This document shows positions 1-64,000 of a stretch of 64,000 bases of DNA, in pieces; the stretch's first letter is position 1; each line of letters opens with the position of its first letter. Location: positions 5,866,847 to 5,930,846 of the forward strand of contig NC_031672.1 of assembly GCF_001640025.1 (NCBI RefSeq). Direction: 5' to 3'. Source of the stretch: Sugiyamaella lignohabitans (Eukaryota > Ascomycota > Dipodascomycetes > Dipodascales > Trichomonascaceae). The position numbers and the translations under genes are program-made. The notes under the pieces were generated by a model. It made no database searches. It had not been told where the DNA came from and saw only the letters and a program-made list of their open reading frames with translations.

Positions 1-471
1 CAAAATCAGACGGTTCTGAGAGTTTCGCCCGGTACCCGGTGGCTGAGACAGGCTGAGGCAGGCTGAGGCGGGCTGTGTTCGAACTCGGGGATCAAGCATT
101 CGTCTCCGAACAGACGGCTGCAGAATCCCCGGAACAATCTCAGATCAATTCTCGCGTGGAGATCGCCTTGAACATTAAATTATTCACTTATGTGCTAATA
201 TATTACATATGTTTAGATATTTTTTTTGCGTCCACAATAATTTATAAATAATCACCGACACATGATCAGTCAATTCTAGCAGCAATAATACCATAGTGAT
301 CCAAATTAAGAGGCAAAATAATTATTAATCAATCTGAAAAAAACCTGAATGCGACCTGATACTTCATCACTAAACGAATTTCAATGTCAATATCGGTCTG
401 CAGTGCCGATCCATGATCCATGAACCTGGATCACGCTCGACTGTTGTGACCTGCAACTTCGCGACCGAGAA
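1..471. other. intergenic left edge, no gene seen
   Basis: No supported gene. Positions about 42-75 hold three imperfect copies of a GGCTGAGRCA decamer in tandem. From about 170 to 370 the sequence is AT-rich and probably belongs to the promoter of the zinc protein that starts at 472. Confidence 0.4.
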
Positions 472-1041
472 ATGACCGTGACCACCACAACAACGAGCAC
501 CAAAAGACGGCACCACGAAACCGACGAACCTCCACAACAGTCGGCCCCAGCTGACACCAAAAAACGGACTGTCCAACCAGTCCCCAGTTTTGCTCAGGGT
601 GAGTCTCACAACCCGTGTCTGCCTCCGGCGGCTGGGGCTCCGCCCCAGACCCCGCTGCTCCTCTCGCTGCGCTCGAGTCGGTTCCGTCTAGGGACCCAGC
701 AACTCCTGCGAAGCAGGAGCAACCAGGGTCTGGGGCGGAGCCCCAGCCGCCGGAGGCATGCCCCCCTCCTCCCAACTAGACCACTAACCCCGTCAGCGAA
801 CACACTCCGGCTGATTAAACAGGCCCAAATTGACATGCTACGGGGCACGACGACCGGACCGGCCCCGAGATCCAGCTCCGAGGATCTGAGCTGTGAAGGG
901 TGTGGACGGGCCATGACCGACGAGTTCATCAGCCCGTCCGAGTACCAGTGCGTCCACTGTGGAAAGGCTGTGTGCCAGTACTGCTCTGTCCAGCGGCCGT
1001 ACAACAACAACCTCCTCGAGTGTCTCGAGTGTATTCGGTAG
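472..1041 (+). CDS. small CxxC zinc-binding protein, two exons
   Basis: I do not recognise the family. Proposed exons are 472-598 and 797-1041, giving 123 residues. The intron 599-796 has donor GTGAGT, branch site CTAAC at 784-788 and acceptor CAG at 794-796. It is 198 bases long, a multiple of three, and has no stop, so an unspliced reading gives a 189-residue protein with a GC-rich low-complexity middle. The intron body is filled by a GC-rich repeat, which is why I favour splicing. The C-terminal half has four CxxC pairs (CEGC, CVHC, CQYC, CLEC), spaced as in a cross-brace or double zinc ribbon; the N-terminus is Thr/Ser/Lys-rich and likely disordered. The last codons abut a second copy of the same repeat at 1066. 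Function unknown; a structural zinc domain is the only inference. Confidence 0.6.
   Translation: MTVTTTTTSTKRRHHETDEPPQQSAPADTKKRTVQPVPSFAQGESHNPCLPPAAGAPPQTPLLLSLRSSRFRLGTQQLLRSRSNQGLGRSPSRRRHAPLLPTRPLTPSANTLRLIKQAQIDMLRGTTTGPAPRSSSEDLSCEGCGRAMTDEFISPSEYQCVHCGKAVCQYCSVQRPYNNNLLECLECIR
621..757. repeat. GC-rich module, inverted pair, inside an intron
   Basis: The left arm 621-680 is a full 60-base module beginning GCCTCCGGCGGCTGGGG and ending CTCGAGTCG. The right arm, about 726-757, is the reverse complement of its first 32 bases. The loop carries a smaller hairpin, CTCCT (703-707) / AGGAG (715-719), closed by GCGAAGC. The whole element lies within the proposed intron of the zinc-protein gene. 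Confidence 0.85.
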
Positions 1042-1065
1042 CTTCACGAGGAGGGGAGGGATTGT

Positions 1066-1200
1066 GCCTCCGGCGGCTGGGGCTCCGCCCCAGACCCCTT
1101 AGCTCCTGCTTCGCAGGAGTGGCTGGGACCGTGGAGCAACGACTCGAGCGTAGCGAGAGGAGCAACCAGGGTCTGGGGCGGAGCCCCAGCCGCCGGAGGC
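1066..1200. repeat. GC-rich module, inverted pair, between convergent genes
   Basis: Left arm 1066-1098 and right arm 1140-1200 (a full module in reverse orientation with one extra base) can fold on each other. Between them is CTCCT (1103-1107), GCTTCGC, AGGAG (1115-1119), the inverse of the small hairpin in the neighbouring copy at 703-719. The element fills most of the 254-base gap between the zinc-protein stop and the stop of the AP180 adaptor on the other strand. Confidence 0.85.
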
Positions 1201-1295
1201 AGTACCCCGCTCGGGGTGGTTTATTTATTTTAACATTATTTATTAGAAATAAAAAAAATGCGACGTGGATAATATACGGGTTGGCTACGGCCGGT

Positions 1296-3822
1296 TTAGC
1301 GCAGTTGCGACTGCTGGAACTGGGTGTAGACGGGTTGCTGGGGCTGCTGCGGTTGTTGATACAGGGGTCCGACAGGGCTCGACGAGGTCTGTTGTTGTTG
1401 TTGTTGCTGGTTGGGGAACACGGGAATCGTTTGCAGTTTTTCCAGACCACCAAAGGTTGGCTGGTACTGGAGGGGTTGAGGCTGCTGCTGTGGATTGCTG
1501 AGAAGCATGCTCTGTCGGAAGGGATTGCCTCCTGTCGGTTGCATACCCAGTTGTGGCCGTGGTTGGGCAGCCGCAAATGGATTGGTGCCGGTCGTTTGTG
1601 GCTGCATTTGTGGAGCTGGCGACGAAACACTGGTTGATAGAGAATCTGGTGAGCTGATTCCGCTATAACCGCCAGTTTCCGGTAGAGAAGAGAGTGTGGA
1701 TGTACGTCTGGCGAATGGGTTGGACGGCTCGCCATCAGATCCCGTATTGAGTCGTCTGAACGGGTTACTGCCGGTATTTGATCGCTGAAGTTGAACCAAT
1801 GGCTGTGACTGAGCTTGCGATTGAGCTTGAAGTTGTGCCTGAGCTTGAGCTTGAGCTTGGGCCTGAGCCTGAGCTTGAAGTTGTGCCTGTGCCTGTGCCT
1901 GTGCCTGTGCTTGTGCCTGTGCTTGTGCCTGTGCTTGGGCTTGTGCTTGGGCCTGTGCTTGAGCTTGAGCTTGTGCCTGTGCTTGTGCTTGTGCTTGTGC
2001 TTGTGCTTGTGCTTGTGCTTGTGCTTGTGCTTGTGCTTGTGCTTGTGCTTGGGCTTGGGCTTGGGCTTGTGCTTGGGCCAATGCCTGAGCCTGTGCTGGA
2101 TCCAGCACTTGTTGCTGTGTGGTTGGCTGGCCCTGTATTAGCAGCTGTTGGTTGAAACCAGTAGGGGTTTGCTGGACTCCCCATGGGTTATTTGCTTGAG
2201 GACTGATCTGGCCCTGCTGTGCTGCCATTTGTGGCTGTTGTTGAGCAAACATCTGCTGCTGCTGCTGTTGTAGTCCAAACGGATTGTTCACAGAAACTCC
2301 ATTAGATAAGGCAATAAGATCAGGCTGTAGTTGCATTTGTGCTTGCTGCTGTGGCTGTTGGAATTGTTGTTGTTGCGGTTGCGGTTGTTGGTGTTGGTGT
2401 TGGTGTTGCTGTTGTCGCTGTTGGTCAAAAGCCTGATTCGCAGAACCGCTTGATTGCCCACTTGCTTGTCTATTCGAACTTATTTGACCGTTTCCAGTAG
2501 CATTGGCACTGACAGTACCACTTCCTCCGGTTTCTTTGGCTTGCTTCTCCGCCAGATACTGTCTATGATTGATCTCAAAGTCCGGATCGTTCAGATAATT
2601 CTCTAGAGAATCTGTCAAACTGGTTGGAGCATGCTTGATATTTGGAATATGCAACTTGGTAGAGTACTCCAGATGCTTGGCTACCTTAAGATAATTAACA
2701 ACTTTAACCGTCTGCTGGGTAAATAGAGTATAAATTTCTAGAGCATGCTCAGCATCTACTTTAGACATTTCAAAGTAATGCTCCAAAACGTTAATCACTC
2801 CTTCGTTTAGCACCTGGAATAACGATAGTAAATCATGCACTAATAGTCGAAACACTGTTAAAGTAATGTCATCATTGACATCTTCTTCATGGAATCTACA
2901 TTTCAACAAGGCATCTACTTGAGCTAGTACGCTCTCACACTCTCGTAATAATCCTTTTTCAACACTCAAGTTGTGAAGTCTTCCAGTACCCGACTTAGTT
3001 TGAAACCTGACATAGTCCACTTTAGTTTTCTTAAATTCCTTGGCCCGTGTTTGTAGATACTTGCCATATCTCACTAGACCGGCTTCCTGTGGTACTTTAC
3101 CACTACCAGATCTTAATTCTAAACTTCGTGGACGTGCTGCTAGGTATTCGAGAGTCACATCTCTACATCCCTCACGAATCATTAAATGGATAACAATCAA
3201 TGATTTATACACAATTGTCCATGCTGAATCCTTCAACCTCGTGGCCAGCGTCCTCATTACCGTTTCTAAATCTCCATTTCTATCGTCAAAAGTGGCCTGG
3301 AGAATTGGTTCAATATACTTTGGTTTGGGTGCTGCCAACTGTTATTTTTGTTAGTAAACCACAATCTAAATTGATAACTGATTTCTGTCGGTCCTTTGTG
3401 TCCATCGTACTTTCAGACCATGTCGACCGGACCTTCCGGCGAAGCTATAACGAGCTTTACTGAACATCTACTTTCCAGTATGAAAGTATTTATTCATCGC
3501 TTCTACCTACTTTAAGCTTGGTAGCACCCTGTTCTAGTTAGTTATCACATTCGTAAATTTGTATATCATCACTCAATGTCAATCATCAGCCGGTGTTCAC
3601 CGACAACATGAACAGACCATACTGGAATCACAATCTCACAAAGAATTATGTTCAGAACAATATCATCTTTTCTATTCAATGGTATTGTCATTCATATCCA
3701 GATATTCCAGGATTCAACAGCCTTCTATAACCACACAATACATTGTGGGTTATACAGACCCACCATGCCACCTCTCCAAACCATTCACTAACCTTGACTA
3801 TTTTCTCATAACTACCAGACAT
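1296..3822 (-). CDS. YAP1801: clathrin assembly protein of the AP180/CALM family (ANTH domain), three exons
   Basis: Endocytic adaptor that binds PI(4,5)P2 through its ANTH domain and recruits clathrin and EH-domain proteins. Exons on the minus strand: 3822-3793 ([10 protein letters not shown]), 3528-3511 (GATKLK, only 18 bases) and 3338-1296; total 696 residues. The joined N-terminus aligns with the yeast YAP1801 start, where VKGATKIK precedes the basic KxKY lipid-binding patch. Introns have donors GTTAGT and GTAGGT and CTAAC branch sites close to the acceptors. ANTH covers about residues 1-270. The rest is Gln-rich with a (Gln-Ala)n tract at about 430-515 and five NPF motifs, the ligand for EH domains such as Ede1 and Pan1. 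Yeast has two paralogues; which this matches cannot be decided here. The large exon alone has no ATG at its start, which argues for the upstream exons. Confidence 0.93.
1832..2095 (-). repeat. in-frame hexanucleotide minisatellite coding (Gln-Ala)n
   Basis: The plus strand reads repeated GCTTGT / GCCTGT / GCTTGG hexamers, which on the minus strand encode alternating Gln and Ala, with a few Leu interruptions, inside the AP180 adaptor. Repeat number could vary between strains or collapse in assembly. The mixture of synonymous codons suggests both old divergence and recent slippage in the purest part, about 1974-2048. Confidence 0.9.
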
Positions 3823-4823
3823 GCCGCCAATCCACTGATCAAACGCTTTCAAAAAAAAACTTTCAATACAAAATCAATCGTCTGTCCCAGTTCTAATTAC
3901 TGGTCAAGCTGATGTTTGGCGACAATGGCTACCCCTCGACTTGGCAATTGAACCTTCCACTGACTGGCTCCTGCTGCTGCTTCTACTGTGGCTCTGTTTG
4001 TTGTTCTTTCTCCGCTAAAAGTGATCTGCACAGCCGTACATGTAGGTCTTCCCCAGTTCGAAACACTGATTCAACGTCTCCAAGCAGAGTACGAAGAGTA
4101 AAAAAAAATAAGTTTGAAGAAAAAAAGTTTGAAGAATACCAATTTTGAAAAACCTCCAATTCAGTTGTTTTTTTGGTCTTGTACAGTCTTTTAGATACCA
4201 GCAAAAAGTTCAAGTCGGCAAAAAAAAGATTTAGAATTACGCTGTAATACTTTCACTGTAGAAGAGGTGTAGAATTAAATGATATAATTAAAAGTGTATA
4301 ATTGTACTGTATAATTACACATTATTTTTACACTACCAGTGCAAAGCCCTCATCATAGTGGAAATAATTTTAGCAGATAATATTCTATGCAGGGGGTCGT
4401 TAATTTGGCTATAGTGCATACGATAAGGCGCTAACAAAGTCGGTGCCGTTCCTAATTGTCGAATCTCAATTCGCTTAGTAATTTTTTGGCAGGTATCGAA
4501 TAACCACTCAGAAAGCTGGGCTTTGGTTTCAGACCAGTTTAATAATTCGTTTCGAGTTCGTTATTGACAACCATAGATGGACTTTTGGTAATTGGGACTC
4601 TCAACACTTGCATGTGCAGCTGGTTAACGTCATTCAACCTGATAATTGTGAACGCTCTCTGAATCACCAACTTCTCAAATCACCAATTTCTCAAATAATT
4701 TTGGTTTTGTGAATTTGTGACGGTTCACTTGTGCAATTGCAATTGCAATCACCACCCATCTTTTTTTGGGAATTAAACCAAGTTTAAGTTTGGAATAGCA
4801 TCAAAAGGTTCTGACTATAGAAA
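3823..4823. other. intergenic, divergent promoter region
   Basis: This 1 kb lies between the AP180 start (minus) and the permease start (plus). Several open frames of 60-120 codons exist, for instance around 3836-4019 and 3912-4148, but none has a recognisable product or supported start. Poly-A runs near 4105-4125 and an AT-rich 4260-4380 are the only conspicuous features. CCCTGCATAG occurs in reverse at 4385-4394. Confidence 0.4.
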
Positions 4824-6521
4824 ATGCCGCGAAGAGACAGTTCGGCGCCGTTGCTATCGCAGCCCTTGGACGTTCACGATGTAGTCAATCCGACTAGAAC
4901 TTTTACTTATATTCTTTTGGTTACGATAATTGTAGGTGGTTTACAGCTTTCTTGGTCAACAGAGTTCTCAAATGGTACCCCCTATTTACTCTCTCTTGGT
5001 ATGTCCAAGACTATGATGAGTCTAGTATGGATTGCTGGCCCTCTGTCTGGTACTCTTGGTCAGCCCATAGTTGGTGTTATCAGTGATGAATCCAGATGGA
5101 AATATGGGAGAAGACGTCCTCTTATTATATTCGGTGCTCTGGCCACTATTACAAGCTTACTGGTATTGTCATGGTCAAAAGACATTGTTTATTGGTTTAG
5201 TTTTGATAAACACTCACTATCAGAAGATCAATTGAGACAGCGAACTATCCCATTTGCTGCTCTTTTTGTGTACGTCCTAGATTTCTCTATTTCAGTCATT
5301 CAAGCTGCTTCAAGAGCCTATATCGTCGATAATGTGCCTACCCATCAGCAAAACGATGCTAATGCGTGGGCTGCTAGAATGACTGGAATTGGCAATATCT
5401 TCGGATATGTTCTTGGGTCTATGAATCTTGTAAAAGCATTTCCCTGGCTGGGTAATACTCAGTTCAAGGTTCTCAGTGCATGGGCATGTATAGCTCTTGT
5501 AGTCACTGTTACCCCAGCTGTTATCTATGTCACAGAACGCGATCCCAACACAGATCCTACTATTGTTTCTCCACCTCAACGTGCTGAGAATATTGGAAAG
5601 TCCAAAATTCGTCAGATCTACAATGATACATATCATGCTATTGTCAGACTGTCTCCTCAGACTCGCTTACTGTGCAATGTTCAGTTCTTTGCATGGATTG
5701 GTTATTTCCCCATGCTCTTCTATACAACTACCTATGTTGGAGATATATATCGGCGAGAAATTCTTGCCAGTCGACCAACTGATGCGCCTCCATTAACTCA
5801 GCATGAACTCGATGAATTATGGGAAGAAGGGACAAGAAAAGGTGCTTATGCCCTGGTTATTTACTCCATTACATCTCTCATTGCCAACTTTGTCCTTCCT
5901 TACATGGTTAGTGACAAGTACTATAAAACACACAGAGTCACTGGAGATATTGACGAAGATGAGGACGATGCTGATAGCACTATCCATACCACGACTCAGT
6001 TCAAACTTAGACGCAGATTTGAAAATTTTGTAGACAAATACCGCACATCAGTCGCCAAAATGTGGACTGCTTCCCACATTCTGTTTGCAATCACCATGTT
6101 CTCGACCTTCTGGGTCAAGACCACATCACAGGCAACTGCCCTGGTCGGTGTTCTTGGTGTTTGTTGGGCCGTGGCTCATTGGGCTCCATTTACTATTATT
6201 TCCGAGGAAATCTCTCGTGTCAAGGAAAAGAAAGCTCGTGCCCAGGTTTTGGGAACCGAAAATGACGGTCATAAATATCACAACTACGAGCACGAAGCTG
6301 GCATTGTTTTGGGTGTTCACAATGTTTTTGTGGCTGCTCCACAAATGATCTCTTCGCTTATGAGCAGTATTCTCTTCTTATTTTTCGATGCTGACGGCTC
6401 TGGGGACAGTATTGGCTGGGTTTTCCGTTTCGGTGGTGTCTTCACCCTCGTGGCCATCTATCTCTCACTCTTTATTAAAGAACCGCATGTTCTCGACACC
6501 GAGGACGAACTAGACTATTAA
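4824..6521 (+). CDS. sut1: general alpha-glucoside / sucrose permease, GPH family of the MFS
   Basis: Proton-coupled disaccharide uptake at the plasma membrane. The 565 residues resemble fission-yeast Sut1, which carries maltose and sucrose, and plant SUT transporters. The family-typical RWKYGRRRPL stretch after the second membrane segment is at about residues 91-100, and 12 hydrophobic segments can be counted. A hydrophilic acidic loop with DIDEDEDDAD at about 374-384 separates the two halves. The start ATG is preceded by AAA and is the first in frame. With the secreted xylanase 3 kb downstream it fits a saprotroph feeding on plant sugars. A GC-rich repeat module begins 33 bases after the stop. 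Substrate range (maltose, sucrose or others) is not determinable from sequence. Confidence 0.9.
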   Translation: MPRRDSSAPLLSQPLDVHDVVNPTRTFTYILLVTIIVGGLQLSWSTEFSNGTPYLLSLGMSKTMMSLVWIAGPLSGTLGQPIVGVISDESRWKYGRRRPLIIFGALATITSLLVLSWSKDIVYWFSFDKHSLSEDQLRQRTIPFAALFVYVLDFSISVIQAASRAYIVDNVPTHQQNDANAWAARMTGIGNIFGYVLGSMNLVKAFPWLGNTQFKVLSAWACIALVVTVTPAVIYVTERDPNTDPTIVSPPQRAENIGKSKIRQIYNDTYHAIVRLSPQTRLLCNVQFFAWIGYFPMLFYTTTYVGDIYRREILASRPTDAPPLTQHELDELWEEGTRKGAYALVIYSITSLIANFVLPYMVSDKYYKTHRVTGDIDEDEDDADSTIHTTTQFKLRRRFENFVDKYRTSVAKMWTASHILFAITMFSTFWVKTTSQATALVGVLGVCWAVAHWAPFTIISEEISRVKEKKARAQVLGTENDGHKYHNYEHEAGIVLGVHNVFVAAPQMISSLMSSILFLFFDADGSGDSIGWVFRFGGVFTLVAIYLSLFIKEPHVLDTEDELDY

Positions 6522-6553
6522 CTCGCTTGTTTCTTTTATGCTTTGTCGCATTC

Positions 6554-6613
6554 GCCTCCGGCGGCTGGGGCTCCGCCCCTGACCCCGCTGCTCCTCTCGC
6601 TTCGCTCGAGTCG
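6554..6613 (+). repeat. GC-rich 60-base module, single copy
   Basis: Begins GCCTCCGGCGGCTGGGG and ends CTCGAGTCG. It differs from the 621 copy by CCCCTGACC in place of CCCCAGACC and CTTCG in place of CTGCG. It lies 33 bases downstream of the permease stop, in the likely 3-prime UTR or terminator region. Confidence 0.85.
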
Positions 6614-6916
6614 TTTCGTGGGCATATCCACGTATTTAGGGTTTTGGAAACGGCCTTGATAGGGATATCGGGGATTTTCGTTAATCACCACTACATGACA
6701 GGTCCCGGGCAAGATTTTCGGCCTCGCCATGCAGGCACTGGCCGTTGGACCGTGTCAGGCGCACCCCATGTTTTTGGCAGGGGTCGATGATGCATATTTG
6801 CTTATCTGATCGCACGGCGTTAGTTATATAAAGTGTCTTGTATCTCAGCACTTTATCTGGATTTTTTTTGGATTTGTCTTTTATTAACGAATCTGAATAA
6901 ATCAAGGGCTCTGAAA
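6614..6916. promoter_or_regulatory. PUT2 upstream region
   Basis: Intergenic region of 303 bases. It contains an octamer CATGCAGG (6729-6736) that recurs in other intergenic regions of the window, and a TATATAAA stretch near 6826. I looked for a clear Put3 site (CGG-N10-CCG) and did not find one. Confidence 0.35.
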
Positions 6917-8638
6917 ATGCTGCGTGTTAGATCCTTTGCTTATAAAAAGTCGCTGTCTGCTTCTTTGACCAGATCAGTCAGTACTGCCAGTCAATTGGCC
7001 CAATTCAAGATCCCTGAGGTTTTCAATGAGCCTGTCAGAACTTATGAGCCTGGTTCGAAGGACAGAGATGGCGTTTTGAGTGCTCTTAGCAGACTCAGTA
7101 ATCAGCGTCATGAAATCCCTTTGGTAATTGGTGGTAAGGAAGTTTTTACTAAAGATACTTTCGTACAAACATCACCCTCGAATCACAGCCAAGTTCTTGC
7201 TGAAGTCAGCTCGGCTTCTGAAAAGGATGTCAATGACGCAATTAATGCCTCTTTGGCTGCTAAAAAGGCTTGGGAGTCAGCTCCTTGGGCTGACCGTGCT
7301 TCGGTTTTCCTCAAGGCTGCTGAATTGATTGCTGGTAAATATCGTTATGATATCTTGGCTGCTACCATGCTTGGCCAAGGTAAGAACATCTATCAAGCTG
7401 AAATTGACTCTACTTGTGAATTGATTGATTTCTTGAGATTCAATGTCAAATATGCTGAAGAATTATATCAACAGCAGCCTGCTCGCTCGTCTCCCGGTGT
7501 CTGGAACAGAGCTGAATATCGTGCTTTGGAAGGGTTTGTTTATGCTGTAACTCCTTTCAACTTCACTGCAATTGCTGGTAATTTGGTTGGTGCACCTGCT
7601 CTAATGGGTAACACCGTCGTCTGGAAGCCTTCCAATTCATCTGTCTTGTCTAATTACTTACTCTACAAGATCTTCCAAGAAGCTGGTGTTCCTGATGGAG
7701 TTATCAACTTTATTCCTGGTGACCCCTTGACGGTTACTCAACCAGTCATCAGTCACCCTGATTTCGCTGCTTTGCACTTTACTGGTTCTACCGATGTTTT
7801 CGTTAAACTATACCAGTCGATTGCTGCCAATCTTCCTGGCTACAAATCTTACCCAAGAATTGTCGGTGAGACCGGTGGTAAAAATTTCCATGTCGTTCAT
7901 AACTCGGCCAATGTGTCTCATGCAGTCAAGTCTACTGTTCGTGGTGCTTTTGAATATCAAGGACAAAAGTGTTCCGCCACATCGAGAGTCTATGTTCCCG
8001 AATCTATTTGGCCTCAATTCAAGTCGGAATTGGTTGCTGAAACTCAGGCTTTGTTGAATGAGGGTGCTGGTAACTCCACTGTCCCTAGTGGATTCCACAA
8101 ATTCATTGGTCCTGTTATCCATGAACCCTCTTTCAACAAACTCGACAAAGCTATTACTGAGGCCAAGCAGGACTCAAGCCTTGAATTGTTGGTTGGTGGT
8201 AAGGTCGACAAGTCTGTTGGTTACTATGTTGAGCCCACTATTTTCGTGTCAAAGGATGCCAAACATGCCAACTTACAAAATGAGTTTTTCGGGCCTCTAC
8301 TTCACGTCTACGTATATCCTGATGCTGAATATGAGCAGACTCTTGCACTTGTCGATGCAACTGGCAAGTACGGTCTTACTGGTAGCATTTTTGCTCAAGA
8401 CCGTTCTGCCATTCTCACGGCTTCTGAGGCTCTCCGCAATTCTGCTGGTAACTTCTATATTAACGACAAATCAACCGGTGCCGTTGTAGGCCAACAGTGG
8501 TTCGGCGGATCCCGCAAGTCCGGTACTAATGATAAGAGTGGATCGGGTAATATCCTTAGCCGATTTGTGTCTGTACGCAATATCAAGGAGAACTTCGTCG
8601 AGATCGATGAAGTCCTTTACCCATCTAACGCCCAATAA
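6917..8638 (+). CDS. PUT2: delta-1-pyrroline-5-carboxylate dehydrogenase, mitochondrial
   Basis: Second step of proline breakdown: oxidises P5C / glutamate semialdehyde to glutamate with NAD in the mitochondrial matrix. 573 residues, close to yeast Put2 (575). Aldehyde-dehydrogenase motifs are visible: the catalytic Cys in GQKCSATS (about residue 352), the general-base Glu in GETGGKN (about 317) and the substrate-loop PFNFTAIAGN. The N-terminus MLRVRSFAYKKSLSASLTR is basic and Ser/Leu-rich with no acidic residue, as expected for a matrix presequence. The frame stays open 28 codons upstream but without an ATG, so ATG 6917 (context GAAAATG) is the start. FMP32 at 44898, whose yeast counterpart also acts in proline metabolism, is in the same window. 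Confidence 0.96.
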   Translation: MLRVRSFAYKKSLSASLTRSVSTASQLAQFKIPEVFNEPVRTYEPGSKDRDGVLSALSRLSNQRHEIPLVIGGKEVFTKDTFVQTSPSNHSQVLAEVSSASEKDVNDAINASLAAKKAWESAPWADRASVFLKAAELIAGKYRYDILAATMLGQGKNIYQAEIDSTCELIDFLRFNVKYAEELYQQQPARSSPGVWNRAEYRALEGFVYAVTPFNFTAIAGNLVGAPALMGNTVVWKPSNSSVLSNYLLYKIFQEAGVPDGVINFIPGDPLTVTQPVISHPDFAALHFTGSTDVFVKLYQSIAANLPGYKSYPRIVGETGGKNFHVVHNSANVSHAVKSTVRGAFEYQGQKCSATSRVYVPESIWPQFKSELVAETQALLNEGAGNSTVPSGFHKFIGPVIHEPSFNKLDKAITEAKQDSSLELLVGGKVDKSVGYYVEPTIFVSKDAKHANLQNEFFGPLLHVYVYPDAEYEQTLALVDATGKYGLTGSIFAQDRSAILTASEALRNSAGNFYINDKSTGAVVGQQWFGGSRKSGTNDKSGSGNILSRFVSVRNIKENFVEIDEVLYPSNAQ

Positions 8639-9641
8639 AAACTGACATGACCTGTATGTAGCATTTTAATAGTTATTATTATTACTTTTTGAGATAATTT
8701 TGCCGAATCTGGTGTCTCTTATGACGGACCGCTGAATCCCATATATCCTCTAGTCATAGTAACTGTCATCTGGCTAGACTGGTTCATTGTGATCAGAGAG
8801 TCCAGGTCCAGATACACCCCGGGTCAACAACGTCTTCAACGTGTTCAACCGGCAGGACTATCGCCCTGCCGAAAACTTGCATGTTTCAGATATTAAACTT
8901 TTTTGCATGTGATTAAGGTGTGCCACCTACGGTCTTAGTCTTACCCCGGAATTATCTCTATTTACCCAGACTGTTGATGCCGTCTGGCATTGTCATGTAT
9001 ACCCCTCATTTTGACCAGTGATGGGCATCTTGCATCATATCAGTACATGATAATGCTGACGGCTGTTTTCATCCGGTTGCCAAGCCTGTCATATTTGTCT
9101 CACTAAAGTCTCTTATCTTGAAAGTCGTATTTCAATAGTTCGACCTGTTATGGCAAGATGACAGGACTTGAGGCTCTGAATCCATTAGCAAGCGAAATTG
9201 CTACTTAAGAGTCAGTACTGGCTGTTCATCATCTACCCCACACGGGTAAAATAGATAGTCCTGTCGACATGACCCCTGAGTGATCTTCAACAAGTCGATG
9301 CTTATCAAAGAGCCAAGCAATTGAACTGATCATTTTCACTCCCTATGATCCCCAATCAAATCAACTATCCGGGTCAATCTACCGTAAATACTTCGGCTAA
9401 AAGCAATTGATTGGCCTAGTTAGAATTGAATTGTGGGGAACGTGGTTACCGTAGCACCGACTGTTGACTCTCCGGGATTACAGAAAAACGTGCTGATGTT
9501 TGAACTGGAGGCATTGTAATTCATGGCTTTATTGTACACGGGTAAATTGAAGAATATAAATAGTCCTTCAGCTCGCCATGTTAAGTCTAACATCAACAAC
9601 CAATCCACACCAAGAAGCTGTCTCAATACTCACTACTCACC
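8639..9641. promoter_or_regulatory. xylanase upstream region with Mig1/CreA-like sites
   Basis: About 1 kb without a gene. CCCCGGG at 8817-8823 and CCCCGG at 8944-8949 resemble the GC cores of carbon-catabolite repressor sites (Mig1/CreA), which would fit glucose repression of a xylanase. This is motif-level inference. AT-rich flanks, which strengthen Mig1 sites in yeast, are weak here. Confidence 0.4.
9555..9562 (+). promoter_or_regulatory. TATA box of the xylanase gene
   Basis: TATAAATA lies 80-87 bases upstream of the xylanase ATG, within the usual spacing for a regulated fungal promoter with a short leader. Confidence 0.55.
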
Positions 9642-10685
9642 ATGCAATTTGAAGTCATCACTGCCTTTATCTGCCTCGCTTGGCTTGCGAAAGCCACTCC
9701 GGTTCCCCTAGAGGAACGTGCAAGTTCCTCGCTCAACTCCATTGCCGTTGCAGCTGGCAAGAAGTTTTTCGGTACGGCCACCAACCAAGACCAGTTTAAC
9801 GATGCATCCTATGTAGATGTTATGCTCGCACAATTTGGCTCTCTTACTCCTGCTAATGTACAGAAGTGGCAGTACACTGAACCAAGTCAAGGAAGTTATG
9901 ATTACTCTCAGGGTGACTCATTTGCAAGTTACGCAGCTGAGAATGGCAAGATATTATGCTGTGATAACCTCGTATGGTACCAGCAGTACCCCTCCTGGAT
10001 AGACTCGCAAAGCTGGACAGCCGAGTCTCTTAGTGAAGTGATGACTAACCACATTACTTCTGAAGTCAGTCACTACAAAGGAAAGTGCTATTCTTGGAAC
10101 GTTGTCAATGAAGCTTTTAACGATGATGGAACCTGGAGAGAAAATGTCTTCTACAATACTATTGGTGAAGACTACATTGCTCAGAGTTTCGCTGCTGCCG
10201 CTGCTGCTGATCCCAATGCCATTCTTTACTATAATGACTACAATATCGAGTCACCTGGTGCAAAGGCTACAGCCGTTGAAAACTTGATTTCTTCCTTGAA
10301 GAGTCAAGGTATTAAGATTGATGCAGTGGGACTTGAGAGTCATTTTATCGTCGGAGAAACACCCTCTTTGTCGCAACAGCAACAGCAGATGCAAGCCTAT
10401 GCAAATCTTGGTGTAGATGTATTTGTAACTGAACTCGATGTCAGGTTCAGCTCTCTACCACCAACTGAACAAGGTCTTCAACAGCAGTCTGAAGACTACC
10501 AAGCATCTGTTGGAGCTTGTGCTGCACTTGGATCCAAATGTCCTGCGATTAGTGTTTGGGATTTCGATGATACTTATTCTTGGATTCCCAGCACCTTTTC
10601 TGGTCAAGGTGATGCCGATTTGTACTGGGCCAATCTGACTGCTAAGCCTGCACTTGCTGGAATTGAAAGTGTGTTGGTTGCCTAG
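9642..10685 (+). CDS. secreted endo-1,4-beta-xylanase, glycoside hydrolase family 10
   Basis: Cleaves xylan outside the cell. 347 residues. A signal peptide (hydrophobic to about residue 18, then TPVPLEER) ends in ER, possibly a pro-peptide site. GH10 landmarks: acid/base Glu157 in WNVVNEAF, nucleophile Glu264 in VTELDVR, KW at 75-76, YYNDYN at 196-201, GLESH at 230-234, and a C-terminal Trp in VWDFDD. Oddly, the near-invariant HTLVWH stretch reads DNLVWY (108-113), so both His are replaced, by Asp and Tyr. There is no carbohydrate-binding module. A Gln run (245-249) lies in a loop. Both catalytic acids remain, so I expect a hydrolase, but substrate binding near the cleavage point may be altered. 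The downstream neighbour converges on it with a 145-base gap. Confidence 0.92.
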   Translation: MQFEVITAFICLAWLAKATPVPLEERASSSLNSIAVAAGKKFFGTATNQDQFNDASYVDVMLAQFGSLTPANVQKWQYTEPSQGSYDYSQGDSFASYAAENGKILCCDNLVWYQQYPSWIDSQSWTAESLSEVMTNHITSEVSHYKGKCYSWNVVNEAFNDDGTWRENVFYNTIGEDYIAQSFAAAAAADPNAILYYNDYNIESPGAKATAVENLISSLKSQGIKIDAVGLESHFIVGETPSLSQQQQQMQAYANLGVDVFVTELDVRFSSLPPTEQGLQQQSEDYQASVGACAALGSKCPAISVWDFDDTYSWIPSTFSGQGDADLYWANLTAKPALAGIESVLVA

Positions 10686-10830
10686 GTTCCAACTGGTCGA
10701 CATGATTCTAATATTTCATCTTATAACAAGCCTTATATCAAATATATCTCTAGCTCATTATCTTCTCATAAATAGTTCTATTTACAACAGTCTATGCACA
10801 CGCATTCTAATAATCTCATGATGATGCCTA

Positions 10831-12306
10831 TTATAGAATTTCTTCAGCAGTTAAATCACTTTTGATACGAAACGGTTTATTTCGCCATAAAATCTTATGA
10901 CCACACATAGCAATAACCCATATAGGTAGTGCAAGCACCTCACGCAGAATCCATATAGGCAGCCACGATGTCAGGAATGGCCTGGTTTTAGTAGTCGAGT
11001 ATTCTGGGGAGTAATATGGAGAAACAAAGAATGGGCTATTTGTATGTTCCATATTCGAGTATTGGATCAGGTTATGAAAGTGCCAGTAGTCAGATGCACA
11101 CCATATGCTCAAGTGAGTGATAAAAAATATCCAACTAAAGTATGACGCAGTTTCATTGCTTAGCCACAAGACCGAAATCGCGAAACTGCCAAAGATACCG
11201 CACAGAAAACATTCTGTGGTCGGTTCCAGTAGAGTGGCAGCAAGGACCATATATCTTCGTACTCGCAACCACCTGATCCTTCTCGAAACATACCCTTCAA
11301 AGTCGACATTGGCAAGAGGCTGTACTACAGAGTCGCCAGTCAGGGCAGTGCGACCACCTGCTTTCCATAAAGCATCAGCAATCATGTTGTCTTCAGCAAT
11401 GTACTGCGCAAACACTCTAATTCCATGTCCCTTTTGCTTGCCACTCGCCCTGTCCAAGTCGGATCGGCGATACAAATTGGACTTGCCCATCACACATGGA
11501 GCAATGGCCACAGCATTGATGGCCGAATAAAATTTTGAGTGGGCAGTTAGCATGAACATCTCATCTAGCTTAGAACCCCAATTGTTATCCCAGGCAGATA
11601 CGATAGACATGCACATTGGCAGATGATGGACAAGCTGGATGTTTGGAGCTTTATAAAACGCGTCTACAGATCGAGCTAATGTACCAGGTGCAACCCACAC
11701 ATTCGAATCAAGTACCCAAATAATATCATATTTGGCTTGTTCATAACCCTGGGCAAGGTTGTTGATTTTTGGATTGGGTCCATAATGACCCTCGCCAATT
11801 AGAATTTTAGCATCCACATAGGGAAATTGTCCTATTAATCTTTGTGCGACCTGAACAGCAGGGTCTGATTCAGATGCAATGCAAAATATGATTTCAAATT
11901 TGGGATAATCTTGAGAAAAAGCCGATGTCAAACACGCTTCCATTTCCGTGTCAATCCCCTTTAAAGGACGCAGAATCGTTACACCTTCAGATCCAGTAAC
12001 CGCCTCTCTAGTGACTACTGGAGATATTTGAGTATACTTTTTCCTCACAACAATTAGGCCTAGCGAGCTGAGGAGCACTATAACCCCATACCATACGAAA
12101 CAAAGTATTGCAAATACCCTAACTATCCAGATATGATTATTCTCCTGGATTGATGAGCTTGAAACATTTCGGATCATATTCTGAATGTTCTCATAGGTTT
12201 TGCTGCTAGGATCATTATCATGGGCCAAAACACCGGCCAAAACGGGGAAGGTAATGGTAGACAGGGCTGCTACCAGCGCTAGTCGTTTAAAAAAAACCAG
12301 CGCCAT
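10831..12306 (-). CDS. HSX11: ceramide glucosyltransferase (glucosylceramide synthase, GT21)
   Basis: Transfers glucose from UDP-glucose to ceramide on the cytosolic face of the Golgi, making glucosylceramide. This pathway is absent from Saccharomyces cerevisiae but present in Candida, Yarrowia relatives and filamentous fungi. 491 residues. The N-terminus has a hydrophobic stretch (residues 8-27) and a membrane segment (about 60-87). The glycosyltransferase core shows Asp200 in VLDSN, Glu305-Asp306 in EDNMIADALW, and RRIRW at 342-346, matching the D1/D2/D3/(Q/R)xxRW signature of the family. C-terminal hydrophobic segments follow from about 370. Start ATG 12306 is the first Met in frame. Confidence 0.93.
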   Translation of the reverse strand: MALVFFKRLALVAALSTITFPVLAGVLAHDNDPSSKTYENIQNMIRNVSSSSIQENNHIWIVRVFAILCFVWYGVIVLLSSLGLIVVRKKYTQISPVVTREAVTGSEGVTILRPLKGIDTEMEACLTSAFSQDYPKFEIIFCIASESDPAVQVAQRLIGQFPYVDAKILIGEGHYGPNPKINNLAQGYEQAKYDIIWVLDSNVWVAPGTLARSVDAFYKAPNIQLVHHLPMCMSIVSAWDNNWGSKLDEMFMLTAHSKFYSAINAVAIAPCVMGKSNLYRRSDLDRASGKQKGHGIRVFAQYIAEDNMIADALWKAGGRTALTGDSVVQPLANVDFEGYVSRRIRWLRVRRYMVLAATLLEPTTECFLCGIFGSFAISVLWLSNETASYFSWIFFITHLSIWCASDYWHFHNLIQYSNMEHTNSPFFVSPYYSPEYSTTKTRPFLTSWLPIWILREVLALPIWVIAMCGHKILWRNKPFRIKSDLTAEEIL

Positions 12307-13027
12307 TATGTATAATTCTTTTATGCTGTATTCAAAATTGTCGAATAATCCAACGATATCTTTAAAAAGCTTTTCACAATCTTTTTCTTGTGAATACTTT
12401 CACACTGGTCAAATATTATTCAGCGACAGTGTGCTACCCAATTCTCTGTTCTCTATAGTCCTCGAATCTCTTAACAAAATCCCTCACTGAGGTATATATA
12501 ATACCTAACACATTCTCTTCAAACCAAGGAATTAATCAAAGAAAAAACAATTATTAATAGTAAAGAATTGTGAGAATCACAGGTGCCGGTAAATCCGATC
12601 CATCCATGTCATGAAAATTAAATCGTGCATGATATGCGAAATCGCGTCGTGAAAGTGCATGAGGTTAGAGTTTATGCTCACACAGATCAGCCCTACCGTG
12701 AGTTCTGGATCAGGATCTTTGGTTATAAAACAAAAAAAAAAAATAACAGCAGTTAATAAATAAGAAATAAAAATAGAAATAGCAGACACATCAAGAATTG
12801 GAAATTCTGGCATCATAAATCATACTAGAGTTAAGTAATTGAATAGAGCATTGAGGAGCCATTAACCAATGTATATTCGTAAGAACACCTGAACCACTGT
12901 AAAAGGAAAGTAATAATTAAAAAAGTCATTCCCTTGATAAATACAGATCAGATTCGGATGGCATATCGAAACTCACCCAATCATAACAATTTTTTCCTAG
13001 TTGCCCTTACTGGGACTAATATTGTTG
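12307..13027. other. intergenic, no supported gene
   Basis: Upstream of HSX11. A 79-codon frame on the minus strand (12577-12816) encodes a hydrophobic peptide, but part of it is a poly-A/poly-T run and nothing supports it. TATATATAA near 12494 and a 12-base A run near 12731 are the visible features. Confidence 0.4.
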
Positions 13028-13495
13028 TCATGTACACCCTCCATTCTCTTCTGTGTATCTTGATTTTTCAATAAGAATAGAACCAAGCTTCAAATTCAGC
13101 CTCGATTTCTCTCCTAATACCTTAATAACATGTGGATCTCCAAAGCCTTCTGTGTCACGAACAGATTCTATTGACAATACATCCACGGTTTGCCTACCTA
13201 CCCAGTAACCAGTGACAAGAATTATCATCCCTCGGGCAATTACCGGTTTAAGAAGATGGGTGTTATGGACTCGCGAGATACTTTTCAGTGTTATGAAGAA
13301 TTGTTCTTCACTAGGTTGCTGTGGATATGACGACTCCTTGAGTAGAGTAGGCAATTCCTGGGCTTCTATTGAATCAAGATTAGATAAATAACCCTGTGAC
13401 ACTGCGTAGAACCTGACTTTAGCAGGAGCAGCAGCATTGACTCTCAGGACATCTGGATTGTTGTGAATAATATCACTTACCAGCAACAGGTACAT
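13028..13495 (-). CDS. hypothetical protein, 155 residues
   Basis: Unrecognised. The translation has ordinary mixed composition (no low complexity) and alternating hydrophobic stretches such as GMIILVTGYWVGRQTVDVLSIESV, suggestive of a small beta-rich fold. An OB-fold is possible but unproven. ATG 13495 begins MYLLLVSDIIHNN; the frame stays open about 31 codons further upstream without another ATG, so an upstream exon could exist. The sequence GTAAGT just after the start codon resembles a donor, but no CTAAC-type acceptor follows at a useful distance. Divergent to RLP24. Confidence 0.45.
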   Translation of the reverse strand: MYLLLVSDIIHNNPDVLRVNAAAPAKVRFYAVSQGYLSNLDSIEAQELPTLLKESSYPQQPSEEQFFITLKSISRVHNTHLLKPVIARGMIILVTGYWVGRQTVDVLSIESVRDTEGFGDPHVIKVLGEKSRLNLKLGSILIEKSRYTEENGGCT

Positions 13496-13932
13496 TACAC
13501 AAAGTGCACAGTATTTAATGTTAATGTTGTTGTTTGGATCAGTAGCAGCAGCTCGCGTATTGAGAGCTAGCGCCGTACTACCAGAATGTCAGTTATATGG
13601 CTTCGACTGTGGACAGCCTCAAATTTATTTGATCTTAAGCCATATTCAGGGACTGGATCCACTTTGTAGCTTTAATATTTTTATTCTATAGTATTAATAG
13701 AAATCCCATCCCTGGTCAGACAACCAGCCTCTGAAACGGCCACCCTCGAGAACTACGCAGGGTCCAGGTATATGTGCGGCTCGATGTCTATCTGTTTAGC
13801 AAAATTTTTTTCTTATCGGGGAAACGCTATGCATTGCATTTTATTTTTTTTTTGTGAAATTTTCTGTGGCTTGATCTAACGGCAGGTAACTTCTTACTTG
13901 AACCAGAATACCCATATTTCAAAAATAAAGAA
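13496..13932. promoter_or_regulatory. divergent promoter, hypothetical gene and RLP24
   Basis: ACGCAGGGTC at 13755-13764 matches a motif that recurs in other intergenic regions (see findings). Poly-T near 13846. No other gene seen. Confidence 0.35.
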
Positions 13933-14688
13933 ATGAGAGTATACAACTGTCATTTTTGCTCGTCACCGGTTTACGTAAGTAATATTATCTGGTATTGGTT
14001 TGGAAGGTAGAGAGAATAGGCTATTTAAAAATTTGCCCTTTCTGACTAAAACCATTTGGTGGTGCTAGCAGAGACAGGAATGAAGATATGATTATGTTCT
14101 TGTCATGATATATGAATAGAGTACTAACAATATTAGCCCGGTCACGGTATCATGTTCGTTAGAAATGACGCCAAGGAGTTCAGATTTTGTCGTTCGAAAT
14201 GTCATAAGAACTTCAAGCTGAAGAGAAATCCCCGTAAACTCAGATGGACCAAGGCTTTCCGTAAGGCTGCTGGTAAGGAGATGGTTGTTGACTCTACATT
14301 AGCCTTCAATGCCCGTAGACACGTTCCAGTTAGATACAACCGTGAGCTCGTTGCTGAGACTTTGCATGCTATGGCCCGGGTTGAGGAAATCAGACAAAAG
14401 AGAGAAAGAGCCTTCTATAAGAACAGAATGCGTGGTAATAAGGAGAGACAAAAGGAACAGGACAGAAAGCTTGTCGAAGCCAATCCCGAACTATTACGGC
14501 AAAGAGATGTGGAACTTTCCAGACAAGCTGCCAAGGAAGCTGCTGCTCAAGAAGACAGCGAGATGGAGTACAGCGAAGAAGAAGAGTTCCAATCCGAAGA
14601 AGAAGAACAACAACAAAAGGTTGCTATTATGGTCAAGAACAAAAAGAAGCGATCCAAGGTTCAAGCTGGTGGAATGGATTTGGACTAA
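13933..14688 (+). CDS. RLP24: ribosome biogenesis protein Rlp24 (60S assembly, eL24-like), two exons
   Basis: Essential pre-60S factor; occupies the eL24 site and recruits and stimulates the AAA-ATPase Drg1, which removes it in the cytoplasm. Exon 1 is 13933-13974 ([14 protein letters not shown]) and exon 2 is 14137-14688; intron 13975-14136 has donor GTAAGT and branch TACTAACA about 10 bases before the AG. Joined, it gives 197 residues (yeast 199). The eL24 zinc finger is complete: Cys6, Cys9, Cys32, Cys36. The C-terminus has the long basic/acidic tail ([19 protein letters not shown], then KNKKKR) that separates Rlp24 from ribosomal eL24. Without exon 1 two zinc ligands would be missing, which supports the splice. 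Confidence 0.96.
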
Positions 14689-15490
14689 TCTGTCTCACTA
14701 TGTATGCATTTTGATTTAAAAGAACAGAGCCCGGTCACTCTCATGATATCTTATATACGCCTTGAAAACCGGGAATCGTGGTTCTGTTTTTAGTTAATTT
14801 ATTTTTTGAATAGAAAAGTTGTTTTTTATATGATGTTATACAACGAGGTTGCAGTTTGTCAGGCAAGCAGTGCCCCAGATCCAGTCGCTACTCTCGTTGC
14901 ACTGGACTCGTTATCACTAGCGAAATACACTTCTTTAAGTATATAAGAAATGGACTGTCATTCAGTGTAGTGGCATTCGCTGATTTCGAGGCATGCCGTA
15001 ATATGAACCGTCATGTATGTTTCAGGGCATTTATACACATGAAACACACGAAGTAGTGCCTTGTGCGCCAATATCTACTGCCAGTAAATTGAACTTTAAA
15101 TACTTGTACAATCAAGTAGGTATTTAAAACACATATTAAGACAAATGCCAGCTAAGGTATAAAAACTAGACTAAGTGGTTCAAGTCCAGTATCCTCTTTT
15201 TATCTGATGTGCCCGTAGAGCTAGAGCTATGGAAGTTATCTGGTTTTCTATTTTGCCAGTTATAGCTCTGTCAGTCGGTTTTTCAGAGCAAGCACTGTAT
15301 AGGCTTTGATTCAAGTGAGTTATCTTTGCCAACTTACGATTCGAATAATGTCTTGACAACAGCTTTGTCAAGTTGTGATTCTTATTCGACAAAGCAATCT
15401 TAGCCAAACTTCTAACTAATAGGACTACAAAAACGTGATACTTGCAATAAAACAACAATCCGATATTAGACACAACCTGGAAGAGATCTA
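14689..15490. other. intergenic, Pol III B-box-like sequence but no tRNA
   Basis: About 800 bases. GGTTCAAGTCC at 15177-15187 matches the tRNA B-box consensus and is followed by a T-run at 15195-15199. I could not fold a tRNA around it or find a convincing A box upstream. Otherwise AT-rich with no supported gene. Confidence 0.35.
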
Positions 15491-15697
15491 ATGGCACCCT
15501 GTTCGAACGTTCTCCTAGAAGCCAGTACGAAGCTCCATCGTACTGTTGACACAGTATTAGCAGAGTATGAATACCCCTGGGCAGATGTCCTCACAGTCAT
15601 CTCATTTATGCTCCTCATAACTATTATCATCATCACACTACATAAAACTAGCGGATCAGTGGCTCCTCCACCTCTAACGGTAGTAGTTCAGCGTTAA
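15491..15697 (+). CDS. possible small single-pass membrane protein
   Basis: 68 codons from an ATG to TAA. One hydrophobic segment (ISFMLLITIIIITL, about residues 37-50) follows a polar 35-residue N-terminus, and the tail is Pro/Val-rich. No family recognised. Small size and isolation make a chance frame possible. Confidence 0.3.
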   Translation: MAPCSNVLLEASTKLHRTVDTVLAEYEYPWADVLTVISFMLLITIIIITLHKTSGSVAPPPLTVVVQR

Positions 15698-16038
15698 TAT
15701 AAAATATATATTCCATTCCTCAGTCTGTTGAACGCAGGGTCGTAACGCAGGGTCGGTCGTGCGTGCCTAAACCTGGTGAATTATCCCAGACCCTGAAATT
15801 TCTCTTGCCGCATTTACTTCCATCCTGGATGTGCTGAAAATCATTCTCAGTTCTTTAGACAAATCATGAATATTAATAGTCAGAATCCCTTGGAATACAA
15901 ATGTCGCAGTTGAGAGCCGGATATCGGTCTTATAGTTACCATACCCTTACCCATGTGACATTTTGAACATGAAATTTGAGCGCCATCAAGTCTGATCCAG
16001 CTGCCAGCTTCACGACAGTCAAAGAAAAATTATAGAAA
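15698..16038. promoter_or_regulatory. PAM18 upstream region with a tandem 12-mer
   Basis: AACGCAGGGTCG occurs twice, at 15731-15742 and 15744-15755, separated by one base. The core GCAGGGTC recurs elsewhere between genes. No gene seen. Confidence 0.4.
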
Positions 16039-16678
16039 ATGTCCGAGTCGACGCAACAGCCAGCAAACGAAATCGGTTTCGCTGAAAAGACCTTTAATTC
16101 AGTGTCTGAATTCATCTCAGTAAGTTAAATCATAAAACAAAAAGTGTTTAGAAGTTTAAAAGGGCCGTGACTAACAGACTCAGGAACACCCAGTGATTTC
16201 GGGTGCTGGAGCTATTGCTGGATTTCTTGTCGTAAGTACCTCAAAAAATACTCGGTAATGGGTACTACAGTCTTGAATATTCTGTAGAATACTGTATATT
16301 TATTACAGGCCCGTTGGCTGTTGGAGCCAAGCGACAGAGTCGGGGAGAGGATAATTACCCCGCTACCGAAGTACATCCAAACGATTCACGGCAAGCCCGG
16401 TCACTAACTGGTCGCAGCTTAAATCAGCATTGAGAAAACCTGGCCCTGGTGTAGGAGGAAAGACCTTCTTCACTGGTGGATTTGAGGCTAAAATGACACC
16501 AAAGGAAGCCCTTCAAATCCTTAGTCTACGAGAGTCGACTTTGACCAAGGCCAGACTCAAGGATACTCATAGAAGAATTATGTTGGCTAATCACCCTGAT
16601 AAGGGCGGATCTCCTTACCTTGCAACCAAAATCAACGAGGCCAAGGATTTACTGGAAAAGAGAGGCAGCTTCCGATAA
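16039..16678 (+). CDS. PAM18: J-protein of the mitochondrial import motor, Pam18/Tim14, three exons
   Basis: Inner-membrane J-protein that stimulates mtHsp70 at the TIM23 channel. Preferred exons: 16039-16119, 16184-16231, 16418-16678, giving 129 residues. Exon 2 encodes EHPVISGAGAIAGFLV, matching the EHPVITG that opens the yeast membrane segment. Exon 3 encodes the J domain with HPD in NHPDKGGSPYLATKINEAK, nearly identical to yeast Pam18. Introns use GTAAGT donors and CTAAC branch sites (16171-16175 and about 16404-16408). The membrane segment is then short. A longer alternative uses an exon 16309-16390 after an acceptor TTACAG and a GC donor, splicing to 16428, and gives 153 residues with a fuller membrane segment; it needs a 37-base intron and lacks a CTAAC at its first acceptor. 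The family is certain; the middle of the gene model is not. Confidence 0.88.
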
Positions 16679-17021
16679 ATTGACCGCGCAACTGATACAA
16701 TTATTAATTTCTGTCTGCATCATCACCACCTCTCTAACGCCATCTTGTAATATATATTGCCCCATGTTTCTATTTTGTACATAACTAGTTTATCTTTTCT
16801 TCATTCGAGTATTTCAAGACTCGGCGTGATAAATCTGCCGAGCCTTTGTAGTGCCTTCGAGTTTGTACTTCCAGTGCAGTCCCAGAGACAAAACTCAAAT
16901 ACCTTTGCTAATCAGCACTTATAGCTACTTACATCCTACTGAGTGCCATGATTCACGGAAAAAAAAATTTAGTTAACTCGTTATGCTATAACAATATACA
17001 TTACTGTTGGGTATGAGCTAA
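16679..17021. other. convergent gap PAM18 / RBG2
   Basis: About 340 bases holding the 3-prime ends of two genes. AT-rich, with TGTAATATATATTG near 16746 and an A-run near 16961. No gene or repeat module seen. Confidence 0.4.
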
Positions 17022-18128
17022 TTATTTTGTAAAAATAGAGACAACATCTTCATCTTCTATCAGATGCTGAAGACCACATTTTTGCGGACTGTGTTTGGCA
17101 GATGCACCCCATACAAGAGCATATCTGAATTTGGATTTGAAATCTCGGTGAATGGCATCACAGACATCTTCTATCGAATTGTGTGCCTTTCGGATAACCA
17201 TAGGTTCTGAAAAGTTCGGGGCAACACCCTTACGTTTAGTGAAAATGCGAAGTAATGATAAGTCTGCCCAGATCCGTTCTAGAAGATCATCTATACCCAA
17301 GTCCATAGACACGGAAATAACCACAGTATTGGGTTGACGAGCCAATCGATCAGTTTCTTCGAGTGACACAGCGTCAATTTTGTTGTAACAGTAAAGACAT
17401 GGGATATATGACCGATGGTTGGCATTAATGACATCAATAAAATCTTCAACAGTCACCTCTGGGTCTCGAATGAGAACATCAGCATTATGAATCTTGTAGT
17501 CTCGGAGGATATTGCCTACCATCTTCTCATCCAGATATTTAGGTGGAGATGTGGCATTGAATTTCAACCCACCAGCCTTTTTGATTTTAAAATATACATT
17601 TGGTCGTTCTTTGTTGAGACGAATACCTACAGCCTCCAATTCACGCTCCAAGATAGCCCGTTGCTCATCTGACTTTGTAGCATCCAAAACCATGAGAATC
17701 AAATCTGCAGTCTTCGCCGTTGAGACAACTTGTCTACCTCTTCCCTTGCCTTCAGAAGCTCCCTGAATAATACCTGGTAAATCTAAGATTTGGATTTCTG
17801 ATCCGTTGTATTCCAACACGCCTGGTACCGATGTTAAGGTCGTGAAAGCATATTGAGCGACCTCTGATTTGGTCTTGGTGATTTTAGATAATAGTGAAGA
17901 TTTACCAACGGATGGGAAACCAATAAGTGCGACTCTGGCGTCTCCACTTTTCGATACTTCAAATCCCTGGCCGGGAGAAGAAGACGATCCTGGTGGGGGT
18001 TCAAGCAGCTGCTGTCTATACCGAGCTAGCTTACCCTTTAGCAGACCAATATGATACTCGGTTGCTTTATTTTTTTGAGTTCGAGCAAGCTCTTCCTGAA
18101 TTTGTGTAATCTTCTCCAGAATTCCCAT
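17022..18128 (-). CDS. RBG2: developmentally regulated GTPase of the DRG2 branch
   Basis: Translation-associated GTPase; yeast Rbg2 works with Gir2 and binds ribosomes. 368 residues, the length of yeast Rbg2. The N-terminal helix-turn-helix has the ARTQKNKAT signature (residues 15-23). G1 GFPSVGKS is at 70-77, G3 DLPG at 116-119, G4 NKID near 247, and the C-terminal TGS domain covers about 290-368, ending in the family sequence [23 protein letters not shown] at the start and [13 protein letters not shown] in the middle are closer to Rbg2/DRG2 than to Rbg1/DRG1 from family memory. Divergent to SDH6 with 200 bases between starts. Confidence 0.94.
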
Positions 18129-18203
18129 TGTATTAGTTGAAGTGGTTAAGATTGAGCTCTTTCGATTTGATCCCGTTCACCTCTGGGTTATAAATTTACC
18201 AGC

Positions 18204-18328
18204 ATGAAAAGCCCCATAGCTTCACCATCCGGGTAAGTTTAGAGTTCTATGGTCAAATCATGCAGGAGCTCAACTTGAACTGAAAATCTCATAGGCAGTC
18301 TGACAAACAGCTGTCTTCCCTATCTGAA
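18204..18328 (+). promoter_or_regulatory. SDH6 leader with possible spliced upstream ORF
   Basis: An upstream ATG (18204) opens MKSPIASPSG and reaches a donor-like GGGTAAGT at 18231. Unspliced it stops at once (TAA inside the donor). If spliced to the AG at 18309-18310 it reads on for six codons to a TGA that overlaps the SDH6 ATG in the sequence AAATGAAA. The acceptor lacks a perfect CTAAC (CTGAC instead). This is a candidate reinitiation uORF, not an established one. Confidence 0.35.
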
Positions 18329-18851
18329 ATGAAACATACTGGTCTTCAAAAAGATGGTTAGTAATAAGTAGTTACTTCTCGGTGCTTAGTAGCATGGACA
18401 AGTACTGATTCGAATGTCTTGACAGTACATGTAATCAACTGACACACTCCGCTTGCTCATTTCCACTGACGGGCTCCAGTCTTGTGAGCCTCTGACAAAT
18501 ATGGAGCACTGTTGCAAATGAAAGAAAGAGTGAGGAGGAGAGTCGATTTCAAACATTGTTGAGGTTGAATGTCATCAGCATTGGTAGTTTGGATACTTAC
18601 TACTGATTATTTAAGCTTACTGCTAACAATACTAACGAGCAGTACTGGCATTTTACCGCCAATGCATTCGCCAAATCCACAAGAAACCTGTTGATAACAG
18701 GCCAAACTTTCTGACATTTGTGCGCAAAAATTTTGCTCAATACTCGCACATTAGCAAAAGAGACGTGACCACAATTGAATTTCTACTTAGAAAGGGAAGT
18801 CATATGATGGAAATTTATGCCAATCCGAGTGTTCGAAATATCTCCAACTAG
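18329..18851 (+). CDS. SDH6: succinate dehydrogenase assembly factor 1 (LYR protein), two exons
   Basis: Sdh6/SDHAF1 protects and helps insert Fe-S clusters into the Sdh2 subunit of complex II in the matrix. Exon 1 18329-18356 (MKHTGLQKD plus one base) joins exon 2 18643-18851 across an intron with donor GTTAGT and two tandem CTAAC sites just before the acceptor GAGCAG. The product is 78 residues (yeast Sdh6 79) and aligns throughout: GLQKDVLAFYRQ contains the LYR-type tripeptide (FYR), and KRDVTTIEFLLRKG matches the yeast KDFTTIEHLLRVG stretch. The spliced codon restores the conserved Val before the helix. Identification is strong despite the small size. Confidence 0.93.
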
Positions 18852-19944
18852 ATTCATAGCCAGAAAGATTTGTAAATAATATTTATTTTATATGTTAACT
18901 GATGTACCATATGTTCTTCCAGAACCAGTGAGACCACTATTGTAGGTCAGAAATAAAAAAATAGGGCTATAATCCTGATAGCTCACAATCTACAGGACCC
19001 AGATAGCATAGCGGTCCAAGGAGAGGTGGAGATGAATATTACTACATCTGTTATGGAAATACTGTAGTGCCTAAGTGACCATGCTCGGGTGTACTCTCAT
19101 GCTCTCTACCCCTGAAATGACTGCATCCGGACCCTGCGTCGTAAGCCGAACTAATATGCATATCCGAGAAATCCGACCATGAAATGACCGACCAATAGTC
19201 AAATGAAATTGCGGAAAATTGAATATCAAATCCATAACGGCATAGCATCAACGTCGTGTCGTATCTTTCCAAGCCTACTGAGAGTCATTAGTTAATCCGT
19301 TGGACACTGGCCAAAATGTTTTCTCACCTCCTCCCTATTTCTGACGGGTCCTTCTCAGACTCCCTGCCAACCTCACTCCCATGTCCCTTCCACGGTTCCC
19401 TCCCGGCTCTCCCCACACTTTTCCTGAGTATTGATCGAGAGGAGCCACGAGGCCCAGGAGAATGCATAAACAGAATGTGTAGAGCTGTTACATGTGAATT
19501 CTGCGCCTGGCTTCGGATAATACGCCGCGGTCGGAAGCAGGAGCACTGTAAACTGGCACCTTACGGGGTATGCAGGCATGAACTTTGTGCCGAGGAAGGT
19601 AAAGCGTCGGTTGAACGGTGAAAAGTTCCGTATGCCCACCGAGCTCAGTTGAGCCGTGCATATAATTAACCCGGGGTAGTCACGTATATAAATATACTTA
19701 TCCCCGGACAATAGACTGACCTGTTTATTCTTCCGATCCAAAAAGTAAAAAAGTAAAAATTTTGGTCTCTTAACTGAGATTATTCTGATCCTTGTATATT
19801 CTGGTTAGGTTTTTGTAATAACCTGATATAGTCACGTTCTAGCCGGCCGTCTGTATCTCGGGTACTTGCTACTTACACGCTATTTGCATTTTTTCATTCC
19901 AACAAAAATTAAAAAAAATATAATAATAACTAGCAGAACCCAAA
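18852..19944. promoter_or_regulatory. CRC1 upstream region
   Basis: About 1.1 kb with no supported gene; frames near 19051-19272 and 19316-19621 look like noise. Visible elements: TATATAAATA at 19685-19694, GC-box-like CCCGGGG near 19670 and CCCCGG at 19702-19707 (Mig1-like cores), and the reverse of GCAGGGTC at about 19131. A carnitine carrier is plausibly carbon-regulated, but the sites are only motif matches. Confidence 0.4.
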
Positions 19945-20856
19945 ATGTCTGATTACGAAGGTGGCATAGAAGCCGTTGTTGAGAATCCTCTTGTGGGTCA
20001 AATCAAGTCATTTGTGGCTGGTGGTTTCGGTGGTATCTGTGCTGTAGCAGTCGGTCATCCGTTCGATCTCATCAAGGTTCGTCTGCAAACATCTGCTCCT
20101 GGAACATATTCAGGTACTTTGGATGTGGTGAAGAAAACTCTCGCTGCAGATGGTGCTCGTGGTCTTTACAGAGGTGTTGTTGCTCCATTATTGGGAGTCA
20201 CGCCTATGTTTGCTATTTCATTCTGGGGTTACGATTTGGGTCAGAGAATTGTGAAATCAGCTTCTCCCTTGAAAGAAGGTGAGAAACTGTCGATTTCTCA
20301 AATCTCTGCTGCAGGTTTCCTGTCTGCTATCCCTACCACAGCTGTAGCTGCTCCTTTCGAGCGTGTTAAGGTTATCCTGCAATTGCAGGGCCAAAATGCT
20401 AAACCCGGTGCCAAACAGTTCAATGGTGCTCTTGACGTTGTTTCGCATCTTTACAAAGAGGGTGGTTTGCGATCTGTCTTCAAAGGATCCGTAGCCACTT
20501 TATGTCGTGATGGACCCGGTTCAGCTTTGTATTTTGCAACTTATGAATACCTCAAGCGTAAATTGACTCCCGAAGGTACAACTATGTCATTGGGAGCTAT
20601 CTCGTTTGCTGGTGGTATGGCCGGTGTTGCTATGTGGGTTCCTGTATTCCCCATTGACACCATCAAATCCAACTTACAATCGTCTCAAACACCTCAATCT
20701 ATCGGCCAAGTTACCCGAAACATTTACAGATCTGGTGGATACAAGGCCTTCTTCCCAGGTCTCGGTCCCGCCTTGTTACGTTCGTTCCCTGCTAACGCAG
20801 CAACCTTCGTAGGTGTCGAGCTTGCTCACAAGTTTTTCCAAACGCTTAACATCTAG
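19945..20856 (+). CDS. CRC1: mitochondrial carnitine/acylcarnitine carrier
   Basis: Inner-membrane exchanger importing acetyl- and acylcarnitine for respiration on fatty acids or acetate. 303 residues with three mitochondrial-carrier repeats. The signature P-x-[DE]-x-x-[KR] appears as PFDLIKVRLQ (about residues 39-48), PFERVKVILQ (about 137) and PIDTIKSNLQ (about 237). The second-repeat FERVK and the sequence LYRGVVAPLLGVTPMFAISFWGYD are typical of the CRC1/CACT subfamily, separating it from ornithine carriers. Intron-free. It converges on SPC98, with a GC-rich module in the gap. Confidence 0.92.
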   Translation: MSDYEGGIEAVVENPLVGQIKSFVAGGFGGICAVAVGHPFDLIKVRLQTSAPGTYSGTLDVVKKTLAADGARGLYRGVVAPLLGVTPMFAISFWGYDLGQRIVKSASPLKEGEKLSISQISAAGFLSAIPTTAVAAPFERVKVILQLQGQNAKPGAKQFNGALDVVSHLYKEGGLRSVFKGSVATLCRDGPGSALYFATYEYLKRKLTPEGTTMSLGAISFAGGMAGVAMWVPVFPIDTIKSNLQSSQTPQSIGQVTRNIYRSGGYKAFFPGLGPALLRSFPANAATFVGVELAHKFFQTLNI

Positions 20857-20949
20857 ACGACCTGTGTATATTAACGCCCGTAATGATAGACAAATAGAAT
20901 CATGCTTCCCAACATCACTCCCAGGATCTGACTCCGAACTTCGCAAAAA

Positions 20950-21009
20950 CGACTCGAGCGTAGCGAGAGGAGCAGCGGGGTCTGGGGCGGAGCCCCAGCC
21001 GCCGGAGGC
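20950..21009 (-). repeat. GC-rich 60-base module between convergent genes
   Basis: Single reverse-orientation copy, beginning CGACTCGAGCGTAGCGAG and ending GCCGCCGGAGGC. It occupies the 183-base gap between the CRC1 stop and the SPC98 stop, 31 bases from the latter. Confidence 0.85.
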
Positions 21010-21039
21010 AAAGAGCGTTGATTAAAGTTCATTAGTTCA

Positions 21040-23526
21040 TTATTTAGTTCGTAGCAATCGTTGACGTGTATAGTAGCCATTAAAGTCCAGACGGACAGCT
21101 AGGAAACGCATCTCACTATCTTCTTCCTGCTTGAGTTTGTGTACTAGGTTTTCCACGTTGGTTGCAAAATTGTGCTGGAGCCCGTTAATTCCTTTCAGCA
21201 ACGTTTCAAAGCGGGCCAGTTCGTCTGTAGTTCTTGGAGTTGACAGGTTATGCATTCCCTCGACAAGACTTCGGAACGAGAGCACATCCTTTATAATTTC
21301 GTGAAGTTCACCAATAAGACTGCCACCACCAAGTAGACCTTTGTGAGTGATTTGTTTCAGGTATTTGCGATGCGATTCGATGGTTTCGTCGACAGTAAGT
21401 CGTCCACCTCCCTTGGCAAGCTCCTTCTGTAATGCTGACCATGACATTTCTACTACTTCGTAGTTGATATAGTACTGGAGCTCACTTATAAAATGCATCA
21501 TCTCCTGACAGGTACATCGAACTTGTCTCCAAGGCTCTTCATAAGATTTATCCACTTGTCCGCCTCGATGGCTAATTGCTAGCAGCTTCCATACATAGTA
21601 TAGTGAAAAGCTAGCCCATTTGATTCTCCACAAAAAGTTGAATACTCTTAGATACTGTCTCGACGATCGGCTATCTAAGATGACAATATCTAGAGGTTGT
21701 TCTACTCGGTATTCGAGAGTGAACACCTCCCATCCGATATCCCCATGACCCAGCTCTAGCATACGAGCGTCCACGCTTTTCAGCACCTCCGGGCTATCGA
21801 ATTGTGCATTAGAACTACGAATAGCGGTTTCCAGCATGGAAGTTAGGTGGTGCCTTAATAAGGATGCTGCTGGCTGGTCTAGCGTAGGTGCTGCTTCTTC
21901 GACTAGCAATTGGACAAAGTCACCCTTGCCTAACAATAGATAATCCTTCAGTCCTTGTAAATGGAGATCAAGATGGAATTTCGTTCGTAATAAATGATTA
22001 AGATGCTCAACGACCTGGTCGTATCCCAGGAATATTTGGTTTTCTAATTTAGTATAGTCGTTTATTGATGCCCATAGGTTGTGGTCTCTTCGCCTTGTAA
22101 CAATCCATTCGTTATCATCACATGCAACTCTGATGAAATAGAGCGTCTTGCCAGTTTCAAAAGCTTGACGAGCTATATTTGCAGACATAAAACTCGGCAC
22201 TAAATCCTGGTCGAATACAAATCGATTATTCCAAATGGCATTCGCAGATCCTATTCGAACAAAAAACTCGCCATATGGATCCACCAGTCGGCCGCTACTG
22301 ATCCATTCACTTAGAATTTCATAAAATGGTTTAGAAACTTTCCCAAGTAGTTTTTTAGCAAACAGAGATATATATTCATCTCCATTATAGGAACTTTTGT
22401 GGAGCAAGGACAGAATCTGTCCACCTTTCAGTGATTCAGACTGCCTGACAATGGAATGCAGAAGCCGCAGTCCTATTGTGGCTTCTCTGAGAAGAGAAAC
22501 ACATTTTCGTATTGTCAACAAGGATTTGTGTGAGGACTCGTCCAGTCCGCTAGTAGCGGTTCTTGTTGCAGTTGTGGCATCATCTGAATCGTTGACACGC
22601 ATAGTCTTTCGGGCCTCGTTCTCAATATATCCAACTAACGCAAGATACGAATTAAGTTCCTGGTCAATAGCACTTTTCAGAGATTGTCGCACGAGACTTG
22701 GTCGTGGTAGGCTTGGTCCTGCTGATATTGGCGTACTATGACTCGGTGCCTGCTCGGTCCTTCCATTCGCTGTCCCTCCTCGAGCATTGCTCTCATCACT
22801 TTCTGTTTCCTTGGCCTCTATCATAGACCTGATCTCTTTATATAAGAGGCCTGGCTCTAAGAGCTGGTAAGACAGGGAGATCAAAGGGAATGGAAGGGTT
22901 GAAGGGATTTCAAGCGACACTCCAGGAGATGACCCAGCACTAATTCTATCTCTGTTCTTATTTGTGATCCATTTGAAATGATTCGTTTTCAATCCTTGTA
23001 GCGCAAATGGAAGGTCTATCATCAGCTCCTCCATAGATGGAACCTGCTCATCATGTAGAGCCTGAATGTAGATACCAGGGCTATTGATGTCTACAGGGCC
23101 ACGACTTCTCGGCCTGCTCCCTGGACCACGGGGTAATCTTTGATAATCAATTTCATCAGCAACTTTAAACTTCGTATTAGCTTCAGCTGCTAGAGCTTGA
23201 TCCTGATTTTCAACATATGCCATAGAACTCAAAAACTCTAGTTGTTCAGATACATTGTTCACATTTCTATTGGACACTAACCGCGATAGAAGGTTATTGA
23301 ATCGCACTGCCACATCTGTCCCGGGTCCTAAAAGGTGCTTTTCAATATCACCAGCTATATCCTGTAGCGTATAATATTGGTTATCTCTATTGGCAGAAGC
23401 CTCCACTAATAATTGCATACATTCGTCTGCCAGAAAGTTCACTCGCTGATGAGACGCATCGGGCTGCAAAACGCTCAATACTAGTCTCTGCACCAGATCA
23501 AATATCTCGTCGTCATTACTACTCAT
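21040..23526 (-). CDS. SPC98: gamma-tubulin complex component 3 (GCP3)
   Basis: Core subunit of the gamma-tubulin small complex that nucleates microtubules at the spindle pole body. 828 residues from ATG 23526 (MSSNDDEIFDLVQRL). An upstream in-frame stretch of 20 codons lacks an ATG. GCP landmarks include the N-terminal GRIP1 region (about 170-480), with VPFA-like motif EELMIDLPFALQGL, and the C-terminal GRIP2 domain with EVFTLEYRVEQPLDIVI and FLWRIKWASFSLYYVWK. The protein ends in RLDFNGYYTRQR, the typical GCP3 ending. An Arg/Ser/Gly-rich linker (about 245-275) is likely unstructured. GCP3 rather than GCP2 is based on the end motif and overall length. Confidence 0.9.
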   Translation of the reverse strand: MSSNDDEIFDLVQRLVLSVLQPDASHQRVNFLADECMQLLVEASANRDNQYYTLQDIAGDIEKHLLGPGTDVAVRFNNLLSRLVSNRNVNNVSEQLEFLSSMAYVENQDQALAAEANTKFKVADEIDYQRLPRGPGSRPRSRGPVDINSPGIYIQALHDEQVPSMEELMIDLPFALQGLKTNHFKWITNKNRDRISAGSSPGVSLEIPSTLPFPLISLSYQLLEPGLLYKEIRSMIEAKETESDESNARGGTANGRTEQAPSHSTPISAGPSLPRPSLVRQSLKSAIDQELNSYLALVGYIENEARKTMRVNDSDDATTATRTATSGLDESSHKSLLTIRKCVSLLREATIGLRLLHSIVRQSESLKGGQILSLLHKSSYNGDEYISLFAKKLLGKVSKPFYEILSEWISSGRLVDPYGEFFVRIGSANAIWNNRFVFDQDLVPSFMSANIARQAFETGKTLYFIRVACDDNEWIVTRRRDHNLWASINDYTKLENQIFLGYDQVVEHLNHLLRTKFHLDLHLQGLKDYLLLGKGDFVQLLVEEAAPTLDQPAASLLRHHLTSMLETAIRSSNAQFDSPEVLKSVDARMLELGHGDIGWEVFTLEYRVEQPLDIVILDSRSSRQYLRVFNFLWRIKWASFSLYYVWKLLAISHRGGQVDKSYEEPWRQVRCTCQEMMHFISELQYYINYEVVEMSWSALQKELAKGGGRLTVDETIESHRKYLKQITHKGLLGGGSLIGELHEIIKDVLSFRSLVEGMHNLSTPRTTDELARFETLLKGINGLQHNFATNVENLVHKLKQEEDSEMRFLAVRLDFNGYYTRQRLLRTK

Positions 23527-24126
23527 TGCCAGTTGTCTGCTAGCTCTGCTGATATAGCAAAAGCAAAAGAAATTAAATTGAGACAATTATTTCAAACGTA
23601 AACAAACCAACCGTGTATCTCCAGGTATCATGTATAATTATAACGCGCGGAAATCACGTGAGTACTAACCTCACTCTCACAAAAATAGACCCAGGGAGAT
23701 TCCGCTCTTTCCAGGATACCATTTCTTTTCTTGCGAATCCCAAAACTAGGTTACTACTTCTGCCGCAGCCAAGTTTAAGGGCTCAGAGAAAAGGTGGAAT
23801 TTCGCCTCAGCCCCCTGGCAGTGCTTCCAGAAGGCAACCACTCTTATCTGCTGGGGCGAGGGTTGTTATCTTTTGGAGATCCGTGAAAAATGAAAATTAA
23901 CGAGGGCAGGGGCAGAACAGGCATTGGTGTTAAGAGGCAAAAGAGGCTAACGCGAGCCAGGATCGTTGCATACGTCCAAGTGTCAACATTTCGATTCGCG
24001 ATTTAATTAGACTGTGTACGGTACGCTAACTAATTTTACATTTTCTTGCACATTTTTTGTGATTTGGAGTTGCCACTATAAAGAAGGACACTTAGTGTTT
24101 ATTGACAAATATATTTCAAATCAAAA
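23527..24126. promoter_or_regulatory. divergent promoter SPC98 / YIP3
   Basis: About 600 bases. TCACGTGA, a palindromic E-box, is at 23654-23661, about 130 bases upstream of SPC98. No other gene supported. Confidence 0.4.
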
Positions 24127-24975
24127 ATGAATGCTGTTAGTGCTGCCCTTGGATCGTTACGTGTATGTGATCCTTTTCCCTAGAGATATGGACTACTGAT
24201 AGCTGGTTGAATATTAGGTGGATATATCAATTTTTTGAAATGGTAATATGGCAATACTAACAAATGACTAGTTTTCCAACATAAGTCTTGGTGAAAGATT
24301 CAGCTATGAAAGTTTACGTGTAAGTGTTACTTTATCTGATGGAGATATTCACTAGTTGGGCTTCTGGTAACTTGGCTTTCCCTAGATATGCCTCTTATTC
24401 TGTCTCACTTTTTTCGAATCGCCACGTCTATGGTCCCAGTAATCTATTTTTAAGCAGGATTAATGAGATATGGAATAGAGACGTCAAAAGCGAATCCTTT
24501 GCTAACTTTTTTCTACTAGCCTGACGCTCTTTCTACGAGACTTTCCAATCTCAAGACTATTGGTGACTTCTTTGATGTGAGAAGACTGTCAAAGCCTCAA
24601 GGCTGGGGAGATGCTCAGTCTCGTATTCAGTACAATTTGGGATACTTTTCCACTAATTACGCCATTGTTTTCGCTCTGTTGTCAGTGTGGAGTCTATTGA
24701 CCAATCTTCTTCTGTTGTTTGTCATTATCCTTGTCGTCGTTGGTATGATTGGTATTGGCATGCTTCAAGGTCAAGACCTCGTACTGCCATTTGGTACCAT
24801 CACCACCTCGTCTTTATACACCACTTTATTTATTATTGCCGTTCCCTTGGGTATTTTCGCTTCTCCTTTGAGTACTTTGTTCTGGTTGATCGGTGCTTCT
24901 GGTGTTACCATCTTGGGCCATGCCACTTTGATGGAGAAGCCAATTGAAAGTGCCTTTGCTGAGGAGCAAGTCTAA
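24127..24975 (+). CDS. YIP3: PRA1/Yip3 family membrane protein, three exons
   Basis: Prenylated-Rab acceptor of the ER/Golgi that helps place Rab GTPases on membranes. Exons 24127-24162, 24272-24319 and 24520-24975 give 179 residues (yeast Yip3 176). Introns have donors GTATGT and GTAAGT and branch sites CTAAC before each AG. The third exon matches yeast Yip3 closely: RRLSKPQ, YNLGYFSTNYAI, LLTNLLLLFVIILVVVG, FASPLSTLFWLIGASGVTILGHATLMEKPIE. Four hydrophobic segments form two hairpins, as in PRA1 proteins. Exon 2 is only 48 bases (FSNISLGERFSYESLR) and aligns with the yeast region before SLQSKLATLR. Confidence 0.93.
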
Positions 24976-26496
24976 GGGTCTTATTACAAGAGAGAAGTGA
25001 AAACGAAAACGGTGCTAAAGACAATCACGAGTTCTGTCTATTGTCAGCTGAACTGTGAGCGTACCTAATAATAACATTGTCCGTAATTTATGATCATTTA
25101 GCCACTATATACGTTCACATTGTTGAAACTGATAGAATAAATAATATATATTGGGATCATTGCGTGTATAAAACTACTAGACATAGTCTCAGTAGCTCTA
25201 GCTCTGTTACAGGCTAATAAATCAGACAACAGTAAGTACTGTTTGTTCATGGCTATGGTGAGGTGATAACTTCTTATCTATTACTAGCTAATGGTACTCA
25301 AGGAGTGAGAAAAAGTATTATACTCGGTATATTAGCTGAATGATGTTAGTACTAATGCCACTCACGAAATTAAAACATTGCACAACTAAAAATAAACATT
25401 TCATTCAAAATCAGGTCCACGCCATGTCATAGGCGAATATCATCAAAGCCACGTATCTTGGGCACAGTAGACCGTCGTGAGTGTGGAAGATCATCATATA
25501 AAATGAAATGGCAATTGAAGCAGTACATGTTAAAAGCAAATTGCTTTACTTACTTTTTGTGTTCTATGACCACTAATTGATTCCTTTCAAATATTATCAG
25601 ACACGAACATTTCTCAATCAATTAAGATCAGACATATGCTTGTCAATTTTAAATTCGAATTTCATCATTAAAATGAAAGGAATAATAGTGGTCATGTTGC
25701 TGAGAGCCTTGCTCTCAAAACAAAATCTGAATTAGTTTCTTTTAACATGCTTTCAATTCTGGTATTGTTAGCCACACAATCATCAATGATGCCTACTTCT
25801 GGGAAAAAATACCAACTCCAATACAGTATTCTTTTAACAAATTCAGAAATGCATGAATGGTAAAAAAAAGGGTTATCGTCAACAGGAAACCTGGATCCGA
25901 CTCGTCATCTAGATGTTCATCATTCAAAAAAATACTGTAAACCGAGGCTGAACCAAGATCACAACTCACCATTATATAGACTAGATACTTTGACTGGGTA
26001 GAAATTATCAGCTAAAGTATTAGGTTTCGCGGCCCAGCCAGAGAGCAACTCAGGCGACTTCCATACCCAAGCGAGTAGTAATAGCTTCTGTTCTGAATAC
26101 TAGAACCTTACTCAGCCATCTGGTGCTGGTATTAGGGCCACTTATAGTAACCAGTTGCAATGAACGGTTACGCTCCTCGGGTATAGCTAAACGATGCTAT
26201 CGCGTGTTAGATTATCAAAGTCCAAACATTAGATTAGTTGATAGTTGAAAAGCAAAATCTTAAATGCGTAGCATAAATCAGTAACGTGGGTTTTCTAGGC
26301 CCACTTAAAAAGCTTGTCACTCATTATATATCGGTGCCCAGTGCTATGGTTCTTCATTTAGCCTGCATGAACAAAGCAATCAACATAATATCACTCCAGA
26401 CAATATAATTACCTTCAATGATGTTAGTGGGAATATTCATGGGAACCAGATGAAGGCATATTACAAAAATCATCAATTTCCAAAATTGTAAAAGAT

Positions 26497-26574
26497 CAGT
26501 CTAGGTGCAAAAACATTTTCAACAGTAAAATTCTGCCAGTAATTCCAGCTTTGTTTTTGAAGTCATCATATAAA
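26497..26574 (+). repeat. direct repeat, copy 1
   Basis: Shares an identical run of 31 bases (26529-26559, core TTCTGCCAGTAATTCCAGC) with copy 2 at an offset of 362 bases. Similarity decays outward from the core over roughly 180 bases. Confidence 0.75.
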
Positions 26575-26857
26575 GGAGAAATGATAAGAGTAATATGCCT
26601 GTTTTTCAAAAAAAAAAAAAAAGTAGATAAAACTAACCTTTTGGTATTAATAAAAGTCATCATAGTATGCCCTTATAAAGGGCTTTGGCTTGATCATAAC
26701 GTAATCAGAGAATAATGATATTAATATCAGAGTGTCAAAATGGCGTATCATAATAATCTACTGCTGATATAGTCTGTAACATGATGGTTAGTTTCCAATT
26801 TCATGCGACAACCAAGTTGTATAGATGTATAATATGCCAAAATCCATCAACAAATAT

Positions 26858-26939
26858 CAGTCTCGAGGTGCAAAAACTTTTCAACAGTATAATTCTGCCA
26901 GTAATTCCAGCTTTGTTTTTGTATAGTCATCATGATAAA
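26858..26939 (+). repeat. direct repeat, copy 2
   Basis: Second copy of the 26497 repeat, with the identical core at 26891-26921. Both copies are followed by GTCATCAT and preceded by CAGTCT and GGTGCAAAAAC. Confidence 0.75.
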
Positions 26940-27562
26940 TGGGTTCCGTGGTATATTAGTACAACTGTAGTAGTTGACTATTGTAGGAACTCACCATAGA
27001 GGTATCACAAAATAGTATTTCATTGTTGAAGTTAATCCATTGTCATATGCCAATTAGCATATGCCATCTTTCAATCGTTAGTTGAGCTATTCTATAGATA
27101 GACTGATATTACACATTCAATACCATCTCTCTACCCAGAACAAATATCAGGATTTCTCGTTTCCGATCATTAATAGATTCACAAACTCTAGTTTGAAATT
27201 TTAAGGTTGGATCATCAAGTTGCTAGGGTATCAAGAGTAAGAGTAGAAGTATAGTTTATACTGTAAACATACCAGGAAATCGATTTTTCAGCCAAACATT
27301 GTCTGTTGTAAGGAAGTGGAAAAAATGCGGGAAAATTTCGTACTTTTATAGCACAAAAAAAATGGATGCACCCTAACCCACATTTTTGTATAGTGGTTGG
27401 CGACCAGGATAGTGAGTGACCGTCTATTAAAGGACATGCCTTTAGTTCCACTGAGCCCATGTCTTTTGGCGGCAAAAATATATGCCTTAATTACTTAAAC
27501 CCAATTGAAAGCATTCGTATCATAATTCATTATATATATAACTTACAGGACAATTAGTCCTT

Positions 27563-30500
27563 CTATGTATTTACAGTGAGCCGCTGGTTTCGGCGGCCCT
27601 GGTGATTGTTAGAGGAAGTTGCTTCACCACTCGTTTGATTATTAGGTCCTGAATGGTTCTCTCCATGCGACTGAGTATTGGAGTTGGCACGGTTCTTAGG
27701 CTTGCCGTGCTTTCTTCGGTTGTTGTTATGCGATTTCGTATCTGCGGGCCTGCAAGAAGATTCATCTTCTACAGGACCAACCCCTTGAGCTCGCTGTGAT
27801 TCCAAAGCCCACCACTTCTCAAACTCTTCCTCTCTTTGAATATCTTTCAAGCTTCGAGAACTTTTTTCATTTCTCTTCTTAAGATCATGTTTCTCCTGCT
27901 GAATGATATCATTCAATGTGAAAGCCGGAGACTCTTGTTCAATTGGCTTCTTCGCTTTCTCTTTGCCTTTGGCGTACATGGCAAAGGGGGATTCTGCTTC
28001 TGTAACTGTGGAGCCTGGTGCTGGTATAGATGTTGTCTTTGATCGCACTTCCGCGGTAACAGAAGGTGGAACCGAAGCAGTAGCCACCGCAGGACTTGTA
28101 CGAGGTACATTCCAGGGACTTTGCGAGGGAGATGGTGAGCTAGGCTGGAAGGGATTACCCCATCCCATAGGTGTCGAAGGAGCGATGTCTTTTTGTTGCG
28201 ACTGAGGAGACTGTTGCTGTTGCTGTTGCTGCTCCCTAAGCAATCTCTTTCTTTCTTTCTGAGACATTTTTACAGATGGCCCATCTTTTACTACAGGCGT
28301 GAAGACAGATCCTACCGCTGGCGATGAAATTGCGGCAGGGGCAGGGGAAGACGAAGACGCGGACCCTCTCCTTGCTACACTTACTGATGATGCAGACGAC
28401 AAAGCCGACCCCGCTTGGTTTAGTTTACTTCTCGTGATTGGTGGGGACTTAACGATGGGCTGCTTAGTTCCAAGTGGAATTGTCGACAAAGGTACGGTGG
28501 AATTATTCGGGGTTGTGTTAAACCCAGAGCTAGAACCACCAGGTGAGAACTTCGGTGCACTTCCATAGGCCATTGGGGAAATTCTGTACGGAGTTGCGCC
28601 AGTTTTAGAAGGGCCCTTAACACTAGTGTTTGGTCCCACTTTCCATGGACTCGGTGAAAAATCCGCCTGTCCTGGAGAGGACGCTAGTGATGGAGCCCTT
28701 GACTTTCTGAATGGTGTCTGCAGTTGCGTTTGATTAGGAGAGCTTGCCATCGAAGTTACAGGCGGCGAAGATCCAAGAATGGGCCGAGGAGTTGACGCTC
28801 CAAATGATGGAGAGTTGCCTCCTAATTTAGGAGATCGCGACACTACTGACCAATTCGAATCATTAGCTGAGGTGACAGCTGTGGTTGTGGACGGCGTTGG
28901 CTCACTGCTGGGGCTATTTGACGTGCTGTCAACTTCCAGTTCAAATACTTCACCATCCAACTTTTGAGTAGACACAGTGGTTGGTGCTAAGCCATCTGTT
29001 ACAGAAGTCCTCTGGCCCTGACCCTTTTGAGGTCTTTGTGACAGGAACGAATATGTAGCATTTGCACCACAAACAGGAGTCCACCTAGCTACCTGATCGT
29101 TGTGCTCAAACAAGTTCTCTGAGAAGGTATGGCACAATTTCAGCATATCCTGACTAACAGCTCTCTGTTGAGCTAACTTCTTCTTCAAGTAAGCTTCAAT
29201 TCGACCCAACACAGTGCTGTTCAAGTCAAGCAAGAATCTGGTGGTTAGTATTTCTATCATCTGTATCCCTCTGGCATTTCTTCTGTACTCACCCATTTTC
29301 TAGTAGACACTCTAAATTGTGAACAACAAAGAAAATCAATGCTTCTTCTAATTGTGATCCAGGATAGTTCAAAATTTCCGTTAAGAGATATCCCACATTT
29401 TTCACAGTAACTATACTCATGTTAGTTGAATACGTCAATTTTCCCCTAGGTCGGAATAACTCACTAAAATGTTTGATGGTACACTCGCAAATCTGTCGTA
29501 ATTTTGGCAATAGGAGTTCATCTGCAGCAGCCATCACGTCTAAAACAAAACGTAAAAACAGTTTTGCACTATCGAACCTTTTAACACCATCGAAAAGCTC
29601 TTCTTCTTTGTTTCCGTAAATGTGTGCAATGACAACCGCGAAAACATCTAATGGTATCGATTTTAGATCAATTGTTTGTCGCCCATTACTATCATGAGTT
29701 CTCATAATATACCACCTTTCGGAAAACAGAGCTGAGAAATACCCCGAGCGTACTTTCAAGATATAGCTATGAGCCATGTATTGCTGGTTATCCTTTAGTA
29801 GTATGACGACGTCAGCATATGTGGGATTATTGGCCAGAGCTAGAAGCAAATCACCTTGCAAATCACGACACGGTTGATCGTCACGATACACTTCTACCCA
29901 AAAATTGGGCAGTCCAAGTGTGATTTTGAGACCACTGAGCTCTTGTTTAGACTTTTGAATGTCTTTAGGAACAGACTTCCGGAAATCACCCCATGGTTTC
30001 AATGAATAGTCCGTGTAGATGTAATAAACCAAAATAACGACGGTTAAGGGCTCAAATCCCTCAAAGTCGATACAGAGTCTTTCTTTGTGGGTAGTTCTTT
30101 TCATATAGGCTTCACAACCCGAGCATTTTAGGCGATATGAGTCTTCTTTCTCTTCAATAAGTTGTTTGAGCTGTTTACTACGACTCGAGAGAATCGATTT
30201 GTGAACAGGGATAATATGAGATCCAACTCGTAATACCATATCGTAACCGCGTACCCTCTCTTCAATGTCCATCAAACTAAGTCTCAGCCCATCAGCAGCA
30301 TCTGACGATACCCAAGACGCAAGACCCCGAAAACTAAGTTCTGTATCACTCTCTAGTGGAGTCATTTTTGTTTCTTTGTAAATACTACCAGATGGAAGGG
30401 CGAATTCAAGCGGACGGTAAAAGGATTTGCTCTGAGATTGGGTTATCAACTTTTCACTGGCCCTATCTTCATCACCACTGATAAATGGAACCAAGAAATG

Positions 30501-32786
30501 CAAGTCGTCGCTAAGATTTGACTTGTCCACTGAGAGTGTTGGAGGAATGACGTCTTCACATATAGCGGCAAATGAGCCGAAGATTCCATCACACCTTACT
30601 TGACAAATTCTAGTAATAAACGGAACTCTAGTAAACTTGTACTCACCACCTCTAGACCGACGACCAGTCTTACCCTTAGATTTGCCCTTTTTGGTGGTAC
30701 TCTTCCAGACGCTGCCGGCCCGTGTACATAGAATTACCGACCCATCGTCGGCAATATCCACATCTCTAACTGCCAAATGCTTCTTTCTTGCTATCCATAC
30801 AGTGGATACACGCAACTGTCGTGCTAAATTTCCGGGTCGTAGCAAAGTAGGATCGGCAGTACTAACAGCAGAAGGGTGGACAAAGTGCTGCGATAAAGAA
30901 AAGGTATATACCGAGCCAATGTTGTCTAAAGCACACACAGTTCCATTCTTACTAGCCGAGATGCGAACAATATAGATAGATGAAGTAATTCTTGCTGCAT
31001 GACTGTAAGAATTGAAGCTCTTCATTTCAGGAAGGATACTGTCGACAGGGAATTGAACTTTGAAAAATACAGAATTCATAAAGACATATACTTCCTGTCT
31101 TTTCGACGGGAGAATAATAGTTGCGATATCTGTTGCACATACCATTTCGATTCTACCATTTCCAACATCAAAAAGCATGTTTCTGGGACTGGGTTCGATA
31201 ATGCAGTTTGCATTATTAGTAACGGCACTAGAAACAGAATTGCTCGTAGCTAATTTAGTACTGTTACCTACTGTGTCGAGGTTGCTGGCAACAGAACCGG
31301 TAGGAATAGGGATACCACCCGCAGAAATGTCAGAAATAAATCCCATCTGGCCAACATTTTTACCCCAACAGAATACCTCAGAATCTGTGTACACAACGGT
31401 ATGGATATTGGATGCAGCACAGCCAATAATATGCTTCCTCTTTAGCTCGCCAGTGACTCTTCTTGGTGAATACGAAGGTTCAAGTCTTGTTTTGCCAACC
31501 GGGTAGCCCAATTGGCCATTACGATTAGAACCGAATGTATAACACTCGAATGCATCTGTGACAAGTACAGTGTGGTCTATGCCGGTAGCTACTGCTTCAA
31601 CAGATGAAGGCTTGGAAAAACCTGACAGTTTGGTAAATGTGAACTGAGTTGATGCTTTAGCTTGACCCAGACCAAGTCTGCCACCTCGAGGAATACCGCA
31701 GATGTACATATTGTCTACAGGATCATCAGTGAGTACGACGGTATGCAATTTCGAAATCCTCACATCCCTTATAACAAATGGCTTGAATCGGTCTCTTGGA
31801 ATCATCTGGCCTGCATTTTCACTGTCGGCATATCTATCGAGTTTAACCATTTCTGGGTTTGTTCTATCGTCAGGGTCGGCAAATCCAAGAACATGATTTG
31901 TGTTGGATCCAAACATGAACAATCGCGATGACTCTAATTTGTCTCTATTTGTATTGACTGTTGTTTCAGCATGGTCATTATCGTTAGTATCGTCCTCATC
32001 GGCTTCGTCATCACTGTCGCTATAACTGGTATATTGTTCAGATTCGCTTGTAATTGCTCTTCTGCGCCTCAATCTTCTCCTTCTCAGAATAGTACTGTCT
32101 ATTGGTTTATCCCATAAACAGCCACCATTGCCTAAAAAAGTAGCATTCATGACTTCAAATGGCGACTCGTTGTTCCTATCCTTTGCACGGATTGAATCCT
32201 GCGAGTGGGTCATAATCAACTGAGCTGCTGAGATATTTCCAGCATACAGAGATCTGTGTAGAGCCGTCCATCCTGACTCATAGTCCAAAAGAGTTGTATC
32301 AATATGATGATTATCCAGAAGCGCATTAACTATCCTCGTAGGACCGGCAGAAGCAGCCAGATGTAGCAATGTACGGCCGTAGATGTCTCTCTGATTCACC
32401 TGGCTTTTGTTCAGTCCACAGATACGATCTGTCAAAGAAGAAACAGCTGGTGAAGCAGTTCCTGACCGTGATATTGGCGACGGAGGGTATACCTTTCCAG
32501 AAACATTGGGATTAGCTGATCCTGATCCTGATCCTGATCCGACTCTATTCTTTGGGAATGATCCCTGGACAGAATTAATATTAGTCTGATCTAAAGATCC
32601 AATAATATTGGCTCCTGAAACACGTCTAGGAATAGGACTTAATTCAGAAGGTGAGCCATTTCTCGCCCCTTCTACCCTTGTCGCCTCTCCAGCCAAATTT
32701 GAACTTAGAGCTGCCAGCTCTTCTGCCCTATTCGATTCACCGATAGATGTAGTAGAACCATTTCTTTCAAATCTCGATAAACTCAT
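27563..32786 (-). CDS. large ankyrin / RCC1 / double-BTB protein (IBtk-like), two exons
   Basis: Exons 32786-29293 and 29237-27563 join across a 55-base intron (donor GTGAGT, ACTAACCACCAG at the acceptor), giving 1722 residues and changing ENG-stop into ENGFLLDLNSTVLGRIE. Order: low-complexity N-terminus; two ankyrin repeats (GRTLLHLAASAG and GWTALHRSLYAG, about 135-215); RCC1-type beta-propeller repeats (about 270-620, e.g. CYTFGSNRNGQLG); two BTB/POZ domains (about 835-930 and 985-1110, the second with YADVVILLKDNQQYMAHSYILKVRSGYF); then a long Ser/Pro/Gln-rich tail ending in basic coiled sequence. The same architecture occurs in animal IBtk and its fungal relatives; BTB proteins often serve as Cul3 adaptors, so a ubiquitin-ligase role is inference. 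The Asp-rich stretch near 250 is part of the linker. Confidence 0.88.
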
Positions 32787-33685
32787 TAGACAGAGTCAAA
32801 ACTAATATCCAAATCAAGGGCGGAATGCTATTTCAAAGACTAGGTTAATGTTGCTGTCAATTTTACCCAACTATAAATCGCCATATGGAATAAATTTCTT
32901 TCTCGCTAGGTTAGCTTCAAAATTAGATATGTTGTCAGATTTGTTAGAGCAAAATATAAATCAAAACCTGATCCAAAATAAAAATGTATTAAACCTGAGG
33001 TTTGTTGTGTATGTGTGTGCACTTAGTGTAGTAATAGTGTCTAGCTGGTAGGTGGTCAAAGGTCCTAATCTGCAGCCCTAAATGATAGCTGAGATATTAA
33101 ACTATAAGGCTCATGCATGAACGTCGATTATAGCATGACTGACATTACCCACCAAGATCTACTCAGATCCAAGTCAATATTAACATCTCTAAATGAATGA
33201 TTCAATTTGTTCAATTGGATTTGATTGTGTAATAACTCACTTCAATGCTTTCTGGTAATGGGGACTCTGTCCCCAGAACCAGATTTTTATTTGTTTTGGT
33301 TTGCTCACCGTGTATATTTAGCTTTTTATTAAGTCTAGGTCCATTGACAATGCAAGACAACACCCGATTATTGCCGGCTGAGCCATGACAACGCGCGTAA
33401 ATCCCTTATTACCAGTCTATGTTACAGTTGTTTACAAGTATATAGGTACTTACAGGTATTTACTTACATTAGGCAGGGACGCGAGAAGCTGGCATGCAGT
33501 TAATCCGCACCAAGATACCCCACAAACGACAACAGGGTGGTTCGAGATCACACACGTGCCAAACCGCCTGCTTTGGCTGGTTATTAAGTCTAGAAAAATG
33601 CTTTTCGCGTTTTATCGTGATAGTCTCAGTTCTATCTGTGAAACAGAATAAAAATGACATTTTGGATATAATTCCAGTTGAGAAG
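32787..33685. other. intergenic, BTB-protein promoter and ATL1 3-prime side
   Basis: About 900 bases with no supported gene. AT-rich around 32850-33030; a short self-complementary GGGGACTCTGTCCCC is at 33259-33273. Confidence 0.4.
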
Positions 33686-34287
33686 CTAGAAGTCGATCTC
33701 GTCGGGGAACCATCCATATTCGTTAAGGTCTACAGCTCCCTCATCGCTGACAGGAATTTCCTCTCGTAGTTTGATCAATTGATGTTGTCGATGTGTGAGC
33801 TGTGATATCCTGCCCTGAGCATTTATAACTCTCCACCATGGAACAGTATCACTATTGTATTTTGGGAGCTCGTCGGGAGAGATATCTGATCCATGTGCTG
33901 CTCTTGGTAGGTTCTTCAGGGCGTAGCCGACTTGGCGAGAGTGGTCTGGAGCGCCAATGAGACTAGCAATATGACCTGATTTCGTTTGTTAGTTTTTTTT
34001 TTGCATTGGTTTTATTTTCACATTTTAAATAAATCCTGAGCCATGATTCTGAGATATGTGACTAAATTAGTCGATATACAGTATGTCGGCATGAGAAATA
34101 TCAGTGGCATGTGGCAATTACTTTATTAAAGAATGGACGTACCATACGACGTAACATGGCCATATGGGATCAGTTGCACTGCTTCGTATACTGACAAATG
34201 AAAGCCCCGTGCTTCTGGCGTCCGAGCCCCGTAGGTGACTCCAGACATGGTATTGACGGTAGCTACGGTTCTGAAGACGCCTCGCAT
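33686..34287 (-). CDS. ATL1: alkyltransferase-like DNA repair protein, two exons
   Basis: Atl1 binds O6-alkylguanine without removing the alkyl group and hands the lesion to nucleotide excision repair. Exons 34287-34143 and 33975-33686 (intron with donor GTACGT and CTAAC before the AG) give 144 residues. The joined sequence IPYGHVTSYGHIASLIGAPDHSRQVGYALKN matches the MGMT/Atl DNA-binding wing-helix. Where the alkyltransferase has PCHRV, this protein has PWWRVINAQGRIS, so the acceptor Cys is Trp, the hallmark of Atl proteins. ATG 34287 is the first in frame after a stop; a second Met (MSGVTYG) 13 codons in could be the real start. The 13-residue extension, if used, is basic. Confidence 0.9.
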
Positions 34288-34699
34288 GGTAATATAGCAT
34301 ATGCATCAGGTGACGTTCATTTCTAGAGGGCTTATTTCTTGGTGCTTTCAAACGAATCTATCAGTGTCGTTAGGATGTAAGTAGTTCAGAATATAGTGGT
34401 AGAGGGGGCCAGATAACAATGAGTTTTGTTAATATACTCTAGAAAGGGCTGCTACCTCGTCTCAAACCCAACGAGACGAGCAACAGTGTCTGGAAGGGTC
34501 TGAAAAGCTAAGCCCAGCTCCCTTAGACAATATAAAATATAAGAAGAACGTGAAGTTATGTTTTATTTTTCATACTCGGACACATATAGAGACCTAATTT
34601 ACAATTATTTTCAGAAGTAAATCCAATTTTTTGAAATCGTTAAATAGTTGCCAAGACATGGCAAAAGAAAGCAAAAAAAAGCTTGATGCGGTCGTCCAT
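34288..34699. other. intergenic with a small perfect inverted repeat
   Basis: CTCGTCTC (34456-34463) and GAGACGAG (34473-34480) form an 8-base stem with a 9-base loop in the region between ATL1 and the RPL39 3-prime end. No gene seen. Confidence 0.45.
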
Positions 34700-35384
34700 T
34701 TAGATGTTGAGCTTGGTTCTTCTCCAGTGTCTTCTCTTGGAGTTGTATCTGATAGTGGTATCAGTCTTGAAACGGAACCATTGAGGAATGGGTCTGTTTT
34801 GCTTTTGGGCCTTAGCGAGCTTGACCTTGGTCTTGAAAGATTTGTGAGACTACATGTAGAGTTAGTATAGATTCAGCTGGTATTCAGCAGTAGTATCATT
34901 ATGAGAAGGGATATGCTTGATACTAGGTACATTCATGAATGGTCAGAAGGTACATTCGCTCTGATACTCCAGTTTTCATACGTCAACAGAATATCGAAAA
35001 GAACTGATGGCAAATCTCGAACCCGGACCGAGTTGTTATTCGAACATATACATGCGTTGACAGACTGGCCATTTTCACATTGTTTCATTGTCACTTTCAA
35101 TTCAAGTCGAGTTTTCGAGAATACACACTTTTAGCTTTATAACTGAACGAGGCCGATTTCACAAAGCAGAAAGAGTAGCAGTTGGTCTCTGTTTATATCT
35201 TGTGAAGTCGAAGTTTCACATATGAGTGGCGGTCTTCCTAACCAGGTCGTCTGGTCGTCACAGTCGTTATGATCTTTTCGAATCGATTCCATCAAAAATT
35301 ACCATAGTATTCAAAGCAATATCATATCCCACGTTCCTATAATGACTCCCCGCTAGTTGTTTCTTGGATTCCACTTACAGGCAT
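34700..35384 (-). CDS. RPL39: 60S ribosomal protein eL39, six-base first exon
   Basis: Component of the ribosomal exit tunnel. Exon 2 (34849-34700) encodes [20 protein letters not shown] and the rest of a classical eL39, ending RRTKLNI. Exon 1 is only ATGCCT (35384-35379) before a perfect GTAAGT donor. The 529-base intron ends ATACTAACTCTACATGTAG. Total 51 residues, the same as yeast eL39, and yeast RPL39 also has an intron right after its first codons. The residues PQW and [11 protein letters not shown] are family signatures. The minus-strand gene is easily overlooked because the plus strand of the same stretch is also open. Confidence 0.95.
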
Positions 35385-36191
35385 GACTACTGTACTCTGT
35401 TGATGTTGGACACAAAATACCGTAATTCGTGAACTGGAATTTCTAACTAATATCAAATGCCGCTCTGTGGTGCGATGTTACAAGTTTAGTCTGAGTCGCA
35501 CTTTTTTATGCGTGTAAAAATCAGAACTTTCTTGACTGCTTGATTACCTATTTCGGTAATATTCGATTTTCCACTGTTAAATGAGATCGGCCATGCGTTG
35601 GACTGGTACCCTGCATGTCAATGTTGACGTTGATGCCGACAAGTAGATATCCGCTTTATTAAAATAGAGAAATAATCAATATTAGAACAAGAGCTATTAG
35701 TATTCTGTCACTAACTTTTGTAGAACAGCTGTAAACTTTTTGCCTGCCGAGATCGGTCCTATATTCAGTCTATGGATGGATCTTAGCTCACCTGTCTTCA
35801 ACAGATGGATTCTATCTTCGGATAATGCGTCCACTCCTATTTTAAAAAAACATTTTGAGCTATAGAGCCATAAACAGTAGATCTCAGGTTAAAAGATGAC
35901 CAACTCTACCAGAAATAGATTATAGTCATTTCAAACAGAGCTCACCGAATTCATCCCGACCTACCTCGAGAATGAGATCTGCCGATCATTTATTTCACTT
36001 ACCCTACCTAAACTCCCGTCGATTTGCTTACAGTTGAATATTATTCTAAAAACCATCTTCACAACCTTCCGGCACTTATACTTCACCATCAGCATTCAAA
36101 CCACAACATATTCATCCCTCTATCCGCCTGATCAGACGGTCGACGCGCCTTAGTTATAACGCGTAAACAATAGCATCCCTGGTTGTTCATT
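35385..36191. promoter_or_regulatory. divergent promoter RPL39 / CENP-B-like factor
   Basis: About 800 bases. CCTGCATG at 35610-35617 is one of several copies in the window. CACTAACTTTTGTAG near 35711-35725 looks like a branch site and acceptor and could be a leader intron end for the downstream gene; no donor was fixed. A long polypyrimidine/AT-rich part precedes the ATG. Confidence 0.35.
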
Positions 36192-39098
36192 ATGCCACGC
36201 CAAGTACCAATACGAACGAAGGCTGGTAAGAAGGACGCGAAATTGGCATCACATGAGGCCATTGATGAGACCCTAATTGAGAATAACGTCCAAGATGACA
36301 CTTATGAGATCCAGACTGTAGCTGATGCTAATGTTGGCGATCCAAGTCATGTGAATCAAGACGATATTGATATTCCTCAATCTGGTCATGACAATGGCTC
36401 TGTTAGTATAGAACAACATGGTACACAAGAAGACGGTATTAAATTTGAACACGCAAATAACCATGAAGCCGATGCCATGAGTGTAGATGGTAATGCCGAC
36501 GCCGATTCAAATGACAAAGTGAACGCGGCAGCTGTAGCAGCTGCTGAGGAAGAAGCCCGGGCAGATGCTGCTACTGCAGCAGCTTTATCATCTCATATCA
36601 ATGGTACATCTGAGGATGGAGACAATGTTTATGACTCGAGTCCCGGTCCTTCTGGCAAGGGCACAAAGAGAGCCGGATTCACGAATCGTGAGAAAAAGGC
36701 GTTACGTGAATGGGCCAGCATGCAAGACCCCAAGCCTAGTCAGAAACAATGCATTGACTGGTTTTATCAAAAGTTTAATCGTCGAATTAGTCAATCGGGT
36801 GTTTCCCGTTGTCTAAGTGAGAAGAACAAACATCTCGATGAAGGTGTTATTAACGATACCTCAATTAGAAACAGATATGGTAAATATCCGGTGCTAGAAG
36901 ATATGCTTGTGGATTGGCAGTTATACCAATCGAAAACCGGCGGCGCAATTACTGCTGCTTTGCTACTTAAAAAAGCTAGAGAATTGTGGTATAGGATCCC
37001 CGAGTATCGAGATCTGGAACCCGAGTTCAACTACAGATGGCTGGATCGGTTTCGAAAACGAAACAACATCGAATATACAGCCGGTAGAACAACCACGAAT
37101 GTATCTGTGGCATCAGCAGAGGGGGATGCTTCTAGCAGGAGAAGTCTTACCGGAGTACAGAAGCCAATTGTTAACAACTCTCTGAAAAAGAGAGCCTCAA
37201 ATGTGATTGATAATCTTGCTGAAGCTACAGGTGAGGACACAGCTAGCACTACAGCTGGTATTGCAAGTTCTGTAACCACTACAGTACTGCCACCACTATC
37301 AGCCGATCCTTCCATTGCTAATACAGATCCTGCTCTGTTCGATAGTCTGGCAGAAGGGTCAGCAACCAGTTCTACTACCACTGGAATCCCTGGTGGTCAG
37401 CCGACTTTTGAAGGAGATATCGAAAATACTCGTAGTTTTACTGATCCGGAATCGGCTATCGAGAGTTTGCGCGATTTGCAAGTTCTCTGCTCAACATATG
37501 ATCAGTCGAATATTTATACTGTTATGGAGACGGGTTTTTACTGGAGAAAATCACTATCAGCATCAAGCTCGATTCCAAGTCTTCTTCCTAGGCATCCTCT
37601 TTCAGGATTTAGCGGACGCAATGGGGACACTGATGGTTCTGATGCGACTCACGGCGATGTAGATGCTGCCACCGCGGCGGCAGTAGCACTTGCTGCAGCT
37701 ACTGCAGCTGCTGGCGGTATCCAAAACAGCACTCAGAGTTCTTCTAATGATCACAACGGTGAATCATCCAGCGCTATTCAGGATGATGATATTAACCCGG
37801 AACTCGCTGCCATGCAACATGCAGCAGCTGCTGTAGCTGTTGCAAATGCTACTGGAGTAACTTCACCAGAATCAACAAGTGTAGCAGACCATACTTCTGC
37901 TCAAGAAGTCGCAAGATCTGTTTTGGCACAGCAGAATCATCATGGACACAACAACCACGACCAGTTAGTCGGCCAAGTTGACGAGTCAACCGCTGGTGCT
38001 AGATTGAACCCTGATGCAAAATCTGAAAAGTTTACAGTGTTGATCTCTTCAAATTGTTCGGGTAGTGACAGAATTCCACTACATATTGTTTCGCCTGACA
38101 AACCCCGATCACTTCACAATGTCAACTTGGCAGCTTTAGGTGCTACTTGGATCACCCGCCGCGTACCTGGCCTTGATGTGTTTACAATGAGAAAATGGCT
38201 TACTGATTTCATAGCACATATTCGAGAGAAGTTTGGAAGCAGGTCGAAGAGATATCTTTTAATCCTCTACCGTAATGCTGTCCATGAAGACGCTGTCAAA
38301 TTAGTGAATTTTCCTGAAAACATCCGTGTAGAGTTCATTAACCAGAGGGATCACGAGTCAGGTGGTTTGCCTTTAGAACAAGAAATTGTTCAGAGATGGA
38401 AACTCAACTATTCTTACCACTGGCTTAAATATGTTCTCGATTCGCTAAATGGTGCTCATGGTGTTGAGCAAGATCCAGTTGAGACTGTGAGAGTTTCGGA
38501 TTGTATTCAATGGGCAGTACAATCATGGTATCATGAAATTTCTAATGGTGTTTTCAGAAACGCTTTCCTGTCGAGTGCCTTGTGTCGTGTAGTCAGTCAG
38601 CTTGAACCAGTTGAAGCCCTGCCTAATATTGACCTCTTATATCAGGCCATCAAACACACGGGACATATCCCAGACATATTGGATGTCGATTCATTTTTGA
38701 ACTCTGATTTCGAGCTTCCTGATATCGTTGAAGATAACGAAGGCGACCTATTAGACGCCATTGTGGAGCGTCGTCTTGGACGAGGCAAAAACAACGTTGC
38801 TACGGAACCAACGTTTGCATCGTTAATTGAAGATTCTGCCGAAATTGATGATACTCCTAGTGATATTTTGTCAGTTGAACAAGCTTCACAGTACATGAAT
38901 GAGTTGATTAGATGGGCAGTACATCAGCGCAGTTTGTCAAAAAGTGAGATCTTTCCATTGTTGGGCTTACAGTCATTTATCAAACGGAGACAAGCAGAAG
39001 AATTCATGCGAGCGGAAGAAGCCGAAGCCACCACTGCTGCTGCCGCTGTTGCTGTCGCCGCTGCCGCCGCTGCAGCAGCAGATGGTTCTGTAAACTAG
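36192..39098 (+). CDS. CENP-B/pogo-transposase-derived DNA-binding protein (Pdc2-like)
   Basis: 968 residues from ATG 36192. After an acidic, Ala-rich N-terminus a CENP-B-type DNA-binding region follows: KRAGFTNREKKALREWASMQDPKPSQKQCIDWF (about 157-190) and a second helix-turn-helix (Tc5/CENPB) ending in FNYRWLDRFRKRNNI. A DDE-superfamily-like region at about 615-770 starts FTVLISSNCSGSDRIPLHIVS, but where an active transposase has the second catalytic Asp, this protein reads LILYRNAVHEDAVKL, so catalysis is probably lost. Yeast Pdc2, activator of pyruvate decarboxylase and thiamine genes, has the same build; I suggest this relationship but not strict orthology. The C-terminus is an Ala run. 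Location: nucleus (inference). Confidence 0.75.
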   Translation: MPRQVPIRTKAGKKDAKLASHEAIDETLIENNVQDDTYEIQTVADANVGDPSHVNQDDIDIPQSGHDNGSVSIEQHGTQEDGIKFEHANNHEADAMSVDGNADADSNDKVNAAAVAAAEEEARADAATAAALSSHINGTSEDGDNVYDSSPGPSGKGTKRAGFTNREKKALREWASMQDPKPSQKQCIDWFYQKFNRRISQSGVSRCLSEKNKHLDEGVINDTSIRNRYGKYPVLEDMLVDWQLYQSKTGGAITAALLLKKARELWYRIPEYRDLEPEFNYRWLDRFRKRNNIEYTAGRTTTNVSVASAEGDASSRRSLTGVQKPIVNNSLKKRASNVIDNLAEATGEDTASTTAGIASSVTTTVLPPLSADPSIANTDPALFDSLAEGSATSSTTTGIPGGQPTFEGDIENTRSFTDPESAIESLRDLQVLCSTYDQSNIYTVMETGFYWRKSLSASSSIPSLLPRHPLSGFSGRNGDTDGSDATHGDVDAATAAAVALAAATAAAGGIQNSTQSSSNDHNGESSSAIQDDDINPELAAMQHAAAAVAVANATGVTSPESTSVADHTSAQEVARSVLAQQNHHGHNNHDQLVGQVDESTAGARLNPDAKSEKFTVLISSNCSGSDRIPLHIVSPDKPRSLHNVNLAALGATWITRRVPGLDVFTMRKWLTDFIAHIREKFGSRSKRYLLILYRNAVHEDAVKLVNFPENIRVEFINQRDHESGGLPLEQEIVQRWKLNYSYHWLKYVLDSLNGAHGVEQDPVETVRVSDCIQWAVQSWYHEISNGVFRNAFLSSALCRVVSQLEPVEALPNIDLLYQAIKHTGHIPDILDVDSFLNSDFELPDIVEDNEGDLLDAIVERRLGRGKNNVATEPTFASLIEDSAEIDDTPSDILSVEQASQYMNELIRWAVHQRSLSKSEIFPLLGLQSFIKRRQAEEFMRAEEAEATTAAAAVAVAAAAAAAADGSVN

Positions 39099-39639
39099 CT
39101 ATTAGCTTAGCTATTATCACTATTGTACTAATGTTATCTTAATTTATTTATGTAAACTAATATTTCACCGTCAAGCTAGTAGTTGAACATCAGTATAGTT
39201 GATCTGCAAATCAGTTGATCAAAATCGACTGCTCATGCTCGACGATGCATGCATGAAGTTACTTGATATGTGAAGATTGAGACACCCAGGATCTGACTCC
39301 GGTATCGGCATATTCATAAACCCAATCAACGAACCAGCATTACAAATGTTTTTTTAAGCGAAATGGTTGAGATACCATAACTAACATTAGAAATATAGCT
39401 TAGAGACTAGTACTTAAACCTCGCGTATGTTATTCAAAGGATTCTCGTTACTTTATTGACCGGAACTTGGGGCCAGTGCGATATGTGCGGCGCACTTCCG
39501 AGATCAGATAGTGCAGAAGACTCATCTCCAGAGTCACCATCAATCAGACCAGATTGTTCTTGTTACACCTATCCAGGGATCTAAGGGTTGAATTTTGCTG
39601 GTTTTGAGTTTATACTAACAGGTCAGCTTATATCTAAAA
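39099..39639. promoter_or_regulatory. ILV1 upstream region with an intron 3-prime end
   Basis: TATACTAACAG at 39611-39621 is a consensus branch site plus acceptor, 18 bases before the ILV1 ATG; the frame from 39622 (GTCAGC...) is open into ILV1. A leader intron, or a missing first coding exon, is likely. No convincing donor with a short coding exon was found between 39100 and 39600. Confidence 0.45.
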
Positions 39640-41223
39640 ATGTCCGCTTTCAATTATTCGACGGTCGATCCTTCATATCTGCTACCAGATGGTACTCCCG
39701 ATTATTTACGTCTTATCTTAACATCACGAGTATACGATGTTTGCCAGGAAACACCAGTGACGCCGGCTGTCGGTATGTCTGCCCGACTAAATACGACAAT
39801 TTTGTTCAAAAGAGAAGACTTACAACCAGTATTCTCATTTAAACTAAGAGGTGCCTATAACATGATGGCTCAATTGTCACCCGATGTAAGCTGGAAGGGA
39901 GTAATTGCCTGTTCGGCAGGAAATCATGCCCAGGGAGTAGCTTATTCAGCTAAACATCTCAAAATCCCCGCTACCATTGTCATGCCCACTCCAACTCCTT
40001 CTATTAAGTACACAAATGTTCATAGAATGGGTGCCAAGGTGGTACTTCATGGTGATGACTTTGATGCTGCTAAAGTTGAATGTGCCAGATTAGCCGAAAA
40101 GCATGGACTGACTAATATTCCTCCATTCGATGATCCTTATGTTATTGCTGGTCAAGGTACTATTGGACTAGAGCTTGTTCGTCAAGTCAACATTCACCAA
40201 GTTAAAGCCGTCTTCTGTGGTGTTGGTGGTGGTGGTTTGATTGCTGGTGTTGCTGCTTATATCAAGAGAATTGCTCCTCATGTTAAAATCATTGGCGTTG
40301 AGACTTACGATGCTGATGCTATGTACAGATCTTTAAAAACTGGAGAGCGTGTAACGTTAAAACAAGTTGGCCTGTTCGCTGATGGTGCTGCTGTTAAAGT
40401 TACAGGTGAAGAGACCTTCAGATTGTGTCAGCAATACGTTGATGAGGTTGTGCATACAACCACCGATGAGATCTGTGCTGCTATCAAGGACGTCTTTCAA
40501 GAAACTAGATCTATTGTTGAACCAGCCGGTGCACTTTCTGTTGCCGGTATCCAAAAATACATTGCATTACACCCTGAGTTGGATCACGCTAGTGCTTCTT
40601 ATGTTTCGGTGTTGTCAGGCGCAAATATGAATTTTGACCGACTAAGATTTGTAGCAGAAAGAGCTAAACTTGGTGAAGGCAAAGAGGTGTTTCTCATTGT
40701 TAACATTCCAGAAACTCCTGGCTCATTCCGAGACCTTATCAACGCAATTCACCCTAGAGCCATAACCGAGTTCTCATACCGATATTATGACAGTGAAACG
40801 GCAAACGTGTACATGTCGTTCTCAGTTGACGACAGAGAATCTGAGATCGCTGATGTAATGCAAAAAATCTCCGGATTAGGTTTCTCTGCCGTCGATGTCA
40901 GTGACAATGAGTTTGCTAAGACCCATGCCAGATACTTGGTTGGTGGTAAAGCTAATGCCCCAACTGAAAGAATATTCCAATTCGAGTTCCCCGAACGTCC
41001 AGGTGCTTTAATGAATTTCCTTAACGGCCTCAAGTCAAAATGGAACATAACTTTGTTCCATTACAGAGACAATGGATCCGACGTGGGCAAGATCCTAGCC
41101 GGAATAACGGTACCTCCATCCGAAACCAATGAATTCGAAGACTTTCTAGCGTCAGTAGGCTATCCTTACTCAGAAGCCACGGATAACATCTGTTATAAAC
41201 TCTTCCTTAAAGGCTCGAACTAG
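39640..41223 (+). CDS. ILV1: threonine deaminase (threonine ammonia-lyase), biosynthetic
   Basis: First committed step of isoleucine synthesis: threonine to 2-oxobutanoate plus ammonia, in mitochondria, inhibited by isoleucine. 527 residues. PLP Lys68 is in [10 protein letters not shown]; the phosphate-binding glycine loop is GVGGGG (about 192-197). Two ACT-like regulatory domains follow from about 345 ([18 protein letters not shown] and [18 protein letters not shown]). Yeast Ilv1 has 576 residues because of a presequence; here the ATG-initiated protein starts [23 protein letters not shown] with no presequence. An acceptor-like TACTAACAG 18 bases upstream suggests that a short exon carrying the targeting signal may be spliced on. 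Confidence 0.93.
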
Positions 41224-41639
41224 CTAGCTGGTGACCAATGATAGATGTGAACGTTTAAATATGAGCTTTAAAGTTCCAGTTAGAAAATAAAAAAATGCAT
41301 TTTGGCTGCAGTTCAGATAATGCGCCTTATAGATAACGTTGGTCCCTGCATGTAAATCTGCATCTGAGATCTGAGATCCTGTAGTTAAATTGACAATATC
41401 ACGTTCCTACGAATCCTATTTTTTTATCTAATTTTCTTAGAGTAATTATACATCTTTCTTTTTTGCTTTTCTTAGGAATAGGGGTGTTTGAATTTTTGAC
41501 GAGTCTTTCGTTTTCAGAGAACTACTCAGTTCATAATAGATAATACTTCTAAGATCCTTATGTAGATCTCGCATAGTGCATAAAACGGTCGAGATGATTT
41601 TGCCGCCTGGGGATCATTTGACATATTAGATATTACAAA
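41224..41639. other. intergenic, no gene seen
   Basis: ILV1 3-prime side and aminotransferase promoter. CCTGCATG at 41345-41352. T-rich runs near 41418-41475. Confidence 0.4.
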
Positions 41640-42803
41640 ATGGTTTATCAAGAGGATTTCGGAGTCGAGCGATGGATGGATGCCTATGAGACAAAGGTGA
41701 AACTGAATATTTCAGAAACCTGTTGTGCATCACTTTCAATTGAGCAACTTGAGACGATACTTGACAAGCCATTCCCAGTCCAAAATCTCTTGTCAAAGCG
41801 ACTGGTATATGGAGATATTCCAGGTTCTTTGGATGTTAGAAATACCATTGCAGAGTTATACAATGAGACATCAATAGGGGATATCAAAATAAATGCTGAT
41901 GACATTCTTGCAACCAATGGAGCTATTGGTGCTAATTTTCTCCTTTACTACTCACTGGTTGGACCAGGCGACCATGTTATCTGCGTTGATCCTGTGTACC
42001 AGCAGCTGAAATCAGTTCCAGCAGTATTTGGCGGAGAGGTCGAATTGTTGAAATTGAGACAGGAGAACGATTTTCTGCCTGACCTTGATGAGCTCCATAA
42101 GATGGTTCGTCCTGGAAAGACCAAAATCATCAATATCAACTCTCCGCACAACCCATCGGGATCAGTTATTAGCGATCCACTTCTCAAGAAAATTGTGGAC
42201 ATTGCGCGTGAAGCTGGGGCATATCTAATTTGTGACGAGGTGTACCGCCCACTGTTCCACAGCCTTCCTAAGGGAGTCGAAGCACCAAGTTCTGTAGTTA
42301 GTCTCTACGAGAAAGGGATTTCCACAGGAAGTACATCGAAAGCATTCGCTCTTGCTGGACTTCGATTCGGATGGATTGTGACCTCTGACAAGTCCGTTAT
42401 CACGGAATGTATGAAGAGACGTGATTATTCAACTATCTCTGTGTCAATGATCGATGATATTGTAGCTACTTGGGCACTCACCGGAAGGCACAAGCTTCTC
42501 GAGCACAATATTCAGCTTTGTAAAACGAATCTCGAAATTGTGGATCAGTTCATCAAAGATTGTGAAGGAGCTGTTTCATGGTACCGCCCTCAAGCGGGAA
42601 CTACTATGTTCCTCAAGATTCATGGTGTGACCAATACTGAGCAGTTTTGCAAAGACTTCATAAGTGAATACAGCACGCTTCTAGTTCCCGGCGAGACATT
42701 TGATTCTCCTGGCTACGTTCGCATTGGATTTGCCAATGCTACTGAGGACCTGAAACAGGGACTTGACAACCTCCAAAAGTTCATTAAAACTTATAGAAAG
42801 TAG
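41640..42803 (+). CDS. PLP-dependent aminotransferase, class I/II fold
   Basis: 387 residues. Fold-type I landmarks: ATNGAIGANFLLYYSLVGPGDHVICVDPVY (cofactor-binding turn and small-domain entry), NINSPHNPSG (about 173-182), the Asp in CDEVYRPLF (about 200), and the Schiff-base Lys in STSKAFALAGLRFGW (about 233). The Arg in GYVRIGFAN near the C-terminus would bind the substrate carboxylate. The substrate cannot be read from the sequence. It is short for eukaryotic Asp/Ala/aromatic aminotransferases and has no targeting signal; from memory its style resembles bacterial and fungal orphan aminotransferases, so horizontal origin is possible but untested. Confidence 0.85.
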   Translation: MVYQEDFGVERWMDAYETKVKLNISETCCASLSIEQLETILDKPFPVQNLLSKRLVYGDIPGSLDVRNTIAELYNETSIGDIKINADDILATNGAIGANFLLYYSLVGPGDHVICVDPVYQQLKSVPAVFGGEVELLKLRQENDFLPDLDELHKMVRPGKTKIININSPHNPSGSVISDPLLKKIVDIAREAGAYLICDEVYRPLFHSLPKGVEAPSSVVSLYEKGISTGSTSKAFALAGLRFGWIVTSDKSVITECMKRRDYSTISVSMIDDIVATWALTGRHKLLEHNIQLCKTNLEIVDQFIKDCEGAVSWYRPQAGTTMFLKIHGVTNTEQFCKDFISEYSTLLVPGETFDSPGYVRIGFANATEDLKQGLDNLQKFIKTYRK

Positions 42804-42858
42804 GACATGCAATATACACTTCAAAAAAACGTTCCAGATAGTATGGGGCCTCGATGAA

Positions 42859-42918
42859 CGACTCGAGCAAAGCGAGAGGAGCTACGGGGTCTGGGGCGGA
42901 GCCCCAGCCGCCGGACGC
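42859..42918 (-). repeat. GC-rich 60-base module between convergent genes
   Basis: Reverse-orientation single copy beginning CGACTCGAGCAAAGCGAG and ending GCCGCCGGACGC, one base different from the usual GGAGGC end. It fills the 159-base gap between the aminotransferase stop and the FMP25 stop. Confidence 0.85.
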
Positions 42919-42962
42919 AAATTGTTTGGCCGGGATAATATGAGAGAGAACTATGTACAGAA

Positions 42963-44564
42963 TTATTTGGAACGACGGTAATATACAGCAGTAGCGGAAT
43001 CGCCACAGGTGATAACCTGGTCGACCTTGGCTTTACGGGTCTTTCCGTTGTGGTCAGTAAATGTCATGGTCTGACCGGTCAACAGCTGGAGGCCGACTGG
43101 TGACAAAGTGGAATTGCCAGAAGCGTCCGTTTCGTAGAGTGGGACAGGTCTGGGATACCCAGCAATGTTACGTTTTCCATTTCCGAGTTGGCTTGATTCG
43201 TTGGAACCCCACACCAGCACGTCCTGGGAGGAGGGAGAGGAATTAAGCGTCACAGCGGTGTGTGAAGTACCCACAGACCAAGAACTGATGTTGATAGGAA
43301 CGGTCTTGTTCAACTTCTCCGAGAATGCAGATAATCCACTGAAGTGTTTGATCTTGAGAGGACTTCTTTGAGAGTGGGCGAAAGAACCTGTTCCAAGCTG
43401 TCCAGAAAGGCCATTGCCCATAGAGTAAACGTCCTCGGATTCGACACCAGCATTGACAGTGAAATATGTAATGGAACCACCAGCAGCGATATTAGTCACT
43501 TTACGGTGGATATCACCACCAAACAGAATACCAGAAATCGGCAATTCAGTAGGAACAGCAATATTAGCAGTACGGTAAGAGTACGAGATGCCCAGTTGAC
43601 CGTACAAGTTATCACCGAATCCAAGAAGCTTGCCTTCCTTTGTAAGGACAAGCGAGTGATAATCACCTACAGCGATTTTGGCAATAGGAAACTTCTTCAA
43701 CAACTTAATCTCGTGCAGAGTACCAGGTTCAGGCGCCTTGTCGAATTGCGACATGGATGCAATGCCATATTGACCCTTAGACTCGCTTGGCGCAATCTGA
43801 CCCGTGGATCCAGAAAACACTCTACCGCTCGAAGAAAGTGCCAGGATGTGATCATTGCCAACTGCTATATCTTTGACATACTCTCCGAATGAGAGAGATG
43901 GTGTATTGAGGGTGGTGACTGTTGTACCGGATTTGTGGGAGGAATTACCACCCCAGAAAATACTGAAGTACGAGCACCAATGACGAGTGCCATTACTGCT
44001 GTTATTAGAAGATGAAGACGAGGAAGAGGCGGTATCTGCTTTTTCTAAGTCGCTACTGATAGAGCTCGAGGCAGAAGTAGATGTAGCTGCTGATACTGGC
44101 CAACTGTAAATAGATCCTGAATTTGCAAGGGCATAAACCGATTTTCCTCGTGAAACCTGGACTTTATTAATATTCTTGCCTTTAAGTACCAACTGAGGGC
44201 TATCAACATCAGAATCTTGAGAGCCAGCCCACTGCACCACATCACCGTTATCGAGTACTGCTATGGCCATATCATCAGCTAGCACCAAATCACGCAAAAG
44301 ACGGCCATTGAAATAATCCAAACGAGAAGGTAATCTCACTATTGGCAAATCCTTACTCCTTGACAGGGTCTGATTCTTATTCGATCCCCATGCCAGTACT
44401 CCAGGACGCTCATTGAGTCTCTGCGCAGTCAGACGCTGGATCTCGACTGATCCAGAAGGTCTGCTAGCAACTGGCGACTCAGCAAGCACTGGGCCCTGAG
44501 ATCTCACCAGAATTGTGTACGTAGAAGCGGCAGAAACCGCTAACAATGCTGTCTGTTTAAACAT
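42963..44564 (-). CDS. FMP25: mitochondrial RCC1-repeat protein (Fmp25-like)
   Basis: Yeast Fmp25 is an inner-membrane protein needed early in cytochrome bc1 assembly. 533 residues from ATG 44564; the frame extends 20 codons upstream without an ATG. N-terminus MFKQTALLAVSAASTYTILVRSQ is a presequence plus possible membrane anchor. RCC1-type repeats are clear: GVLAWGSNKNQTL, GKLLGFGDNLYGQLG, DVYSMGNGLSGQLGTGSF and DVLVWGSNESSQLGNG. A Ser/Asn-rich insert lies around 165-190 (ATSTSASSSISSDLE, then a poly-Ser run). Divergent to FMP32 across a GC-rich module. The RCC1 fold is certain; assigning Fmp25 rests on the mitochondrial N-terminus and repeat layout. Confidence 0.82.
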   Translation of the reverse strand: MFKQTALLAVSAASTYTILVRSQGPVLAESPVASRPSGSVEIQRLTAQRLNERPGVLAWGSNKNQTLSRSKDLPIVRLPSRLDYFNGRLLRDLVLADDMAIAVLDNGDVVQWAGSQDSDVDSPQLVLKGKNINKVQVSRGKSVYALANSGSIYSWPVSAATSTSASSSISSDLEKADTASSSSSSSNNSSNGTRHWCSYFSIFWGGNSSHKSGTTVTTLNTPSLSFGEYVKDIAVGNDHILALSSSGRVFSGSTGQIAPSESKGQYGIASMSQFDKAPEPGTLHEIKLLKKFPIAKIAVGDYHSLVLTKEGKLLGFGDNLYGQLGISYSYRTANIAVPTELPISGILFGGDIHRKVTNIAAGGSITYFTVNAGVESEDVYSMGNGLSGQLGTGSFAHSQRSPLKIKHFSGLSAFSEKLNKTVPINISSWSVGTSHTAVTLNSSPSSQDVLVWGSNESSQLGNGKRNIAGYPRPVPLYETDASGNSTLSPVGLQLLTGQTMTFTDHNGKTRKAKVDQVITCGDSATAVYYRRSK

Positions 44565-44652
44565 CCTTCGCAGACCAAAAATTTCAGTCCAATAAAGTTC
44601 CCCTGTGTTTAAAATCTTGAGCACGTGACATGGTCACTCTGCGGGCCGTGTC

Positions 44653-44712
44653 GCCTCTGGCAGCTGGGGCTACGCCCCAGACCCCGTAGCCCCTCTCGCT
44701 ACGCTCGAGTCG
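44653..44712 (+). repeat. GC-rich 60-base module in a divergent promoter
   Basis: Diverged copy (GCCTCTGGCAGCTGGGGC start, CTCGAGTCG end). The inner triloop is TAC instead of TCC, and the outer part carries CTACG in place of CTTCG. It lies in the 333-base gap between the starts of FMP25 and FMP32, next to GCACGTGA (44621-44628), an E-box-like site. Confidence 0.85.
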
Positions 44713-44897
44713 CCACGTCTGGAGATCCGGCTAATTCCGAAAGGATTCAGGTTTTGGCGATTGAAAGGGCAGCGCTAAAAGCCTTTGAGTTGGAAGAGAT
44801 GTTGAGTGGTACGAGCCGCATACGCCGCATCACAGGCTTGGCGGTTATATATAGCGGTTCGGCTATATAACGGAGTAATCTCACTAACACACTTGGA

Positions 44898-45542
44898 ATG
44901 TTAGCAAGGAATAGATTGTTTGTTAATAGGGCTGGTAGTGCGATACCTGAGGGATTCCAGAGGCGCCTGCTGAATAATGGCAATTTAAGGCTGAAACTGG
45001 GTCAGTACCATTTTGACACCAGGAAGTTTGCCCTCCAGTTGGAACAGCAAGGATTCACACAAACGCAGTCAGAGGCGGTTCTCAAAGCATTGGCATCGGT
45101 ACTGGATGACAGTGTAGAACATCTGTCAGCAAATCTGGTTTCTAAGGAAGAATTTTCTCGCCGAGTATACCAGCAGAAGGTAGACTTTACCAAACTCAAG
45201 TCCGAACTCCAGACTCTAGACAAAACAGAGGTCACTCGAGTCACAAACGAACATGAACGTCTCATGTCTGATCTTGAAAAAGTTCGTCAGAAGTTCAAAG
45301 AGCAAATCGCAAAGTCACGAGCAAACGTCCGACTGGATCTAAACCTTGAAAAGGGTCGTATTCGTGAAGAGTCTGCCATCCATGAACTTAAAATCAAGGA
45401 GACTGATACTCGAATTGACCAGGAACTAGCCAATTTCAAGACCCAGATCGAAGGAACCAAAGTGCAGGTTGCTCAATGGCTTATTGGTGTCTGTACCGGT
45501 ACATTTGCCATTGTTCTGGCATATATGCGTCTCATAGCATAG
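44898..45542 (+). CDS. FMP32: mitochondrial DUF1640 / CCDC90-MCUR1 family protein
   Basis: 214 residues: basic presequence-like N-terminus (MLARNRLFVNRAG), then HFDTRKFALQLEQQGFTQTQSEAVLKAL, the conserved head of the family, a long coiled coil (about 85-175), and a C-terminal membrane segment (VAQWLIGVCTGTFAIVLAYM). The head motif (Tyr-x-Phe-Asp-Thr-x-x-Leu/Phe ... Gly-Phe-Thr/Ser) is shared with human MCUR1/CCDC90B and yeast Fmp32, which has been linked to proline metabolism. It is an inner-membrane protein by analogy. Convergent with SEC53. Confidence 0.9.
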   Translation: MLARNRLFVNRAGSAIPEGFQRRLLNNGNLRLKLGQYHFDTRKFALQLEQQGFTQTQSEAVLKALASVLDDSVEHLSANLVSKEEFSRRVYQQKVDFTKLKSELQTLDKTEVTRVTNEHERLMSDLEKVRQKFKEQIAKSRANVRLDLNLEKGRIREESAIHELKIKETDTRIDQELANFKTQIEGTKVQVAQWLIGVCTGTFAIVLAYMRLIA

Positions 45543-45720
45543 CGTCCTAACTGGATTGTAAAATTTATTTATTTAACTCAACGTAATTTATCCTTTCAAA
45601 CCTGCAAATGTTTTTGGTGATGGATCTGTGCTGCTCCCCTGGCTGGGAGTATTTATCATTATGGGATCGTGATTAGTCTATTAGAGTATAAGATATATAT
45701 AGCGGGTGGTTTAGAGTGAT

Positions 45721-46491
45721 CTAAAAGAAGAGCTCCTTCAAAATTCTGACGGTATCAGCAGGAGAGTTGACAGCATGGCCAATGGTTCTGGGGTCCTCAT
45801 AGATTTCGTAATCGTTACCACCCTTGAAGGTCTTGTCACCAAAGAAGTGGATCTCCTTGAAATGCTCGTTCTCGATGTGTTGCAAAGCATAGGTCTTATC
45901 CCAACCGGTGGGGAAGACGTCGAAAGAGATCTGGCCACCAATAGAGTAGGTGAGACCGTAGTCGGGGAACTCCTTCTTCAAAGCCTCGACAAGATTAGGA
46001 CGGATCTTGTGCTCCTTGTCATATTGCTCGAACTCGTGACGCTCTGCAATAGAGGCATTACGGCCAACAGGGGAGATGTTAACCATTCCGTTACGGAACT
46101 CAATGAAAGTACCTCTACGCTTGGGAAGGTCAATCTCAGAAAGGTAACGGAGAACAAACTTAACAAGCTTATTGTACTTCTCCTCACCAAGCCAAGTGAT
46201 GAAGTCTTGAGAAGCCAATTGCTTGCCCAACTTGTAAGCAGTAAGACCATTCTCAGAGAAACAGTAGTCAAATCTGGCCAAAACATCATCACCAAGCTGT
46301 TCTTTTTGCTTAGCAAGATCAGAACCACCAACGAAACCAATGACAGCCTTCTTACGCAATTGCTCAAGGATCTCGCGGACCTCGGGGGTGATTTCCTCAC
46401 GAGCTGGGGTTAGAGTTCCATCAACATCGAACAGAACAATGGTGTTCTTCAAAGGACGATCTTCAATAGGGATAACAGCGGAAGCGGACAT
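45721..46491 (-). CDS. SEC53: phosphomannomutase
   Basis: Converts mannose-6-phosphate to mannose-1-phosphate, the entry to GDP-mannose for glycosylation and GPI anchors; cytosolic and essential in yeast. 256 residues (yeast 254) from ATG 46491; an open upstream extension has no ATG. HAD motif I reads FDVDGTLTP with nucleophile Asp22 and Asp24; [25 protein letters not shown] is the conserved C-terminal metal-binding motif of eukaryotic phosphomannomutases. Codon use is strongly biased, in line with high expression. Confidence 0.97.
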
Positions 46492-46706
46492 TGTGTGATC
46501 TGGTAATGTATTTTCACTTTTCACTTTTATGAGGTTTTCCAAAATCCAGTGTCAAAAAAAAGGTTCTTAGAATGGTTGGATCGCAGAAGCCAGATCACGT
46601 ATGCGAGATGCCAGCTCATTTGAAAACGCGTCGAGGGTTAGGACCTGCATGTCCATTTTCGCCCCCTGGCGAGCTGGAGCATGCTCTGTCGCCAGCCACT
46701 TCGAAT

Positions 46707-46862
46707 CCACTCGAGCGGAGCGAGAAGAGCCACGGGGTCAGGGGCAGATCCCCAGCCGCCGGAGGCAGTGCGCCCGCCATTGAGCACCCGCCATTGAGCA
46801 CTGCCTCCGGCAGCTGGGGCTCTGCCCCTGACCCCGTGGCTCTTCTCGCTCCGCTCGAGTCG
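46707..46862. repeat. near-perfect 156-base palindrome made of two GC-rich modules
   Basis: Left module 46707-46766 (reverse) and right module 46803-46862 (forward) are almost exact inverted copies over about 58 bases, with few mismatches. The 36-base loop starts AGTGC and ends GCACT and holds two copies of CCGCCATTGAGCA. Both arms share subfamily changes (GGGGTCAGGGGC, CGGAGCGAG) not seen in the other copies, so they probably arose together or are homogenised. Confidence 0.9.
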
Positions 46863-47402
46863 AGTAGCGCAAATCAGTATTTTCCGGGAGACCCGCCGAA
46901 AACAATTGTAGTGTCCAGCTCTGATATTAACTTTTTAGAGTGTGTGGAGGCTGCGAACTTTATTGTGCAGTCTACCGTTTTTGGTTTTAGTTATGTTTGT
47001 ATCCCGAAATTGTCAGCATCTTCTAATGTTCTTGTCAGGATTACTAATGGTCCGACTTTCGTATTTTGTTGAATACTTATTCTCGTTTTTGTTAAATTGA
47101 AATGATATTTTCTGGTTTCTGGTCCCGATTCCTGACTGAAAAAATGGTGAAAAAGTCGTGGAGTTAAGCACTTCCTATTATGAACATCACGTGATAACTC
47201 AGGGGTATTTTTCATGTGAAGTTGGAGTCCGATTCCCAGATATAGAGTCTGATAATATATAAATTGAGATTAAAAACTTTTGCTTTTCGAAGATATCTTA
47301 ATAGCTAGTACAGCTAGGGTAGAGGCGCATAATGGGTTTCAATCTGATGTTTCTCGACACTGATAATGATGTATCAAGTAGGGGATTTCTCGCTTTTGAA
47401 CG
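46863..47402. other. intergenic, no supported gene
   Basis: TCACGTGA at 47187-47194. An open frame runs on the plus strand to 47072 but begins in the palindrome and has no recognisable product. Confidence 0.35.
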
Positions 47403-48083
47403 ATGAATAAAGCGCCCGAGGCTCATAAAACAATAATCGTGGATACACTGGGATATGCGACTAAATTTCTTCAGGCATTTGATCCAGAGTTGGATATTCC
47501 CGTGATAAGCTCCATCTCGATGACCTCATACCAGCTCAACTACATCCGAACTATGGTGTATTCGACGATTCAAGTAGAGCTGGACAGAAAAGGGTATCGC
47601 AAGGCCGAAGTCCACGTCCGAGCCATCAAAGATATACCAGTTTTCTTTCTGGGATGTCCTAATCAGGAGGCTGTCAAGAACGTTTTATCACTTCTTCCTT
47701 TAACTGTGGACTATAGGAACTTTGACAAATATAACTCGCGATTACGGTATTTCCCATACGCCTTTGATTTGTATACAAACCTATCGCGACGTCAGACTCC
47801 TATTGAGAAAGTGGAGTTGATGGAAATGCCACCAGACCTATCTGCATATCGTTTAGTCCGGTTTGAGGTGTCGTATGATAACTCACTTGCTGAGAATACC
47901 TTGCCTCCAAAATCGGTTGTTCAAAAGTACAAGAAATTGGGTCACCTTTTGTGCCACAGAACAGAGATATGCTCTGAATGGAATGGCTATCGTAATTGGC
48001 ATTCAAAATTAGCTTATCTATACGTCCTTGTATCCGATAATCATAAAAATGCTATAGAGGTCGAAACCTGCTTAGCTCCATGA
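47403..48083 (+). CDS. hypothetical protein, 226 residues
   Basis: Unrecognised. ATG 47403 opens MNKAPEAHKTIIVDTLGYATKFLQAFDPEL; composition is ordinary globular with no signal peptide, membrane segment or low complexity. The middle (AEVHVRAIKDIPVFFLGCPNQEAVKNVL) reads like alternating strands and helices. The end VLVSDNHKNAIEVETCLAP is followed by the convergent RPS14. Length and composition make a real gene likely; no function is proposed. Confidence 0.6.
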   Translation: MNKAPEAHKTIIVDTLGYATKFLQAFDPELDIPVISSISMTSYQLNYIRTMVYSTIQVELDRKGYRKAEVHVRAIKDIPVFFLGCPNQEAVKNVLSLLPLTVDYRNFDKYNSRLRYFPYAFDLYTNLSRRQTPIEKVELMEMPPDLSAYRLVRFEVSYDNSLAENTLPPKSVVQKYKKLGHLLCHRTEICSEWNGYRNWHSKLAYLYVLVSDNHKNAIEVETCLAP

Positions 48084-48274
48084 GGGCTTTACTACCGAAA
48101 CAACGAACCTACTGTGGCAGGAACTATATCAATTTCTGGGCCCAAAGAGTCTTATAAACTCGCGCGAGTATTAAAAGCTATACTGTACATGAAACTTTTA
48201 TTTTATTTTTATGTCTCTTTCATTATTACCAAGTTAGTCGTAAAAATATAATATAAATGAAAAAAACAAGCAAA

Positions 48275-49166
48275 TCAGAGTCTTCTACCTCTACGACCAC
48301 CCTTTCTACGGGTAGAGTCAGATGGGACAGGAGTGACGTCCTCAATACGACCAATCTTGATTCCAGAACGGGCAAGAGCTCTAAGAGCAGATTGAGCACC
48401 AGGACCAGGGGTCTTGGTACCGGTACCACCAGTAGCTCTGATCTTGAAGTGGAGGGCGTTGATACCAACCTCCTTGCACTTGACGGCAACGTCTTGAGCG
48501 GCCAACATGGCAGCGTAAGGAGAAGACTCGTCGTGGTCGGCCTTGACCTTCATACCACCGGTAACACGAGAGATGGTTTCACGACCGGACAAATCGGTAA
48601 CGTGGACGAAGGTATCATTGAAAGATGCAAAGATACGAGCAACTCCGAAGACAAGCTCTCCCTCACGGGTTTGGAGACCAAGGGTGACGTTTTCTGATAT
48701 TAAGTTAGTATTTGGTTTTTATAATCATAAGCAATGAAGGTGAAGTTTGCATCAAATTGAACATGGTGGTGATATTTGAATAAGAATCTTGTAAATACCG
48801 GCAAACATATCCATCGAAAAACTAAGTAAAAATCGAAATTTGTGGACTTGAGTATCTTAACCTCCAGGATCTTGGCACTCCATTAATTAGTCGAGACCAA
48901 ATCAACGGAAAGATGTTGTGCTTTAAAATATTCCACTTAATTATCTTCATTCTTTCCGTAGGTATTTGTTCATAAGCTCATAATATTCGATAGTCGGGTT
49001 GTTATTGAAAATTTCACTCAACTCTTAGGTTTCGATGTTTTGTTGTCGGGATCTATAATCGTCTATTCATATCCAACAAATAAAACATTTGTTCCACGTT
49101 TGATACTCATTACAACTTCAACTTCTATTTCGAATTCCAAATCCACTTACCGTTCTTTGGTGCCAT
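48275..49166 (-). CDS. RPS14: 40S ribosomal protein uS11, two exons
   Basis: Part of the 40S platform. Exon 1 49166-49151 (ATGGCACCAAAGAAC plus one base) and exon 2 48693-48275 join across a 457-base intron (donor GTAAGT, TACTAACTTAATATCAG at the end), giving 144 residues. Joined start [34 protein letters not shown]; the core contains [30 protein letters not shown] and the C-terminal [13 protein letters not shown] of uS11. RPS14 genes of other yeasts also carry an intron near the start, and in S. cerevisiae the protein regulates its own splicing; whether that applies here is unknown. Confidence 0.96.
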
Positions 49167-49621
49167 TTTTGTTATTGAGTCGTAATATGTCTGTACTACA
49201 AGTCAAATTAACACTTCAACAGGGCTAATATCGCTGAATGTTCAAGGATGTGCATCGTCGACTGCGCGTAGATTGTGAGTGATACTTTTTTTAAACAAGT
49301 CACAATATTACCTTAATAGGAAATATGTGGATCTGGATTCCACATCACGTGATAATCCGACCTTGAGATCTAAGCCGTTCAAAAATGTAGCTTCTGCGGT
49401 TATCATGCAGGGCCGAAATTTGTCAGGTTAGGTTTAAAGACCATCTTGAAGGAACGGTGCCAGATGTTGAGAGCTCGTCTCAAGCTTGTCTCAAGATTTT
49501 GTTTGTAGTCAATGGAAAACTAACGATATTGCACTAGATTAAGGAATTGGCTATGAATCCAAGTGAACTAGGTTAACCGAGAGTTTATGCTTATTATTCC
49601 CAACATATACTTAGTGAAGCA
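49167..49621. promoter_or_regulatory. divergent promoter RPS14 / DPI35
   Basis: 455 bases. TCACGTGA at 49345-49352 and CATGCAGG at 49404-49411 (reverse of CCTGCATG). The E-box is in the same context (CATCACGTGATAA) as at 47185, suggesting a shared regulator. Confidence 0.4.
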
Positions 49622-50623
49622 ATGTCGCTATTAGTTAAGTTTCCCAGGCCCAGGCTCATGACATTCGATGCCTTTGGTACACTTTATACCCCACAGCCGT
49701 CTGTCGAAGAGCAATATAGCAATTTTGCTAGAGAGCATGGTGTAGTAGTTGAGCCAAGTGCCATTAAAGATCACTTCAAGCATGGTAGGTATTTATGTGT
49801 TTGGGTATGACGCCATGAGGTTGGTATTAGGTTCTGAAATCCTAGCATTTAGAGATAAGGGAAAGCCAATACAGTTGTAAGAGAGGCTTCAGCGATTGTG
49901 GTTAAACGTATCCTAACAATGGTAACTCTAGCCTTTAAGACAGTGTCTAAAGAATATCCAAATTATGGAAAGTCAGTGGGACTCCCACTGAAAACTTGGT
50001 GGACGAGGATAATTCGCCTGACATTTAAAGACTACGCCATTACTGACGAGGCTTGCAATGCATTGTATGAACATTTTAATACTGCTAATGCATACCATAT
50101 ATTTCCAGATGGCATGCAACTGATCAGCAACCTGGGCCCTGCAGGGTTCAATCTTGGAATTCTCTCTAACTCGGACCCAAGAATGAGGGTTGTTCTTGAA
50201 CGTACTGGGTTTTTGAAATATTTAAAGACGGGAAGTGTTTTTTTATCCTATGAAACCGGATTTGAAAAACCGGCTCCAGAGGCATTTCATTTGGCTTCTC
50301 AGATTGTGAATGCAACGGCTCCACATGCAGGACTGACAGTTGATCAGAAGTTGAACGCAGGGTCTGACAAGAACCTGCTTTTATGGCATGTTGGAGATGA
50401 TGTAGACAAGGATTATAAAGGTGCACTTAATTGTGGCTGGAACTCGATTTTGGTGGATAGAAACGCTGAGTTCCTCAAAGAGAAGACCGCTCTTGACTCA
50501 TACAAGGATGCTTCAGGTTATCACTATTATAGTGACAAAACCTTGACTGTGGTCAGTTCTGGCAGTGAGCCAGTCCGTGTATATACTTCGGATATGTCAA
50601 GAATTGCACAGCTTTTTGAATAG
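49622..50623 (+). CDS. DPI35: HAD-superfamily hydrolase, HDHD3/Dpi35-like, two exons
   Basis: Exons 49622-49784 and 49932-50623 (donor GTAGGT; CTAACAATGGTAACTCTAG at the acceptor) give 284 residues; the splice joins HFKH to AFKTVSKEYPNYGK. HAD motif I is TFDAFGTLY (nucleophile Asp16, second Asp replaced by Phe as in this subgroup); motif II LSNSDPR; motif III Lys in FEKPAPEAF; motif IV WHVGDDVDKDYKGA. Yeast Dpi35 and human HDHD3 share the DxFGT form. Substrate unknown. The part before the intron stops within a few codons if unspliced, which supports the splice. Confidence 0.85.
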
Positions 50624-50796
50624 ATGCTAAATATTTTAGAGCTTTTCGGACTGGAAATGGGGTAACAGGGTTAGCCAGCAGAGTTCCCGAATACTGAAAT
50701 ATTCCTCAAACGAGATCCTACATCTCATGTTGTTGACATTGATCCAACATTGGTTACGTCTCACAATAGACACTTCGTTCGAATCAATATTCAGAT

Positions 50797-51300
50797 ATGA
50801 AAAAAGATTCTGATAGAGCATTCTATCATTTAACACGACCAAGAAATGTACTTTTCTTCGAGCAATGGATGGAGCCAAAGTTGGAATTTGATAACATAGA
50901 GGTCCCATTAGATCAACAACCGCCAAATGAGGATGATGAAGACTTGGTTCCCCAATCCCAATACCATGGTTTTGGAGCTTCGAAAATAAGAAATAGAGAG
51001 AAACATACTGATTGGTTGGATTTGGGTCTAGATGAATTGTCTGTTAGGGGTCCTGGTGAATTTGATAAAACTGTAATCGAACCACCGATGTTTGGAAAGG
51101 GGAGCAAAGACGAGTTTATTGACCCCCGAGAGCGACCTGCTGTTTCGAGAAAAAGCTCCAACCAAATGGGAAGTAGTAACATCCAAGTCCCCGGTGGATC
51201 TACCAATAGCCCGGGAAGTGGACCCCATTCCCCAATGACGGCAGGAACTAGTACTGTTGGAGTGACCCGACGATTTGACAGAGGACGAGCTCCTCGGTAA
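50797..51300 (+). CDS. hypothetical protein, 167 residues, disordered
   Basis: Unrecognised. Starts MKKDSDRAFYHLTRPRNVLFFEQWMEPKLEF, then an acidic stretch (PNEDDEDLVPQ) and a Ser/Gly/Pro/Arg-rich tail with possible phosphosites (RKSSNQMGSS, SGPHSPMT). An in-frame stop lies ten codons upstream. Tightly placed between DPI35 and the convergent LEU2. Could be a rapidly evolving regulatory protein. Confidence 0.5.
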   Translation: MKKDSDRAFYHLTRPRNVLFFEQWMEPKLEFDNIEVPLDQQPPNEDDEDLVPQSQYHGFGASKIRNREKHTDWLDLGLDELSVRGPGEFDKTVIEPPMFGKGSKDEFIDPRERPAVSRKSSNQMGSSNIQVPGGSTNSPGSGPHSPMTAGTSTVGVTRRFDRGRAPR

Positions 51301-51373
51301 TTGCTCAATTATCTCTAGCTCTCGATCATTATTTATTTCTATCTATTGAAATGCTTCAAAGCAGAAGATTTTA

Positions 51374-52516
51374 CTATAGTCGATCTAAAGATTCCTTCAC
51401 CTGGGCGCAAATGGCATCGCTAACTTCGCTTGTGGAAGCTCTTCCTCCGAGATCTCTAGTGCGTACTTCTAAACCGCCTTGGTCTTTAGAATCCAACACT
51501 TTTTTAACCGCATGTTCAATAATGACAGCAATATCCTCACGATCGAAGGAGTATCTAAACATTAGAGCACCACTTAGAATCGTTGCAACTGGATTGACTG
51601 CACCTTTAGGGAGATCAGGAGCTGAGCCATGACTCGGTTCATATAAAGCATGGGCTGGTTTAGTAGTATCGCCATGATTTACTTTACCAGGTACCTGAGA
51701 CAATGAGGCAGAAGGAAGCAACCCTAAAGAACCCACAATAACAGCAGACTGGTCTGACAAGATATCGCCGAAAGTATTGTCGCATAACAAAACACCATTT
51801 AGCGATGTAGGCTTTTGCATCATGATCACAGTAGCACTATCTGCTAGCTGGTGGGATAATTGTATATGTGGATACTTTGCGACAACTGATTCAACTACCC
51901 TTCGCCATAATCTTGATACAGCCAGAACATTAGCCTTATCACAGGATATAATGCGATTGTTATGTTTACTTGCAAGATAAACAGCCATCTCCGTGATTCT
52001 CTCTACTTCACTTTTCTTATAACCCCAGGTATCTGCAGCATAGTCATCCGTTTCAATTTTTTCACCGAAATAGGCTCCGCCACAGTTTTCTCGCAACACA
52101 ACAAAATCGGTACCGCGTATGAGATCTGGTTTAAGGGCCGAAAGATTAATTAAGCTCTCCGATGGAATCTTGCATGGACGAATATTAGCCCAGCAATTGA
52201 GCTCTTTACGCAGTGCCAGAACTGCAGACTCAGCTCTGACTCCCGAAGGATGGTTTTCCCATTCTGGACCTCCTACAGCACCAAAAAGTACAGCGTCACT
52301 CTCCCTTGCTTTGGCTAAAACTTCTTTTGTGATGGGTGTGTTGTGCTTGTCAATTGAGGCGCCACCAAACAAATCAAAGTCGAGCTGAAGAGCCAACGAG
52401 TTTTTCACTTTTTCATGCTCTGTGATTATCTTAATTAACTTGACTGCTTCATCAATTATTTCAGGACCAACATGGTCGCCAGGAAGTACAAGTACTTTAT
52501 AGGATTTTAATGCCAT
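51374..52516 (-). CDS. LEU2: 3-isopropylmalate dehydrogenase
   Basis: Third step of leucine synthesis: NAD-dependent oxidation and decarboxylation of 3-isopropylmalate. 380 residues from ATG 52516 (MALKSYKVLVLPGDHVGPEI). Family motifs: GDHVGPEI near the N-terminus, LRENCGGAYFGE, DKANVLAVSRLWR (substrate-binding region) and the metal-binding stretch NTFGDILSDQSA. A further in-frame ATG 35 codons upstream (52621) would add MQYDLYKVTWLSILQKGVVKANT and on to position 35; it may be leader, so I keep the position that matches the family start. Confidence 0.95.
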   Translation of the reverse strand: MALKSYKVLVLPGDHVGPEIIDEAVKLIKIITEHEKVKNSLALQLDFDLFGGASIDKHNTPITKEVLAKARESDAVLFGAVGGPEWENHPSGVRAESAVLALRKELNCWANIRPCKIPSESLINLSALKPDLIRGTDFVVLRENCGGAYFGEKIETDDYAADTWGYKKSEVERITEMAVYLASKHNNRIISCDKANVLAVSRLWRRVVESVVAKYPHIQLSHQLADSATVIMMQKPTSLNGVLLCDNTFGDILSDQSAVIVGSLGLLPSASLSQVPGKVNHGDTTKPAHALYEPSHGSAPDLPKGAVNPVATILSGALMFRYSFDREDIAVIIEHAVKKVLDSKDQGGLEVRTRDLGGRASTSEVSDAICAQVKESLDRL

Positions 52517-52805
52517 TCTAATTCCACTGCTGGACCAAGATATTTCTGGACTTGTATTAGCTTTTACGACACCTTTTTGAAGTATTGACAGCCATGTCAC
52601 TTTATATAAATCATATTGCATGATGAAACTATTGGAGATCTATTTCCGGTGTCCCCCACATTACAACTGGTTATCTTGCATGTGGTTACCTAAACAGGAA
52701 GGGAATCAAATACGTGTCTGAGTCTTGCGAAATCCAGTGGTGAAATATAAATAATAACTTTCAATCCAACATTTCCTAATAAAATTCACTGGCAAAGAAA
52801 TCAAA

Positions 52806-53564
52806 ATGAGTAGATTATCTGGAAAGGTAGCAATTGTAACTGGAGGTGCCTCGGGATTTGGACTAGGAATAACCAAGAAATTTGTTGCGGAAGGAGCAAA
52901 TGTTCTTGTACTGGATATCAATGAGCAAAGTGGACAGAACCTTTTAGAAATATTCCATGACTCAAAACAAGTCAAGTTTCTCAAAGCTGATGTCACAAAA
53001 GAAAGCGATTGGAAGCAAGCTGTGGAATTAGCAGTTAGTGATTGGCATAAACTGGATGTTGTCGTCAATAATGCTGGTACCACTTATCCAAACAAGCCGT
53101 CATTGACAGTTACTGAGCAAGATTTTGACAAGGTATTTGCTGTAAATGTCAAGAGCGTCTATCACTCTTTTAATGTAGTAATTCCTCACTTTATCGAGCA
53201 AGGTACAGGTGGTTCATTTATTCAGATATCCTCCACAGCTGCCTTACGGCCTCGTCCTGGTCTCACATGGTACAATGCAACCAAGGGAGCCGTTTCTATC
53301 GCATCCAAATCAATGGCCGTTGAGTATGGACCTAATAATATTAGATTCAATTGTGTATGCCCAGTAGCAGGGGAGACTCCATTGCTGGCCAGTTTCATGG
53401 GTGAAGACACTCCTGAAAAGCGAGCTGCATTTAAGGCAACAATCCCCCTTGGGCGGTTTTCTCAACCTTCAGATATTGCAAACTCAGTTGCTTTCCTGGC
53501 AAGTGATGAGGCTGCGTTTTTGACTGGATTAGATTTGGAGGTTGACGGCGGTCGTTGTATCTAG
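52806..53564 (+). CDS. short-chain dehydrogenase/reductase, classical type
   Basis: 252 residues. NAD(P)-binding TGGASGFGLG (12-21), NNAG (88-91), catalytic Ser142/143, Tyr156 and Lys160 in YNATK. Asp37 in LVLDIN after the second strand favours NAD over NADP. The C-terminus LTGLDLEVDGGRCI is the usual end of FabG/glucose-dehydrogenase-like enzymes. Substrate unknown; a cytosolic enzyme by lack of signals. Divergent to LEU2 with 289 bases between the starts. Confidence 0.88.
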   Translation: MSRLSGKVAIVTGGASGFGLGITKKFVAEGANVLVLDINEQSGQNLLEIFHDSKQVKFLKADVTKESDWKQAVELAVSDWHKLDVVVNNAGTTYPNKPSLTVTEQDFDKVFAVNVKSVYHSFNVVIPHFIEQGTGGSFIQISSTAALRPRPGLTWYNATKGAVSIASKSMAVEYGPNNIRFNCVCPVAGETPLLASFMGEDTPEKRAAFKATIPLGRFSQPSDIANSVAFLASDEAAFLTGLDLEVDGGRCI

Positions 53565-54615
53565 TACTGTAAATCGCACCAGTTTAATTTTATAGTCTCT
53601 TCTGGACTCAACTGGGATAAATAGTATAGAATCAGCTTGAGTATGTTGTAGAGTAAGAATAAAAAGCTAATAAGCCTGGAATCTGTGCTACAGTTCGTGG
53701 TATGGATTAAATCGAAGGGAAGCTTTCCATGCAAGATAGACTATCAGCCGCTGATCTCTGCATGTCAAGAAGAATTGTGGAAATATTACTGAAATATAGA
53801 CTCCTCAGGATCTAAACCGGTTACTTAGGACCTTATCTCCCTTCGCATTACTCAAATTGATTGTATCCGATAGGTCATAACTAGCTTGATAACGGGTATT
53901 AAAGTAAACTCATTCAAACTCTACAGAGGATTCGTTTCCACCAAAAGAGTAGATATGTGCTGATATTTCGGAAACCAAGCTCTTCCCTTTACCCTCTATT
54001 TTAAAGTATTAGTAACAAAGTAATACCAGCTAAACCAGACCATTATACATCAAGCCTTCTCTTGAGAAATCTGACATATGGTGGAGCGGTGGGGAGCATA
54101 TGGGGTCCACGTAAATACAGCATTTGAAAAAAAAAATTTATGACAACATTTTGAGGCCCTGATATAATCAATCATCTAAAACAATTATATAAACTAAGAT
54201 ATACTTGGATTTTTCATTCTCCTTTAGAATATAAACTTCGTAGGTCTGTCCCCAAACAGTCCTCGACACCTTCTAGTTGGAATATTCAGCCTCACGCTCT
54301 CCCACTATCAGCCGTACCAAATTTACAGCCAATATTCGAAGCTGAAAAAAGACTTTGTGCTGATTGGCTAGAAACGTCTGCGTCTGGAAAGGTCTTTAAA
54401 CAAATTAGTGCTGCTACTGGTGAAAGTACGAGATATCGAGTTGACAGGAGGACCGAGTGAAAAAGGAGTTCGATAACATCAATAAAGTCGGTTACAATTC
54501 GTCAATTGTCATTTCGCGGATTGTTTCGGGTGTCCTCTTCATTTGTCGAATATTAAAAAAATATTAGGGCCAAATAAAACTGTCCATACTCGACATCAAG
54601 AGAAATATAATCACA
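53565..54615. other. intergenic; contains an unexplained open frame 54182-54460
   Basis: About 1 kb. From 54182 to the TGA ending at 54460 one plus-strand frame of 92 codons stays open and reads like protein (about from residue 28: SWNIQPHALPLSAVPNLQP, FEAEKRLCADWLETS), but it has no ATG. A short ATG frame upstream (MVERWGAYGVH, then GTAAAT) might be a first exon, though the phases I tried do not join. Treated as unresolved. Confidence 0.3.
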
Positions 54616-56100
54616 ATGCTGTCGCGACTTCCATTCAAGGCAGCGGCCACGAATCCTAGCACTGCTTCTGCAACAATGTCCACAACTCGTCGTCTTTTGT
54701 CGACTTCAAAGCCAAGCTTAAGGACTTATGGTGGTCTTAAAGATCAAGATCGTATCTTCCAAAATTTATACGGCACATATGGTCACGATCTTAAAAATGC
54801 CAAGCGTATGGGAGATTGGCACAAGACCAAAGAAATCATTTTAAAAGGACACGACTGGATTATCAACGAGATTAAGAAATCCGGCTTAAGAGGACGTGGT
54901 GGTGCTGGTTTCCCTTCAGGTCTTAAGTGGTCTTTCATGAACCCACCAGGCTGGGACAAGAACCCTGGTCCCCGTTACCTTGTTGTCAACGCCGATGAGG
55001 GTGAACCAGGTACTTGTAAAGATAGAGAAATCATTAGAAAAGATCCTCACAAGCTTGTCGAGGGTTGTTTAGTGGCTGGTCGTGCTATGAATGCGACTGC
55101 TGCTTACATTTATATTCGTGGAGAGTTCTACAACGAAGCTGCTACTCTTCAAACAGCCATTAACGAAGCCTATGCTGATGGACTCATTGGTAAGAATGCC
55201 TGTGGATCCGGTTATGATTTCGATGTGTACATTCACAGAGGTATGGGTGCTTATGTTTGTGGTGAGGAAACCTCGCTCATTGAGTCCCTTGAAGGAAAGG
55301 CTGGTAAGCCCCGTCTCAAGCCCCCATTCCCCGCTGGTGTCGGTCTTTTCGGTCGCCCCACCACTGTAACCAACGTCGAGACTGTTGCTGTTGCTCCTAC
55401 TATTTGTAGAAGAGGTGGTGAATGGTTTGCTGGTTTCGGTAGAGAAAGAAACCAAGGTACTAAATTGTTCTGCATTTCTGGTCATGTCAATGAGCCATGT
55501 ACCGTTGAGGAGGAGATGTCCATTCCCCTCCGTGAATTACTTGAGAAGCACTGTGGTGGTGTCCGTGGTGGTTGGGATAACCTCCTTGGTGTCATTCCTG
55601 GTGGTTCTTCCGTTCCTGTGTTGACCCAAGACGTTTGTAATGATGTTCTTATGGACTTCGATGCCCTCAAGGATGTTCAATCTGGTTTGGGAACTGCTGC
55701 CGTAATTGTCATGGACAAGTCTACCGACATTGTGCGCGCCATTCAAAGATTCTCTTACTTCTACAAACACGAATCATGTGGTCAATGTACCCCATGTCGT
55801 GAGGGTACTACCTGGTTACTCAAGGCTATGGACAGATTCCGTGCTGGACAAGCCAAGGAGCGCGAAATTGATATGCTCTTTGAGCTGACCAAGGAGATTG
55901 AGGGTCACACTATTTGTGCTCTCGGTGACGCCGCCGCATGGCCCATCCAAGGTCTCATCAGAAACTTCCGTCCGGAGATGGAGGCCCGCATTCGCAAGTT
56001 TAACGAGGAAGTCGGTTCTGTCTCTGTTGGTGGATGGACTCCTAACTCCGGTGTCGCCAACGGCCATGTTGTAGGTGCTACTGTTCCAGGTGCCCACTAA
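54616..56100 (+). CDS. NUBM: NADH:ubiquinone oxidoreductase 51 kDa subunit (complex I, NDUFV1)
   Basis: The NADH-oxidising subunit of complex I, carrying FMN and Fe-S cluster N3. 494 residues with a Ser/Thr/Arg-rich matrix presequence (1 to about 35). FMN/NADH site [10 protein letters not shown] at 93-102 and [13 protein letters not shown] at 125-137. Cluster ligands are in [12 protein letters not shown] (about 385-396) with the fourth Cys in [13 protein letters not shown] (about 433). Its presence shows that the organism keeps a proton-pumping complex I, unlike Saccharomyces. Intron-free. Convergent with ICP55. Confidence 0.97.
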
Positions 56101-56314
56101 GCGCATGACATTTTATATATATGTTAAAAATTAATTCTGTTTCTGCACTAAAATTTGTGATTCTTGCCTCTGGCGGATGTTCATGTTACTCTAAGTGCAT
56201 CACATATAACCGAGTCTAATGGTAGGCTGCAACTGTTTGTAGTGGTTTGATACTACTGGACAGCTGAATTAGCTATGCCTAGCACGAATAATTTCTTGCT
56301 GTACATATTTATAT

Positions 56315-57712
56315 TTACATTCCCGCAGCTACTTCAATATCATCAATTTCCTTTAGTGCATCAACAGTTAGAACCTCGTTTGATTCTGGACCCACTACCA
56401 CATTGTCTTCGATTCGAATGCCAATTCCTTGAAAATGTTTGGGAAACTTATCAGAAATAGGGACGTATACGCCAGGCTCAATTGTGATTACTTGGTTAGA
56501 TTTAAGTGGAATAAAGTTGGATGCGGTCTTGAGATCGTGTACATCAATGCCTAGGTTGTGTCCGATATAGTGCGGATACAGCTCTCTGACTTGACCCCGA
56601 GTCAGTCCTGTAAATCCGGCATTCAATAATTCTGTGTAGAGAATATCCTCCGAACTGCGGTGGATATCAGCTAACGACATACCACTTTTAACTGTACAGA
56701 GCTCGATACACTGCTTGTTGGTATTTAGCACTGCCTGATATAAATCTTTCTGCGGCTGGCTAAACTCACCAGTAACTGGCCAAGTTCTTGAAATATCAGA
56801 ACAATATCCGCCGTATTTACCAGCGGCATCTACCAATACAAGATCCCCATCCTTCAATAAATCGTCATTCCTAGTGTAGTGGATAGTCAGGGCATGAGAC
56901 CCACCGGCGACGACTGCCAAATAGGCAGGCATTTGACATCCATTAGCTCGGAATTGGTAGTCCAAAAATGCATGAAGGTCGTGCTCCTTAGAAAATCTAA
57001 TGCTATAGGCATTGTTGAAGGCTTCTGCTGACATTTCAGAGGCCACCCTCATCGCGTCAATTTCACACTCGGACTTGATCAGACGACTGGATTCCACCAA
57101 CTTAACTGCACTCTCTAATTTTCTCACAGACGAGTTTCGTAAAATGTTCCCAAACTGAGTATGGAAAAAGGGAGAGTAGCGAGGATGGTAGTCTGTCTCC
57201 ACATATACATTAGTTGTATCATTCAAAATACTGGTCAGCTTGCTATCCAAATCATCTACTGGGTATGCCTCATCTGCATTGAAAATCTCAACTGCACCTT
57301 TCGTACCAGTTCTATGACCCTCCCATTGTTCAACGGCCGGATTCTTTTCAGGCACGAAAAAAATAGACTTCATGGACTGATCATTTTCCTTATGTAGGAC
57401 CAAAGTAGCTCCAGGTTCCAAAAACCCCGTCAAATAATAGAAATTTGGGTCTTGAATAAACTGGTGGAATACTGATTGAGTTGCAAATTGAGTGACATTG
57501 CCAGGAAGAATCACTGTACTTTTATCCGGCAACGACTCTAAAATCCGTTGTCGTCTGGCGAAGTACTCAATGGCGGAGATTCCAGGGGTAAGATCGCCCT
57601 TTTCTATTAAGTGGGGTCTAGTCTCAAAAATAGGTTGGCCGGCTTGAATTCGGGAAGCAAACCCTCGTGTGGCCGAGGTGAACTGCCTAGCAATTCTACT
57701 ACTTCTCCACAT
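56315..57712 (-). CDS. ICP55: intermediate cleaving peptidase, mitochondrial Xaa-Pro aminopeptidase
   Basis: Removes one residue after the presequence cut by the matrix peptidase, stabilising matrix proteins. 465 residues: presequence MWRSSRIARQFTSATRGFASR, an N-terminal creatinase-like domain (about 35-200), then the pita-bread metallopeptidase fold. Metal ligands can be seen in LVLVDAAGKYGGYCSDISRTWP (two Asp), YPHYIGHNLGIDVHD (His), ITIEPGVYVP (Glu) and GIGIRIEDNVVV (Glu). Length fits fungal Icp55 better than prolidases. Confidence 0.93.
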   Translation of the reverse strand: MWRSSRIARQFTSATRGFASRIQAGQPIFETRPHLIEKGDLTPGISAIEYFARRQRILESLPDKSTVILPGNVTQFATQSVFHQFIQDPNFYYLTGFLEPGATLVLHKENDQSMKSIFFVPEKNPAVEQWEGHRTGTKGAVEIFNADEAYPVDDLDSKLTSILNDTTNVYVETDYHPRYSPFFHTQFGNILRNSSVRKLESAVKLVESSRLIKSECEIDAMRVASEMSAEAFNNAYSIRFSKEHDLHAFLDYQFRANGCQMPAYLAVVAGGSHALTIHYTRNDDLLKDGDLVLVDAAGKYGGYCSDISRTWPVTGEFSQPQKDLYQAVLNTNKQCIELCTVKSGMSLADIHRSSEDILYTELLNAGFTGLTRGQVRELYPHYIGHNLGIDVHDLKTASNFIPLKSNQVITIEPGVYVPISDKFPKHFQGIGIRIEDNVVVGPESNEVLTVDALKEIDDIEVAAGM

Positions 57713-59562
57713 GGTGTATGTCTAGATAGTTGGACTCGTAGATGATCTCATCTTCATTCATTCTGTTCTGAAATATCAAACCTAACCTTGGTGAAATTGT
57801 CTGCAGTTCAAGATAGAGAGGGTCTAATAATATAATTCCTCTAGACAAATCAATTTTTGTCTATGTGCTCATTTCTATAGCCGCGATTTTTTAAAAATGT
57901 GATATTGATGCTAAAAAAGTTAGACCCCAATTCTCAACGTTCCGGAGACAATATTTCTGGGGAAAGATCGCAAGACATCAACGCGGAAGCAGGGTCGAAT
58001 GCACAGCTGCCGAAGGTATACCCTCGGACTCGAATTCTCTACCCCGTTATTTGTCAATATTACGCTACTTAACCCCGCAAAGGGATATGTTATCGCATTT
58101 AGACTACTGCACCACTACTGGTTTATTTCAACGTTCAGCGGTTACACTTGATAGTCACTGATAAGACACTAAGCCCTGAATGGCTGCAGATGAAAGATAA
58201 ACCCATAATCAAACTTCTGGTTGGAGGTCGTGTGCGGGGAGCGCCGCTTCTGATCAATCAAGAAGAATATATATAACCGCCTCGTATAAGGACAAAGTTT
58301 AAGCCTGGAAGTACACAGCTGATAAAAAAGATAATTGCCAGATATGGGAGTATAGCCATAGTTAACAAGACCAGAAGAGGTGAAAGTAGGTCCAGACCAG
58401 ATCCGTAATCATCCGTACCGCTCATTAGGAATACTTTTATTGTATATACATCCGTCTATAGGCGACCGCCAAATAGTGGATAATGTCTCGGAAAAAAGTT
58501 CGGAGAATATACGTGAAACTTTTTTTTACTTTTTCTAGTTTGCATTGGCCTCAGAAACTGCCAAGACCCAACCCAAGTCTATTTCAGGTAGTTCTGTACG
58601 CAAACCAACGCCGTTAAATGATGCATAGGAGATCTTGCATAGCAGGAAGTATAACGTCGGCAAACCGCTGAGTTTAATACCCCTTCGAAAGGCAATTGCC
58701 GGCGGCTTACCGTTGGCCTGTGCAAGATAACAGACTAGCATTGGTGTTGTCCCTGCAGAATATTAACCCCACGGCACTCTCCATTTTTAGTTTATTACTA
58801 AAAACTATTATCTGATAAGCTATCTGGTTAGCTCAAATCAAGAAAAGACTTTTTCTTTTGATAACAGTAGAAACGGTCGTGCACGGCTCATGGAATTGCT
58901 AACTCATAGCATAGATACAAGGCAGCCACTTCTGAGTGAACGGCAAGAGCAGCCGTCTGAGAACTTTTTTATTTTTACTAGTGGAGCCACTGACGGCGGT
59001 TGGCAACATCAGTGGCTTGCAGATAAGTTCCATTTTAGGACCGACCTGCATGTACATCTTGTAGGAAAGCATTTATTGTCGGTGCAGATGAACTGACCCA
59101 GCATTTTTTTCCGCAACTCAGATAACTCGTATAGAACCGGAAGAAGAATTTTAGAGTACCCAGCACACGACGTGATAAATCAACGATTAAGCTTAAGTGT
59201 ATCTATAGTAGTAGTGTAATTTTTTAATTTTGGTCCAGTGGGATAAAAACTAAGTGGCGTAGAAACACAGAATTCTTTGCCGTCGGACACCCACCGGCTC
59301 GCTGCAAATATCCACGGTTGAATTAATGTGGCTACAGTTGCCCAATGCATTCCTTGTCTTCTTCTATATGCAGACTTCTTTCCGATGCATAATTACTTTT
59401 GCATTAGCATCATGCACCATTCTATTTGACGGGTTTTTTGACTGATAAGCCGTTGCCTACTAAAGGTTAAGCTGGGTCCTAATGAGGAACGATGGCCCAG
59501 CGAATGGTATCTGCAGCCTGCAGAAAAAATTCATATCCACCTTCGTCAGTTGAGATATGGGA

Positions 59563-59570
59563 TATATAAA
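59563..59570 (+). promoter_or_regulatory. TATA box of the permease gene
   Basis: TATATAAA 260 bases upstream of the ATG, implying a leader of roughly 150-220 bases. Confidence 0.45.
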
Positions 59571-59752
59571 CCAAGTCGATCCTCTACTAGTTTAAATTTT
59601 TCTTCTTTTTTTCCGCTAATTCTATATTCACTAAGAATTCGGGTAACCTTGTCTAGCTTGCTAGACAATTGAAATTTTTTTCGTTCTGAAAAATTTATTT
59701 TCCTCTATCTTTTTGAGGATCTAATTCTCCTTACACTGGGAAATTAAAACTT

Positions 59753-59787
59753 GACTTTAAAAAGCACTAAAGCTTTTTTTTAAAGTC
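59753..59787 (+). promoter_or_regulatory. inverted repeat in the permease leader
   Basis: GACTTTAAAAAGC (59753-59765), loop ACTAAA, then GCTTTTTTTTAAAGTC (59772-59787). In mRNA this would be a stem of about 13 pairs with a few bulged U, ending 42 bases before the AUG. It could hinder scanning; no known regulator is implied. Confidence 0.5.
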
Positions 59788-59829
59788 ACACTAAAACTTG
59801 TTTTTGGCTGAAAAAATAAGAACTCAAAA

Positions 59830-61350
59830 ATGTCGAAATTCTCCGACGATATTGAAAAGGACGTTCTTAGTCCTAATTTGTCCGATGAGGACCTCAGACA
59901 AACTGAAGTACACGACCTGAATTGGTTGGATCGGTTATTCCAAGAAAAATTAAATGCCGAAGTCCGTGGTATTGAGCATATTCCAGAGGAAGAGCGTCAC
60001 GATGTGTCGTATCTGAATGCTGGTTCCATGTGGTTGGGTGCCAACTTGGTTGTGGCCACTTTCAGTTTGGGTACTCTGGGTATCACTACTTTTGGCTGTT
60101 CTTTCTGGGACTCTGTGTTAACAATCATCTTCTTCAATATTTTGGGAGCTTTACCGGTTGCTTATTACTCCACTTTTGGACCCAAGCTTGGTCTTCGTCA
60201 AATGGTTATGTCTAGATTCTGGTTCGGTTATCAAGGTATCAGAGTTGTTGCTTTCTTGAACTGTATTGCTTGTATTGGTTGGACCGCTGTCAATACTATG
60301 GTTTCTGCTCAAATACTTCATACCGTCAATAATGGCTCTTTACCTCCATGGGGTGGTGTCTTGGTTATTACCCTGGCAAGTTTATTAGTAGCCGTTTTCG
60401 GTTACAAGATCGTCCACGCTTTTGAAAAATTTGCTTGGATTCCCAATTTTATCATTTTTATTATTATTGCCGTTCGTATGTCGAAGACCCATTCATTCGA
60501 TGCTGGTACTCTTGGAAGTGGCCCTAATGAGGCTGCTGCTGTGTTGTCATTCGGTGGTACTATTTTCGGTTATGCTACTGGTTGGTCTTCATATGCCGCT
60601 GATTATACCTGTTATATGCCTAAGTCCACCTCAAGAATTAAAGTCTTCTTTTTGATTCTTTTCGGACTTAGTTTCCCATTATTGTTTGCTATGATTCTGG
60701 GAGCCGCTTGTGCCACTGGTATCAACACCAACCCTCGATTTGCTTCAAACTACAATGATAACCAAATTGGTGGACTCCTCTATGCAATTATGGTTGAAAA
60801 CTCACTTCACGGTTTTGGTCAATTCTGTCAGGTTATTTTAGCCTTGTCTACCATTTCCAACAACATTCCAAATCTATACTCGTTGGGTCTTTCGGCTCAA
60901 ACCGTATGGTCTGGTTTCCGCAAAGTTCCTAGAATTGCTTGGTCAATCCTTGGTTGTGGTGTTTCTGTGGCTCTTGCTATCCCTGCTTATTACCATTTTG
61001 CCGATGTTATGTCCGACTTTATGGACCTCATTGGTTACTGGTTGGCCTTCTACAGTGCTATCTGCTTATCTGAACATTTGATCTATCGTAAATCAATTAA
61101 CAACTACGATCCTTTGGAGTATGAGAACAAGAAAACTCTTCCTATTGGAATTGCTGCTATTTTTGCCATGTGCTGTGGTGTCGCTGGTGCTGTTGTCGGA
61201 ATGTCCCAAGTCTGGTACGTGGGACCTATCGCAATTAAGATCGGTGACACTGGCTTCGGTGGTGATATCGGTTTTGAACTTGCATTTGCATTTGCTTTTA
61301 TTGGTTTCAATTCCACAAGATGGCTTGAGCTCAAATATTTCGGGCGTTAA
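59830..61350 (+). CDS. FCY2: purine-cytosine permease, NCS1 family (Fcy2/Fcy21-like)
   Basis: Proton symporter for cytosine and purines at the plasma membrane. 506 residues with 12 predicted membrane segments. Family features: N-terminal RGIEHIPEEERHDVSYLNAGSMW, the SRFWFGYQG motif, WSSYAADYTCYMP in the middle and LIGYWLAFYSAICLSEHLIYRK near segment 10. Yeast has FCY2, FCY21 and FCY22; which one this matches is open. Strong codon bias. Upstream GATAAG sites suggest nitrogen regulation. Confidence 0.92.
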   Translation: MSKFSDDIEKDVLSPNLSDEDLRQTEVHDLNWLDRLFQEKLNAEVRGIEHIPEEERHDVSYLNAGSMWLGANLVVATFSLGTLGITTFGCSFWDSVLTIIFFNILGALPVAYYSTFGPKLGLRQMVMSRFWFGYQGIRVVAFLNCIACIGWTAVNTMVSAQILHTVNNGSLPPWGGVLVITLASLLVAVFGYKIVHAFEKFAWIPNFIIFIIIAVRMSKTHSFDAGTLGSGPNEAAAVLSFGGTIFGYATGWSSYAADYTCYMPKSTSRIKVFFLILFGLSFPLLFAMILGAACATGINTNPRFASNYNDNQIGGLLYAIMVENSLHGFGQFCQVILALSTISNNIPNLYSLGLSAQTVWSGFRKVPRIAWSILGCGVSVALAIPAYYHFADVMSDFMDLIGYWLAFYSAICLSEHLIYRKSINNYDPLEYENKKTLPIGIAAIFAMCCGVAGAVVGMSQVWYVGPIAIKIGDTGFGGDIGFELAFAFAFIGFNSTRWLELKYFGR

Positions 61351-63100
61351 TGTTTTTTGACATGTTTCGTAGTTATGTGATTGTTTGTATTTTATTTTAA
61401 TGTTATTAGATTGATGATTTTAAGCTGGTTACCTCTATTTGGTATGCAGGGTTTCAAAACTCTGCATATGGCCAATGATTTTATATAGGGGATCAATGAC
61501 TTCCAATAGGGCCAATTAAGCGACAAGAAAGGCTCCGCGTATAGTTAACAGAAAGGCAAAAAATACGAATCAACAAGCGATTGCCTTACTACGGCAAGGC
61601 AATCGCTTAATCAAGAATAAGATCGCAAACGACCACTTGAATGTCTCTTCGTTCTGCTCCAGAATAGAAAATGGTGGGGCAAGATGGTGATAGTATGCTA
61701 TATAGATCTGGAAAAATGCTTACTTTAAATCTAGCAATGAATTTGCCAGATAGCCTAAGAACCGCATATAAAAACATCTTCCTAATATAGTTCGATAGAA
61801 ACAGCAACTATTGTCATACACTATAAATCCCTCTCGGCATAGAATAATATATGGTCTAGTTTGATTTATTTGATATAGACCAAACACAGTGGGGCTAGTT
61901 CAAGAGAATGCTTAATTGATCAGAAATAGAAGAGGGGTTGAGGCATGTGTGGGTTGACGAGCGGACTGTGCTATGATGGCCCGTTTGCTGTTATTTTATT
62001 GGTTATGGCAGTTCGATGTGATGTGTAAGGAGATGGTTTTGTGGTTTACACTCGGATTATATGCTGACTGGTGGGGGTTGGTTGGTTCGCTGTGGATTTC
62101 CAGTGACGGTGTTGGAAGACTGGAATTTGATTTCAATTCTATGCGTGAAATTTAAACAGTAGCTTCCTCTTGTGTGCACATTGTTCACTTTCTTGGGTAT
62201 CCAGTAGGTTTTAGACTGAACCCTTCCTCAGGACGTTATGTGTAACAATCAGGATTTTCGATTAGTCTAGAGGATCTAGAGAAGAATAATTGAATAATAG
62301 ACATAGAGACAACGATCAAAGGCTTGTATGACAAATTCTTACCAGAGGATCTTAAATAGATGTAGAGCGATAATGCAGAATAGTGGATGATGGAATTTGT
62401 GGTGCTCTGGCAGGATCCTTTGCCACAATAAAAAAGGCCTATACTATACATAATTATTTCAATACACGTTACCAGGTCTCCATCACGCTGTTGCGGTTTG
62501 GTATGTTGCCTTTCACGCAACAACTAGGGTTTAGTGACGCAAATAGAAACATGGCCCGAAGACAGAGATTGACCGCTCTGTTGGATTCTGCGTTGAATTT
62601 AAAGTTTTGGTTTATTAGGATTTTTTCCATAAAATAAAATTAATAAAAGCCTGAATGATTTGAATCAGTGAGGCAAGACTAGTGTATGTTAAGGAGATCA
62701 AACGCAGTGCAGCTACAGATTATGGTAGGTGTTCGGGGCAAGAGATAGTAGTTGATGGGGTGATTAGAGGAGCAAGTGGTATGTTGTCTGGGGAAGTTGG
62801 TGGAGTTCGAAGTGGTTTCTTGGTAGTTGAATAGGAAGTCAGGGGTATAGAAGAGCAATATAGCGCACGCAGATGAACAGTGGGGTAGGGATCTTTTCAA
62901 GAAATTCAGGTAGGATTTCACAGTGTTTTCAAAGTTGATTTGATGTTTGCATGAGTGTAGTTGTTCGGATAGGGTTCGTGGAATAGTTAGGTTTAGATGA
63001 CATAGGAGTGTGTAACAGTGGATGTAGGATATAGGATATAGGACATATAGAGAGAGAATAGGTTGTGTATAGCAATTGGGAGAATAGGGTTAGGAAGATG
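61351..63100. other. subtelomere-like region without genes
   Basis: No supported gene in 1.75 kb. From about 62640 the plus strand becomes G/A-rich and C-poor, with short tandem runs such as GGATATA repeats near 63022-63040 and a first TAGGGTTAGG at 63085-63094. Open frames here (for example 62383-62637) have no recognisable product. Confidence 0.45.
61575..61608 (+). terminator. perfect 13-base inverted repeat downstream of the permease
   Basis: AAGCGATTGCCTT (61575-61587) and AAGGCAATCGCTT (61596-61608) with an 8-base loop, about 225 bases after the permease stop. Listed as a structural element; a terminator role is a guess, since eukaryotic 3-prime ends do not need hairpins. Confidence 0.3.
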
Positions 63101-64000
63101 TAACGCTCTTTAACATTCTTAACATTTTGCGAAGCAAAATGAGGCTCTTATATAACAATATTTAGGCGAAGCCTAAATATTGTAAGTAGAAAATTTCGAA
63201 GAAATTTTCGCTCTTAGTAGCGTTAACGCTCTTAAAACAAATTTTTGGCGAAGCCTAAAATTTGTAGTAGGGACGTAGAAGGTAACAGAAGGAAGGGATC
63301 ATTAAAGTAACAGAAGAGAAAGGGATCTTTAAGGGTAACGGAATCAGCGGAATTCGTATAGTATGAGGTCACCACAGCCGGAGTTGGAGTTGGGAGTTGG
63401 AGTTGGGAGTTGGAGTTGGGATACTAGGGTTAGGATATTAACAACGCTCTTAAACATTCTTAACATTTTGCGAAGCAAAATGACGCTCTTATAACAATAT
63501 CTAGGCGAAGCCTAGATATTGTAAGTAGAAAATTTCGAAGAAATTTTCGCTCTACTAGCGTTAACGCTCTTAAAACAAATTTTAGGCGAAGCCTAAAATT
63601 TGTAGTAGGGACGTAGAAGGTAACAGAAGGAAGGGATCTTAAGGGTAACAGAAAGGAAAGGGATATTAATGGTAACAGAATCAGCGGAATTCGTATAGTA
63701 TGAGGTCACCACAGCCGGAGTTGGAGTTGGGAGTTGGAGTTGGGAGTTGGAGTTGGGATACTAGGGTTAGGATATTAACAACGCTCTTAAACATTCTTAA
63801 CATTTTGCGAAGCAAAATGACGCTCTTATAACAATATCTAGGCGAAGCCTAGATATTGTAAGTAGAAAATTTCGAAGAAATTTTCGCTCTACTAGCGTTA
63901 ACGCTCTTAAAACAAATTTTAGGCGAAGCCTAAAATTTGAAGTAGGGACGTAGAAGGTAACAGAAGGAAGGGATCTTAAGGGTAACAGAAAGGAAAGGGA
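63101..64000 (+). repeat. tandem satellite of about 337-341 bp with four GAA-triloop hairpins per unit
   Basis: Unit starts at about 63101, 63441 and 63779; the third is cut by the window edge. Each unit has, in order: a 19-base hairpin centred TTTTGCGAAGCAAAA; a 27-base hairpin centred TAGGCGAAGCCTA; a 21-base hairpin centred AATTTCGAAGAAATT; GCGTTAACGC; a 29-base hairpin centred TAGGCGAAGCCTA; purine-rich GGTAACAGAAGGAAGGGATC stretches; a GGAGTT/GGGAGTT minisatellite; and TAGGGTTAGG. First-unit hairpins are at 63123-63141, 63156-63182, 63189-63209 and 63237-63265. Confidence 0.9.

Follow-up and report, generated by a model that had tools for sequence, protein, structure and literature searches.

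A terminal tandem satellite with four triloop hairpins per unit at chromosome ends of Sugiyamaella lignohabitans

The window analyzed here, a stretch of 64,000 nucleotides forming the right end of contig C1 (C1:5866847-5930846) in the Sugiyamaella lignohabitans assembly (4 contigs, 15,932,016 bases), terminates in a tandem satellite, each unit of which carries four short hairpins. The same array is terminal at seven of the eight contig ends, namely both ends of C1, C3 and C4 and the left end of C2, and the subtelomeric location that the first-pass annotation had proposed from this one end was thus borne out. We tentatively favor the interpretation, at somewhat under even chances, that this is a recombining, end-specific tandem satellite of a Y'/TAS-like kind, in which the hairpins promote exchange. 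Exchange between ends, through unequal exchange, break-induced replication or circles, would grow the arrays and keep them alike, with the segment bounded by TAGGGTTAGGA acting as the unit. Hairpins with a GAA loop on the outward strand might stall forks, or be cut when single-stranded, and so lead to exchange, and the true telomere repeats made by telomerase would lie beyond the assembled ends. This interpretation is supported by the end-only location, the common orientation and flank, the likeness of distal units beside diverged proximal ones, and the folding potential of the unit; that the stems are not specially conserved within the unit copies counts against it.

Tandem Repeats Finder recovered the array, previously described as having units of about 340 bp, with a period of 337 and 2.7 copies (Table 1). 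The unit begins with a block of about 164 bases containing the four hairpins, followed by an AG-rich minisatellite of 27-bp period, a repeat-free stretch, a block of a G-rich 13-mer and finally TAGGGTTAGGA. The G-rich block spans 3.2 copies in both complete units of this end and more in the first unit at the right end of C3, and the heptamer CGCTCTT lies within about 20 bases upstream of hairpins 1, 2 and 4. The earlier statement that no gene explains the array was upheld: the longest ATG-started frame wholly within it spans 43 codons, which rules out a gene or a coding repeat, and a single frame of 67 codons, lacking a start, is truncated by the contig end. Inward of the array, the frame of 300 or more codons lying closest to the subtelomere encodes a cytosine/purine-type permease (PF02133; window 59830-61350), and metabolic genes lie further inward, including one for a complex I 51-kDa-type subunit (54616-56100), 7 of the 18 frames of at least 300 codons having been scanned.

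Table 1. Features of the window, in window coordinates
Feature	Position	Strand	Remarks
Terminal tandem array	63102..64000	+	Tandem Repeats Finder; 96% matches; 899 bases; runs off contig end
Common subtelomere, directly proximal to array	62300..63101	+	BLAST between ends
TAGGGTTAGGA before unit 1	63085..63095	+	exact match, C1:5929931-5929941
TAGGGTTAGGA before unit 2	63425..63435	+	exact match
TAGGGTTAGGA before unit 3	63762..63772	+	exact match
Unit 1, proximal, diverged	63102..63442	+	341 bp
Unit 1 hairpin 1	63123..63141	+	8 bp, loop GAA
Unit 1 hairpin 2	63155..63183	+	13 bp, loop GAA
Unit 1 hairpin 3	63189..63209	+	9 bp, loop GAA
Unit 1 hairpin 4	63237..63265	+	13 positions, one T.T mismatch four pairs from loop, loop GAA
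AG-rich 27-bp minisatellite, unit 1	63282..63332	+	Tandem Repeats Finder
3.2 copies of G-rich 13-mer, unit 1	63380..63421	+	telomere-like; candidate only
Unit 2	63443..63779	+	337 bp; first 223 bases as in unit 2 at right end of C3
Unit 2 hairpin 1	63464..63482	+	8 bp, loop GAA
Unit 2 hairpin 2	63494..63522	+	13 bp, loop GAA
Unit 2 hairpin 3	63528..63548	+	9 bp, loop GAA
Unit 2 hairpin 4	63575..63603	+	13 bp, loop GAA
AG-rich 27-bp minisatellite, unit 2	63619..63680	+	Tandem Repeats Finder
3.2 copies of G-rich 13-mer, unit 2	63717..63758	+	Tandem Repeats Finder
Unit 3, ended by contig end	63780..64000	+	221 bp; differs from unit 2 at 1 of 221 bases
Unit 3 hairpin 1	63801..63819	+	8 bp, loop GAA
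Unit 3 hairpin 2	63831..63859	+	13 bp, loop GAA
Unit 3 hairpin 3	63865..63885	+	9 bp, loop GAA
Unit 3 hairpin 4	63912..63940	+	12 bp, outermost pair broken, loop GAA
Dispersed element copies	620-758, 1065-1201		
Dispersed element halves	6553, 21010, 42919, 44652, 46767, 46802		

A 900-base query from the array found strong matches at the right ends of C1 and C3, the left ends of C3, C1 and C4, the right end of C4 and the left end of C2. Among the best-scoring candidates of this query, the interior of the genome contributed four weak matches, three to G-rich minisatellites and one to a degenerate relic, so that the satellite is present at several ends and otherwise leaves only these traces. The relic (C3:238296-238382) extends from the right arm of hairpin 4 to the minisatellite and is possibly an old end fusion or a repair insert; G-rich minisatellites similar to the unit's 13-mer were noted in the interior, at about 624.5 kb of C1 and 2543.9 kb of C2. 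At all seven array-bearing ends the orientation is the same and the outward order is common subtelomere, TAGGGTTAGGA and units. By BLAST, the right end of C1 matches each of the six others over about 1 kb at 82-96% identity, array included (in two pieces for the right end of C4), and the shared subtelomere before the array spans 0.4-1.1 kb, varying with the two ends compared. The remaining end, the right end of C2, is the only one without the satellite, and its final 1.2 kb are of unrelated sequence; as this contig has a round length of exactly 4,950,000 bases, with N at 22,500 of the terminal 30,000, the end is largely masked and yields no conclusion.

Individual elements of the unit differ in their restriction to chromosome ends. 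The core of hairpin 3 has 10 genomic sites, all within units at ends, and no genomic site carries the full stem of this hairpin with exactly one mismatch. The first-pass annotation had further suggested that inverted repeats centered on GCGAAGC might mark chromosome ends; this proved not to be so, since GGCGAAGCC occurs 285 times genome-wide (42 times in its reversed control), with 20 occurrences in the 10 array units and 265 elsewhere, some of these inside a dispersed element discussed below (for example, C1:66895 and C1:596883). TAGGGTTAGGA occurs 17 times, 10 of them immediately preceding the 10 units and 7 elsewhere, against 13 for its reversed control. Over 22 bases that end in TAGGGTTAGGA, the flank preceding unit 1 matches the tail of every complete unit at 19 or 20 positions, suggesting that the repeating segment may be excised and joined at this point.

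A hairpin scan detected four C-GAA-G triloop hairpins per unit, with stems of 8, 13, 9 and 13 bp. All four are perfect in unit 2, three in unit 1, where hairpin 4 is imperfect, and in unit 3 only the outermost pair of hairpin 4 is lacking. Four triloop hairpins with stems of at least 8 bp in unit 2 compare with a mean of 0.0052 and a maximum of 1 in 5,000 dinucleotide-preserving shuffles, and the remaining 63.1 kb of the window hold two, neither with a GAA loop. Folded as DNA, the 164-nt block reaches -40.4 kcal/mol as against -15.19 +/- 2.96 for 200 shuffles (z -8.5), none of which was as good. In a census of perfect stems of at least 7 bp over 280,175 bases (the window and other loci of the genome, 22,500 bases being N), 127 had a three-base loop, whereas the remaining loop sizes between 0 and 11 gave 21-60 each; the majority of the 127 have stem ends matching those of the satellite or the dispersed element. 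The pattern of hairpin 1 had no matches in virus contigs, and that of hairpin 2 none in bacterial or archaeal species genomes.

Two earlier claims about the loops needed amendment. Every unit at the seven ends does contain four hairpins, and the loop is GAA in 37 of 40 (10 units), the three exceptions being copies of hairpin 3 with TTA once and TTT twice. Likewise, the heptamer GCGAAGC is present in three of the four hairpins, and hairpin 3 has TCGAAGA in its place. The stability attributed to d(GCGAAGC) is confirmed in print: passages of PMC4686876 describe it as melting at 78 C, resisting nucleases and protecting 3' ends when attached there, and describe GNA loops closed by two or more G-C pairs as very stable as a class. 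A GNA loop with at least two closing G-C pairs is found in hairpins 1, 2 and 4 of all 10 units, and hairpin 3, with its single G-C pair, has the GAA loop in 7 of 10. That the loop has been kept in the former and has changed only in the latter fits a constraint on the mini-hairpin, though, with so few changes, this is a hint only.

The 37 GAA loops all lie on the strand running 5' to 3' toward the chromosome end, at each of the seven ends. This outward strand is the lagging-strand template for an outward fork, the 3'-ended strand and the strand of TERRA sense. The two strands of each hairpin have equal energy in the folding program, and a strand preference would therefore rest on the printed data for GNA loops rather than on the folds.

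The ten units that we compared, three of them complete, comprise seven first and three distal units. Every array is ended by its contig end, with one partial unit at five ends and two to three units at two ends, and homogenized distal units are consequently seen at two ends only. Only the right ends of C1 and C3 have assembled distal units; unit 2 of the one is identical to unit 2 of the other over 223 bases, and units 2 and 3 of the former differ at 1 of 221. Across the seven first units diversity was 0.021 in stems, 0.031 in the spacers of the block and 0.135 in loops (all of it in hairpin 3), compared with 0.050 over the 200 columns preceding the array, 0.088 over the full 471 preceding columns and 0.206 in the sequence distal to the block. 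The block is thus more conserved than the sequence following it (14/164 vs 24/58 variable columns, p = 1e-7), and the difference from the preceding 200 columns is not significant (14/164 vs 28/200, p = 0.14).

These comparisons bear on the suggestion of the first-pass annotation that the array has been selected for a folded single strand. Selection specifically for the fold was not substantiated among the unit copies: stems do not differ significantly from spacers in conservation (4/86 vs 7/66 variable columns in the seven first units, Fisher p = 0.21), and in the 10-unit alignment no measure of covariation stands out, the score being reached by 208 of 500 shuffles; compensation among unit copies does not exceed that in shuffles. 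Hairpin 1 and the stem of hairpin 3 are perfect in all ten units, hairpin 2 in six (two others with wobbles and two with mismatches) and hairpin 4 in four (five with T.T and one without the outer pair). The evidence that the fold is kept is mixed, with three compensatory pairs between hairpins 2 and 4 on one side, and on the other perfect pairing in only 2/7 first units for hairpin 4 and 3/7 for hairpin 2.

With their flanks, hairpins 2 and 4 share 37 of 45 aligned positions, and are apparent duplicates. Of the 13 stem pairs, 3 differ between the two hairpins in the distal unit, all of them by full compensatory changes. The covariation score of the combined alignment is 0.205 as against 0.089 in shuffles, was reached by none of 500 and is destroyed by sliding the partner, in a set of 20 copies with 9 distinct, where related sequences can beat shuffles. 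The numbers of pairs with double changes and of pair types are unexceptional, having been reached by 191 and 186 of 500 shuffles, respectively. As the rows form two groups, the signal amounts to evidence from about three events. The odds of the pattern come to 4.6e-5, a value computed after the pattern had been seen and assuming common descent. Judged from these sequences, the palindromy of hairpins 2 and 4 has been kept through change, either by selection or by templated correction, and the strand must have folded in both cases.

Templated correction leads to the most viable alternative, which we consider unlikely but deserving of attention, namely that this is an ordinary subtelomeric satellite in which the hairpins were duplicated and remained palindromic through template-switch (quasi-palindrome) correction, the fold itself being functionless. 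Template-switch correction can produce double changes in one event, and those between hairpins 2 and 4 could have arisen in this way. The stems, not significantly more conserved than the spacers, agree with such an origin, and T.T in hairpin 4 of 5/10 units together with a mismatch in hairpin 2 of 2/10 suggests that mismatches are tolerated. However, the GAA loop is not maintained by such correction, yet it is unchanged in all 30 copies of hairpins 1, 2 and 4 and is common to four hairpins with different stems.

It is also conceivable, though quite doubtful, that the outward strand is transcribed into a TERRA-like RNA in which the hairpins act, for example in processing, protein binding or as a Dicer substrate. 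The GAA strand has the orientation of TERRA at 7/7 array-bearing ends, and as RNA the 164-nt block folds with a z of -7.1, 0/200 shuffles being as good. Against this, no Rfam model matched up to E = 1 in 62501-64000, which sets aside the known structured RNA families searched there, and U-G wobbles account for two cells as against eight unpaired among 387 (43 stem pairs in nine distinct units), which is not an RNA-like pattern of tolerance.

Could the array be the telomere itself, as a Chironomus-like terminal satellite or as telomerase-free fold-back hairpin ends? Known telomere repeats include GGGTTAGTCA and TTAGGG. For relatives of this species, a part of PMC13130702 gives the repeat as TAGAACGGG. 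In the outer 10 kb of the eight ends (75% masked at the right end of C2) neither TAGAACGGG nor doublets of GGGTTAGTCA and TTAGGG were found in tandem, and a single TAGAACGGG occurs in 9.6 kb at the right end of C4, with none at the other ends; the true telomere accordingly lies beyond the assembly or is unrecognized. That seven of eight contig ends stop inside the array without any of these three repeats in tandem would suit a terminal satellite, as would a unit length near the ca. 350 bp given for Chironomus in passages of PMC9498494. The G-rich block is telomere-like, and a 15-mer from it, GGAGTTGGGAGTTGG, has 8 exact matches in the genome, 7 of them within arrays and the eighth in a minisatellite of the interior; as G-rich minisatellites also occur in the interior, the 13-mer is no more than a candidate interstitial telomere. 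Six of the seven arrays stop between bases 218 and 226 of the unit and the seventh at 186, in the AG-rich minisatellite, and we infer that such stops fit assembly breaks, not natural ends. Furthermore, the genome contains a predicted telomerase reverse transcriptase gene on the minus strand (C1, around 650862-651263) in one uninterrupted 1067-aa frame with the Telomerase_RBD (114.7 bits) and RVT_1 domains. As a Chironomus-type terminal satellite goes with the lack of telomerase, and both diagnostic domains are present in this predicted frame, it is very unlikely that the array is the telomere.

Hairpins of a related form were encountered in a dispersed element, which provides the base for a separate proposal and not for the above verdict on the end satellite. 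The pattern GGGGC-NNN-GCCCC occurs 6,370 times in the 15.9 Mb genome, and its reversed form once. It is part of an element bounded by TGCCTCCGGCGG and CCGCCGGAGGCA, with terminal inverted repeats TGCCTCCGGCGG, each holding triloop hairpins, and often 137-139 bp in length. In 23 stretches searched we found 19 paired forms, 12 of them of 133-145 bp and two sharing one right end, and 29 halves; besides those in the window, further copies lie at several other loci. Target-site duplications were not obvious by eye, the pattern had no matches in virus contigs, and a 17-mer of the commonest form appeared in no paper of the open-licence literature searched.

A second hairpin of this element, CTCTCGC-NNN-GCTCGAG, occurs 3,399 times genome-wide (reversed pattern, 0), and its loop is T-N-C in 3,296 of these, which reads as C-GNA-G on the complementary strand. 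Among 35 copies recovered at up to 8 mismatches, this loop's middle base has an entropy of 1.95 bits (T 11, G 10, C 9, A 5), and its neighbors are nearly invariant (T 35/35, C 33/35); variation elsewhere is seen at spacer positions 24 and 25 (0.99 and 1.33 bits, respectively) and at two bases of the first loop (0.9 each), the rest having at most 0.42 bits. The stem of the C-GNA-G strand contains a GA/GA internal loop in a C-GA-G context, which we take to be a stable DNA motif. Against the hairpin, the folding program pairs it otherwise, with four pairs and a seven-base loop, and shows no stability beyond that of shuffles (z 0.09 and -0.02), though it has no terms for such motifs. In the first hairpin, 4,419 of the 6,370 loops genome-wide are GNA/TNC, and the 58 copies examined obey this rule in 38 (TCC 31, other TNC 7, not TNC 20); because a single triplet dominates, this count alone is not evidence for a GNA preference, and the middle-base pattern is confined to the second hairpin. 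A factor reading hairpins on a folded single strand, be it a nuclease, a transposase or a replication protein, would explain both the satellite and the dispersed element. We regard it as improbable, if worth stating, that C-GNA-G DNA mini-hairpins serve the nucleus as a functional component in this manner. If it were true, selection at chromosome ends and on mobile DNA would act on DNA folding rather than on coding or duplex binding.

Returning to the end satellite with exchange-promoting hairpins, arrays at seven of eight assembled ends would, if the hairpins matter, offer a simple system for examining a role of folded single strands in driving subtelomeric recombination or protecting ends, and the dispersed element extends the question of folded strands to thousands of sites. 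On the same condition, the hairpins would represent a natural case of the ultrastable DNA triloop of the test tube, built four times into one strand of an end satellite. The closest known systems appear to be the Y' and X elements and telomere-associated repeats of Saccharomyces and other yeasts, which are likewise end-specific, oriented outward, present at most ends, tandem in places and located beside G-rich, telomere-like sequence; homogenization between ends, known for those elements, is suggested for the satellite by the identical distal units of C1 and C3. Y' encodes a helicase, and the satellite differs in having a unit of 337 bp without a long frame (the 43-codon maximum given above leaves none for a helicase), half of which is the four-hairpin block. 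Chironomus terminal satellites also have long units at chromosome ends, which passages of PMC9498494 describe as kept by recombination, and differ in that S. lignohabitans has a predicted telomerase gene. The GC clusters of yeast mitochondria (GC42), described in part of PMC4478555 as short palindromic hairpin repeats with a constraint on the stem, are mitochondrial and dispersed, unlike the satellite, and compare better with the dispersed nuclear element. The stable, nuclease-resistant and 3'-protecting d(GCGAAGC) and GNA-loop mini-hairpins treated in the cited passages of PMC4686876 resemble the satellite in the GCGAAGC of three of its four hairpins; they are synthetic oligonucleotides, whereas those of the satellite occur in nature, have longer stems rich in A/T and recur four times per unit at almost constant intervals. 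The open-licence literature, judged on titles, the starts of abstracts and some passages, yielded no description of such an array, in agreement with the impression recorded at first reading. In kind, then, the satellite is telomere-associated, and its sequence and its four GNA-type hairpins per unit are new to us.
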